Shown: positions 1 to 64,000 of the stretch, one piece after another
How positions within the stretch are numbered: position 1 is the stretch's first letter
How the letters are laid out: the number at the start of each line of letters is the position of its first letter
Assembly (NCBI GenBank): GCA_008692225.1
Contig: VICG01000013.1
Location: forward strand, 496,001 to 560,000
Source of the DNA: Monilinia fructicola
Taxonomy: Eukaryota; Ascomycota; Leotiomycetes; Helotiales; Sclerotiniaceae
DNA: 64,000 nt
Reading direction: 5' to 3'
Notes under the pieces: generated by a model
What the model was told of the DNA's origin: nothing
Database searches by the model: none
What the model saw: only the letters and a program-made list of their open reading frames with translations
Made by a program: the position numbers and the translations under genes

Positions 1-1131
1 GCGGATGCCCTTACGCAAATTAGCAGCGGAATCATTCATGTAGCCCTGTGTTCGAACAGGGCGGTGTGTATGATTGTGACGGGAGGGTGATTGCACTACC
101 ATAATATCGACATTATCGTGGTCAGCTTCATTGTCGCCGATCACGATGAAAGGGGCAGCGATAGGAGGAGGGGCAGTGGCAGGGGCAGTAAATGCTGCTA
201 CTGCCGGACGGAGACGGCAATAGGTGCTGGGCAGCAGCATCATCAGCATCACCAACGACACCAGCATCAGCAGCCTCAGTCCCGATGGCACTGACAGAGT
301 TTGCAGGAAAAGATTGATTAACCATTTTAGGAAACTTTGAAAGGGTTTCACGATGTTGATTTGTATGTAGTAATGAGTTTGCGATAACATGCAAATGATT
401 AAGAAAGAGGAATGATTGAAAAATGAGAGGAAAGCAGCCAGTATTATATCACCATGCTGTGCGCTAAGAATTTCTTTTTATGATAGACGATAAACAAACG
501 GTTTTTTACTGCAGTTTCTTATATTTTCTTCGACAACATACAATAACACCGTGATTGATAGATCGAGCCGATCTAATCTTTGATTTACTATTACAATATA
601 CTAATTATCGCGATAGAAAAATGAATGAAGTACCTGAAAGCCGCCTAGCCTCGCCGGCGCCGTCACGATCACGATCACAATTTCCTGCCCTCCTCGATAA
701 TCGCACCCGCAACATGATCCTCCTCGCCGGTATGCGTGCTCGTCGGAGCCCACAGCAACGATCTGACGCTACACTTTGTTCGGAAAGGGTCTTCAACTTC
801 GAGGCTATACTCGCTCAACATGTTGGGCGAGTCAATGCCTTGGAGTGTAGAAGGTATAGCATATAACCTAAGGAATGATATTGGCTGAAAGGGACTGAGA
901 ATCGGATTGGGTAAAAGCAAAACATCGTCAATAATGAAGGATCACGGAATAGATTTGTGAATAGTCTACTGGGTTTAGACCCCCTGTCAATATGTTCTTG
1001 GCAGCCCATGGATAATCTATTGGAATCCATCCCAGTATATCAATAACCCAAGCAACTCAAGTAGCCCTGGTGCGCAGTCCAACGTACACTGGGCATTCTA
1101 TAGTCCGTCATTTCTTGATAAACGGTGCGTT
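1..1131. other. No gene recognised
   Basis: Short open frames are present on both strands, but none shows a recognisable domain or a coherent exon series. A His/Gln-rich stretch near 230-290 comes from CAG/CAT-type simple sequence. The 5' edge may cut through a neighbouring gene. Confidence 0.4.
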
Positions 1132-1959
1132 TTATAGGGCCTTAGCCTGAATTCCCCATACTTTTCTTCCCAGCCTCACCAGCTCTGTTCCAAACTCTCC
1201 TAATACTTCCTCTTCATTTAAGCACGCCGCACGAAGCTCTTTGTATTCTTCGTCCGTTCCAAAAGTTGCGACCTTCCACTGCTTCTTCCACATTTCTACC
1301 GCTAGGATAGCCTCACAGTGCTGGCTTTGGATATTGGTAGCAATCATGTAGAAGGATGAGCGTTTGGTATGGTGCCTTGTCGGTTTGAAGAACTCGACTG
1401 AAGAGAACTTGTTGAACCTGTACAACAAGGAGACAGTGTCTGTGGCCTCTACTTGATGTAGAAGAACAATCATTGTTCCGCCAATCTTGACGTGTTCAAG
1501 TCCAATGGCAAGCTGGGTAACTGATAGTCTTCGGGCTTCTCGCTTCTCTCGGTACGCAGCTCGGCTGTGCGTTCGGAGGACTTGGCCGTCGCACAGAACA
1601 AGTTCGAAAAGCTGCCCAGGGTCGAGCTGTTGTGATAGAAATCTTTCGGCTTCTGGATGCTCTGCAGGGATCTCTGCAATACCCATATCTGCAGCAAGCA
1701 TTGTAATATCAAGGAACCTGAGCGTGACATTGGGACCTGTTGGTAGAAGCACTTTGTGGCCCCCTTCAGAAATGGGCAGGCTGAATCCCAAAGCACGGGC
1801 TCTGGGGTTCAAATTTAGCGTCGTTGCAAGAAAACCACCAGGCGCCATGCACATGTCCAAAATGGTCGGGCTGGTCATCTTTGAAATTGTGAGGGCGCAG
1901 GTTGCTTGATGCATTTCTCGGCCAATTTCATTCATCATATTATAGAAAATAATCGCCAC
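1132..1959 (-). CDS. FtsJ-type SAM-dependent methyltransferase, 5' end unresolved
   Basis: This is probably an RrmJ/FtsJ-fold RNA 2'-O-methyltransferase-like protein. About 275 residues are open. The SAM-binding motif ILDMCMAPGGF lies near residue 33. An acidic motif, LFELVLCDGQ, follows near residue 120, and a strand-helix region with IGGTMIVLLHQVE lies around residue 160. A basic segment, KPTRHHTKRSSFYMI, resembles the C-terminal catalytic part of FtsJ enzymes. The open frame runs upstream of the first internal Met-Met (MMNEIG) with a plausible acceptor (ctaag) just before it, so an upstream exon is likely but I could not place it. No partner gene is evident. The substrate (rRNA, mRNA cap or other) cannot be told from the sequence. 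Confidence 0.7.
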   Translation of the reverse strand: MAIIFYNMMNEIGREMHQATCALTISKMTSPTILDMCMAPGGFLATTLNLNPRARALGFSLPISEGGHKVLLPTGPNVTLRFLDITMLAADMGIAEIPAEHPEAERFLSQQLDPGQLFELVLCDGQVLRTHSRAAYREKREARRLSVTQLAIGLEHVKIGGTMIVLLHQVEATDTVSLLYRFNKFSSVEFFKPTRHHTKRSSFYMIATNIQSQHCEAILAVEMWKKQWKVATFGTDEEYKELRAACLNEEEVLGEFGTELVRLGRKVWGIQAKAL

Positions 1960-2225
1960 CTTCTCGTCTACTTAGCTTTAGAAAACAATTACTAAAGGGA
2001 AGATTGTATTTGGTTCAATTCCGTATATCAACCTAATAAGAGTATACACGCTTGGTCGTCAATTTCTTTCGCTGAATGAAAAACTGTTCTTATTCAAATG
2101 GAAAGGTGTACTTTCCAGCTTGAATAGGGCCATCCATAGTTTTCATTCTCATAACCCTCGATCCTTGACTGTTCTCTAACATCATCTCTCACCGCAATAC
2201 ATAGCTCCCATTCCGCGACATTCGC

Positions 2226-3592
2226 TTATATCCTACCCCCGTAGACACTACCATCCGTATACTCTACCAGGTCATCATTAATAACGTCACCAACCTGAAT
2301 ATTCGGCACCAAGGTTTTAGTAGTCGGTTCCTTCTCTCGCCTTGTCGACTCAAGTTTATCATTCCACTTGACACTGTAGGTATGTAGGTTGATATTCTTC
2401 TCGGCTGCTCGACGTTCTAGATCCTCCACATAGTAGTTCTGATTCGGACCCGAGTAGCAACTAGGGTGCAGAGTCGCTTGGTGCCATAGTAACGGATGTG
2501 GTTCTGGTGTAAGCTGATCCCATAGCCCCTTATAGTCTGCAAATATGCATGCCATGGCGACTTGAAGTCTCATGTCGGGACGTCGACGTGCTAATTCACG
2601 TAGTGTTGCCTCTTGCGGAATAAGTGGCCACCAGATCATGAAGGGCATAAAAATCCCAATCATCCGTTGAGTTAGTTGTAGAAACGATACGGGACAAGTC
2701 GTTGACCATGATGAAGCGAGCTAGAGCAGCCTTCGGAATATCAAGACTTTTCCCCCAGAAAGATTTGGTCTCAGCATTGTAAAACCTTGCAAAAGATGTG
2801 TTATGACACCATCGTGCAAAGGATGCGTTGTGATAGCACCCACGGGTGACGGCCTCTTCCTCGTACGAGATCATAAAGTAGTCGGGCATATCGATCAATG
2901 TTGCCTTCGTAAGCAGCATGAAGAATAAGAGGATCCTTGTTAGTTGTTGGTAGATGAATTGGAAGAGGGTTATAGAGCAGAGGAACATGCATAGGAGCCA
3001 GAGGAGGATTATGCATCTGAGGAGAAGAGGTCTCACCGACACTATAATCCTCGGTGATATTGAAATAATGCCATCTTGCTTTTGACCATTTCTCCCAAAC
3101 ATCAATTGTCACATTCAACGACGAGAGTACTGCGGTATCGCCATTTAGACCTGTTGCTGTACGTGGAGCTTTCGAATTCACCGAACGTGTATAGTCGTCC
3201 ATGACGGCGTAGTATGTTGGTTGGCATATGATGAGATCAAATATTTCCTTTGAGCCAACAACATCTAGATTATCCCATGCTTCTTCGGCAATAGAGATAT
3301 CTGGGAGTAGATCCAATTCTCGGTATAAGTCAACATAGCCGCCAACTGCACATGCTCGACCGACTTGGTACCGCATGTCAGGATATGTCTGGGCTAGCTC
3401 GCGATATGTGTCAACAGCTGCTAAGTCCGGATACCAGATACAGTATGGTTTTTCTTCATCGTCTGTCATAAGTGGAATCTTATTGCTCATGATTAAGCGT
3501 GCATTTCTGGCTCGGGCGAACAATTTATTGGCCCCCGTCGTGCATAGCTCTTTCACTGACTCTGAATCGGCGAATGCTTCATTATGACGCAA
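2226..3592 (-). pseudogene. Ankyrin-like protein with internal duplication, broken by frameshifts
   Basis: Three overlapping open frames on the minus strand read as one protein. The first (to about 2830) includes LILHAAYEGNIDRYARLLYD, which looks like an ankyrin-type helix pair. The second (about 2870-2640) carries AVTRGCYHNASFARW, and the third runs from about 2650 to the stop at 2226. Two segments are homologous: IWYPD..DTYRELA...PDMR near 3430-3370 and IWWPL..ATLRELA...PDMR near 2630-2570, spaced identically over 23 residues. This shows an internal tandem duplication. No GT..AG intron fits at either frame change, so two frameshifts are likely, around 2830-2868 and 2640-2655. The 5' end is also unresolved, since the frame continues upstream of 3592 without an ATG. 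Function is unknown; it could be decayed or simply mis-sequenced. Confidence 0.55.
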
Positions 3593-4065
3593 CGCGCGGA
3601 TTATACAAGCTGCGATTCTCTTATCTTGAGGCTCACGATCAGAAGAAGAGAAGAAGGAGAAGTAGGTGTAGATTTAAATGTGTCCTTGAAGTACAGCATT
3701 ACATCAGAAGTATAGAACTACACGAGTACTGTATGTATCTTAGGACTGTCTCATCCATTCATCTCTCATTCAATCCACACAGTGCAGATCAAGAACCTCT
3801 GTTCGCAAGCTTTGGTGGGGTAAGGCCATTAATATAAGCGGATGTTGGCGGGGTAGCACGTGGGGAGGTAGACAAGATATAAAAAGCTCATCTAAAGTTC
3901 TTAATTCGGTAGTAAGATTACATGCATCATCTTGGTGCTAGTTATTGTCCTCTCTTTTATCTCGCATTAGGAAAAAATAGAATATCTATCTACCCTGATA
4001 TAAATTGCCTTGGATTCCTCTTCTTCTTCTCAGTCTTCTTTTAATACACAATCACATAATTCAAT
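3593..4065. promoter_or_regulatory. Intergenic region upstream of the MTA phosphorylase gene
   Basis: This 470-bp gap separates the divergent ankyrin-like gene and the phosphorylase. It includes a TATA-like stretch (gatataaaaag near 3875) and a pyrimidine-rich run (4019-4040) just upstream of the start codon, as is common in fungal promoters and leaders. No specific operator was recognised. Confidence 0.4.
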
Positions 4066-5276
4066 ATGGCAGAATCACTTCCCAGCACCTTCTCTGGTAT
4101 GTGTCAGATAAACTATTGCAAGCTCTCATCAACTAGTCCCTTTCCTTCTCTTACTTCTCTCCTCCCATGTTCCGTCCCAAAGTCTGTCACATCAGACCAT
4201 TCATTGAACTAACTCATCTCCCCAGACTCCGTCCATATCGCCGTAATCGGTGGCACTGGTCTCCAATCCCTCGAAGGTTTCGTTCCCATCGCAACCGTCA
4301 ACCCACTTACCCCTTGGGGATACCCCTCCGCCCCCATCCACATCCTATCTCACAACAATACTCCCATAGCGTTTCTCTCCCGTCACGGGATCCATCATGA
4401 AATTGCTCCACATGAAATTCCCAGCCGCGCGAATATTGCCGCATTGAGAAGTATCGGGGTTAGAACGGTCATTGCCTTTAGTGCTGTGGGAAGTTTGAGG
4501 GAGGAGATCAAACCGAGGGACTTTGTGGTGCCAGATCAAGTTATTGATCGAACCAAGGGTTAGTTTCTGCTGGATTTCCTATGTGTGATTGGGAAATGGG
4601 AGAAGGAAGTGTAGAGTATGCTAATATGAAGGGAACATAGGTATTCGCCCATTTACATTCTTCGAGAAGGGTATTGTTGGACATGTAGGATTTGCAGATC
4701 CGTTCGATGAGAAGATTGCGAAGATTGTGCGAGAATACGGCCACGCACTTGAAGGCGATGGAATAGTGATGCACGATAAGGGAACAATCATTTGCATGGG
4801 TTCGTCTTCTCCCATCTCCATCTCCTCCATCCTTGCACCCTCAAACTAATTGCCCCCTCCATATAATAGAAGGACCTGCATTCTCCACCCGCGCTGAATC
4901 GCACATGTACCGTTCCTGGGGTGGCTCCGTCATTAACATGTCTGCACTCCCCGAAGCCAAGCTCGCGCGCGAAGCAGAAATGGCCTATCAGATGATCTGC
5001 ATGGCAACCGACTATGACTGCTGGCACAGTACCGCGGATGTGGATGTAGCGATGGTGATGGGTCATATGCATGCGAACGGCCAGAATGCGAAGAGACTTG
5101 TGGGAGCGGTGCTGGATGCGTTGAGTAAGCAGGAACACAGTGATATTGTGCTAGGGAAACATTGGGAGGGAAAGACCACGGGCATGATTAAATTCATGAC
5201 CAAGGCGGAAGGGCGGGGTGAGGAGGGCAAGAACAATGCAGAGTTTTTGTTCCCCGGTGTATTCGGCGGAGCTTAG
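4066..5276 (+). CDS. S-methyl-5'-thioadenosine phosphorylase
   Basis: It cleaves 5'-methylthioadenosine with phosphate to adenine and methylthioribose-1-phosphate in the methionine salvage pathway (yeast Meu1, human MTAP). There are four exons: 4066-4096, 4226-4558, 4641-4799 and 4870-5276, all with GT..AG junctions, giving 309 residues, close to the family length. The N-terminal phosphate site AVIGGTGL is followed by FLSRHGIHHEIAPHEIPSRA and NIAALRSIGV, the signature of this branch of the nucleoside phosphorylase family. Exon 4 holds EGPAFSTRAESHMYRSWGG and NMSALPEAKLAREAEM, which match the substrate-binding part, and TDYDCW supplies the Asp pair expected for a 6-aminopurine enzyme. The gene is intact, with no frameshift. 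It is probably cytosolic, as no signal peptide is seen. Confidence 0.93.
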
Positions 5277-6561
5277 GCTAGTTGATGCGCGATGATGTAG
5301 GATTGATGCAAGGGAGGACGGGGGGTTCAGTAGATGTTGAGATCTGGATGCATCAACTGCATTCATATATATGAGAATAAACGTATAGACAGCAACGGAG
5401 TTGCAAATACATCACATGTACCAGAAACCATGAAGTAACCTTTGTCCCCAGCCCTCTCGTCTGTCTCTCACTAACTCCACCCAAAGCCACCCTCCTGAGA
5501 ATTTACATCCAGAGAACAACTTGGACCAAAATCGCCCATCCCGATGCTCAAATAATTTCCATACATCCCTCTCCGTCATCCTCATCCCTCTAATCACATC
5601 ATATTATATCATATCATCATATATCCCCTCCAAGCTACATAGCTAGCGATCAGTCCAACCCAACCCAACCTTCCTCCCAGATCCAATATAATCATCGAGG
5701 ACGAGATCCCTCATAGGCCGACGAAAAAATAATTAATGTCATTCTTTCTTCTTATTTATACCATCAGAAACTGGAACTGAAGCTGGAACTGAAGTTGAAG
5801 ATGGGCGGTAAATGTAGAGAGATGTATGTATGCATTTATCAATGGTTTTAGGATTTGGATTAATCGTTTCTTTCTTTTTTCTTTTTTTTTGATTTGGGTG
5901 GAGATGGGGTGGGAGAGGGATCAGATCAGGGAGGGGGGTGGAAATAGGAATGGAGGACCAGAACCTGCTTCGGTTTCTTTTTTTTTTCTTTTTTTTTTGG
6001 CAAATAAGCGGGAAGGGAGGGAGGGAAGGAGACGGGGAGTTGGAGAGGGGTTCCTGTGATATTTTTGCGGGGTTTACTAGTAAGATTGCCTAGCTTTAGT
6101 TTTGGTTCTGGTTCTGCTTGGATTTTGGGTGGTTGGTTGGTTGGTTTGGCTATGCGCTATCAAGGAAAAGGGGGGCGGATGGACCGTGGGGAGGCCGCGG
6201 GGGTGTTGTATGGTGATTGCGGTGGTATTTATCTGTTTAGTAAGGCTGGCGTGTGGCATGAAGAGATGGGTGCAGATAGGTAGGTACTACATGTGCAAAC
6301 CGGGGGCTTTTGAAATTCTGTTGATGTTGAAAGGTTGAGTGTGTAGACACGGTTTGAATCTTTGAATGTTCAAGAGGTGAAGGGTGGGTAGGACGGTATA
6401 GCACAGGACAGTAGCGAAACATCTAAATGCACGTTAGACGTGAAGGATCATTAACTTCTTCACATTTTCTCGCATCCAGGAGTGAAAATGATACTAGTCA
6501 TGATATATCCACTGAACCGATCTAACTCCAAGATGCTTTATACAATATCATTAACCCGTAT
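5277..6561. other. Intergenic, no gene recognised
   Basis: This is the 3' flank between the phosphorylase and the convergent permease. It contains T-runs (5873-5892 and 5970-6000), a G/A-rich stretch (about 5900-6050) and a GGTTG tandem (6131-6146). Small open frames on both strands are low-complexity and lack any family signature. Confidence 0.5.
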
Positions 6562-8385
6562 TTACAAATAATATCTAAACTTCTCATTTTCCCAATCGGT
6601 GAGCACGATCCGCTCAACCGTTAAATCTACATCGTCAATATCTACCACGTGCCTCGGTTCAGGATCGATGTAAACCCCTTGTTCGCGATCGCGCCGTTTG
6701 TTCTCCCAGTTCATGTATTGTCGTAAGGTGAGTGAGAGTGCGATGGAGATTGCTAAGCAGGCGATCATGCCATTATATGCTGTCTGTTGTACTAGTTAAT
6801 GTTCGGGTTTCTTGTTTCAGGATTTTGGGCCACATACCTGGTAATGGGGTGCTTCGTGTGATTTGAAGAGTTGTGGTCCCCCGATGTTACCCGCGCAGTA
6901 TCCGATGAAGAAGATGGCGTTGACGGTGGTTTTCTTGGTGAATCCGGCTGTGTCTTCAAAGCATGTTAGTAAGGTGATTTGACATGGTAGCAGGAAGAAT
7001 CTCGTGGGGTTATAGAATGATTCAACTTACTGCTTGCCATCAAACTCAATAGGAGAGGAAAGGCGGACGAAAACAAAATCATCATCCAGCATCCAACCAG
7101 ACGTCCATATCTATTGGAAGTGGGAAGCTCTTTGACCAGAATAATACCAATCAATGCGAAGATGTATCCTACAATAATGATGATAAGTCGGGATCTGCGG
7201 ACTTTCGAGGCGGTGTAAGTCGCGGCAATCACAGCAGCGATTTGGAAACCTCCGTTCGGCATGCCAAATAGAATAGTGTCCAGTTCGTCGAAACCAAAAG
7301 ATTTGATGATGAGAGATCCGAACTTATGGCTCGTTAGTTAGAGAGTGAGGTCACCAGAGTAGAGGTCTCTTACATTAGAAACCACACCATTTGTGATTGA
7401 GGCAATACCAATGATCAGGGAGATCAGCCAGGTTTTTGGATCAATCAATGCCTCAAAGCATTGAGATCGAGACCATTCATTGGTCTTGAAGCTGTGTTGT
7501 GTCTTTTGTGGCCGCCTATCAGCGATCTCTCGTTCGCGTTGAGTGAGAAATCGAGCAGTCAATGGAGCATCGGGTAAGGTGAAATAGAGTAGTACTCCCC
7601 AAAAAACAGTAATCAAGCCGAAGATGATGAACAGCCACTGTAATTCACGTGTTAGATATGATATACGAGACTATCATGATAAAAGACTCACCCTCCATGG
7701 CTGAAGACCTCCTTCAATTTGGGCAATCCCATAGGCAAGCAGACCTCCAAAGGTATTTGCAATGCCATTTCCCAAAAACCATATGCCATGTCTCCACGCA
7801 TGCTCAGAAGGCTTGTACCATATTCCCGTCAACAGACTGAAACCCGGGCTAACAGTACTTTCCGTGATTCCTAAAAGAACCCGAAGAGCACACAACCCGA
7901 CAAAATTGTTCGCAGCTCCATGACATCCCAAGACAATAGCCCAGATAATGATTGATATGGAGAGATATTTGGCTAAGGGGAATTTGACGAACCCCAAGGA
8001 TGCCGGATAGTTGGCAATGAGATAACCAAAATAAAAAGCGCTACCCAACCACGAATACTCTTGTCCTTTGAGCCCAGTATCAGGAATCAACCCCATGATG
8101 GAAGCATAGTTAAGACTGCTTTTGTCGAGGAACTGTAAAAAGTAGGAGGCCATCAACAATGGCATTAAGCTGTTTTGACTGTTAGACCTTGGCTTGAAGT
8201 CAAGTATGGACTGCTTACCGCCAATCAATTTTCCTCAACAATGCCTTTTCTTCAGCGGCCGTAGGCTGAGTATAAACCTCGCCAACATCCATATTTTCGA
8301 CATCCTCCCCCTCAACTTGGGGAGGTTTTGAGTCGAACTTGGAAATGTCTTCTGGAGCATTCTTACCTCCATTACTTGTAGCCAT
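6562..8385 (-). CDS. Major facilitator permease, Dal5/allantoate-pantothenate type
   Basis: This is a polytopic plasma-membrane transporter of the anion:cation symporter group (Dal5, Liz1, Seo1 relatives), which takes up small organic anions such as allantoate, ureidosuccinate or vitamins. The first exon is 8385-8219 and encodes a hydrophilic N-terminus ending EEKALLRKIDWR, a hallmark of this subfamily. The second starts at 8169 with LMPLLMASYFLQFLDKSSLN. The loop GITESTVSPGFSLLTGIWYK is typical of Dal5 helices 4-5. Later exons carry QREREIADRR and FGFDELDTILFGMPNGG, and the C-terminal tail ends near 6562. All junctions I checked keep frame. The substrate cannot be deduced; the neighbouring regulator and esterase suggest a catabolic role. 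Confidence 0.87.
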
Positions 8386-9031
8386 TTCTCAAAGCAAGCT
8401 ATCGAATGAAGGCAAATAGATGCAGAACCACTTTCGATGGTCGTTGGAGATGTTATAACTCTACTAGTATGTTTGACTAGGAGTCAAGATGATAGATACG
8501 ATACCAAAGGACCCTGGCTATCTTTGACCTTATCATCAATAATACAACTACTAAGATGTATCATGAATCATGATGCCGACCACTGAGGAAGGCTGGGGAA
8601 GAAATTTACGATACATCATGATATATCGGTAACTTGGACCGATGATTCGTCAGAATTGACGACGAGATAGACTATGGAGACGGATGCCGTTATCGGGCTC
8701 CACATCACTTCGGGGTCTTGTTTATCTGTATTTCCACGTGACTATGTTTCGCCCCTGAAGTTGTTTGTCCCCGCTCATGTCATTAACCTTACTAATGGCT
8801 GTATGGTCCAGGAAATGCAGTAAGCCGGACCTATCAAATACTCCAAAGTCCAGGATGTTAGGCACTCTAATACGATTTGTTTTGACGGTTGACGAAGAAA
8901 GTTACTTGGTGTAAATACTCATAACTCAGTCAGGGTGAGAATAACTTCAGACTTCCTTGAGGCGTACAAACTGTATTTCATGGTATTCATTTTCAAGAAA
9001 GCCTTCTTATTCATATCTGAAGCGGATGAGA
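8386..9031. promoter_or_regulatory. Upstream region of the permease
   Basis: This 650-bp gap lies between the permease start (transcribed leftward) and the 3' end of the Zn2Cys6 gene. It includes imperfect ATCATGAT-type palindromes near 8560-8630, which could be binding sites, but no known operator was recognised. Confidence 0.35.
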
Positions 9032-11046
9032 TTACACAGCCTGGATGATTTCTCTCACCTTACTCAAAGATATTGTCCCCTGATTATCCCGCTTGAATGA
9101 AGAAATACGTTGCAGAGCTTCGCAAAGTCGATGATCACTGATTCTACCTTGTAACCATTCTTGATGAATCATGTCATTTGTCTCAATGGCTGCAATGAAT
9201 AGAGCCCATTGGAATTCATATACAGGCTGTTGGGAGCCGGCAGGACAAACATGCATAGCGAATAGCAGTAGTTGGCTGAGAGTAGCTTTAATCTCAGGCG
9301 AGCTATCCGACCCGAACAAGCTGGCCCCGCTCCTGATAAGGTATATTTGGAGTGCGTAAAACGTTGTAGCTGAGTTTGCACAATTTAGCTTCATAGCTGG
9401 TTGTAGCGTCATATCAGAAGAGCCATAATAGAATACGGTACCGTAACGCTGTAATAAGTGAGTATAAGCCATGAAAAGAAGCGCGCCTACTTACTGTTTC
9501 TAAAGCGGCTAGTTCATTTTGTAAACTCCTTAACATGGCACTGGTGTCAGGATTCAGGGGTATCTGACTGAATTTACTAATTTTGCAGCATAAAAGCAGC
9601 ATATCAGTCATCATGTCCACTGGCAAACAACTCTCGATATCGCGAATGCTTTGTGATATTGGGTACTCTGCCCCCCAATTCAGTTGTAGGGCAAGACGAG
9701 ATTCCGCTTGTACCGCCGAGAGCTGCTCAGGATGTACTTCAAAGTGTTCAACTAGGCTAGGCTTGCACCCCAAAAAGCTAGCCTGAGCATCCATCTTCAA
9801 TAACCACATGATCACACGAGCGATGAGACTTCGCTCTGCGCGGTTCTTGGTCCAGTCCTGACCAGTTGAGGGCGATTGCTCATGTGTATATATAGTTAAT
9901 TGATACTTGTTCAGATATTCGGTTGCTGTTAGACTCAAACGGTCTAGCTTTGATAAGATAGCGCCACTCGATCGCAACATGTACATGTGTATGCAAAAAA
10001 AAGAGGCGAGAACTGCTAGATGTTCTACAAAGTTTTCGTGTTGTAAAGCTTGCATGAGTTGCTCTGTGCCTTGTTCATAATGTTTGTGGCCAATTTCACG
10101 GCTAAGGTTGGTAGGTGGCATATCATGAAGAGAAACGGCTAGAATTAGGTGGAGCAGCATCTGTGAATTATTCAGTCCGTGAAGTAGCAATAAAGCCGGT
10201 GTAGACCATTGCGGGTCTCTCGTAGTTTGTGAAGGAGAGAATATTGTTCTATAGTGTGTAAGGGCCAGGTCTTCATCTCTGTTCAAACGAATTCCATTCT
10301 CCGGAAGGGTTTTTTTGTACTGGCGATATGTTTGCAATGTGGAACTGCTCCAAATCGATAGACGGGGAAGTATTGTTTGAGGAGGTATAGATATTCATAC
10401 TCTGAGGGTCAGGAAGCAGCCACTCAACAGCTGGATCTAACATAAGACCTCCTTCCGTCTCAGTAACTGGCGCTTGAACTTGCGGAATAGTCACAGAATT
10501 CTGTACTGAAAATGACGGTGATGCTGCGGCAGCTAATCCATGATCAAATCCCGACAAATAATGATCAATAAGTGCCTCTGGATCTTGTGTCTGCTTTCCT
10601 GATCTATGTACGGCCGGCGAAAGCGATTGAGGAGCCCTAATACCGTAAAAGTCAGTCGCTACAAGCCCAAACGTGTCTGATAACGACGACTCAATGAATA
10701 AACTCAAATAGTTAATCTTGACGAAAGGAAGGAGGGATTTCACCAGTCAGGATCTCGAGACTTTAACGGGCCTGCACCACGACGCCTTTCTCTCACACTT
10801 GGTAAGATGCGCGAGCAGGGCTGCTGGCAAATGAGCTTCAACCGATCACATCTTCCACAAGAAGGAAGCTGCTCGTCGCATTTGACCTTTTTTGTGCGGC
10901 AAGTCAGGCAACCTTGTGGCCAAAGTATCAGCAACTGTTTGACTGATTATGACGTTGCATCACTTACCATATTTAGAACGACCAGAAGTGCTCGATCGCT
11001 TCCGTTTAGAACCGACATTCTCGGATATGGTAGGAGATTCTGACAT
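9032..11046 (-). CDS. Zn(II)2Cys6 fungal transcription factor
   Basis: This nuclear DNA-binding regulator has exon 1 at 11046-10968, ending with a basic segment (SKRKRSSTSGRSKYG). Exon 2 (10912-10744) carries the zinc cluster CLTCRTKKVKC followed by CGRCDRLKLIC, spaced C-x2-C-x6-C-x5-C-x2-C-x6-C, with a basic linker after it. Exon 3 starts at 10636 and the last intron (9494-9449) joins ..ALET to RYGTVF. The C-terminal half, from LALTHYRTIF onward, resembles the Fungal_trans_2 regulatory domain. Around 10310-10316 (a run of seven T on the plus strand) the frame changes and no splice pair with matching phase fits, so a homopolymer indel is likely. It sits divergent to the carboxylesterase and upstream of the permease, so it may be their local regulator (inference). 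Confidence 0.87.
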
Positions 11047-11707
11047 AATGGCTTGTGGTCAGTCCTCGATAATCCCTCGAGTTATATCTACATTTGAGTC
11101 TGTAGGTCTCGGCATGATCTTTGATACCGAAGCAGAGTAGATCTTCTCCTACATTAGCACAGATTCCATCTCGCAACGAATAGACCTGGGTATGTCGACC
11201 CAATGGACATTGAAGACAAACCAGCTACTCATCCCCACATATCAAAACATTATCATGGAGCACAGACTCCAAAAAATTAAGCGGGCCTATATCGGGGGGG
11301 CCCTGATTTGATTGGCTTATTTACACGATGTGCATAGAGGGGTATATCGGCTACTTAAGAGTGAATTCTCTCACAAAATTATTTATTATCTTTTCTGAAG
11401 TTGGCCGTTGGTTTCTCTCTTATATCAGGGCATTGTCGTTACGTCTCAGTAGCTTCCTTATCTTAACAAACATCCTTGGCCGCTCAGCTGTGTTGGAATT
11501 CTGTTGGCAGGAGTTATCTAAAAGTGGGGTGAGCTGTTGTATCATCGAGAATCTATTTTGGCAGCGAAGCTTTCCAACGTCTTCGCAACACTTGCCTTGC
11601 TCCAATCTTACCTTAAGTCTTATATACTTTCTATCAGGTGCTGCTTAGTAATCGATTCTGAACCTTTTGAATCTTTCGATAGCTCAAGGTCTATTATCTT
11701 GAGCAAT
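11047..11707. promoter_or_regulatory. Divergent promoter between regulator and carboxylesterase
   Basis: About 660 bp is shared by two diverging genes. It has a G-run (cggggggg near 11293) inside a near-palindrome, cgggcctatatcggggggg, and CGG/CCG triplets of the kind bound by Zn2Cys6 dimers. Whether the adjacent regulator binds here is inference. The esterase frame is open upstream of 11708, but the ATG at 11708 starts a protein of normal family shape. Confidence 0.45.
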
Positions 11708-13384
11708 ATGGGCAACACTATATCATACAACGTTGCAGAGCACCAACTTGATCTCGGGGATGGGAAAGGCTCCATTACAGGACTTCAGTATGATTCGAAG
11801 GCCCGTCGATATGCTGGGGTACCATATGCATTACCGCCCCTAGGAGATCTGCGCTGGCGAAAACCTCAACCACTTCCTGCAGATCATACATATACATCAC
11901 ATGACGGCAAGCCATTCGATGCTACCAAGTTTGGACCAATTTGTCCACAGGCTGCCTATATGTCAGCAAAGAAGAATGGGACCCCCGAAGAGGCCTTCGG
12001 TGAAGATTGCCTCAGACTCAATATCTGGACACCAGTTGAATCGACCGAAGGCAAAAAATGGCCCGTTATGCTATGGCTTCATGGAGGGTGGTTTCAAATA
12101 GGAGACCCATCACATGAGCCGGGAATGGATCCGACCGAACTTATCTCGACGGGGAAGCTGAATGCTATTGTAGTAGCTATAGGGTACAGGTTAAACCTAT
12201 TTGGATTTCTCGCTGGCGATGCTTTGCAAGCAGAAAACGATAACACCGAAGCAGGTAACTATGGACTATGGGATCAAAGGCTGGCAATCGATTGGGTGCG
12301 GGAAAACATTGCACTATTTGGCGGTGATATAAACAACATTACCCTTGCGGGAAGAAGCGCGGGCGCTTACGCCGTACATGCACAAGCTATGTACGAGTTT
12401 CAAACCCCAGCATTCCAAGCTACATCTCCATCGTTCCATCGGATCGTCATGCTATCCAACGCCATCCCAGCACAGCCAAAGACACCCGCCGAATGCCAAG
12501 ATCAATTCGACGAACTATGTCAGTTCTTTAACATTTCCACGGATTCAAGTGGTGCCGAGAAACTCTTCGAGCTGCGGAAAATCGACTCGAAGAAGCTGGT
12601 AGATGCCATTATGAAACTGAAGCATCACACCTTCCGACCTGTAACCGACTCATCATTCATCCAACCAGGAATGATGGATTACCACCGCAGCGGCACCTTC
12701 GCGCACGAATTCAAACGACGAAACTTCAAAATCCTGATCGGCGAAATGCTGAATGAGGAAACGCTCTATGCCGCAACCAACGGTCCCGAAGCGAATTTTG
12801 AGTCTCTCCGCCTCCAGGTCTCGAACTACTATGCGCCTGCGACTACGTCTCGTGTATTACAGCACTACAAGCTCCCCGCCACAGAGGAAAAGAGTGATTG
12901 GACGTCACTATACGGACACATCATCGCTGATGGCCAAGTACGAGCACCCTCTCGATTCCTGGCAAACAGCCTCTTTTCGAATGGTGTGGGGGTGGAGGAT
13001 ATTTGGCGATATAGAATCTCGTACCGACTCTCCTTCATAACGGATGCCGTGGCGCCCAGGAGTTTTGGCGTAGCACATGCGATGGACAAGCCATTCTGGA
13101 AGTGAGTCTCCCTTATCATGAGCGATCGTGAATATGCCAGTCAACTGACTTTCTCTTTTCCGTATAGTTTTTCAATAATGCATGGACCAACCGATCAAGA
13201 GCTCGTGCTGATGAAGGATTGGATCCGGGATTTGGTTGCATTCGTGGGTGCCGAGGATGACTATCGATATGGGACGAAGGAGATCGACGACTTCAAAGTC
13301 GCTACATCGGATGGCCACATAGAGATCCAGAAAGATACAAGGTGGCAGGAGCTGTTGAACCTTGCTGATATATTTTCTGGATGA
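11708..13384 (+). CDS. Type-B carboxylesterase/lipase family hydrolase
   Basis: This alpha/beta hydrolase cleaves carboxylic esters or lactones. Two exons, 11708-13101 and 13168-13384 (intron GTGAGT..TATAG, 66 nt), give 536 residues, a usual length for the family. RRYAGVPYALPPLGDLRWRK and EDCLRLNIWTP are the classic N-terminal blocks. VMLWLHGGW forms the oxyanion hole, and the nucleophile elbow ITLAGRSAGAYAV places the catalytic Ser near residue 217. The catalytic His is probably in SFGVAHAMDKPFW, near the end of exon 1. No clear signal peptide follows the chosen start (MGNTISYN); a Gly at position 2 makes N-myristoylation conceivable, though this is speculative. The alternative upstream start near 11537 would add a long non-homologous leader. 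The gene is intact. Confidence 0.92.
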
Positions 13385-14162
13385 GAAAACTCGAATCTTA
13401 TCATCCAGTGTTATTTTCTGGTTGTCTGACTTGACTGCAAGCAATTGTTCATATGATTTAGATACCAATATTAAGATTTACAACGATGCACAATGTGATT
13501 TATGCCTAAAACTTGTCGATTTTTCCAAAAAATTCCTACGTCGGAAGGAAATTATATCTTCCAGGTAAATCCGACACCTAGATATGTATGAAATATCTTC
13601 TAGTGTATCTAGAAAGTGCTCTCTTCACAACATACGGGCGATAGTTATTGAAACTCCTTGAATAAAATAAGCGACAAGTGAAAGGACGGGATGTTTTCCT
13701 ATTTCAAACCATTTTCATATCGTGTTTGGTGGAGAACCTACGTTGCAACTGGCCGTATAAACACCAGAGAAGGACTCATCTCCAAGGCAAAGACAGACTA
13801 CCGGAAAATTTTCACCTCTATCCTGGAATTTGGTATTGATGGTGTAAATTTGATAGCTCAGAAATGTAGGACCGCTCCAGTGAGTTTTGGTCATTTAACT
13901 CACTAAGACGAAGTTTCCCTTGCTAAGTTGAAAGTTAAAATTGTAACATTATTATTATGCAGGTGTGAGGCTCTTATTTGTTGAGAGGAAGATAGGAGGC
14001 CTAACTTACTTTTTCGAGAATTGCTCGCAAGTGCGGCCATACCTTCATATGTTATATTCTCCAACTTCGATGCGCACTTCCAGGCTCTAAGCGCCGGACT
14101 GAAAATCAAGGTATCAATGCCATTTTCAGATGCGTTTTATGCAAAATGCGACTGCTCAGAAC
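13385..14162. other. Intergenic, no gene recognised
   Basis: This AT-rich spacer lies between the 3' ends of the convergent esterase and K+ channel genes. Small open frames are present without recognisable features. Confidence 0.5.
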
Positions 14163-16351
14163 TCATTCATTTTCACCCTTGGCCACCTGATTTACCCCTT
14201 CCCCCTGCCCCCTTTCCTTGTCCATCTTCTCCTTTCCCATATTTTCCAACTCCCTCTGGAGCGTCCCGTGCAGCTTTTCCAACACCCACTCACTTTCCTC
14301 CTTATTCCCCATCAATGGACTCCTATTTCCTACCCAACTCCACTTTTCCCTCCTATTCTCTCTCATTCCCCCTTTTGCACCACCCAGCCCCCCTTCCTCT
14401 CCCTTCTTCGGTTCTCTGATTGCTTTCCTATGATTTTTCACCTCACTCTCATCCTCCCCTATCAATTTAAGATACCATGCCCATTCATCGAATGTATATT
14501 TACGAGGTGGTGAACTATTGAGATGTTTTATCACTTTTCCGATTTCTTTGACGAGGATACAATGAAATTGATGTTGATCCTCGGGCAATCTATCGTCTTC
14601 TTCTCCTTGTTTCCTAACGCGTTCATTTTCAAGATCCTCATGATATCCTTCCACACGCTGTGCTGCAGGTTCTGGGTCGTTTCTAGAGGCGCCACGGCCA
14701 GTATCTTCTTTATCTTCGTGAGAAACCGCTGCTTCTTTAGCACCTGGAAGCAACTCTGATACTTCAAAAAACTTTCCAAATACCATCTTATTACTTCTTT
14801 CTTTGAGAGAATGTCTAGCTCCCTTTTCCCCCGGCAAGATTGTGGAGTTTCCGATCCAAAGAGTAAGGTCGCGAATTCCTTTGGCGATTGTGTCACCCAT
14901 ATTGCTAATGAGGATCGTGAGAGAGGGGACGGCAAGAAGGGACCAGAAAACGAAGAATGGCTTGCCAGAGTTTGATTGGGGATAGAAATCACCATATCCA
15001 ATTGTTAGAAGGGATGTATACGAGAAGTAGAGAGATTGGAAATAACTCCAGTTTTGTGTGTACTCCGTAACTCGAAATATTGCCGCACCAGCAAACCAAA
15101 GTGTCAACCATGTGATTCCAGAGATTATTAGAGAAGTCCAACGACGTTTAGAAGCTGCATCTTCTTGAATTCGTCTCATTAACTTAAACTCTTCGCGGCG
15201 TCTTTCCCTTTCCGTAAGGCCATCGTTATTCACGATTGTGTTATTCAAATCTGAAGATAACTTTCCTACTCCGATAGGGTTCAAAACTTCGGGATTCTTG
15301 TGTTGGATCTTCTTCAAAATACGTCTTCGTTCTTTTTCGACCATTCTTGCACCCAGCTTAACTTTTCCACGTTCGAGAACGAGCGATCGAATTGAACCAA
15401 TAACCAAGCCTAGAATGATTATACCACCGATTGCAAATGGAAATAAGAGACTTCTTCCTAAATGTGTCATTGGTGCATAATCTCCAATACCAACCGTCAA
15501 AAGTGTAAAGTCACACCAATACACTGCATCAAGGTACTGCCATGATTCGACATGAGCAAATACTGCGGCGCCTGCAAGCAAGTATACCAGAAAGCTAATG
15601 GTCTGTAACATCAAAGTTCTTTGACTCATGGTCAATTTGAACTCCTTTGAATAGTGGCCCTTGTAAGCTCCATATACAGTAACTACCATTAGACTAGCTA
15701 CCAGAAAGTATAGACCTGCAGCAAATATTGCATAGTAGAACGCCTGTGTATAGGCATGGTTCGGAGTTGATTGAAGTATCCGAGGTTCAGAGGCGCAAAG
15801 CTGTCAAAGTTATTAATGTAAGTGATGATAAATACCAGCCTATAATTGTAATAGGTTGGGCGACTGAAAACCGGATTCTTTCCGCCATATTCAAAAGAAG
15901 GAATAGATTCGAGATGAGGGCGATAGACAATTGCGCTGCATTTACGCCGATCAACCTGTCCATATGCATCAAAATAATGGTTTTCCAGCGTATGTTCAAG
16001 CTCATACCATTTCGGATCATCAATGTATATCCCGTGCTCTTCTACCCCCCGGGCGGTATCGTCACCCTCCAATGTACCACCAAAGCGCAAATGCTGAATG
16101 CCGAGGCCATGGGTCCAAATGTACCGGCCACAAGAGGAAATGCGGTACTAGCAAACCACCAACGGCTGGGAAAGTTATTTGTTAATGAAGTCTGCGGTAG
16201 GCAGTGGTATCTGCAGAATCTTTCCACCAACGTACCTTGGCTCGAGAAAAGCATCCTCATCGTCCTTGGTTTCATCTCGCTCATCGCGTTGCCGATTCTC
16301 TACATCATTCGCGTCGTTGGAGATGGGTCCATCGAGACCTGGATCATTCAT
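14163..16351 (-). CDS. TOK1-type outwardly rectifying two-pore K+ channel
   Basis: This plasma-membrane potassium channel of the fungal TOK family has eight transmembrane helices and two pore loops. Exon 1 (from 16351) encodes an acidic N-terminus. The next exon reads RWWFASTAFPLVAGTFGP. A 50-nt intron (GTATGA..GACAG) joins DPKW to LIGVNAAQLSIAL, followed by MAERIRFSVAQPITIIGWYL. The long last exon carries pore 1, CDFTLLTVGIGDYAP, and pore 2, YTSLLTIGYGDFYP, linked by a charged coil (EKERRRILKKIQ), then a hydrophilic tail. There are two frame breaks: at the run of six C on the plus strand (16045-16050), where IPPGG meets VEEHGIYIDD, and near 15795-15801, where LTLITLTA meets TPNHAYTQAF. Neither fits an intron; sequencing indels are likelier than decay because the rest is well conserved. 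Confidence 0.88.
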
Positions 16352-19300
16352 TTTGCAGGAAATCAGAGAAGGTTAGTAGTAATTTGGCATAAATGAAATG
16401 GCAGAGGAGAGTTCTTTAACGCATGTTGAAGGAATCATAAGTGGCTGAAAAGTATATCATTTCATCGTAGAATGAACTACTTGTATTCTGTGAGCAAAAT
16501 ATGAATATACGTAAATATTCCTTTCCAAACATAGAATTTGGTGTCAATCTTAACCTATGACGTCGCTAAAAATCATGGATTTGCAAGGGTTGAAAGGATG
16601 AAACCTTTATTAATCTTGATTATCATGATGAGAACTTGATTGGCTTAAACAAAGGAGAGAAATCAAAAATATCCATGGATACTTGAAAACATATGTACTT
16701 GACCAGCAAGTAGCAGAGTAGAATGTGAAGTTTGCAATTCAAGGAGAAATATAACACAATCATGATAATAGTAGATGGATTATCGATTGTAGAGAAGAGA
16801 GAAGGGAGAAGGGAGAGGGAAGAAGGAAGAGGGAAGAAACGAACGAAGCTCCAGGGATATTAATGTTACTATCACGTGATTATCTTGGCTTCTTGGCATT
16901 GATGCATCTTCCTGGTGGGGTTTGGCAGGTCACCGGGGATGAATATCAGAAATCTGTAGGTCCCGCTCTCCCTTGTCTACTACTAGTAGGCTTAAGTACC
17001 TAGGTATGTGGGTACCTAGTAACTTCTGGATAAACCAAATCTTCTCAATTGATGGAGCTTCCCCAGTCTCACAATAGGGAGGTATCGTTATATCATTTAT
17101 GAACACATATAAACCAGGAGCTTGCCGGGATGAAGTCTCCTGCCCGCTAACCAACCAGTGGGAAGAGCCTTGCTTCATAGAACGATTGATTTATTATAAA
17201 GCGAAATCCACTTGAGCTCTAGATTGATCATGATGCGACTCATACAATCTCTTCAGCCACGATATCAACTATTACTATTTATGGATTGTTTCATTAGCTT
17301 CCTCCTTGCGTTCATCTATCCGTTCGTTCGTTCATTCATTCATTCGTCAGTGAGGGCAGAAATTTGGTTCTTGACAGTCTGATTTGCAAAAGACCTCCCC
17401 CATCCCCAAATGATATATATTATATATTAATAATATATTATATATATACCTAGGTTTGATGATAAGAGATAAACAGTTCTGTTGCATATAGTTTATGGAA
17501 ACTAATCCTGCGAATCCAAGGGTAATTTCATAACCAGGTATGAAACAAAACCATCTGCTACCATACAGAGATCAATTCCATGAAATCCTTCCTTCATCAC
17601 CGTACCGAAATAGTAAACAGAGCATGACTAGAGCATGCGATTCAGGCAACGACGGAGGGCCAAAAGGTTCCAAAACGGGCTCTGCACGGTGAGTCTCTCA
17701 CCATAAAGTTGTAGATGCTAGGTTAAGAAACATTGGAATATTTGAAAAGACCACGGCTATGAATTTTGTTGTTTTGCTCTTATACTTCTTTGAGAATGAT
17801 GAAGGGGATAGTTTCCTTGATCTGATTGTGAGGAAATGATTTGAGATGAGAGAAGGGTTGTTGCTCTCTGCGATTTTTTGATGTTCTGCATGGTGTTTTA
17901 CGTCGTTGGGCTTGGCTTCAAAACAAAAGGCAAGAGCATCAGCTCAATGTCCTGAATATTGTCTTTATTGCCGTGAGTTGGCTTTTTGAGTTGAAAAGCA
18001 TTGGTTGGAACTCGATTTCAAGTTCTGATGCAATACGAGTACAGGGTATCATTGATTTACTCCAATACATACTAGTTAGTCCTTGAGGTTTGGGGGGATA
18101 GATGATAATGGAATTGGCTTTTCCAGGAAACCTATGTTTTACTGATCATCGAGATAGGAAGAGGCCCTTTTGATGATTTCTGTAAAATTCTCAAGGAGCT
18201 TCATTTTGGAATTTTTCTAAAGGCTTTATGCTCGTGGTACATTATCAAACTTCCCTGCCAACCTATCACAGGAAGTGTTACTTCTTGCGAATGCAATTTA
18301 ATGACCTATGAGGTCGAGATCTGAATGATCTTGATATCAATGAAAGCTTAACTATACGCACCACGTATTCCAGACTGCGAGAACACTTGGTCACTGTCTT
18401 TCAATCAATTTTTCCAGGCTATTCATCTTCAATAAGGTACTGACTGGGAAGCGGCTAGATGAAGGGCCGTGATCGGGTACTCATGAGCTACCTGCCACTA
18501 GACCGTGCAGTGCTGAGATCTCAGAGTAGGTAGCAATAATATGGGTTAAGTAATAGCAGCAACACTATCATTAGATGATAGAAAGTACATCACACCCTTA
18601 GTACAAGAATATCGGTGTAATAACCATGAATACCACAATTGTAACTTGCTTACTTATACCCTGCACATTGTTTTCAAACCCCAATTTCTTGGACACGAAT
18701 GCTTGGGCGAATCCACTTGGTGTCATACTTCGAAGAAAGAAACAACTTGTTTCTTCTATTTCCTCAACTACAGCCATGATATACCTTTTGATTCGCTCTT
18801 ACAATTCATCCACAGGACCCTCAAGCATCTTAGAAACTTCCGCAATCGAGACATTCACCACACCTCGAGTCCTGGAAATATACCATGCCACTTAATCCAT
18901 TTAAGATCTCTCCGAACCTAGATTCTGCTCGATTCCAGCAGCTTTCGGCCAGCCAGGTCTCATGAGTAAGCAATCAATATCGCAAGTCAGGATTAGTATT
19001 TTCACAACTGAAAACCCTTGATCTTCAAAGTGAAGTTTTTTCATGAAATTCGATAACGTCGCATTGTTTGTTTGATCGGTTGTGTTTTTTATACATAAGA
19101 GCTTACGATTTAAACTGTTGTGTAGGAGGATCGATCCTTTCTGGGCCAAGTATACGGTTTAAGAAGATAGAAATCCCGTCCGTTTCTTGAGAAAAATGTA
19201 GCGAATAAACAACCACGATGTAGTGCAGAAATATCCAATTATTGTAATTGAAATCTGATGCTAATTAGATGATGTTACATGAGAGTCATAATCAGAAGAC

Positions 19301-20578
19301 GATGGCGCTGTAAGAAAAAGTTGAATGGCGAAAGGGAGGGTAATCTGATTGTATAGCAGTATCTGATTTGGTCAAAATGGGCCACCTCTTGAATACGACC
19401 AAGGTTTGGAATAATAATTACATAATTCTGATGCAAAAAGTGTAGTTTTTCATGAAGGAGAACCATCATTTACCATAGTAGTCAAATTCCGCGTCAAAAT
19501 TGGAAAGCTCCAAGGCATCCATAGACATAGCTTCACCATGGTAGAGGCTCAAATCTTGCTGCCCCTTACTAGTGGCTTTTTTCAATATGAAATGGCTTTG
19601 GTAACTAGAAAATGGGATCACTGGTGGACTGCTAAGAGTTCGATCAATGCTTTTGAATCCAGTATATCTTTTTCATGTAAAGGATTGAATGAGACCTTTG
19701 CCATCTTATATTGCGAAGATCCGATAATGCAAAAGACACAAGTGCAATGCGCTGGCAATGGGCTCAGGTGACCATTCAGAATATTTTAAGGTGTTAATGG
19801 TCAGTGACTTCTGATTCTAGACATCAATGTGTTGTTTGCGTGTTGATATAGCTCACCAATGGCTTCTCTATGAATCAATCGAGCCTGAATGGAAAGTAGA
19901 TAGTGGATTTTATCATAAATCTAATTGCAGTTCTACCTAAAGCGTAAGGGATTACCCATCCACTACCCCTTCACCGTACGCATCAAAATCATGGCTACTT
20001 GCGACTTGGTACGTGAGTAGAATTATGATGTCGTTGCATAAGAAGGCAGCACGTCGTTCAATACATGTCCTTCATTAAATGAGCCAAATCAAAACCAGAA
20101 ACTAGGGTTGAGACAAGCGAAATACTCCCCATACTTTCCCTCAGTTTGTACGCTTTGTTCTTCGCGGTTTCACTGGCCTGCTCGAGTGTTTTCTAGTTAT
20201 TAATTGGGGGATTCTGTGAAATATTGAATGAGAGTGAAAATAGATAGCGACAGTACCATGGTGAGGTGTAATTAATAGCGAATATTCCTAGCACGACCTC
20301 AACAACCTGGGGTGAGTAGAAATCAAGGTTCAGGTTCGATCTTTTAGCACGAGATGCTTCTACAGGCAGTGTCAGGACACTGATGACACATTCTTCTTTA
20401 CTTGTGAACTCCAAAGTCGGAAAATCCCCTATCATGCCCATTGAACTTACATATATACCTGAGTAGGTAACCGAAGCACTAATTTGCTATAGGGGTTGAT
20501 CCATACTAGAATATTCGCCCAATAAGGGGTATCTATACTAAAAACTCGCTTGCTTCGTCATCAAACATATGATAAACT
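16352..20578. other. AT-rich gene-poor stretch
   Basis: More than 4 kb without a credible gene. Open frames are short, and none shows a domain or consistent splice pattern. An AT-only block of alternating TA lies at about 17410-17450, and a CATT/CGTT tandem at about 17315-17345. CCTAGG palindromes occur at about 17000-17020 and 17450. Confidence 0.55.
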
Positions 20579-20596
20579 GCTGTGATGGCCGAGTGG

Positions 20597-20655
20597 GTAC
20601 GTAACTGATTACCTCTTCTAACCATTTCCACTCAATACTAACACATATTCATCAG
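20597..20655 (+). other. Spliceosomal-like intron inside the tRNA D-loop
   Basis: The 59-nt insertion begins GTACGT, has a perfect TACTAAC branch motif at 20636-20642 and ends CAG at 20655, with the branch A 14 nt before the end. Its removal joins GCCGAGTGG to TCTAAGGC, the standard Leu D-arm. Known eukaryotic nuclear tRNA introns normally lie only between positions 37 and 38. Confidence 0.75.
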
Positions 20656-20675
20656 TCTAAGGCGATGGTTTTAAG

Positions 20676-20687
20676 TTCTCAGGAATT
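20676..20687 (+). other. Canonical tRNA intron (37/38)
   Basis: Twelve nucleotides between G37 and position 38 of the anticodon loop. Removing them leaves a 7-nt loop on a perfect 5-bp stem, as expected for tRNA splicing endonuclease substrates. Confidence 0.75.
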
Positions 20688-20736
20688 CACCATTATCGAA
20701 AGATGCGAGGGTTCGAACCCCTCTCGCAGCAATAAA

Positions 20737-20742
20737 TTTTTT
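20737..20742 (+). terminator. RNA polymerase III terminator
   Basis: A run of six T begins six bases after the tRNA 3' end, with a further T5 run a few bases later. This is the usual stop signal for Pol III. Confidence 0.8.
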
Positions 20743-22038
20743 GTTTTTGTCAATTCAGAACATTACCCCACGTGCTCCCCACCTGCAGGAGGTGGGGTAT
20801 GGTGGGGTAATATGGCGCTGTGGCACTGTGGCTTTTTTTTCTCTTGGCGATGTCGGTGTCCCCTGAAAGTTTGGCGAGGGGGGCATTATAAAAGACATCG
20901 ATAGGAGCAATATATTTGATCTTCAAGGAAATCAATCAGAGGTGAAAGCTTTCGTAGGTGTTGGTTTGTTGCACAGAGTTACATCATGTCAAGGCATTTG
21001 TTTGCTGCTTGCTTGGTTCCAGTCCAAGGTAAGTGTTCATCTTTTGTCCGGCGATCTCAAGAGAAATATACCAGAATATGAGTTGACAACAATAGATTAT
21101 CGACAGTAGTTAAAGTTTGTCACGTAATGAGCGTAATTAGAATTCTACAAATGGTATATATTATTGGGATCGAAGTATATATGTGGACAAGTATAAGAAC
21201 TCGTCCCAATCGTATATTGTCATCATTAGAGTGTACAGACTGTTATGCCCGTATAACAACTCAAGAAGATAATACTAACTACCGAGAAGATCCAATCTAG
21301 CTGCGAAAAGGAATGAATTCAGAGAGGTGATTCAAATGAGACACCAAAGGCTTGGTACCTGAAATTTGACTACCAGGAGACTTTCCTTTTTTCGGAGTAC
21401 ATCCACTTCCTTTCTACTGCTCTTTTCATTTCCGATTATGAGTGAGGTATATAAGCTTGATAAAAAAGAAAAAATCTGGGGAAAATGCGGCTATACATGA
21501 ATTCCAAGTTAGGGAATTTTCATCTACTAACCTGCCCACGATAGACATTCACACGTAAATTATTACTATGTTTATTCACTTATATTTTGGTGTGATATCT
21601 ATCTGCTAATGATCAAGAATCTCTGTGTCGTCAAGATTTAAGTTTCCAGCAAAATATTCCATTTCAATTTCTTCTCTTTGAACAATCCTACGGCGGAAAC
21701 ACTTTTCATGTAAATCTATGTGGCCGACCTGAGTAGAAGTCTTCTCTACACTATGGCCCAAATGCGGCATTTATCCGAGCTTTAAGATATGATGGTAATG
21801 ATGAGAAGAGTAACAATGAAAATTGGAACCTATCCCATGTATTGATTTCTATGCATTCGTCTTCTCATTCATCAGCTCCTGGCGAAGGCTCGTCTCTGAA
21901 TATTGAGTAGGCAATAGGCTTTATGTCTTTCATCTCACCCACTATTTGTTTATCCAGTAATTGATTGTTATCCCAAGTTAGATTAAATACTGTACTGTGG
22001 ATAATTTGCATCATATCATTAAGATAGTCATTGAATTA

Positions 22039-22039
22039 T

Positions 22040-22083
<44 letters not shown>
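22039..22083. repeat. (CT)n microsatellite
   Basis: An uninterrupted CT dinucleotide run of about 45 bp. Confidence 0.95.
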
Positions 22084-22086
<3 letters not shown>

Positions 22087-25000
22087 CAAGCCACTCACCT
22101 ATAGCCCATCAGTTACTAGTTCAAGAAAATAGGCACTAGTATTTAATATATAATGATGCCCAATTGTAAGATCAATAAAGTTTGAGTAAGTATAGTTCGG
22201 ATCAATCTCTGGGTATAAAGTTATGTTGTATCCCGATAGAGCTTCTACCAAACTCTCAATCATAAAAACTGAGTAAGTATCGGTGGTAGGCGCTACAATG
22301 TCTTGAACTGGCCGATATCTTGTCGACATGGCCTTTGGAAACTTGGAAAAGGATTTCCTAAGGCAAATACCATCTCAACGTCAGACGACATCGCGAGACT
22401 TACACATTGTTTTGGAAAATCAAGACGGATGTACCTATGAGCAAAACGATCATAATAAATTGAGAAGATGAGATGATCAATTTCCATGGAAAAGTTTGCC
22501 TGAGTATATGTTTTAGACTTGGAGCTATTATATCAATATATAGTTCATGAGGAGAACCATAATAGCACGACTACACAGCATGGTTAACGATGCCAAAGCT
22601 TAGAATAGTACTCAGACGCAACTTCGACAAAGAAAGGGTAGATAAAATCTATTCACTCTTTCCTGTCTATCTGCTGTTTTCCGCTGCAACAAGCGGATTT
22701 GGAGTTGAGATGGGAACCCGAGATGTCGTGGTTTTTGGACAATCCCGCTCACGCCTGTTGAGTACCCAGCACAATTCCCCGACCCTTAAATACCTATTCA
22801 CCTTTCTCTAGAGTCGTAATTGATCTACATCTTCAAAGTTCTATTCCTTAACCCTCTAGGCAAACAAGAAGTAACAAATCCCCGTAAAGATTCACTTCCT
22901 AACTCATCCCCAGGTAGATTTGCACGGATAATCGATTCAACGGTATAAAGTTTACTCCGAGGGTAAGGTGGTGTATAATAGAACTATTGAGCATGTAGAT
23001 TACCAGATTGCTCACGCAAGGGTCCTACTGTGGGGGAAGTGGCATCTTGATACATCGAACTATTTATTACATTACGCGGGTGATGAAACCTACTTGAGCT
23101 CATCCCAAGTTTTGAGAGTTCGAAAGATATCTGAAATAAAGATAGTGATATCATTCAGTGGTAATAGAAAGAACATATCGTCTATTCTTCCGACAATTGG
23201 GATAAGTTCTAGTATAATTCGTTAGAGCTTCACTCAGATATAGAATAGCCGTATAGTTTATCATGACGATATAGCCGCTGCGCAATGGAAAGGCTACCTC
23301 CAAATACTGCTGTCTTTTAGGACGCGTATACTTATCAAGTGCTATAATTCAAGGGCTTTAGAAAAGAAGAGAAAGGGCTTGACAATTTCTTGACAAGTTC
23401 TCGCAGTCTAACCAAAATTGCACAAACAATCATGATTCACGCAATGTGATTTAAGGTGGAGACCAAGAATCATTGAGTGAATCAGATGTACATATTCACC
23501 AGATAGTGGAAACGAACATGAGTATACCGAAATTCACCAGAATACCATCCTGACAGATAGGTTGGAGAATGAACACACGTACCATGAAAAGAGCCGTCTC
23601 GTTCGAGCATTCATCAAACAGTCAGTGATTAGCAAGAGAATTTCAAAGGGGCGAGGACAAACCCTAGAGATGGCAATCGATCAAGTAGATTCTACCTTGA
23701 GAAAACGCAAACTATGGACTAGATCAAGTTCTATATTCTTGTCTCCCTGATAATCTCTTACCGTTCTTAAACTTATCCGATATTTCCATAGAACCGACAA
23801 TGATAAGGTCTCAAAATCCGACGGTGACACACTGTCTATCAACATAAAACAGAAGAATATAGAAGAGATTATGGTGAAGATCATGTATCAGAATAGCACA
23901 AATAATTACCACTCTTACTCCCTTTTCATCTCCGTTAAAAATCACCAGAAACATCCAGAAGAAAACCCATAGAAGGTTCCTCTCAAGGCAAATGTACCTA
24001 TGTGATTCCCAGTTTTCTCATGATAAGAAAAAACGACATGACGGAGTTCTCATGCACCGAAAAGTAGAATGTTGTATAATCAGAAAGTGAATATCCATAG
24101 CAGCGCATGATTAGCCATGCGGGGAACAGTATCACTCCTTTTTTGCTGTGCTAACGGCTAACCGTCGAACGTCCTTGGCATAAAGGTACTGCATTAGTCG
24201 ATTATTAAATTCCAGGTTTGCATCCAGAAAATCGACGGCACAATAGATGAAACAGGTTGCTTAGTTTCTACATCCGAGTGCCCAGGTGCTGCTTTGATTT
24301 GTCGAGTGACTGATTTCGTCGATGTTGACCTTGTGAGTCGAAAAGGAGCTACAGTATATCATTTCAAGAAGAACAATGATAGCAGAGAGTAGCAACAAGA
24401 TGAGAGAGATACTCTTGATGAAAATTATGATCAAATAGAAGGAAAAATGATACTAAGTATTCAACAAGCCCAAGTCAACAACAAATCATAATTTTGGAGA
24501 AGCTGCTGATACACAGCCTGCCTCCTGCGTCATATGTTCATAGTATAAGTTACTACACTTCATGTCTCTAGGTAAAGTTGTTCTATATATATATATATTA
24601 AATCTAACATCAAATTTTGTTCAACAAGAGCCTTCACAAATGGACTGTCTTTGGTAAAAGTTCACACGATTCGCCTACCAGGAGTCTAATATCTTAGATT
24701 CCACTTTTTACAAGAACCAGCGAAGCCATCTTCAAGGATCACTGGTGCACCAAGGAAAGAGTTATGGATAACCTGTTCCAGTAACCAGGCCTTCTTATTA
24801 GGAATCTAATTATGCTTAGACACATTTCAATTAGGGCATTTGGTAGAATATGTAAGATGTAAAACTTTTATCTAGTTGTATTTGGAGATCATCATCAGAT
24901 GAATATACTATACACATTAGTATCTCTCACCCGTGGTATAGACAGACTACAGTACTTGAAGTATGAAAATAGAAATGGGAATTTGGACGAAAATTTAGTC

Positions 25001-27088
25001 ATCCTAGCTCCTACCGGTCCTCAAGGCTAAATACAAAATAAAGAAAAGATGAGGCCTCGAAGAATCTTTTGTGATGTTTACTAGACACATGACACCATGC
25101 AATAGAGTTCCAGGAGATATATACACCCGACCCCGCCCAAGCCTCCTATTCAACCGAAATCATGCGTATATCTAGTACCAGCTTCATTGTAAACAAAATC
25201 TACTGCGATGTTTATATATAGTTCCCACTCCCGTAACATCCAAATTGCATCCAAGAGCCGGATGTATCTATCAAACCTCCAGGTCCTTGCTGGGTATCCA
25301 CAACTACAATAATCGAGTACCTCTGACTTTGAACCAAGAATAACGAATTCCAGATCAGAGACTCTGAGACCTATGGAGCGAGAGGCTCTACCCAGCTATC
25401 TATATCGTGTCAGTGATACACGACGATACAAGGAATATCACCACCCAATCTCCACTAACCAACGATGACAACGAAAACGACAACGACAACGATGGCAATG
25501 ATCCTAGAATAGTAAGTGGCAGTAAGCTCAACACGAATCGACATTCGAAGCCCGGGAGAACAAACACAACAAAAGCAGAATGATACAGAAACTCTTCAGT
25601 GCTCAAGACCTTGGCCTGATGGTCCAGTTGCGCATTTTCACCCCCATGTCAATTGCAAGCTATTGCATCACCATCTTTCCAAAGTTCTACCCTCTTGAAG
25701 TGAAGATTTAACCAGGGTGAGATGCACATACATATAGGTATACACCAATCAAAAGATCCCATCTTTCCAAAACCGAAGACCGTAAACTGTACTAGTGGTC
25801 ATGAATCCTGATCCCAAAGCCATATATCTGTGTGGCTACTTGCATCTCAACCAAAACCACCATGTAAAAAGAACATTGAGGAATTTTGAATATAGAGAAA
25901 TCCCCCATGCTAACTCGAACACAACCTTCAACTCCTCTAACTACTCCGCTCGAGTAAACTTCGTAAATACTATTCTCACACCCTCTCAAACCACCAAAAA
26001 TATAGCACAGTTTCCAAAAATCAGACGTAGGCAGGAAACAAACAGATCTAGCATCCCACGCTCCAGCGCTCCCGCACCAAATCACCCCGCAGATCTATTA
26101 CCCCTCCATCTTCGAGCTCAAAGATAGAGAGCGCGAGAGATAAAATTCCTATCATCCACCCCCAAAAGAAGGCAGGTATCCCACGACCCAGCACCACAAA
26201 CAACCCGCAAGAAATCGAGACAAAGCATCATTCGATCGACAACCCCCTGCATCCTCCACGCGAGTAGGATGCCACGTCCCGGAAACCAAGATGGGAGAAT
26301 GAGCGATGCCGAGCACGATGCAACGAACGATGCGGCGGAGGAATATGTGAATGAATATACAATGTACATTTTCAACACCGCATCCATCAACCATCCAACC
26401 ACCCAACCAAACAAACGTAACACCACACCACACCAACTATAAATCAAGACTCCCATCCCCCTCCCTAGCGATCCCATCTCCCATATACAAAGGATCTATT
26501 GGGAATATCCTCTCTCTATAAATATCTACACCCCTACCTACCTTCCTGCACCTCGTGTTCGAAGATCTCAAAACCCAAAGACTGAGGTCCGAGGAAGCGA
26601 AACAAAATATACAAGCGTCCTTAACCGTAAGCTGATCCGCGGGTTCCTAAGATTGATATGATTTTCGAGAATGTGTTTTGCGATTTTTGATGGAGTGTAG
26701 TGAGATCTGGGGATCGGGCGAGTGAAGTAGGCAAGGTGGGTAGGGGTTGGGTTGGGATGGGATGCGACGGAACGGGATGGGAGTAAAGTGGGATGAAATG
26801 AATATGTATGGGGGCTGGGGGTACGATGGAATGGGACGAGATGGAGAATTGAGTATCTCGAGGCGGAAATTCACCCTGTTTGTTAGGTAGCGATACCTAC
26901 TTGGTCCCTCGTCTGAATATTAGAATTGACATTACTCGTTACAAGATCCTTGGTATTCCATTCCATCCAACCCATATGATAGATCTGTCATATCCCCGCC
27001 CAAAACACCATACCAAACCGAACCTCATCCATCAATACGTAATTTTTGCTCCCATCTTATCATCAGTATCATCGTCACAATCCATCCC

Positions 27089-28106
27089 TCAAGGTATACT
27101 CTCAAGAACATCACTCTCCTTTGGTCTCTGTAGGAAATCTGGAGGACCAGCCGCAGGCATTTGTCTTTCTTCCGCCCATTGTCTTATCGCATCGAAGTTT
27201 TTGCATTTATGCTCGGTGTTGAAATCGACGAAGGCTTGGGGCTTGGATTTGTCCCACCACACTTGGCCGAGGACGCCGGTATCGACTTGGCACATGAGCT
27301 GTTGGCGGATGATGTCTAAGCAGTGGGCTGGGGAGTGTTAGTTGCATATATGGCGATTGAAGGATTGAGAAGGACATGAGGACGGAAATGGGGTAAACTT
27401 ACAAACGTGGTATTGAACGATGTTGTCGTCATTTACAAATGCTCCTTTGCCTTGTTCGTGGTAATAATCGTAGTTGTAGTAGAGGGATTGTCTCACAAGG
27501 TTGAGGCAATGTAGATGGTGCAGTCCCTCCAAGTTCACCGGAAATCCTCCTCCGTATTTCTCGTTTATTTGAACATGCGCAGATGTTAATCCGGATTTCT
27601 CTGCCTCGTTTGCAGGCAATGCGAAACTTCGATCTATGAAATGTGAGCTTCGGCCATGAGTCCGTTGATACAAGTACAGGACTTACAGTGCACTCCTAAG
27701 CTTCCCCACGCTTCATCAACCTCAGGGCCTGCTTTCAATCTGAAGGCATTTTCTTTCATGAATGATCCGTTGAACATTACTGGTTGATACGAAGTATCAA
27801 CATCGTTCAAAACAGGAGCTGTTTTCATATTAGGATGAGATATGAAGGGATTGGATTCTAGGTCATACAATAATGTTGCACATATGATGGGCATAATTTG
27901 GCAGGATTTGCCACGAATCTAGCACCGATCCATGTACCAAAAGCGATTGACAGCAACGATATCACCGGCAATGATAAAATATACCAAAGGGTACTGTTTC
28001 GTCTGGATGATTGTCTATATGTTGATTCGCCATTTGAGAGTAATCTTTCACCATCTTCTGATTGAGGTACTTGGTTATATTTGTCTGAAAATGGAGGATA
28101 AGACAT
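27089..28106 (-). CDS. UstYa-like (DUF3328) oxidase/cyclase family protein
   Basis: A type II membrane-anchored protein of the UstYa family. Relatives oxidise and cyclise peptides in fungal RiPP pathways (ustiloxin, asperipin, phomopsin), and others act in further secondary metabolism. After a short hydrophilic N-terminus, a membrane segment (LWYILSLPVISLLSIAFGTW) is followed by a lumenal domain with DVDTSYQPVMFNGSFMKEN, then LEGLHHLHCLNLVRQSLYYN, which holds the first HxxHC. Splicing 27412-27324 creates the second HxxHC, YHVSHCLDIIRQ. Both putative metal-binding motifs are therefore present, followed by a C-terminal WWDKSKPQAFVDFNTEHKC. The junction near 27870-27895 (..CPSYVQHY to ESNPFISHP..) changes frame; either an 80-nt intron or an indel explains it. 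It lies 2.6 kb from, and divergent to, the Tyr/Gly-repeat precursor gene. Confidence 0.85.
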
Positions 28107-30705
28107 ATTGACAAACGAATATGGTGGGATACAATTAGATCAGATAATTAGGATTTCAAGATGAAAGAAACGATTAAGAACAATCAAGCATTTGCACGTA
28201 TGTATTGATGATAAGATGGTATCGAATCAAAGTACAAGTGAACTTGAAGGGAAAAGGAAGAGAGCTTGAGTGAGGTGAGGTTTAGGAAAAGAGTTTTCGT
28301 GATACTCGATCAGCGACTTCGCCATCTAAGAGTATTATTAGGTACTCACTCTACTTACGATTTAGATAATATCGATTGAGCCCTACATGATCGGATGGTA
28401 AAAATGGTCCGATTTGTATAACATAGTGCCAATGCCAAAAGCTCATGACGCATGTCCAAGGTCAAAGAACCAGACTTCCTGCATTATGTTGTAGGTGTTA
28501 GTTGAGCTATACGAGGTTGGTAGACGTTGAACTAAGGTACAACGATGTGGGAAATGTGATGAAAGCTTGCTCCGTAGAAATGTTTGGTGAAGATGGTGGA
28601 TACGGAGTAAGGTTAGATAAGTTTAGATAAGTTAAGGTCAAACCCTCGGTAAACCGATGGATCTACAATAGTACAATCATTATTTGGTGGAGACGAAGCA
28701 GCCACCTTTTCACTCTTCGGTAGGGGACTTCGAGGATTCAAGGGATGTCACTGGTCGGGGGTCTCAGGGTGCATATAGTAGTTTACTGTACAAGACTTAC
28801 AAGTTACAAGCACGCAGTACCTACTACCTAGGTATGCACTCTTACTCCGTACACTTCAGTAAAGTACAGTTCAGTAACTCCATCCAGCACACACATTGCA
28901 TATCACTTACTTTTTACGGTACAGTAGTGTGGAATCTGCAGAAGGAAATGGAAAGAAAGGATTGCGGAGTAGACAACTACTCCCTAAACAACTCTTTTTG
29001 CTTTCTTAACACTTTTTCATGGTGTTGTCAGTTTGTTGGCGTTTTTGGTTTTCTAATTATAGTTCTCGTGTCTATTCACCGTCTAACATCTCCAGCTATT
29101 GTAGTCTCGACGAATTGATGTTCAGCGGACTAACTCCATTGAATAGAGAACCCTTTCCCCCTATTGTGAACAAACGGTTAATTTCTGCACCGGCCCATAG
29201 AAATCCAACGAACACCGGTAGAATCTATCATTACTGTCATTACTACGTTATAGCTTCAATTTTGATTACAGATCAAGAGTAAAACCTGTCAAGTTTGTTA
29301 TATATCTACACCGTACTTTGCTACTAGATACTTACCTAGGCTATTCTGAATTCGCTAAAAGATCAAATCAAGCCTATACAAATGATTTCATCCATCCAGG
29401 TTAGCTAATTCAGGTGAAGTCTACCATGAAAGAGACTCCACTATTTAATAATAAGTATTCGAAGACGGTGAGGTGAGTATATGATTGGAAGAATTAGCAA
29501 AAAGTGGATGATGTTCTTATCCACTTTCCCGTCTTATGGTACAGTATTTTCCGATAACTCCGTTTAAACAATCATAAACTGAATCTAGTCCTCCATATGA
29601 CTAGACTGAATCTTAGTACGAGTATCCATCCTGTACTACTGTACAGTAGTAACAGTACCACTGTACCAGACTACCAGTCTCCCATATGTAGTCTTACTTC
29701 TTTATGTTTACTTTTTGTCCCAAGGTTTCTGGAGTATCCATGGATACAGAGTCCAGACAGTATAGTAGTAGAACTAACGTCGCACTCGGCTCAGAAGCTT
29801 CACGTCAACATAAGGTTTACTTACACGGGAAGCGGAAGCTATAAATTGACACATTCAGGTTTTTTGGGCTTATCATGTCCCAAATAATGGGAAGGCGGAG
29901 AAAGTATTTAACCATATTTGATACTCGTGTTTCCTCACAATGAAGACTTGCAGAGTGCCAAGATCGTGAAGAATGGATCTTCGTGCGTTCTCGTATCAAT
30001 CACATGAACGTTGGACCGTCAAGATACGAGCCATCTAACACAGACCCCGCAATTTCTATGCAGCCTCCCTCTATTACACCATATTCCAACCTCACATAAG
30101 CTTTCCAATACTGGGATATGTTGAAAATGGGTGCAGCGACATCATACTTCCGCAACACCCAACAGTCCATTACTTAAGTGGCTATGCAGATACGAATTAA
30201 CGCGATACTGCGATGGGTGGGTATCTACATGAGTTGTTGAGCTGATGTTTCCCTACGTACAACGTGCGGAACGTCTTCGGTCTCGACGCTCGTCCTCCTT
30301 ACTTCTTCCATCACGTCTTTGTGTTACCATATCGCTCAATAATCATTGATGTCAATGCTGGTGTGTTAGCCCAAGTGGGAATTTCATAGGTATCATGACG
30401 TGGGGATTATGGTTCTGCTATTGATACAACTTGTCTGAATGAACGGTATGCCAAGAGCAGATACACTGAATCCAGTTCATACGTGGGTGATAGTATCGCC
30501 TGTTTCGGTAAGATGTATCCAGATGTATCCAGATGGGTAGTCTGGACATGACAATACATGAAGACGGAACATGGAGATTTAAGGTTATATAAGATCTATC
30601 ACCCCACGATACTTCATCATCATCCTCATCTCATTCTCATCTCATTCAAATCACTATCCATATCAATCTCTATCTTCACATTTCATCTACAATCAAAGAT
30701 TCAAT
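28107..30705. promoter_or_regulatory. Long divergent intergenic region between UstYa-like and precursor genes
   Basis: About 2.6 kb. It includes short frames without family features and several GTACAGTA-type palindromes (for example around 29636-29665). A TATATAAG box at 30586-30593 lies about 115 bp upstream of the precursor ATG, followed by a CAT/CTC-rich leader. This suggests a strong, regulated promoter for the precursor. Confidence 0.5.
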
Positions 30706-32008
30706 ATGCTTTTCTCACGAGACTTTATCATGCTTTTGGCATTCGCCGCTGTTGGTGTTGTAGCTGCACCAGTTGCAGAGCCTAAGCCAGAAGCTAAGGC
30801 TGAAGCTTCTCCAGCTGATTATGGTGACTGTAAGTCTACTTTCTTGCCTGTAGGAAAGTAAGTTACTGACATATGTTATCAGATGGTGACTACGGTGACT
30901 ACGGAAACTATGGCACATATGAGAAATACCCAGTCCCTTCCTCTTCCTCTGCCACTCCTACACCTACTCCTACTCCTACTGGATATGGAAACTATGCCAG
31001 CTGTAAGCAAATATCTCAACCATACATATGGTGCTCACAGCCCTAACGACCATAACAGACGGTGCCTACAAGAACAAGAAAGTCAGAGGAGCCGCCCCAA
31101 AACCAGCTCCAGTAGCAGAGCGTGCTGATTATGGAAACTGTAAGTCAAATTAAAGCTCCTACATTTCATAGGTTTCATATTCAGATCGATTTCTTTCCTC
31201 CCAAAAGATAGATTTATGACCATGGAATGCTGACCCAACTCCTCTTAGATGGTGACTACGGAAACTGTTCGTACATTAGGAACCGTTCCAATGCAGTGGT
31301 GCTAACATTACAATCATCTAGACGGTAACTACGAAAACTACACACCAGCTTCTTCAAGCTCGTCAAGCTCCTCATCCGTCACACCAACCCCAACACCAAC
31401 CCCATCAACCTCGTCCAGCTCTTCCTCTGCTACCCCAACTACAACCGTTAACCCATACGGTTCATACGCAGACTGTAAGTAGTTAGTCATCATGGATTTG
31501 GCCATCAATTAACATTCACCCAGACGGATCATACAAGAACAAGAAAGCACGTGCTCCAGAAGCCAAGCCAGAAGATTATGGAAACTATGGTGACTGTAAG
31601 TCCCTCTTGCCTTTTCCTTAGAACCAAACTTGCACTTTCATATGTCCTCAATTGTCTCAAGGCTTTGCCAGAGCAATGCTGACTTTGCATTCTTTTCGTT
31701 CAGACGGTGACTACGGAAACTGTCCGTAACCTTCTTGCTGCACTATCATTCCACCCCATCCATGAAGCACCAATGCCCCGCTTGAAATATGACTAACAAA
31801 TCTCTTCTCCATTACAGACGGTAATTACGAAAACTACACACCAGCTTCAAGCTCGTCAAGCTCCTCATCTGTCACACCAACCCCAACACCAACCCCATCA
31901 ACATCGTCCAGCTCTTCCTCTGCTACCCCAACTACAACCGTCAACCCATACGGCTCATACGCCGACTACGGTAGCTACAAGCGTGAAGCTGTCGCCGCCC
32001 AAGCATAA
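30706..32008 (+). CDS. Secreted Tyr/Gly-repeat protein, candidate RiPP (dikaritin-type) or KEX2-processed precursor
   Basis: Eight exons: 30706-30829, 30883-31002, 31059-31139, 31249-31266, 31322-31474, 31524-31595, 31704-31721 and 31818-32008. They total 777 nt, or 258 residues. The start MLFSRDFIMLLAFAAVGVVA is a clear signal peptide. Three units follow. Each has a DYG/NYG run, a Ser/Thr-Pro linker likely to be O-glycosylated (PTPTPTP, runs of Ser), then a compact Tyr block (YGNYASYGAYK in unit 1, YGSYADYGSYK in units 2 and 3) ending in basic sites (KNKKVR, KNKKAR and finally KREA). Units 2 and 3 are nearly identical. Basic sites after repeated Tyr-bearing cores are the layout of UstA-like precursors and KEX2-processed repeat proteins. 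A structural or adhesive wall protein is the alternative. All seven introns are phase 1 in a Tyr codon. Confidence 0.82.
31249..31266 (+). other. 18-nt microexon of the precursor gene
   Basis: It encodes one DYGN step of the repeat, with both flanking introns phase 1 splitting Tyr codons. It can be included or skipped without changing frame. A matching 18-nt exon lies at 31704-31721. Confidence 0.75.
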
Positions 32009-33709
32009 GCGGTTGAAAAACTTTACGAATTTCTTATTTTGTGATTAATACGTAAGTGTCCCCATCCCTCTCGTCTTTGGTCCAATCACATACTGATCTG
32101 CGGAGCAGACTCCTTTATGACTGAATGATATACGCCCCTTTAAATAATGCTTATTATAATGAATGATATGGTACGACACATGGATACTGCTACTACAGCT
32201 CGGATTTTGGAATGATGAGAGAGAACGAAAATTGGGGTTTGAGAGATGGACGAATGAACTATGCAACGCTAAATGCCCAATGCAAGATACGAGAAGAGGA
32301 TTTATATAGCTTGAACGATCGAATGAAATTCATTCTGTTCTATTATATGTTTGAATTTATGAAGGGCTTGTGATGATGTGAGCAATGCATGATATTATCT
32401 ATAACTACCTCCTCCTCCGCCAAGCATACACCGTGCACCAAGTAATTACCCAATCCGCACCACCCAGCGTGGCCCTATCACCACTAGCCCAACACCACAC
32501 TAAAACTCTCTTAGCGCCCACCTCAAATTTTCTCTATTTCTTCTCTCCAAGCTCCAGCTTTTTCCGTCTCTTTTCCTTGCCCTTCTCTCACCAAACGCCC
32601 ACCTTCCTCTCCGCAAACTCCAAACATGAATCGAAATAATAAGTAGGTATCCTCGCGACCACAATCGCCACACCTGCACAAGCTCTCTCCGCATGCCCTT
32701 CACCCATTGATTCACCCAATCAACCATGAAACCCCAATGACCCGCGCGCACGTTGGCAGCAGCTGCACGTCGCGCAGGACATCCTTCAGCGCAATCAATC
32801 CCTTACAAGTGCTCTCCCGTCCACACGACCCGATCAAAGCAAGCGGTCAAGCGACCGCAGGCACCGCACTATTAACCATACATAGCACGCCCACACTGGC
32901 GCCATCATCTATCTCATCATCTCATCGCCGAGAACCCACAACCCGTACGTTCCCCCTCCTCCTCATCCCCCCTTCCCCCCTCAACAAGAGCAAATAAAAT
33001 GATGAACAACACATACGTTATACCCAGCTCACTCAGATGCACAAGTTGCACTTGCTGAGAACGCGTTCAGCTTCTGATATATTCCCCCCCCCCTGCTCTT
33101 TCGATTTCCCACGTCATCGTCGCGCTTTGGAGACGAGAGGTTGGATTGTGGCTAATGGGCTTTTTGATAGGGTTGTGACTTTTACTGCATTGTGTTGTTC
33201 GAGGGCGTGGACGCATTGATGCGATGGGTAGGGTGAGGGAGTGAGCGAAGAGGAGCAGGCGTGCGGATATGGATGAGAGGTCTGCGATGGTACGTGTGTG
33301 GAAGTACCTGATACTCCGCGTCGGCGCATGCACGTCCAAGATCCAGGAGCACACTGGCCAGCCACATATCCAATGTGCGAAGCATATCATCAAACCAGTC
33401 TCGGTAGCTCTTGGAAGGTAGGTTGAACAAATTAGCTCAAGCAACATGTTCTATAATTCATTCTATATATACACGCTGTTTTTTTTCTCTTATAATAAAA
33501 ATGCCATTGATGAATCCCAGAAACTCCTCACATACCCACCCATACATGAATCATCCATCATATCTTCCGACTCCACCTTGTAATATAACATACCATACCA
33601 ATGCTAAGCGCTATTCCATATTCCAATGCCAAAATGCTCGACAAAACGCCCTGGTGCTCATACACCTTGGATTTCCCCTCAGCAGTATCACTGGTGCACT
33701 CTTCACCCA
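32009..33709. other. Intergenic, no gene recognised
   Basis: This spacer between convergent genes contains C/T-rich low-complexity DNA (about 32400-33000) and many overlapping short frames on both strands. None has a recognisable domain. Confidence 0.5.
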
Positions 33710-34863
33710 TCAGCTGGTCCTTGAATTGGGGGATCCTCTCTCCGATATCGCAAAGTCGTTTGAAAGTGTGGTTTCCTTGACACGCTGAGCATCCCCCTGC
33801 CGCACCACCACCACACTCACCGCCCCTTCTGTCTTTCCCCCGCCCCGACTCTCATGACCTTCCCCACTCCCGCCGTTCCCATCCCTCGCCTCCTCGCTCA
33901 AGCTCAAACTGCGATCCCCCCTCCCCTCCTCCTCGTCCTTCCTCTTCTCATATTCCCTCAAGAGCACCCCCTGCCTCCTGTACAGGCCCACGAAATTCCA
34001 CGTCCCCCACAGCTGCGCCGCCGTAAACACCACATGCAGCATCGGCGTGGCGACTTTAAACGCGAGGGTCCAGCGCTCCCACAACGATCCAAAGAGGAAC
34101 ATGGTGAGGACCGTTTCGGCCAGCGTGCCCGTGAACGTGGTGATGGCGGCGATGCGGAAGATTTTCCGGAGGAAGGCGTGCGAGTGTGGGTACACGCGGT
34201 AGAGGATGATGGTGAGATGGGGGAGGAATTCCGAGATGATGTCGAAGGCTCCTGGCGGGCTGTTAGCGCTCTGTCCTCCTGCTTCTCGGGATGGCCTCAC
34301 GCGACCAGAGGGGGATACGTGCCCCAGACGGTGCAGAGGATGAATTCAATCGTGGCATCTCGCTCTTTGACGAGATCGAGACTGATCGCAATGGCGCTCT
34401 GTCCTATCAGTATTGTTCCCACATGATGCCCTACGCTTACAGGGCTGATCTTCGGTCGGTAGAGCAACTCGAAGATGTACATGGCGATGAGCATTTGCGC
34501 CACCACAATCAGGATATCCCCCATCGTTACCGAGCTCCCCTTTGCAAACGGCGTATGGAGAGATGATGTCAGGAACGCCACGGAGATGAAGGGATATGCG
34601 GCGAGCAGCAGGATGAGGAACTTGGTGAGTCCGGCGATGTGGTGATTGATGAATCCGAGACGTAGAGGGGACCCTAGAGGCATGGAGGTGAAGGTACTCT
34701 TATAGATCAGGGGAAGTAGAATCGGTTCCAGGATGTAGAAGCGGATGGCGAAGTAGAGGATTAGGATGATGGAGAGGATGAGCCCGGAAAAGGGAGCGAG
34801 TTTGGAGATGGTTTCGAGGGGAACTTTGGTTATGTGCGGGGATCCGTCGGAGGGTTTGGCCAT
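33710..34863 (-). CDS. Multi-pass membrane protein, possibly TLC-like
   Basis: Two exons, 34863-34319 and 34259-33710, are joined by an intron GTATCC..CTAACAG and give 364 residues. About seven hydrophobic segments are visible: near residues 25-45, 80-100, 120-140, 150-165, 190-210, 225-245 and 260-285. The motif LLYRPKISPVSVGHHVGTIL, with a His-His pair in a helix, resembles fungal TLC-domain-like proteins of unknown role. The C-terminal 60 residues are charged and rich in Gly, Ser and Glu, so probably cytosolic. It is convergent with the Tyr/Gly-repeat precursor gene; a link to that locus is possible but unsupported. The gene is intact. Confidence 0.72.
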
Positions 34864-35140
34864 CTTGGGAGTGTGTTGGTGATGTGATTGGATGAGGTGA
34901 GAGATGAGGTGGGTGTGAAGTGATTGATTGAGGATGTAAATGTAGTTGGAGATTCAGATCTGCTGTCTTTGGATTTATGTGAAGCACTTGTTAATTAAAA
35001 GACAGGGGATAGATCTGATATACTGAGACCGGCAATCAACTCGTTGTTCTCTGGTGTTAACATCGATCTAATGATATCATTGATGCAAACAAGAGGTATC
35101 CGAGTGTAGAGTGTATAGTAGTGAAAGCCAGAAGCAAAGA

Positions 35141-35146
<6 letters not shown>

Positions 35147-35181
<35 letters not shown>
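35147..35181. repeat. (AG)n microsatellite
   Basis: A run of GA dinucleotides about 35 bp long, continuing into degenerate AAAG repeats. Confidence 0.9.
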
Positions 35182-35192
<11 letters not shown>

Positions 35193-37061
35193 GTAACGAA
35201 AACGACAATGGGAGGAGCTCCCGAAGACCCTCCAGCTTGAGTTTAGATAGGTGGAGACTACCTAGTACCTGGTCCCTAGGTATGATTCGAATCAGAATGA
35301 AAAAGAAGCCGAGTGGACGTCTGCACGAGTAGAGTGTTTAAAAAGTGTGTATGTGAATTTGAGGGAGGAGTCAATGGCAGGAGAAAAGTCAAAGTGAACA
35401 GTACCTAGTATGTAACACGGAAAGAGAAAAAAAAACTTAATCGGAATGAACGAATCCTTTTTGAAGCAACCTTGGAAATGGGACATGGTTGAAATTATAT
35501 AGGATAGTAAATCAGTAGATGGATGGGTAGTATTCATTTTATTCCACTTATTCGTTTATTCATTCATTCATATCACCTGCATCCACATGATATCCATATT
35601 GGCATATTCACATCATGTAAGCATCAAACATCATGGCTATTCTTACCGTACCTCTCCTCTCAGCTGCAGACTCCCCAGCACAAGAAAAGTTCCACTTCTC
35701 AAGTCCCTCATGGATCCATGCAACGAAGACTACGAAGCTGATGGTAACGCGTCAAATTCCCTTCCCAAGTTGTGCTTTGAGTGACCACTGATGATGCATG
35801 GATGGAGATGTCTGTGAGAGGTGCTGATTGGGTGTAGATTGAGGGTAGACTCTAGAGAGATGAGAAGGAAGGTACGATGCATAGGATGAGGCTCGAGCAA
35901 TTTCGGGATGAGGCGGAGGCGCGGCTTGTTGCATAATATAACATAACGTTGTTGGTGTTGGTGTTGGTGTTGGTGTTAGTTCCTCGGTGACTGGGGAGGT
36001 AGCTGAATGGAATGAATGAGTGGTTGTTAGCCGATGACTGTTTGACTGTTTGTTTGTTTGTTTGTTTGAGGAATTGTGGTTGGTGCAAGGTTTTGATCTC
36101 AGCCCTAAAGATTAGCGATTCATGATTTTTGAGATTAGGATTATATTTGGAATTGGGATTTGGTTCTGATTGAAACATTGATGAGTATGGGTGAGAGAGA
36201 TATGGTTGGTGGTAATGGGTTGGAAAGGATGATAAATTTTGATAAGAATATAAGAATATTAATGATACTTTGCATTGGAATTGATTGTATATTACCTACC
36301 TAGGTAGTTCTAGTATATTTCACTTTATATCACACTTTACTTCATATCAACCTTCACTTCATATTACACCTTCACTTTATATCAACCTTCACTTCACATC
36401 ACACTTCAATTCATCAACGTTCCCTTTCGATAAATACTCAACCTTGCCTAGGTAATACTCCGGAGTTCGTACATACAAGATGACTCAAACATGCATGCAT
36501 TTATTACTTGTACATGTAGTGTAGAGTGTAGTGTAGAGTCTGTAGACCCCTATTGATGAATACTGTACGGTATCAGCTATTAATGATCAACCTTCGACCA
36601 TAGTACTGTATCAACCCCCCTACCTACCCACCTGCCCACCCACCGACCCAGCTAGACTCTATGTAGCACGATATGCATCCATCAGCTGACCCAACCTTAC
36701 CTAATCCCCGTCTCATAATTTCATCCAGTAGGTCATCCTAATCCTGTACTGTACCTGTACAGTAACCTCGCAGAGTCACAGTACCCAGAAGTAAATCATA
36801 ACTTTACCCCAATCTTGGCATCTCCCTTCCCTCCCTCCTTGAATCCAATAATATATTAAACACCCCCCTCCAACCCTCGCATCCAATCATACTTGACCAA
36901 GATCCATCTGTCAAAGATAAATCCCGACTTGGCAATAAAGCTTGGTACGGTACTAGTGGGCACACTCAAACTTTATCTTCTGGAGAGGGATTTACGGATG
37001 TAGAGGATTCTAGGATTTTATGTAGGATTCGAGGGTTCCCGAGGTCCAGTATTCCAGTATT

Positions 37062-37245
<184 letters not shown>

Positions 37246-37404
37246 TGTCCCAAAGCTTTGAACCAGACTTAGGTCATCATAGAACTAATAATACTTGGTT
37301 GGTTCTATTATTATTTGGAGCGATTTGGTAAAATCGAGAGTTTCATGATTTGATTTGATTTTTATAGAAGTTGGGATGTGGAAGAGGTTAGTCGATTCAT
37401 GGAT

Positions 37405-37515
37405 TTGATACTTTTGATATTTTTAATACTTTTGATACTTTTAATACCTTTGATACTTTTCGAACTTTTAATACTTTTGATACTTTTGATACTTTTAATA
37501 CTTTTGATACTCTTG
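37405..37515. repeat. ACTTTTGAT/ACTTTTAAT minisatellite
   Basis: About ten copies of a 9-bp unit (ATACTTTTG/ATACTTTTA variants). The Leu/Ile-rich open frame across it is a product of the repeat, not a gene. Confidence 0.85.
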
Positions 37516-39719
37516 ATGTTTCTCGGCAATGGTGGCGATGTTCTAGCTGATGGCTCATGATCATGAAAACTGTTTAGTATCTAATTAGTAATTAGCATCT
37601 ACCTAGTGCCTACCTAGGTAGTACCTAGTGCCTAGTATCTAGTACCTACGAGGTAGTACCTCCCTTTCTCGTACCTACCTACTCCTTGCAATCGTTCGAG
37701 TAGCTTATGATTGCGAGGTCTAGGTCTATACTCATCAATACCTACCACATTTACCTACAAAAATGCCTCATTTCATATTGCAGTTGAGAGATTTATTTGA
37801 AACAAACGGATCTCACTCTAGGAGCTTGAATCTTTGACTACACACATACACACACACATACATACCTACAGAATAGGTATAGCATTAACAAGTAGGTGGT
37901 CTATGAAGTATCATAGTTTGTTTGCATTGATCATCTACATTATATCCAAACTCATCCCATCAGCACACCAGAATCTACACCAACCTTCGCCAGCTTCAAT
38001 CTCACCCGAATCCTGCTCCCTTTTGAGAACGACCCCGGGAACAAAAATAGCAAGGCAAGATTGGTGAAACGCGAGGACCTGGCTCTGAATGGCTCGATGT
38101 GAATGTGGTTATACAAAATTAGATCTCATCATCTACTCCTTGAGAGGGTATCTAACATCAGTTCGTACGTATCTTACGAGATGTTCCAAGGCGTGGGAGG
38201 ACAAATCGATGTCCAGCTCTTTGGGGCTGTGTGTATGGGTGATACTATTATTACTGATACTGGGTATCCAGCACACAAATTGCAAAGTGTTGGCGTACTG
38301 AGAAACATCATTTCGTTGGAGCTTGAGGAATGTTGATTGAGGATTGGAGGAGCCGAGAAGGTTGATGTTTGGAATTATATCTAGATCTGCCGTCGAGATA
38401 GAAAATATGGAGGAGAGATATGCGAAAGAGAAAGACTCCGATCCTCTCGCGTGGGAAAGGGAAATGACTCGGCACGTGCAGTCATTCAGCTGAAGCTGGT
38501 GCTCGAGATGTCGTTTTGGGAGGATGGAAACTTCCACGAATGAATTCGGCAACACGCAGTTGTATCTTTACGTGCAAGTTTGCTGGTGTTCAGATCGCTG
38601 CGGATTGATGTTGATTTGATATCTCGTCGGTCCAACCTCATCTTCATCTTCATCTTCCACTTCAACTTCTTCGTACGTGTCGACTCTCACGTGTATGAGC
38701 TGCCCAAGTCAAAGACTTAGCGTTCCCGGTTAACTCATTGATCATTTCGTATGGCCATGTAGGGGCTAATTAGGCTGTGTCTGACCTGTGCCGGTACAAT
38801 ATCAATGGTTCTCGTTACTATCAATATCTACGTGACCACCTATTGTTATTTTTTCGATCGTTGATCATCTTGGTGAGGAAATTCGTTATATATCAAGATT
38901 GCCTCGATCATGCAGGAGGCTCTGGGATTTGGTTAATGGGTTCTGTCAATTGAATCGTTAACCATGGGAGTGGGGGCGCCGTCGACGTCTTACTGATTGA
39001 TCCGGATCCTCCGTTGTACGGCGGCTCTTGTTTGGTCGGTCAACGCTTTATGGCTGAATTTTGATGGAGTTTATGTCCGAATATATATCGGATCGTGCGA
39101 CTCTACATTTTCTACGAAAATCAGGATTACATATCAGGCCTTGGGTCTTGTTGCTGTCAACATTCGACTTCACGCTAAGTATCCTTTCTTTCGATTTTTG
39201 CACCCCCTCATCAGTCATGTCTTCCACCGTGTCAATACCCAGCAATAGCTCCGCAATAGTATTCTGCGAGAGCATCGTGCATCAATTTAAATCTAGATAA
39301 AAGTTCTTATGTACCTGAATGGGCTTGCAGTGGGTGGTCTTTGTTCTTTCGGGGTAGAATCGAAGGTGATCGTTAAGATATGCCAATTATGACTTCAATC
39401 TATCATTTGCCACCGCAGTTGTATTTACGCTTCTTTATTCTTCTTCTTGGTGGTGGTGGTAGTCGTCGTCATCATCATCGTTGTAACAACAACTATATCT
39501 TCGAAGCATTTCATGATAGGATGCAAAGATTATGCTGGACATTGACCATGGGCAATACATGGGAACATGCAAGTTTTTGCGAGAAATCAATACCAGTCAG
39601 CACTAGAATGTAACAAAATGTTGCTCTGGCTAAGTTTTCTCGGCTTTGGTCATTTGAGTTCCCATCTGGGTCAATGCCCTTTGTATGTATGGCTCTTGGT
39701 TGAATGATTTCTTTCGTTC

Positions 39720-40402
39720 CTAATCCGAAGGTTTGGGGTATCAAGGGTATTCAGATAGCCAAGATCTTCATATGGCTCGATGTAATATCTTCATAACACA
39801 ATGTAAGACGCCTCAACATCTTCAATAGATGCCTTTGCTAATCTGTTACATAGTTGCTGGTGGTGTATTGATATCTCCTGCTGCTGATCAAAACGTCTTG
39901 GTAATTGGCATCCATATGTATGTGCGTGGTATCGGATCCCTGTAATTTTGCATTCTATTATTCACAGGCATCAACATCAAATTCATGTTCATCATGCAGC
40001 AACGAGAAAGACCTATAGGAGCCAGCGCCAGCCAAACATTAGATCCAAGACGTCGTAGTTGGCGATCTCTCTTATACATCATGATTGTATGTATCCCTAG
40101 CAATCATCACAACACGAATCATCTACCGCTTGGTGGAATCTTCAGCCGGTCTTAATCCAAGGAAAAATCCAATCCCATATAAGGGATGGTATTTCACGCT
40201 TCTCTACGCTCTCCCTATGTGCATTGAAGTTGGGTTGATGAATATCGTTCATCCGGGCAGGATACTGGTAGTGGACGAAGGAAGTGAACTCCCTCGAATA
40301 TCGAGAGGAGAAAAAGAAGCCAATGAAGAGGTCACAAAAAAAATTGGAGAAGACAGCCGCAAAGGAAGGGAAGCATTCGACGAAGATGGGGAAGAAACAT
40401 GA
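39720..40402 (+). pseudogene. RTA1-like membrane protein, 5'-truncated and disrupted
   Basis: The RTA1 family comprises seven-helix fungal membrane proteins linked to lipid translocation and resistance to compounds such as 7-aminocholesterol. The recognisable part starts at NPKVWGIKGIQIAKIFIWLD (from about 39720). An intron GTAATA..CAATAG could join to LICYIVAGGVLISPAADQ, then VIGIHMYVRGIGSL. A TAA follows where the family usually has Gln. Reading continues FCILLFTGINIKFMFIMQQ and SLLYIMIV, shifts frame near 40085, and resumes with TTRIIYRLVESSAG and the diagnostic NIVHPGRIL before an acidic tail ending at 40402. The first helices were not found upstream. With one stop and one frameshift it is probably a decayed copy, though indel errors elsewhere leave some doubt. 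Confidence 0.72.
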
Positions 40403-40980
40403 TGCGTATATTATTGCCTCTAATATGATGAATTAACGAGCTCGAGTACACCACCTGGGTATCCCGCCGCTCGGAGAATACGGGATATCCGGGGTAAAGT
40501 GATGGGTATGAATCTTTGGGAACCTAGAATTAAAATCCATGCTATAAATGGATCTTTTACACCCCCTCATTCTTGTACACCAGCTAAGAAAGTCTTAATG
40601 TCCACAAACCTTTGGATTGGGACGGCACATATATCAGTTCTAAGCGACAACGCTCGGTTGGTTTCACTGCTGTGCCTTTTCAATAACCGACTCGCGGTTA
40701 TATCCATCGATTTGATTCGACCATAGTTTCATAGAAGTATCCTTGACCTTTAAAGACGGCACTTCATATATCATATGTCTCTGTTCTGCATGCGATCAGG
40801 CGATTTGCTTTTTCTCTTTTGCTTTTCTTGCTGTTTGCTTGTTTTCCGGAAGCTTGCCGAAATGTGAGCAGGCATGACTCACAAGCTGTGGAAAAAGCAA
40901 CGACGTCCTATAATTCGTATGAAAAGAAAGAATAATCGTCCATCCTGCACTCAAACTGTCTAATATCGAAAGCCCCATCG

Positions 40981-41907
40981 TCAAGGCCTTGCGCTTTTGG
41001 AATATTCGCATGGGTGGATATCACTTGATAAAGCTCGTAGGAATTCTTCATCCCTTGCTTCATGTTCGTCTTCGGGGACTTGACTTGGTGATACAAAGGC
41101 TTTGTCGAACATGGATGCCCGAAGCCAATGTTTCACTCGCATCTCGATGGATTTGTTCGCGTGGTTCGTGACCATTGAGGTGTAAAGCTTTCCCCCCGCG
41201 CTGTTATCTGGCTCTCGTTCAGACACCTCGGTGCCGCCTTGGTGCAACCTATATCCCCTGTTCCCACACGAGTATCCATCTCGCTTGACTCGGCTCCCCA
41301 TGCATACTGCACTTCGACATGCCGTGGAATTCCCATCCCTTTGGTTCACTGCGCCATGGTAACCGCGACGCACGCCCGGGCGTGCTGTAAGTGTATATTG
41401 TTCGCTGAGCGCGCCGTCATGTCTTTCTTTAGTGGCAAGACCAGGCGCTCCACCCAGCATCTGCCGGGAAGATGACAAGATGTGGAAACCCGATAAGAAC
41501 TCTACATGTCCAGTTTGAGACGAGGTGTGCTCGACGGCCGCGGAGCATACTTTAGCTGGCCCCATCTCCCAGCTCGTCGCGCATATACCTGGCATGCGTT
41601 GCGATTGAGAGTTTATGTCCATCATGAGTTTCCTCGTGCGTCGAATGGCAGAGGCTTCGACCAGTGAGCCTAGAGCCGGGAAAGTCTTCTCCATTGTTTT
41701 GTCGATGGTATCCATGGCCGTGCTAGCCATCTGCATGAGTAAGTTCCTCGGGTCGGCCGAGAAGCCGAGGTGCAAAGTGGTAGATGCATACATACTAAAG
41801 CTCTCGTGCAGCTCGCCGCGTCCAAAACGTACAGGATTGGTCCCGATACCCGCTTGTTTGCTGGCGTGAGCTCTCGTGTTTATGTTTCGGCCCAAGTATC
41901 TGCTCAA
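40981..41907 (-). CDS. Uncertain open reading frame
   Basis: A 308-codon open frame without an ATG at its start; the first possible ATG is within the frame (MYASTTLHL). Parts look protein-like (KTMEKTFPALGSLVEASAIR and KHWLRASMFDKAFVSPSQVP), while the middle looks like unselected sequence. I recognise no family. It ends close to the first identified exon of the membrane gene on the opposite strand, whose missing 5' exon should lie in this region, so the frame may be partly a shadow. It could also be a distinct gene with introns. Confidence 0.25.
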   Translation of the reverse strand: MSRYLGRNINTRAHASKQAGIGTNPVRFGRGELHESFSMYASTTLHLGFSADPRNLLMQMASTAMDTIDKTMEKTFPALGSLVEASAIRRTRKLMMDINSQSQRMPGICATSWEMGPAKVCSAAVEHTSSQTGHVEFLSGFHILSSSRQMLGGAPGLATKERHDGALSEQYTLTARPGVRRGYHGAVNQRDGNSTACRSAVCMGSRVKRDGYSCGNRGYRLHQGGTEVSEREPDNSAGGKLYTSMVTNHANKSIEMRVKHWLRASMFDKAFVSPSQVPEDEHEARDEEFLRALSSDIHPCEYSKSARP

Positions 41908-41930
41908 GGGCTGATGATTTATTCGTATAG

Positions 41931-43235
41931 TGGTTGTGTTGATATATTTTGATTCCCTTGTATTTGTGCTCGGGACTGCGGTTGTTTCGGCCGGGTATGG
42001 GGTTAGTTATTCGAAGCATATGTGTTCCAATGCTATTATCCTTTGTCTATCGTGTTATATGACGACGAAGGTAAGTTCCAGGAAGGCCGCACACTCTCCA
42101 GGTCAATCGGGATGACTGCTGGCTCCCAAGACTTGCTTACAATGCGTCTCTAGGTCGTATGTTCCCCTCGTTGCAGTCATGCCGATTTCCACTAATGCGT
42201 ACAGCTCATTTATTATTTCTCGTCGAGAGAGTGGTCCGTCTATAGATGCCAGCCATTGGATTGGATCTGCTGACGAGAAGGCCAGTATATCATCCGTCGA
42301 TCGTCAAAACCACGAATCAAGGATCCTCTCTATCTTTTCAATTCCTTTGGCATGCTCAGTCAGTCTTCTGCGCCGTGTCTGAATTTTCATGTATTGATCG
42401 TAACAGTTCCTTACTGCGTGGTCATCGCGTTGAATTTCATTTTGTAGGTGGTGCTTCACATGCATGGCGCAGACGTTAACCTCGGGCCCTCTAGCCGATT
42501 TGCGAATTACAAAAACGGCGAATGTCGTATTGGGATGAAGAAGGTGGCAATGATACCCCTTATTGTAAATCCCAATTACCTTCCCTCTTCGCCCCTCTGT
42601 CCCTCCTACCCTTCCATCTCTTACCTGCCAGAAGCTCATCCAACTAACCAACAACCACCCCCCACAGGCTTTCGACATCTTCGTCAACGTCAGTCTCCAA
42701 TCAGAATGCACCCCGCACATCTGACAGCCATATGCATAGGTGTACCTAACCTCTCTATTCCTCGTCCCGCTCCAAAGTAACCCCGCCTCCATCTCCCCGC
42801 CACCCAGCTCCCAAACCCTCAAACTAACAACGTTCACCCGCCAGACCTCTACTCCTACAAAAACAACCCCCATTCCCAAGCCCGCACAGTCGCCCTCCGC
42901 ACCTTCGTCGGAAGCTGCTGCACCCTCACCTCCAGCCTCGTGTACGTATCCGTAGCTCCCGCTCCCGCCCCCGCCCACGCCAATCTCCACACGCGTCACT
43001 AACCCCCAAATCAAATTCCAGCAACCTAACCCTCCTCCTAGTCCTCAGAGGCGAACCCGGCTGGATCTGCCTCATGTGCTGCAACGTCGATAGTACGGCC
43101 CCCTCCCCCTCCCCTCCCCCTCCCCCCTAAATCCCGCGCAACCGCAGCCGCACCTTCGCTAACCACCACATGCACCCCCACCCCGCAGTCCTCTTCTCGG
43201 TCCTCGTCCTCCATTGGATCACGTCGCGGGGATAA
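41931..43235 (+). CDS. Many-exon integral membrane protein, 5' end unresolved
   Basis: A fungal integral membrane protein family of unknown function. Ten exons were placed: 41931-42070, 42205-42233, 42286-42358, 42407-42443, 42495-42564, 42668-42688, 42740-42776, 42845-42941, 43022-43092 and 43189-43235. They spell a continuous series of helices: LIYFDSLVFVLGTAVVSAGY, then LVERVYIIRRSSKPRIKDPL, YLFNSFGML, ALNFIFRFANYKNGECRIGM, KKVAMIPLIAFDIFVNVYL, TSLFLVPLQNLYSYKNN, ARTVALRTFVGSCCTLTSSL, NLTLLLVLRGEPGWICLMCC and FSVLVLHWITSRG. Exon 2 is 29 nt where 30 are needed (LIYYF-LVERV), so one base is probably missing near 42217. A second break may occur at GGGG (43228-43231), since the following frame stays open to 43725. 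At least one 5' exon is missing; the acceptor at 41930 is phase 1. Confidence 0.8.
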
Positions 43236-44100
43236 CGCCTCGACGTTCATGCCGCGGCGCGCACCTGCACGTGCGCGGACCCGCTCGCTGGCTATGGCGG
43301 GCTCCGCTTCGGATTCGTGTACCGCGCGTGCTTGTGCTCGTGCGCGTGGGGCGTTGCCGTCGCGGCTGGACCGCGAGTCTTGCGCTGTGGGGCTGCGGGG
43401 GAGGGCGGCGGATGGGGTTTGGGATGGGTGCGGGTGGTGGGATTTGAAGGGTGGGGGTACCGGTGGGGGTGCCGGTGGGTATGGGGATGGGGGTGCACGT
43501 GGCTGTTTTTGGGATAGCTCGAATGTGCATGTAAGCGCGGATATCAATGCACACGCGGGTCCGGGGATGGATCTCCCCGCTGGCACGGCCACGGCGACGG
43601 TTACGACGACGGTTACGGCGGGGGTGGGGGAGGGGATGGATGGGGATGGGGAGAGCGGGGGTGAGGGGCCGGAATGGAGATATCGAGGCCCAGGATGGCG
43701 ATTACGGTGGAGAGGGATCATGTGAGGGAGGTGGTGGAGGTGGGGGTTATGGGGGCGGTGGGAAGGGGGGAGGGAGGAGCGGGCAGAGCGAAGCTTTTGG
43801 GGTGAGGGCGGCGTGGGGTGTTGGCATGAGGGACCTTGGGGAGGGAAGGAGGAGGGAGAAAATGCCCCGGGCGATCATCAGGATACGCACATCTCATCCC
43901 AGGCATGCATTCCAGCAAAGCGATGGGGAACCCGAGGCACTCTCCACGGGACGTACGGGCGGCATTCGCCAATGCCGCAGTGTGGATGGATGTTTGATCG
44001 CAGGGACTTGCTCGTTACGGTACATGCTTGCACACGGTACGATATGATCCCCAAACCCCAGTGGCATAATACGAAGGCTTGATGTTCGATGTTCGAGCTT
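43236..44100. other. GC-rich, G-skewed block (possible extension of the membrane gene)
   Basis: This is strikingly GC-rich compared with the surroundings, and all frames are open for long distances. If one G is dropped at 43228-43231, the membrane protein continues as TSRDNASTFMPRRAPARART and on to a stop at 43723-43725. That would be a Gly/Ala/Arg-rich tail with a VTTTVTAGVGEG stretch. Otherwise it is non-coding low-complexity DNA. Confidence 0.4.
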
Positions 44101-44199
44101 GGGCGGGTGACGGGCGATGTTTTGCGCTTGTGGGATTTTATGGCGATCGGTTATCGTTGTTGTGTCTTTGGTGTGGTGTTGAGATATTTTGGGAGAGTG

Positions 44200-44415
44200 G
44201 TGTTTTGTTTTGTTTTGTTTTGTTTTATCTTATTTTGTGTTGCGTTAAGTTATGTTTTGTTTTGTTTTGTTATGTTTTGTTATGTTATGTATGTTATATC
44301 GAGCTCAGATGAATTACGGAATGAGTTTCAAGACTGTGTTCATTCATATCCATATCTATATCCATATCTATATCCATATCTATATCTATATCTATATCTA
44401 TATCTATATCTATAT
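44200..44415. repeat. TTTTG tandem followed by TATATCTATATCCA tandem
   Basis: Pentamer-like TTTTG units (about 44202-44285), followed by alternating TATATC/CATATC repeats (44345-44415). Open frames across it give Tyr/Ile and Phe/Val repeats only. Confidence 0.85.
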
Positions 44416-47400
44416 CCAAGACTCCCACGAAGCTCAACTTCCTCGATTGCTTGCGACTGCCATGGACTTACTCATGATCATCCTGTCAAAGTAGGCATCC
44501 ATCAAACCGAGTTCTTTGCGGATCGCTTTCGAGCTCCTCGAGATCGGAATCACAAGCGCTTTTCCATTTGCACTTTCCTCAACATTCGGAAAAGAGATTT
44601 CTGTACTCCTTTGATCCCGCTCATATTCCTACCCCCCTCTCTCTGTATGCGGAACTACGCATCCTGCATCCCGCATCCCGCATCCCGTATCGGGGTATCT
44701 CATACATCATGAATCAAGTCATCCTAAGAAGAGTACCACAATTATAGATAGCAACATGCCATACCCACACAGAATCCCCCAACTTTCGATATAATTCCAT
44801 GGAACAGTAACAGCTCCCAAACGATTGCATGGAAAGAATTTCGGAATCCTACATTAGAATTCAAAATAGCTTCAAAACATGCTAGTTATCCAGTTCAACA
44901 AAATACTCATAGTTAGCGATACCATTCTCAATCTTGTGTGAACTGATCATGAGATCCTCATCTTCGATTTCGTTTAACTTTGACTTGCGTATCGTCAGCT
45001 TCACTTCGATACATACTATTTGTTACCCGAGGAGTGCTCTCGTTGTTTTATCACATGTAGATCTACCATTCTAACCTCTTTCGTTTTGTTGGTATAAACC
45101 TTGTAATTATTTCGTTCTTTCGCTACTTCTAAAGTGAACGAACTGCGTGCGTTTTCCTACCTTGCTTTCCCCCACCCCTATTTCAACAGCACCCCCCTTT
45201 TTGTAATAATAACATATTCGTCATTTGACATTGGAAATGGCTAGCTACTATAATTCATAATCACTCATAACGATAACAACTACGACAATGATAATGATAA
45301 TATTAAGGATAGATCTATAATAGAATTTACTTGAATACGTTTGAGCAGGTAAGGTTACCTAGGCAGGCTAAGACTTTGTGATATGCATATTTGAATAAGT
45401 TTAACTTCATCGAAATCACAAACCAAGCCCCTATCCCTCCTTCAGAAAGGAAAGTACTAATGCTAACTTTTGTCTGTATAGATGATACTACCCAGCATTT
45501 CTACATAACTTAATTGACACTGTATCTTGGTATCCTAGCACCAGTTCATCCACAGGCTGCTGCAGCTCTATCTCGATCACTGCCTGTCAACTTCGATTGG
45601 CGAGAAGAGGAAGGGACGGGAGGCCGTCCATGGCGAGCTATTTGTAGAGAAACCCGATGGATTTTAATTATCTTCATCTGAGCAAGATCTTGTTGATCCT
45701 TGTTCTTCTTTCTTTGTGATGTCGATTGTGCTGGCACCACGAAACTAACTGTATCGTCGTTAACCTTGCAATCTTGCCTTTTGAACGAACAATCTTACCT
45801 TCTTGACTTTCTTTCTTCTTTACTCGGAGATCGATATCATCCATCACCCGATCGCGCGTCCCGGCCCCAAGTCTTTCTAGCGAACGAGACGCTCAAAAAA
45901 ATCTGACCCTGACGCGGAACGGGAATTCCTCCCGCACAAGGAATACGTACGTGTCTGTCGGGTCATCGAGATCTGTCTGGCTTTCATTTGACCATCACAC
46001 CGCGCGTCGGTTTCTGCTCACCTCTACACGCAGCAGTCGAGATATAAAAAGATGTCTACCTACTAGCCAGCCGTCAGGGGGAATGAACCCAGGGACACGC
46101 TTCTCGGCGGAGAATCCAAGGGCGGAAGTGAATGCCCCCGCTTCCTCGTTCCGGCGATCGACAAGCCGGAATGTATGAGCTTGGACATGCATGGTTCCAT
46201 CTTCATACGTATAAAGGCGCTGTGTTGATTGGTTGCGTGGAGGAGAACGGTGCTTTTGCAAGCAATGCGCGGAGTTTCCACCGTGTCGAGATGGCTGGCG
46301 GAGTGGTTGTGTGGGGGAGTGGGGGTTGTTCCTCGGCTTTACGGGATTGGGGCAGTTTATGCTTGTCATTGATGGCGAGGAGGTAGCAAGGAAAAGCCCG
46401 TTGAGATGGATGGGGTGGGATGACGGATCCATGGATGAAGAGAAATGGGGATGGCAGGTATACATGATATCATGGATACCAATAGTGATGAAATATGAAC
46501 ATTAGATATCCATCAGCGAGCTATCTGGTATCTCCTACCATCTAGGTATTTTTTCAAAATGTGCCCAAGAACCTCCGTACGTTTTTGGATCCGTTCTCTG
46601 TAACCTGCATTTTTGCCATTGAAAAAATACATGGTATATAATATTGTTCTCGGAGGAGAGGAGAGGACGGCTGGAAGGGAATGTTGTGTAGCGAGGTTGA
46701 GGTCAGATGGGGATATGAGAGGGGGATTTGGGTTGCTGGGTGCTGCTATGTGCTTTTTATTTACACGCAGTAAATTTAAATCATACCACACCCGTCCCAA
46801 ATTTTCCATTGGGTATCCCAATATATCCAACTTTGTCCTTAGAAGGTATAAAGGCAGCATGATACATGAAAAAGAGCCATGAGATAAGCAAAAGTCTTAC
46901 AATCGCCGTCCAAGAAGCCGGAGATAAGCTGACGTTGCAGGAAAGGAGAAATCCAATCCTCGGCCAAAGATTACCCGAGACCAAAACTTACCCAAAAGTA
47001 AGACCAGAGACGAGCATGAGGCTATATAGCAGGGCGACCATTAATGGCCGCGAGAATGGGAATCCCACCATCGCACAAGTGTGGCGATGAAACGCCATAG
47101 CATGTAGCCGGCAGCTATGTTGGAAAATTTGCGATCAATCTCAGTGGTATTAGGTACGCAACCGAAAGGATCGCTTCAAAAGCTTAAGGATCACTAGGTC
47201 GGCGGGTGAGAGAAAGGTTCAAGGATTGGGTGTTGGGAAGGGGAGATCGCATTGACCATTGAGAGATTCACCGTCGCTATGAGGCCACTTGCGCAATAAA
47301 CGCTTTACGTCTCCAGCCATAGCTTTCACCATCGATACATCCTTCGCCCAAAAGCATCATCCTTACCCCAAATTCACACCATCTAATTTTGGAAGGACGG

Positions 47401-47478
47401 CTCCACGTCACAAGGCCACCTTGCTCCATCCAAGTTTTCAATCCTCCATCGTGCAGTCCTTGATACATACCCGTAGTT

Positions 47479-47513
<35 letters not shown>

Positions 47514-48065
47514 GCGTTAGACTGTTTTGCCTAACTCCCTCGCTCCGCCTTTCCTATAGACCTATCCGGGTTCTCATGTTAATATTTATGTTCACGACGG
47601 GGCAAAAATCGGTCTTCATCTGAACAATGCGGAAACTGGAGAGAATTTGAGAGAGACGACGTTGAATGTTGAATCTCGAGTGCGATGATGATATAAATCA
47701 ACGATGAGAGCGTGGAAAGAATACGCACGGTTAATAAGCGAGAGAGTCTTTCGACAGATGATGAATTCTGAATGGAAATGCCAGAACGCGCGACATCGTC
47801 GTCGTTTTCTCGTTATGCCTCATGAAGAAGAGGGGATGACTCGTTGCGACGTACTTTTCGATGCGTTTGATGGAATCTATATGTATTGGCAGAGACCCAA
47901 AATGAAATGATAACTAGCTTAATATCGATCTGATCATTCTAGTAATCTGCTCTGGGTGCACTATGTACGGCTGTATGCTCCCTGCCTCCATTGAAACTCC
48001 TAAATATGTACAATTGTAATAATGCTCTTCATCTCTCCAAAATCACCGTTTCCTTCGCACCTCCC
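44416..48065. other. Intergenic, no gene recognised
   Basis: About 3.6 kb. Open frames around 45.7-46.5 kb and 46.5-47.0 kb are short and overlap on both strands. A run of 30 A lies at 47480-47509. No domain was recognised. Confidence 0.5.
47480..47509. repeat. Poly(A) tract of 30
   Basis: An uninterrupted run of 30 A in the middle of non-repetitive DNA. No long coding remnant or target-site duplication was recognised around it. Confidence 0.95.
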
Positions 48066-50803
48066 CTATCGCTGCTTATGTCCATACATAAACCTCAACC
48101 CCAAGAACGCCACAACCCTATAGGCGGCGCCCAACGCAAAGAGCATCACCATATCCTCGGTAAAATGGCCAAAGCGATAGCCCATCACTTCCTTCGCCGA
48201 CTCAATATTGTACAAATGATCCATCGGAGTGATATTTTGGGTGAAGTATCCCTCCGCCAGCCACGTGCCGGGATTTGCTCTCCAAAGCCATATCATGTGC
48301 CACTTTTTGACGCTCTCTAAATTGGGTGACATGCCGTTGAGGACACCGACGATGAGGGATGACATTACGGCAATGAGCGGTCCGTCCTCGCGACGGGTGA
48401 CCATGCTGACGCAGGATGCGAGTCCATACACACACCAGAAGTAGAGGAGATTAGCAGCGAAGATATCGACCCAGCTAATCCTCGGGTGGCCAACAAAGCG
48501 AACAACACCGTGAAATGGAAGTTGGCCAGAACCATGCGGGGGATCGTAGATAGGACTTTCCCAATGTAGTACGCAAAGCGATTGTGCCCCGCAGCGGCTT
48601 CTCTCCAGTACACCAACTTCTCTTCGCCAAAGACCTTGACCCCTGGGGCGGACGCGGTGAGACCGATAGCGAGACCCACTAGAAGTGCCATCTGGGGAAT
48701 GGAACTGTAATCAATCGAAGAAGAGAGGACCTCATATGGTTCGATGAACATGCCGCGGAAATTCTCACCCTTTTTATTGACGCCCGACATCCCGATCAAG
48801 AGTCCAGAAAGGGCGCCGACGCCGAGCTCGAAGAAGAAGGCTGATTTTATGCGGTACTGTTGAAGGAGAGAGCGTACAAAACAGAACCAGATTTGTCGAT
48901 ACCAGTAGGGTGCCACGAGTCTTGATGGTTTCAGAGAGAGCGTTTGACTCAACCAGAGAGACAACGGGGCCCTTCATGTCATCGTATGAGCTTTCGCCAT
49001 GGTTTTGCCAGTGTTTCAATCAGAGGGTGGATGCTCGCATCTCCGGTACGTTTATATAGACACCCTTCACCAGCAATGATATCACCCATGACATCGGAAG
49101 GGTTACCATGTTCGGGGAATTCGAACCCAAGACCTTCGAAGTGGGGCTTTATACCCACCTGAGGCCCTAAGTAAATCATTCGTCCCGCACCGAGAAGGAC
49201 GAGACTATCGAGAGATTCGAAGATTTCTTGGCGAGGTTGATGAATAATGGTTACGATCGTCATACCTAGACGTGAGAGAGCTTTGAGCGTTTTCATGATG
49301 GAATTGGCGGCTGTTGCATCTAAACCCGAAGTGGGCTCATCAAGGAAGAGAGCCCTAGCAAGAGCGTAAGTCAAGGGACGGTAAGTTTGGAAGGGAAAAA
49401 ACTTACATAGGCGCCGCGGCTAACTCTATACCAATACTGACTCGCTTCCTTTGACCTCCTGAGATGACTGGAGCTGCAGTGCTACCAACCAAAGAATCCT
49501 TTACGTGGGAAAGCTGAAGACAAGCGAGAAGAACGTCGACATGGTGCTGGATTTCACCCTCCTCCCATGTACATGGCAGTCTGATTCGAGCAGAATGAAG
49601 GATGTTCTCTCGCACAGTGAGCTCGGGTAGGACGATATCATCTTGCGGTACGTATCCAATGACTTTCTTGTACCTATAGTTGTTAGCACAAGTATGATGT
49701 GGTTGACAAGAAAACCTACTTTGAGATATCACCAGCGACGCCATTAACTTTAGTAACTCCACCAGTATTTCTCGTCTTACCCATGAGAACATTCACAAAA
49801 GTAGCTGGTACTCGTTAGCTTTGTGGCAAAGGGAAAAGAGCAGTGAACATTACATTTTCCCGCTCCTGAAGCACCCATTACGCCCCCACAGACTTCCAGC
49901 ATCAATCAAACCCGAAACCTGTGAAAGAATAGGTTTCTTGGCCTGCGGTGGTTGGAATTTCAAGTCCTCGAATTCGAACGACAATCCAAATTTGGTGCCT
50001 CCAAAACAACTCGACAAAGATTCGACAAATGATTGCAGATCTTTGTTCATGACTTGCTCCTCCCCCTCATTGTGGCCATCGCAACCAAATGCGTCGTCCA
50101 TATCGCCCAATTCCTCAAAGCCCGTTGGCCTCCGTTGAAGGCTCATGATCCTCTCTTCCATATCAATATCGCTTTGTTTCCGGCCGACTTGCGATCTCTC
50201 GTCGTCGAGTTTAGCGAATCCTCTTCCTCGGAAGATTCCTGGCTTCTTGAATGTTGCCTGATTCGTTCTCTTCTCCTTACGGACTCTGTTGCTAAATTTC
50301 TGCTTCAGACGGACACCAATCACCGCAAGCACCAATGCAACGTCCACTATTGTTAAGACAACCAGTGGACCAACGTTCATGTCTCTTACGCTTCCCTCTC
50401 CACACCCAGATGCAATGGCACATTTTGTCGCTTCGTATGATCCCTCTGGGCAGTAAAATCCTTTAGGACACTTCCTCTGCTCTCTCTTCCCCAGGAGGAC
50501 AGTAGTTTCCAGCCTGACAAATCGAAGGCTCATAGGTTCCCATGGTTGGTACGCATGCCTGCCCTGCTAGCCTCGCTGCTTGACAAGCGGGGTTTGGGGG
50601 ACAATACTGCGGCAGAAATGTAGCATTATTGTGTGGACCTTTGGAGTAGATGACGTTAGTTGATTCTCATACCCACTGGAGCTCTTCTTCTACTTACAAT
50701 AGAAACCTTTTGGACATCCGATAGCCCTCCACGAAGTTGCATTTTGAATAGTCACTGGCTGACCACCAAAGAAGCATGTCGAATTTGTCATCGAGCCCGC
50801 CAT
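48066..50803 (-). CDS. ABCG-type half transporter with Cys-rich N-terminal domain (Adp1-like), several frame breaks
   Basis: This is a membrane ATPase of the ABCG/White subfamily. The N-terminus (from 50803) has Cys-rich modules CPKGFYC and CPKGFYCPEGS, followed by a membrane helix (VGPLVVLTIVDVALVLAVIG) and a charged linker. The nucleotide-binding domain has Walker A, GASGAGKSTFVNVLMGKT once spliced, then VIGYVPQDDIVLPELTVREN, the signature VISGGQRKRVSIGIELAAAP and Walker B ALFLDEPTSGLDATAANS. The ABC2 membrane domain begins PYWYRQIWFCF and ends HKQR at 48066. Five single-step frame changes have no intron fit: near 50500, at C5 49883-49887 in Walker A, at TTT 49014-49016, near 48906-48913 and at GGG 48484-48486. 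All motifs are otherwise conserved, so indel errors are likelier than decay. The substrate is unknown. Confidence 0.85.
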
Positions 50804-53598
50804 GATTAGGTTACTGTAGCAAGATCGATACTTTCTCTGATGTTCTGATGGAAAAGAAATCAGCGGTCTGGCAAGAAAAGGTTACATGTTACTTGGGAGC
50901 AGATAAGTATTATACACATTTCTTGCTCCTCTCCTCCCCGGCTAACTTCTTCGGGATATCTTAATGTGCACTCATAACTATAATGAAGCTCTATTGGTTT
51001 CCCAGAACCCTAAGCCTTGTTTGCATCTCTCCTACACAGCATTCCACAGGTAGATCCATTTATATTCCTCTATATCTTCCTACACAGATCCGCTGAGCGA
51101 AGATATGAAGATCGCATCGTCAGTGACAACTATAACTGACTAAAAATCTGTGTATGATAGTATCGTAGATTCAAAAGGCCATTATTTACTTCATCGTGAC
51201 CTCCTCCATCAGAGCCTCCAGAGCCCAAGGATGTATGAAAAGAAAGTATAATCCACTCAAATCGATACCTTCCCTTCCCTTGGAGCAAAAAAAAATCATG
51301 AAAATGTTGATCCCATATGATATCCACTGGACACTTGGTGCATATGGTGGCCCCTCGAAACTGCTAGGTAGCTTTTTAGATTGAAGCTTGACTTTAAACG
51401 ACAAAACACGTGATAGACTAGTTCCCTATCGGGTTACCCTCCTCTTCCTCCCACAATCCCACCTCAAAGGATTTCGACCGTTAGCTTCGAACGATCACCG
51501 CATCTTGATATCATCGTTGACGCTTGAGAAGATGAAGCGATGGAAAATTCCAGTTTTCCTGTTCCTTTTGAATTTGAAATTGCCATTATTCGTGCATTTC
51601 CCCATTGTGATCCGTTGCAATTGGTACTTTTGGGTACATATCATCATGCAATAGATTATCCTCATGCGACCAAATATCCCCTGGTTTGCGAAGCTCACTC
51701 AGTAAAGCAGTCAAGCTGTCCGGCCCAAGCCCCATGGAGTAAATGAATCCTTTGGCCAGGTACAAAGACCAACACAGCCTTCCTAAAATGCGGCCATCTC
51801 AATCTCGAAGCCCGACAGTAAGTAAGCCGACGACGTTACGATGAAAGATAATCCTAGCGTCCTACGCTTGAAGAAGATCCTCTAATCCTTTGAAAGATCC
51901 GACTCCCAATATACCCCAACCTATAAGATATTTATTTCTCAAGTTCCATGATCCCAAGCTCCAGCTCTAGTCTGGTGGTCCCACTCTGGGAAATTTGCCT
52001 CGCTACTGACCAGGCTACTCCTCTCTTCACTAGCCGTCGTTCCATATCAATCACACGCGCGCAGTTATTCCCACAGGAATGTTTCAATGCGGGGTCATTG
52101 CCAGTGGGAATACTTGAGATGGATCTCTTCTTAACCTGAGTGGGTATGTCCACCGCCAAAAACAATTGTTCGGCGGCGCAAGGCATCCCCAATTGCAACT
52201 GCTTATTCAGTAGATCGGCGATCATTCACTGGACAATGGGGTCCTCGATCATGATCTTGCAAAGATATTCTTTCTTCCATTCGCATTCGGGGGGCGAAAT
52301 GCTGATATTGTTTCAAACCTGTCGTTCCCGTACAAGAGCTGGTCTGCCCCAGAGCAATCAGCGCACGGTATTGGGATGGAACTTCTCGGCGCGACAAAAT
52401 GAGTTCATACCAAGCGGTATCACGTTCCGCCAATCACACTCGTGAAGAAAATCATCCACAGTACCCATCCTTCTCTCTCGTCCATCCCATTTCTCCACCA
52501 CCGTCATTTCCCTCTTCGCCGCAGTGCAGCCACGGGCCCTCTATCCAGCAACGAAGGATTCCCATCGGGAAGGCGGCAGACCAATCGATGCGAGAAGCAG
52601 CTAGGCCCTCCCATCAATAAATACTCGCTCTAGCGAAGGAGAAAGAAGAAGCAAAGGAAGAAAACAACAGAACGCTCTCCTCTACCATACCATACCATAC
52701 CATAAACCTCGAGGACGTCCGTAGAGATCTCTGATCAGACGTCCATGCAATACATGAAGAGAGACCACGGAAGAACACCCCTCTCGCGAACCCAGCAACG
52801 TGGCCCAAATCTATCCGTGCCGACAACACCGCACCTAGATACAAATGAGCATCCATGTACAGTAAATACCAAGCTACGAATCTCTACGTAGGTATACGGG
52901 GAACTCTTGTACGGCGTCGAAGACTCGGGGTATAGATGTTACGGTTGAGTGCTGTGTAGGAGTCGTGGATTCTTTTTTTTGGGTGCGGGGGGGGGAAGGG
53001 GGGAAGGGGAGGGGGAGATGGGGGGCGCCTGTTAAAGCTATCTGTGACAACATTTGAGCTTTCAGCTTTCAGATAGCCATATGATTGGTTATTCACGGGA
53101 CTTGACGAGGCAAGAAGAAAAGAAGTTCGGTTACAGCAATCAAGATACATTTATCTTATTGTACATACTCTGAGATCGATTTGTCTTATGGAGCTACCTA
53201 ATTAATTAGTAAAGTACCATGACCTTCAAGAAGGTTGGTCATTCCACCCGAAACTCGTCTCATCCACCGGATCCATGCCAGTAAATAATCGATCCTCTGG
53301 ATCACCACCCCTCCCTCCCCCAATCTTTCTCCCGCCTCCCTAATATTACAAAAGATTGAAGAACTCCATTATTATTTAAAAAACCCCACACACAAATAGT
53401 AGTACGCCGGCGATCCAGATATTCCTTGCATGAAGATCACAAACATCACAAATCCTGCCATCCCAATCCCAATCCCAATCCCAACCCCAACCCCAATCCA
53501 TTATAATGCAATAATGCAATGCAGCTTCGTTTGATCATCATTCATTTCCCATCCTTACTTCATTTGCATTACCCCCATCCATGTACTCCATCGAAAAC
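50804..53598. other. Intergenic, no confident gene
   Basis: About 2.8 kb. Two adjoining minus-strand frames at 52433-52203 and 52225-51932 overlap in different phase and could be a relic, but nothing is recognisable. A G-run region (52981-53030) and CCCAAT/CCCCAA hexamer repeats (53461-53500) are present. Confidence 0.45.
53461..53502. repeat. CCCAAT/CCCCAA short tandem
   Basis: About seven consecutive 6-bp units of CCCAAT passing into CCCCAA, just downstream of the RING gene. Confidence 0.85.
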
Positions 53599-55131
53599 TC
53601 AAAGCTTTGTACCACCCTCGCGAATATGATCGCTGAGACGTCTTCCCATTCCACTACCACCGGAACTTGGTCCACTGCCTCCATTACTATCATCATCAGG
53701 GCCACCGCCACCGCCACCTCCACTACTACCGCCATTACCAAAGCTGCGTCGCTGACCTTCACGTGTGCGAACATTCAAGAGCCAACGAACATACATGTTG
53801 ATTGTGCTCATGGTATTGCGAAGCTCGACGATTTGATCCTTCAATGGAATGGTTTCGTTGAGAAGCATAACGCTTTGACGAGCTTCCATCTCGGCCATGC
53901 TGGCTGTAAGAGCATTGATCCTGCTTTGTTGAGACTCGACAATTGATAAGAGGAGGGTATTTGGGGTTTCATAAGATTCGTCAGAGATAGACAATCCTGC
54001 AAGGGAAGGAGTAGCTGCATCGGCTCGGTCAAAGTGTCCATTATCATTGAGGCAATTCTCGAGATGTTTGATCTTGCGTTCAAGACGGTCAATCTTCTCA
54101 CCCTTGATTGCATTCTCAGCCTTCATAATTGCTCCCCAGGGACCCAACCTCTTGAGCTCGCACTTGTTCTTATGGTCATCAATATCCTTTCTCTTACATT
54201 CATGATCACAACCGAATTGTGTCCATTGACACTGTACGACACCTTCTGGGCATTGATCAAGATGCTCTACCTCCTTGATACGTAATACTTCTTCGCCGCA
54301 TTGACCACAGTTTACATTACGGAAAGTGCACTTGAACTCACAGTGCTCTTCCATATCCTTCTCCTGCAAAGTCTGCTCGCAGTATTGACAGACGGAATCA
54401 AAGTGAAGGCAGCCCTTTGGTTGATGGAGTCTCTTAATAAGTTGGTGGCAATCAGGGTCCAAGCATTTAATTTCGACTTCCTTGCAATGAACCGCAAGAT
54501 GATTGCGAAGCTTCGATCTTTGAAGGTGCATCTTGCAGCTTGGGCAAGCAATCATCAAATCGTTGACCTGTTGAACAATGATTCTGTTCGATTGACGAAG
54601 TGGATCGTTACGAGAAATTGGATAGCGATCCATGGGACATTTCTCGGTAACGGCCAAGGCTTGCGTGATACAATCTCTACAGAAAGTATGATCGCAATGA
54701 ATGGTGACCGGATCAACGAATGGAACGCGACAAATGGGACAGATGAGGTTTTGATCAGGTGTATTTACATATTCAACACTGCGATAATCGGTAGTATCGT
54801 TATCGCGACGATCTCGTTCTTCTTCTCCAATGACTTCCATAATTCCTCTATCCATCAAAGTTGGACGACGGGATCTTTGATAGTAAGAGTTTTCGGGTGA
54901 AGAATGAATGCTTGAAGCTGGAGTATTATTTGGAACGTGCAGAACCGGTCGTGTAATTTCAGTAGGTGGAGGGTAATAAGCAAAACCAATCTGAGTGGTG
55001 GCGGGATCGTATCCTTCAAAAATGAAGATGTTATTCTGAGAAGTATTATTCGGCGGAGTATTTGGTCGAGAGATGGAGATATGTGAAACAGGTGTACCGG
55101 CACCATTTGTGGGAGTATTTGGTGGAGGCAT
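53599..55131 (-). CDS. RING/TRAF-type zinc-finger protein, probable E3 ubiquitin ligase
   Basis: An intronless 510-residue protein. After a Pro/Asn-rich N-terminus, a C3HC4 RING (CPICRVPFVDP, then HCDHTFCRDCITQAL and KCPMD) lies near residues 131-170. Further Cys/His pairs follow in TRAF-type zinc fingers (CPSCKMHLQRSKLRNHLAVHC, then CQYCEQTLQEKDMEEHCEFKC, CGQCGEEV and CQWTQFGCDHECKRKDIDDH). A coiled coil follows (KIDRLERKIKHLENCL and KDQIVELRNTMSTINMYVRW). The tail is very Gly/Ser-rich and ends in a charged segment. RING plus TRAF fingers plus coiled coil is the pattern of TRAF-like E3 ligases, which probably transfer ubiquitin; the target is unknown. The gene is intact. A 9-bp minisatellite lies about 55 bp upstream of the start. 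Confidence 0.9.
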   Translation of the reverse strand: MPPPNTPTNGAGTPVSHISISRPNTPPNNTSQNNIFIFEGYDPATTQIGFAYYPPPTEITRPVLHVPNNTPASSIHSSPENSYYQRSRRPTLMDRGIMEVIGEEERDRRDNDTTDYRSVEYVNTPDQNLICPICRVPFVDPVTIHCDHTFCRDCITQALAVTEKCPMDRYPISRNDPLRQSNRIIVQQVNDLMIACPSCKMHLQRSKLRNHLAVHCKEVEIKCLDPDCHQLIKRLHQPKGCLHFDSVCQYCEQTLQEKDMEEHCEFKCTFRNVNCGQCGEEVLRIKEVEHLDQCPEGVVQCQWTQFGCDHECKRKDIDDHKNKCELKRLGPWGAIMKAENAIKGEKIDRLERKIKHLENCLNDNGHFDRADAATPSLAGLSISDESYETPNTLLLSIVESQQSRINALTASMAEMEARQSVMLLNETIPLKDQIVELRNTMSTINMYVRWLLNVRTREGQRRSFGNGGSSGGGGGGGPDDDSNGGSGPSSGGSGMGRRLSDHIREGGTKL

Positions 55132-56561
55132 GTTGACTCAGCAGTGAGGGTGGAACCACCAAATCAATCGACGACTAATCGAGATGGGAGAGATGGGAGA
55201 GATGGGAGAGATGGGAGAGATGCAATTGCAAAAGTTCAATTAAAACTTTATATCTCAAGAGAGGATAAGAAGGTACTCTTGAAATGAAGAAGTAAAAAAA
55301 GAAGAAGAAGAAGGGGGAGAAGGAGAGTGAGTAGGAGTAGAAGGAGTAGAAGGAGTAGTAGAAGAAAGGTATTATTAAGTAGGTGGTGGTACCGTAGGAT
55401 CTTTTGATTATTGGTGACAAGAAGATCAAATCATGTGAATTTTGAATTGGTTGGAGATGTGGAAAGGGATAAAGCACAGTGGTGGTGGTGGTAGTGGTGG
55501 TGGTAGTAGTAGTACAGAGTAGTAGTAGCAGTTGTTGCAGTTGGTAGTTCTAATGCAAGGCAAGGAAGGTATTTTGAATCAAAGAAAAAGGGAAGAAGGA
55601 AAAACGGAATAAATGTCTTGCGATTGCAAAAACAAATTACGATTAAAAGGAACTCAACATCACGTTGAGACGACGTGGGAGTGAGTTAGTTTTTGTTCAT
55701 AGATTGCTGCTGCTGTTGTTGTTGTTGTTATTGTTGATATTAATGGTGGTGGTGGTGTGGCGGTGATGGTCGTGAAAGAGTATCTTGAGTTTCAGCTGCT
55801 CACTTAATATTATCATCTTCTTATCTTCTTATCTTATCTCTTATCTTCCATCCAAGGTAACCTTGGAATTATCAGTCAGCCATCAGTCAGCCATCAATCA
55901 GCCACAGCCAGTAGTTGAATTTGCATCTTTGGCTTTAAGATTACGGTAGTCTTATTGTAATCTCACATGGTAATAAATAAGATTGTCTGGGTGGTCTTAC
56001 AAACTACCTAGGTACCTACCTACCTAGGTCCACGGGTACCTATCACTTACCCACCACCTACCTACCTAGGTACACCTAATAATACGTTGACCAGTCGCAT
56101 GCGGATATACTATTATCCTGTCCTATCATGACAAAAACTTTGACTGCAATGATGGTTTCGAGAACAATATAAGAAAGACTTGGCCAGCGGGAGGCCAGTA
56201 ATAATCAATCCATCCATCCATCCATCCATCCATTGAAGGTTGGTTGGCTTTATAATAATTAATAAATTGAGCATTAATAAGTCCATAGGCAGATCTCTAT
56301 CTATCTACTAGCTACTTCCAACGCTATTTCAAACTATTCATGTTTCCAACTACAACATCAAAATTATAATAATAATCACACCAAATTGAATGATTGATTG
56401 AATTAAATCTGTCTTTTGTTTTATATTCATTCTCGATACTTTCACTTCAATTTCTTTCCCTTATTCCTAATCTCAACGTCTACCAATCTACGAGTCTTCT
56501 GAGATCTTGCGTTGTCATACGTAACATACATCCATCCATCCATAGCATTTAGACCTCAATC
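55132..56561. promoter_or_regulatory. Divergent intergenic region between RING/TRAF and SNARE genes
   Basis: About 1.4 kb of simple sequence: GGT/AGT trinucleotides (55480-55530), GTT/GCT repeats (55700-55730), a TCCA tandem (56210-56232) and dense CCTAGG palindromes (56005-56075). It presumably holds both promoters. Confidence 0.5.
55181..55221. repeat. GAGATGGGA minisatellite
   Basis: Four to five copies of a 9-bp unit in the 5' region of the RING/TRAF gene. Confidence 0.9.
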
Positions 56562-57545
56562 ATGGCCACGAAACCCTAACCAATATTTCCTACTGGCGGA
56601 TCATATAAAACTATCATTGCTGGAAAGACAACGGGCCATTTCCTTGAATTTGGAACCTACATCTCAAGATGGACATATTTCACGATCATTGGAATCTTTA
56701 CGGGAGGGGCTAGAGAACATTGCAAACGAAAGGATACGATTAGAAGAAGCCGGAGAGACTTCGTATGTTGGGTCTATCCTCCCTCAATAAAATAAACATT
56801 CATCATACCTCTGACACCCTTCTTTCATATCACTCAATCTCAAACGATATCCGCGCATTACATCATTCACTTGCGCGTGAACTAACAACTCTCTAGCGAA
56901 TCCCTCACGCTCCAAGAAACCGAACACACCCTTCGAACTCAATATGATGACCTAGCATCCCAATTCTCCGGCCATCCCACATCCAACACTTCCTCCACCC
57001 TCTCTCACCCCAATGACCCCTCTCTCTCGAACGATTTCGCCCGAGCAAGCGAACGCCCACGAGTAGGAACCTCCTCATCCTTCCTCAAGAAATCACTGCG
57101 CAACTCCACCGTCGCCCCCTCTCCCAAATCCGTCCGCTTTAGCGACGCCCCCTCTATTCAAGAAGCCGACGATCCCTCTCGTGCAGCGCTCTTCCCCTAC
57201 CGTGATGATCCCACCTCCGGCCCTCCCGATCAGAGCCATCTAGACAACCAGCAAATCCACGCTTACCATTCTCGAGTCCTCGCCGATCAAGATGCAGCGC
57301 TCGATAGACTGGGGGAGAGTATCGGCAGACAGAGGGAGCTCAGTATACAGATAGGCGACGAGTTAGACGAGCATGTACAAATGTTGGATGAGGTAGATAG
57401 ACAGGTGGATCGACATCAGAGTCGACTGGACAAAGCCCGAAAGAATCTAGGGACGGTAGCGAGGCGTGCGAAAGACAATATGCAAATGACGATTATTCTG
57501 ATCTTGATCATGATCCTGGTCTTGCTAATCATCATACTGAAATAA
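56562..57545 (+). CDS. SNARE protein (Syn8-like, tail-anchored)
   Basis: A membrane-fusion SNARE of the endosomal/Golgi system. Exon 1 (56562-56762) opens MAT and continues NPNQYFLLADHIKLSLLERQ, typical of this family's N-terminal domain, then ISRSLESLREGLENIANERI. A 134-nt intron (GTATGT..CTCTAG) leads to exon 2 (56897-57545). That exon has a Ser/Pro-rich linker (SVRFSDAPSIQ), the SNARE heptad helix (LADQDAALDRLGESIGRQRE, then DELDEHVQMLDEVDRQVDRH) and a C-terminal anchor (MTIILILIMILVLLIIILK) right before the stop. Between ATG and PNQ there is one base too many at AAA 56571-56573, probably an indel. Assignment to Syn8 rather than another Qc-SNARE is by overall shape. Confidence 0.82.
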
Positions 57546-59226
57546 ATCTAGAGGGCAGACAAGGGAGGATGAGTCGCCAGTGGTCCAGGATGTCCAAAGG
57601 CTATGGGTGGCCATCCGATCACAATTGGTGCAGGAAGCGGAGTTCGGAGTACAAGGGGAAAAGATAGGAGGGGAGAGGATGTTTTCTGTTTGATCACTTT
57701 ACCCGGTCTCCATGAATTCTCATGTTGATAGCTACCTACGGCGCAAGCAGCTCATCAAGGATTCTCACGGCCCGGGGCTTCGGTGTCAGTTGTAAAGCAA
57801 GACTTTGTTGATATCTCCATCCTCACCTGACACAATTCCAATCTCTTCATTCGTCTAATCTGTCCACCTTCACGTGGAACGTGAACTCAGCCCGTGACGC
57901 GCCTCGGAAATATGACCCCTAATAACTCCCCTCAAACCCAACGACCTTTGATATCATCCACCATCCACCCTCTGCCCTTCCCAGCCTCTCCATGCATCAC
58001 GAACCGCGTTAGTGATAAAGACAAACTCGAGCAAAACTCTACCTACCCACTACCCATCATGACCACCCCCCCCCCTCGCTTCCCCGCGCTTCTCCTCCCC
58101 ACCCCTCCGCGAATACAGCACGTGCAAAATCTCCAGTTCCCAGAGCCGTGCGCCTACTAACTGACACCCCGACCCAAGCAACCAACCCATCTTTTCACAC
58201 TCCCCTCCCACTCCTCTCACGATATCACATCCCCGAAAGTGCACCCATCCATCCACGCACCTCACAAGAAAATAAAACATTTCCGGTTCTTTCCCAGCGA
58301 GTGTCCCCCCCCCCCCTAATGCATTCATTCATTCCAATATCAAGAGCGGGATTTATGCGGCTTTTCCCATCTCACGCTTCCATGTTTTCTCTACCTTTGC
58401 TGGGTGTGGGAGGATGGTTCGACGTATCTTTTCGTGGTGGGGTGGAGTATTGTGTTGTGTTGTGTTGTGTTGTAGAGAGATGCTGGGAAATTTGGTACAT
58501 CAAAGGGCCATGCATGGAGCAGTTTTTGCATATTACATCACTCGCGCATCACGAACGCAAAATCATATGCACAATACGCTCTTTATGCACGAAGTATTAC
58601 ATATGTAACAACTGTGTATATCCGCCCTTACAATATGCACAGATCGCACACACTTGAACCCCCCTCCCCCCCTCCACACAAATAAAAGACCAGTATACCA
58701 TAACTAGTATATCATATCTCTAAGTCTGCATTGAAATGCGCAAATATATCATAAACGCTACCATCCATAGGTATGTATCCATATCTCCATTCCTAAAAAC
58801 GCCGAGTTTGTAACAAATGAGAATAAAAAAGACGAGAACGCCGGTTTTATGCAGATCTTCTCTCTTGATGTTCATGAAGAAAGGAAAGAAAAAGTGGTAC
58901 TATTGAAGACCCGGGGTGTAATAATGGATGTCCGGTAGCAGTGTGATCGGATAGAGAAAGGTGAAATAGCCTCATTGTGGTGTTGAGATATCAGGTGTAG
59001 AAACCCAAAGCTCGAATAAGATGAGCAGATCACAAATCATCTTTGTATAGATGCGGGACCAAGCTTGAACAGAACATCGCTCGTCGAACCAATATCCACA
59101 TAACAAGATATTGTTACTACGGAACGAATCCCTTGCCAGGAAATGATCCCTCTGGAAAATAATGTGTAAAGTTCAGGATACGAAGTAATAATTAGAGAAT
59201 AACATGTTGAAAAAGTTGAACGTCGC
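57546..59226. other. Intergenic, no gene recognised
   Basis: The spacer between the convergent SNARE and carrier genes. It contains C-runs (58070-58077, 58307-58316), a GTGTT tandem (58445-58475) and short open frames without family features. Confidence 0.5.
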
Positions 59227-61692
59227 TTAATTCAAGTCCATGGTCTTTTTTGCTTGTTCGTAGACGACGTACGTAATACTGACGGCGGGTACAACCTTGA
59301 ACAAATTTGGCGCAAGTCCTTTATACAAACCGCGGAATCCTTCATTTTTGATAGTCCTCTGCGCGACATCCATAATACCTGTGTAAGTGGGAGGGTGGAG
59401 AACCGTGCCTTGAGCTTGTAAACGAGTGCGGAGGAGATTGAGTGGATAGACTATGCTTGCGCCAAAAGCCCCAGAAAATGCGCCTATACATCCTGTAGCA
59501 AACGGTCCTGGTTTGGCATCCTCCTCACTATAACCCAAGCGTTCCATATTTCGACGTGACACATAGCCCTTTAAAAGTTTCGAATGTGGCGAGGTCAATA
59601 GCGGAATAGGGGAACATGCCGACAAGACCCATTGTTAAACCTCTATAAGCGCATCGAATTCCACCTTGTCTATACATCTGCTTCGCAGTAGCGGCAATAA
59701 GTGCATTTCCACGAAGGCCTCCAGCAACAGTCTCGCATTGCATTCTAAATACAGTGAGTTTCATAAGTAAGGAGAGAAGGGCAGGGTATTTTACCGAAAT
59801 TTCAAGGTATCAATCGGATAGACGACCAATCTGCGAACATGGATTAATAATTATTCCATGTGACTTGATTGAGAATACTACTGACTGCGACATTATTCCA
59901 GCAAAACCACCCGCAACAAACTTTGAATAAGGATTTATCTTTTTGGAATTACCATGACCTTCCAGTTGAGCCAGATGTTTTTTCGCAGCTTCAAAAGAAC
60001 CGAATTTGATAGCACTTTCAGGCATAACTTTGATGACGTTCAAGCCATTACCTGTGTATTTGATCAATTTACAGTAAAATTAAAAAGCAGGGAAAACGTA
60101 CCAGCGAATAAGCTACGTATACCACCAGCTTTCCAAAGCTCTTTAATAGCAAGTACCAAGGGCCGCCCAGCCACTTTAGCAGCGGTAGCCACGTTGCCTT
60201 GCTTGGCCGCTTCGAGAGGCGCACTCTTTGAAGAGACATTGGCGATAAGATAAACCTTCAAACGATCTATAGGAGCAGTTGCTGTACGAGAGAAAATTCC
60301 AGCGATAGCACCGGCCGCGAAGTAGCCTGGATCAGGTAATATCTCCGTCAGCCTTGATCTTTCTGATGGCGCTAACTTTTTAGAAACTTCGTGGGTCAGC
60401 TCTTGTCGATGACGTCCTCTCAAAACATTAGATAGCATTTGAGAGCGTGAATGAATTGAGTCGACATCATGGACATATGCGTCATCAACAGAGTCAATAG
60501 AATTAAGTGCTTGTATATTTGCCAAATCCATCTTTGCGATTTCGTTGTGATGAGCTGAGGGTGAAGGTGTTTCTTCAACTTGTATTGTAGAAGTGCGGCT
60601 ACGTTGTGGTGATGCGATATTAAATACGGCCCCGAAAAGAAGCTTAAGAAAATATGTTTTGGTACCTAAGCCTTCGAGTGTGTCTTCTCGAATTGAAGTA
60701 TCTCCCTCGGCATTCACAGAAACTGTAGACTGATAATAAGACAAAACTGCTTTCAGAGGTTGGGGTGAAGCTGTAGCGGGTAAAAATAACAAGAAGTTTC
60801 TAAAAGTATTGGTTAGGACTGATTGATTTCAAATGATGATGAATACTTTTTTGGGGGAAATCTTGAAGCTGAATTGTGTATTCGCTAGGTGCCCGTAGTT
60901 TTGCTCACCTTCCACCGTTTTTTGGGCGGAAGTATCACCATCATGGATACAATCAGGTCACCACACAAGCTCAAAGGAAGTGAATAATTGGAATGACCTC
61001 GGGAATCATTTGAATCCATGGATGCGGTTGATTGGATCAATGTGAGAAGAGAAGAGAAAGGCGTAGAGAAGAGAGGAAAGAACAAATAAGAGTACCAGTA
61101 CTAACCTCCATTCATCGAAAGTTATATATCCCTTGAAGTCAAGTTAGTATAATTCATTGCATGGTAAAATCTCCGGTAGATCTGATAAGATGGTGTATAT
61201 ACGAACATCATTATTCATATCAACCTCTTCGAAGAATAGGTCTAATTTGAATTTTGAAATAGTGAGTCCAGCTTTCTTGAATGCAGCTTGCAATTCATCT
61301 TTATCCAATCTGTTGTCATGGTCCCTATCAATGCCTTGGAAGAGGGTGAACAACTCTTTTTCTGTCTTCTCGACAAACGTTCGAAATTCTGGAAGTCAAA
61401 ACAGTTAATAAAGGGTCATGAAGCTGCAGACTAGGTGAGTGCTGTTGGGAATAGAAGTTATATAGCTCATACCCTCATATTGAATAACTTCATCCCCATT
61501 TTTGTCCATAGCTTTTACTACATCTCTTAGCATATCATTGGCATCCTTTAAAGGATGATCAATTCTTCGCAGCCCCTTTTGGAGCTCTTGCAAATCAATC
61601 TCTCCTTTCTTATTTGTATCCAACTTTCTCCATAACTGCTCAACCCTATCGTCGCGAGCGTTCTGGGTTTCTGATACTGCTGGTAGCTTCAT
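59227..61692 (-). CDS. Calcium-dependent mitochondrial ATP-Mg/Pi-type carrier (Sal1/SCaMC-like)
   Basis: An inner-membrane carrier that exchanges ATP-Mg and phosphate under calcium control. The N-terminal half has EF-hand loops DTNKKGEIDLQE, DKNGDEVIQYEE, DRDHDNRLDKDE and DMNNDGYITFDE, two of them completed by splicing. A linker is followed by three carrier repeats. Their signatures are FSRTATAPIDRLKVYL, then a second PxD motif, YPIDTLKFR, and YPLNLLRTRLQAQG. Between exons, introns at about 61478-61390, 61211-61134, 61111-60803, 60092-60056 and others keep frame. One break occurs at TTT 59578-59580, where LATFE meets LLKGYVSRRN; dropping one base restores it. I chose the ATG at 61692 (MKLPAVSETQNARDDRVEQL); the open frame extends to 61896 but lacks homology there. 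Confidence 0.9.
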
Positions 61693-62389
61693 GGTATCTT
61701 CTTTAGTTGCGGCCTTGGGGTTATGATTTTCGCAATCATATCGTAGCAATTGATCAATGAACTGATCAAAAGTTTGAGGGTATGTGGTTATCATCGATGC
61801 GAATGCGAATTTGCGAACATAGCTTTCTCTAACTTTCATAGCATTGTCAAAGTTTTTATCTCTGTTCAAATTGAAGTATGGGGAAGTGAAGTTCAAATTT
61901 CAAGGCGCAAAGTTCCAAGATTCATTCAGAAGCTTGACCAATGAGAAATGCTTGATTGGTTGTATTCCATCGCCGTAATAGAGTGGGGCTACCATTGTAG
62001 ATCCCCACATCAATCAGCCTTGTCATTTTCAGCCTTGCCACCTTCAGCCTTGCGTCGGGAACTTTTATTGATAATCCGTCCTTTCAAAGTTCTACTACCT
62101 ACTAGGTACTTGTACCTACTAGGTAGTACCTACTTGCCTACCTACCTCCAGCTTGTTACTAAAAGAAAACATTTCTGTAACTGAAAGGGAAAAGAAGTGT
62201 CCACGGGTAGCTGCAAAGATCTCATCTCTATATGCAACATTTTGGTTTCTTCTCAAAAAGATAAACGACTCGATACATTTCTGCAGAAACAAAACACGCG
62301 TTGGAAGAATGCCATTCTTTCCTATCGTTCAACGACCTTGAATTCGAAAGCAACGGCCAATAATTTCTCCTCGAGTAAAACTATCAGCA
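61693..62389. promoter_or_regulatory. Divergent promoter between carrier and cyclin C genes
   Basis: About 700 bp. A GCCTTGTCA/CAGCCTTGC repeat (62017-62055) and ACTAGGTACTTGTACCTACT palindromic sequence (62102-62128) are visible. Confidence 0.45.
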
Positions 62390-63488
62390 ATGGCGGCCAA
62401 TTACTGGGAGGTAATTTACACTGGAGGATATACCTTTCCTTGGATCAAAAGCTAATCTTCCCATAGTCAACTCAACGAAAACACTGGCAATTCACACGAG
62501 AACAATTGGAGGATTTACGATCTAAGCTGGAGGATGAAGACCAAACCCTTGTGCAAGCATATCCTCTGCCGCAATTGAGGCATCTGAGCATATATTTCAA
62601 TCAACGTACGAACTTGTGTGCAGTACCATATTCTAAACGCCCACGCGATTGACAGTGTTTATAGAAATAACTCGACTTGGAAAACGCCTCGGTGTACGGC
62701 AACAGGCAATGGCTACAGCACAATTATACATTCGCCGGTTCTACTCAAAGGTCGAAATTCGGAAGACGAATCCATACCTGGTTTTAGCAACAGCAGTATA
62801 TTTGGCATGCAAGATGGAAGAATGCCCACATCATATCAGGCTTGTGGTTAGTGAAGGTAGAGGTCTATGGCCTGGTATGTTCTTCAATATCATCAATAGT
62901 GGACATTACGATTGTCCCGACTTGCTAACTTTAATAGAATATTTCAGCAATGATACTTCGAGGCTGGGAGAATGCGAATTCTTTCTGATCTCCGAGATGA
63001 GTTCGCAGATGATTGTTCATCATCCCTACAGAAGTCTCACTTCCATGCAAGGGATTTTCTCCTTAACAGCAGAAGAATCCAATCTCGCCTGGTCTATTGT
63101 AAACGACCATTATATGACGGATTTGCCTCTCTTTTATGCACCCCATACCATTGCCATCATGGCCATTCTTCTAGCTTTAGTACTTCGTCCAAATGCGACC
63201 GGGATTCAATCTGCTAGTAGTTCATCGGCTAGCAACATCGCAAGTGCTGCGCAAGCTGCATTAGCGACCGCTGGTCAAGCGAAGAGCGGGACCCCTGAGA
63301 AGCAAGGGGGAAGGACGAAGGTACAAAGATTGGCAAGCTGGCTTGCAGAAAGTACTATTGATATCGAAGCGATCGTTGATTGCACACAAGAAATGATATC
63401 ATTTTATGAGGCTCAAGATCAATACAACGAAAAACTTACAAGGGAACAAATCAATCGATTCATCAAAGCCCGAAACTTGGATAAATGA
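62390..63488 (+). CDS. ssn8: Cyclin C, Mediator kinase-module subunit
   Basis: The cyclin partner of Cdk8 (Ssn3) in the Mediator kinase module, controlling RNA polymerase II transcription; in yeast also Ume3/Srb11. Four exons (62390-62410, 62467-62605, 62665-62874 and 62938-63488) with GT..AG ends give 306 residues, the family size. It begins MAANYWESTQRKHWQFTREQ, the standard start of fungal cyclin C. The cyclin box follows, with ITRLGKRLGVRQQAMATAQL, YLACKMEECPHHIRLVVSE and GECEFFLISEMSSQMIVHHP. An Ala/Ser-rich insertion lies near residue 230, and the C-terminus ends FIKARNLDK. The gene is intact. The gene symbol is by family similarity. Confidence 0.93.
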
Positions 63489-64000
63489 GCACGAATTATG
63501 AGAACTAATAAGAACAGATCAAGTTGCAAAGAATTGGGTTGTGTAGCTACAAAGTCCGACACAAGAGAACAAACGGAGAGAAAAGGGGTACGCCATGGGA
63601 CCAATTTCCCTTTACAGGGAATGACAAGATGAGGTTGTGCCTTTGAATTGTCTTTCTCGTCTCGATTTAATATCAGGAAGCATGGTCGCCTTAAATGAGC
63701 CACCACAATAGTTCTTCTACCATCCGATCAACCCTTCCTTTCAACCTTGATATCAATGACGAAATGGGATCTCTAGGGATGACTAGCCTCGCCAGCAACT
63801 TGGGAAAGAGAGAATGCGATCCACCATCCCAAGAGGTATTCGCACAGCATTGAAGACGTGATATCTTGAAGGCATTGAGGATGAAGAATCATAGTCTCAA
63901 GATCATCTGTCATAGAGGCTAAACCAACTCGTCATTTATTCCATCAACTGACTTGTTTGACCACATCACATCGCATCAAACTTACAGCTCTTCGACCCTT
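63489..64000. other. 3' flank, no gene recognised
   Basis: About 500 bp to the end of the window, with only short open frames. Confidence 0.5.

Follow-up and report, generated by a model that had tools for sequence, protein, structure and literature searches.

A spliceosomal-type intron within the D-loop of a tRNA-Leu(UAA) gene of Monilinia fructicola

A tRNA-Leu(UAA) gene of Monilinia fructicola, present at positions 20579 to 20731 (plus strand) of the window (viz. the entire stretch of 64,000 nucleotides that was analysed), is interrupted in its D-loop by a 59-nt block (20597 to 20655, plus strand), which begins with GTACGT, contains the branch-site-like sequence TACTAAC, ends in CAG, and is missing in the other copy of this gene found in the genome. 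We regard it as moderately probable that this block is a U2-type spliceosomal intron, which was gained by a working tRNA-Leu(UAA) gene and is removed by the spliceosome from a transcript made by RNA polymerase III (Pol III). The basis for this reading in the sequence is provided by the block itself, its splicing signals, the intact tRNA surrounding it, an uninterrupted paralogue and a comparable block in a gene for tRNA-Ile(UAU), and these observations suggest that the machinery for splicing of mRNA may also mature a tRNA in M. fructicola.

The gene is made up of three exons and two introns, as indicated by its sequence, its paired stems and the cloverleaf fold that is obtained when the D-loop block is taken out. 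Based on sequence and stem pairing, exon 1 (20579 to 20596, plus strand) comprises the 5' strands of the acceptor stem and the D-stem and the D-loop through G19, whereas exon 3 (20688 to 20731, plus strand) comprises the 3' strand of the anticodon stem, the variable arm, the T-arm, the 3' strand of the acceptor stem and the discriminator A. Exon 2 (20656 to 20675, plus strand), which was read from the sequence, holds the remaining D-arm, the 5' strand of the anticodon stem, the anticodon TAA (20672 to 20674) and G37. BLAST and pattern searches led to only one other tRNA-Leu(UAA) gene, at C8:1741069-1741172 (L002), which has an uninterrupted D-arm and a 22-nt intron at position 37/38; a further pattern match, at C15:5966, contains two mismatches and no tRNA is called there by ARAGORN. 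By comparison with the C8 copy, an ordinary tRNA intron of 12 nt was placed at position 37/38 of the window gene (20676 to 20687, plus strand). The stems of the window gene are paired throughout (acceptor stem 7/7, with one G-T pair; D-stem 3/3; anticodon stem 5/5; T-stem 5/5; variable arm 3/3), and in minimum-energy folds a cloverleaf is formed with the block out, while no D-arm is formed with the block in. The identity of this tRNA as UAA follows from the stem pairing and from the C8 copy, for which the ARAGORN call is Leu(taa). The original prediction had spoken of a tRNA that is perfect apart from the block; this holds for the paired stems and the cloverleaf, but the 12-nt intron had gone unmentioned.

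The elements of a Pol III promoter and terminator are also present in this gene. The sequence TGGCCGAGTGG (20586 to 20596, plus strand), which we take from the consensus to be the A box, abuts with its last base the start of the block, the B box GGTTCGAACCC is found at 20710 to 20720 (plus strand), and a run of six T residues (T6; 20737 to 20742, plus strand), a Pol III terminator by consensus, lies 5 nt past the tRNA; all three had been described as intact earlier, and they are so. Upstream of the gene there is a CATCAAA element (20559 to 20565, plus strand), and the motif CAWCAA is present in the 50 nt that precede 67 of the 116 tRNAs called by ARAGORN (inclusive of the window gene), versus 4.3% of 20,000 random 50-mers from the plus strand of the window. 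A run of four T residues (20669 to 20672) is present in exon 2 and is common to the C8 copy, and no TTTT occurs inside the block. With its stems paired and its promoter boxes intact, the gene displays no visible decay.

The block is inserted directly after G19, and upon its removal the flanking GAGTGG and TCTAAGG are joined into the uninterrupted D-arm that is seen in the C8 copy, as expected from the claim made earlier that the removal restores the D-arm of a tRNA-Leu. The extent of the block and its three signals were likewise confirmed when the coordinates were rechecked, although its boundary is uncertain by one base and GT-AG is one of two options. The A in TACTAAC (20636 to 20642, plus strand) that would serve as the branch point is located 14 nt before the last base of the block, which fits the usual distance between the branch point and the AG in introns. 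Two mRNA introns of the host in the window (n = 2), each placed by spliced comparison with the proteins of two relatives, are of a similar kind, as one of them (16235 to 16166, minus strand; 70 nt) reads GTACGT ... TTAAC ... CAG, and the other (60101 to 60052, minus strand; 50 nt) reads GTACGT ... CAG and has no clear TACTAAC-like site. This comparison leaves out the regions at 15.7-16.1, 14.0-14.3 and 60.7-61.2 kb, for which the best solutions were ambiguous or odd. In its GTACGT, its CAG and its length of 59 nt versus 50 and 70 nt, the block thus has the signals and the size of a U2-type intron of this host.

A chance origin of the signals was rejected based on shuffling of the block with its composition preserved, where only 1 of 2,000,000 sequences carried the loose and strict sets of signals, both of which were defined after the block had been seen. 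In first-order resamples, the loose set was found in 1 of 500,000 sequences and the strict set in none, and a search of both strands of the 64-kb window for the strict set at lengths of 45-80 nt led to the block and one low-complexity stretch at 37649. Other classes of introns were also considered. The block differs from a canonical tRNA intron in that it is located after G19 in the D-loop, and position 37/38 is occupied by the separate 12-nt intron. Group I and group II self-splicing introns are much larger than 59 nt. Such an intron was rejected on account of this size and of the lack of a match to any self-splicing intron family when positions 19500-22000 were compared by cmscan with 4227 Rfam families at E values up to 1, a search that missed the interrupted tRNA as well. 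An introner element was rejected because the block has no repeated copies in the genome, where a 301-nt query (E values up to 0.001) matched only itself and the body of the C8 tRNA. Lastly, an intron of the bulge-helix-bulge (BHB) type was rejected because no strict motif of this kind was seen at the two junctions of the block in eight registers, the best central helix showing 3/4 pairs and the outer and inner helices 1/3 each. The tests applied to the sequence are therefore in support of the original prediction that the D-loop of this gene contains a spliceosomal-type intron.

A block of the same kind is found in the D-arm of a second tRNA gene. This gene (L088), which is for tRNA-Ile(UAU) and is located at G000:C4:57384-57539 on the minus strand, is not called by ARAGORN and was read by eye among the places obtained from a survey for B boxes. 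Its block (C4:57473-57526) is 54 nt long and reads GTAAGT ... TACTAAT ... CAG, its branch A being, as in the Leu block, 14 nt away from the end, and in shuffles of it the strict set of signals was found in 0 of 2,000,000 sequences and the loose set in 2. The two blocks differ in their positions, as the block in the Ile gene is placed between nucleotide 13 of the D-stem and the D-loop and, unlike the block in the Leu gene, splits the A box (as judged by eye). When the joined Ile gene was compared with the genome by BLAST, only its own locus was matched, which makes it the only tRNA-Ile(UAU) gene found. The D-, anticodon and T-stems of this gene are paired, but the three outer pairs of its acceptor stem are unpaired in the assembly, which reflects either a slip in the assembly or real damage, and because of these pairs the gene may be dead. 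The presence of a GT-AG block in the D-arm of a second tRNA gene points to a recurring event. More broadly, precursors of tRNAs would be regular substrates of the spliceosome in M. fructicola, mRNA-type introns would have been gained in D-arms at least twice (in Leu-UAA and in the only detected Ile-UAU gene), and the supply of some tRNAs would depend upon the spliceosome; this broader proposal, in which the Ile gene is the strongest argument for a class of such introns, we advance tentatively, giving it a little less than an even chance.

If the insertion of an intron, or of an intron-like sequence, has inactivated one of two Leu(UAA) genes, then the C8 gene will be doing the work, and the tRNA body in the window will still look intact because the insertion is recent. 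We consider this explanation, the foremost alternative to the favoured reading, rather unlikely. The C8 gene lacks the block and, as it is an intact tRNA-Leu(UAA) gene, the copy in the window could be dispensable. It had been stated beforehand that several intact copies elsewhere in the genome would speak for a dead copy, and this expectation is half borne out by the one such copy found. Further, insertions in the D- or T-arms of eukaryotic tRNA genes, according to one review, mostly affect a single member of a large set of synonymous genes, and are supposed to indicate pseudogenes (PMC4090602), and the other gene with a block in its D-arm, that for tRNA-Ile(UAU), has unpaired bases in the acceptor stem as assembled. 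The unspliced window gene is also miscalled by ARAGORN, which reports no tRNA gene in a search of the raw sequence of the whole window and, in its intron mode, names this gene tRNA-Val(CAC) with a 74-nt intron; with the block taken out a tRNA is detected, which is named 'Stop(tta)' because the program does not place the 12-nt intron. Standing against a dead copy, all of the stems that were tested are paired, the A and B boxes, the T6 run and the upstream motif are intact, and the insertion carries the full set of intron signals at the proper spacing, as is expected if its removal mattered.

The comparison of the two Leu(UAA) genes also bears on the integrity of the window gene. Of their 82 mature positions 10 differ; the acceptor stem accounts for 9 of these and the loop of the variable arm for 1. 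The differences affect 5 of the 7 acceptor pairs, four of them at both bases of the pair, and each gene still has its acceptor stem paired at 7/7. Because the changed pairs stay paired, selection has kept the pairing of the acceptor stem at some time since the window and C8 genes split; as far as can be read from the two genes, the pair-preserving changes are a trace of selection on a working tRNA, but this selection need not be later than the insertion. The divergence between these genes is strikingly uneven, nearly all of it being in the acceptor stem, which is odd and has no explanation.

A further explanation places the locus within a longer RNA transcribed by RNA polymerase II (Pol II), from which the block is spliced as an ordinary intron, the tRNA being either cut out of this RNA or never made. 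The signals of the spliceosome normally act on Pol II transcripts, exon 1 of 18 nt together with its leader is short, and a stop-to-stop frame of 99 aa (20605-20904) overlaps the Leu gene; a gene with small exons is possible. However, no reading frame of 250 aa or more is present between 15803 and 40981, the T6 run follows 5 nt past the tRNA, and the closest gene that was placed, coding for a K+ channel protein (96% identical to the M. fructicola protein EYC84_009408 along 90% of its length), lies on the opposite strand, with some 4.2 kb between the locus and the 5' end of that gene; in view of this, we consider transcription of this kind very improbable. We give slightly less credence still to the idea that a nuclease, be it the tRNA endonuclease or a different one, recognises a structural motif and cuts there, for although D-loop introns are published for Cyanidioschyzon, where they are removed in this manner, and for nucleomorphs (PMC4090602, PMC3978253), a strict BHB motif is absent at the Leu junctions in the eight registers and the GT-AG signals, as mere coincidences, are left without an explanation. 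Among the options named in the original prediction, the spliceosomal one is therefore favoured, cleavage by another route, here examined as the BHB type, has no support in the registers tried, and a silent gene has become less likely because of the intact cloverleaf, the pair-preserving changes in the acceptor stem, the promoter boxes and the terminator.

For the favoured reading, i.e. a spliceosomal intron in a working tRNA gene, we infer from the sequence the mode of gain, the transcription, the removal by the spliceosome and the order of the steps. Reverse splicing, or a related kind of intron gain, probably placed the intron within the D-loop of a tRNA-Leu(UAA) gene that was in working order. 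Pol III would transcribe the interrupted gene by way of the A and B boxes, both of which are intact, and the 59-nt intron would then be excised in the nucleus by the spliceosome, after which the D-arm can fold. RNase P and tRNase Z would presumably act next and the tRNA endonuclease, on the 12-nt intron at 37/38, would act last. Points against this reading are the intact C8 copy, the unpaired outer acceptor pairs of the Ile gene in the assembly, a comparison limited to two host mRNA introns of which one has no clear TACTAAC-like site, a U6 match without an intron, and a hairpin in which exon 1 might pair with the intron. The U6 match (L078; G000:C3:2172348-2172450, minus strand), found with 48 of 3205 candidates scored, fits positions 1 to 105 of the 105 in the family model, and because the model is matched across this whole range the U6 gene has no intron. 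In the hairpin (20591-20633), GAGTGGG at the end of exon 1 can pair in the unspliced RNA with TCCACTC, an intron sequence that immediately precedes the branch site; such pairing would bring the branch point close to the 5' splice site and might hide the latter.

The U6 gene of fission yeast contains an mRNA-type intron that is spliced and is thought to have come from reverse splicing (PMC10484740). It resembles the window gene in that a short spliceosomal intron interrupts the sequence of a small RNA of the Pol III class, whereas it differs in that splicing has been demonstrated for U6, while the present case is read from sequence and its host is a tRNA. The argument from neighbourhood that applies to U6 fails for the window gene, because a tRNA is no part of the spliceosome; as a mechanism and by analogy, the proposed splicing of the Leu block is an extension of the U6 case to a tRNA. 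The genes for rRNA, in contrast to the Pol III-transcribed tRNA gene considered here, are multicopy and are transcribed by RNA polymerase I. In the nuclear rRNA genes of ascomycetes, spliceosomal introns are present (PMC11889510), which are like the Leu block in that they are of the spliceosomal type, belong to ascomycetes and interrupt genes for non-coding RNA. The tRNA genes of nucleomorphs and Cyanidioschyzon merolae contain D-loop introns, those of Cyanidioschyzon being linked to BHB motifs (PMC4090602, PMC3978253). These genes resemble the window gene in that the D-arm is interrupted and a second intron is sometimes present in the same gene. However, the introns of Cyanidioschyzon are cut at BHB structures, which in strict form are absent at the Leu block, the non-canonical insertions in Guillardia are 3-24 nt long versus 59 nt here, and the text examined does not describe for these genes the GT, branch and AG signals that the Leu block has. 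The canonical eukaryotic tRNA intron at 37/38 is present in the window gene too (12 nt), and the 59-nt block is outside this rule of position. A published description of a tRNA gene interrupted by a spliceosomal intron was not found among the titles and the beginnings of abstracts that were listed, in a literature that mostly excludes subscription papers and preprints. If the block is spliced, then a single tRNA would owe its maturation first to the spliceosome and afterwards to the tRNA endonuclease, which are held to be separate systems; spliceosomal introns would be able to invade tRNA genes and to persist in them, and the gain of introns in Pol III genes would become testable beyond U6. 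In that case, tRNA finders tuned to introns at 37/38 would also overlook such genes or give them a wrong name, as is seen here with ARAGORN.

Over the loci that were fetched from the genome, ARAGORN made 116 + 2 = 118 unique tRNA calls, inclusive of the misnamed window gene, and GT-AG blocks in the D-arm are present in 2 of 119 genes (the 118 calls and the Ile gene). As ARAGORN finds normal D-arms only, its 118 calls are no unbiased test for the frequency of such blocks. A search with RF00005 was based on 63 scored candidates of 1947. Patterns for same-place introns in the D-loop, which combined an A box with GTANGT, gave 9 matches (with a pattern that is unable to match the window gene itself) and 10 matches; because the reversed patterns used as controls gave more, viz. 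23 and 32, such combinations are no richer than chance, and among the 19 matches only the window gene sits in a locus with a tRNA called by ARAGORN. An exact pattern of the interrupted gene had 0 matches in GTDB contigs and IMG/VR and none in plasmids, but as these collections are prokaryotic or viral, this says nothing about its conservation. The patterns for B boxes gave 173 matches (control 28), 71 matches (control 15) and 45 matches (control 24), the survey with the first of these resting on the matches listed, up to C10. The matches that were fetched are a part of these, chiefly those whose 3' ends fitted none of the tRNA families already in the survey and did not resemble chance. Eleven of the fetched places were without an ARAGORN call and were read by eye (L088, L093, L123, L135, L137, L138, L139 and L142-L145). 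Besides the Ile gene (L088), there are among them two tRNA-like sequences with no visible GT-AG block (L093 and L137) and one that is too short to judge (L143); the other 7 showed nothing convincing. The tRNA-like sequence of L093 (G000:C5:887250-887650, minus strand) has a B box, a long D-loop and a long insertion. L137, together with L115, belongs to a region (G000:C11:392300-393000) with two odd tRNA-like sequences, whose B boxes are about 360 nt apart and of which one is called by ARAGORN; they are unlike the other tRNAs that were seen.
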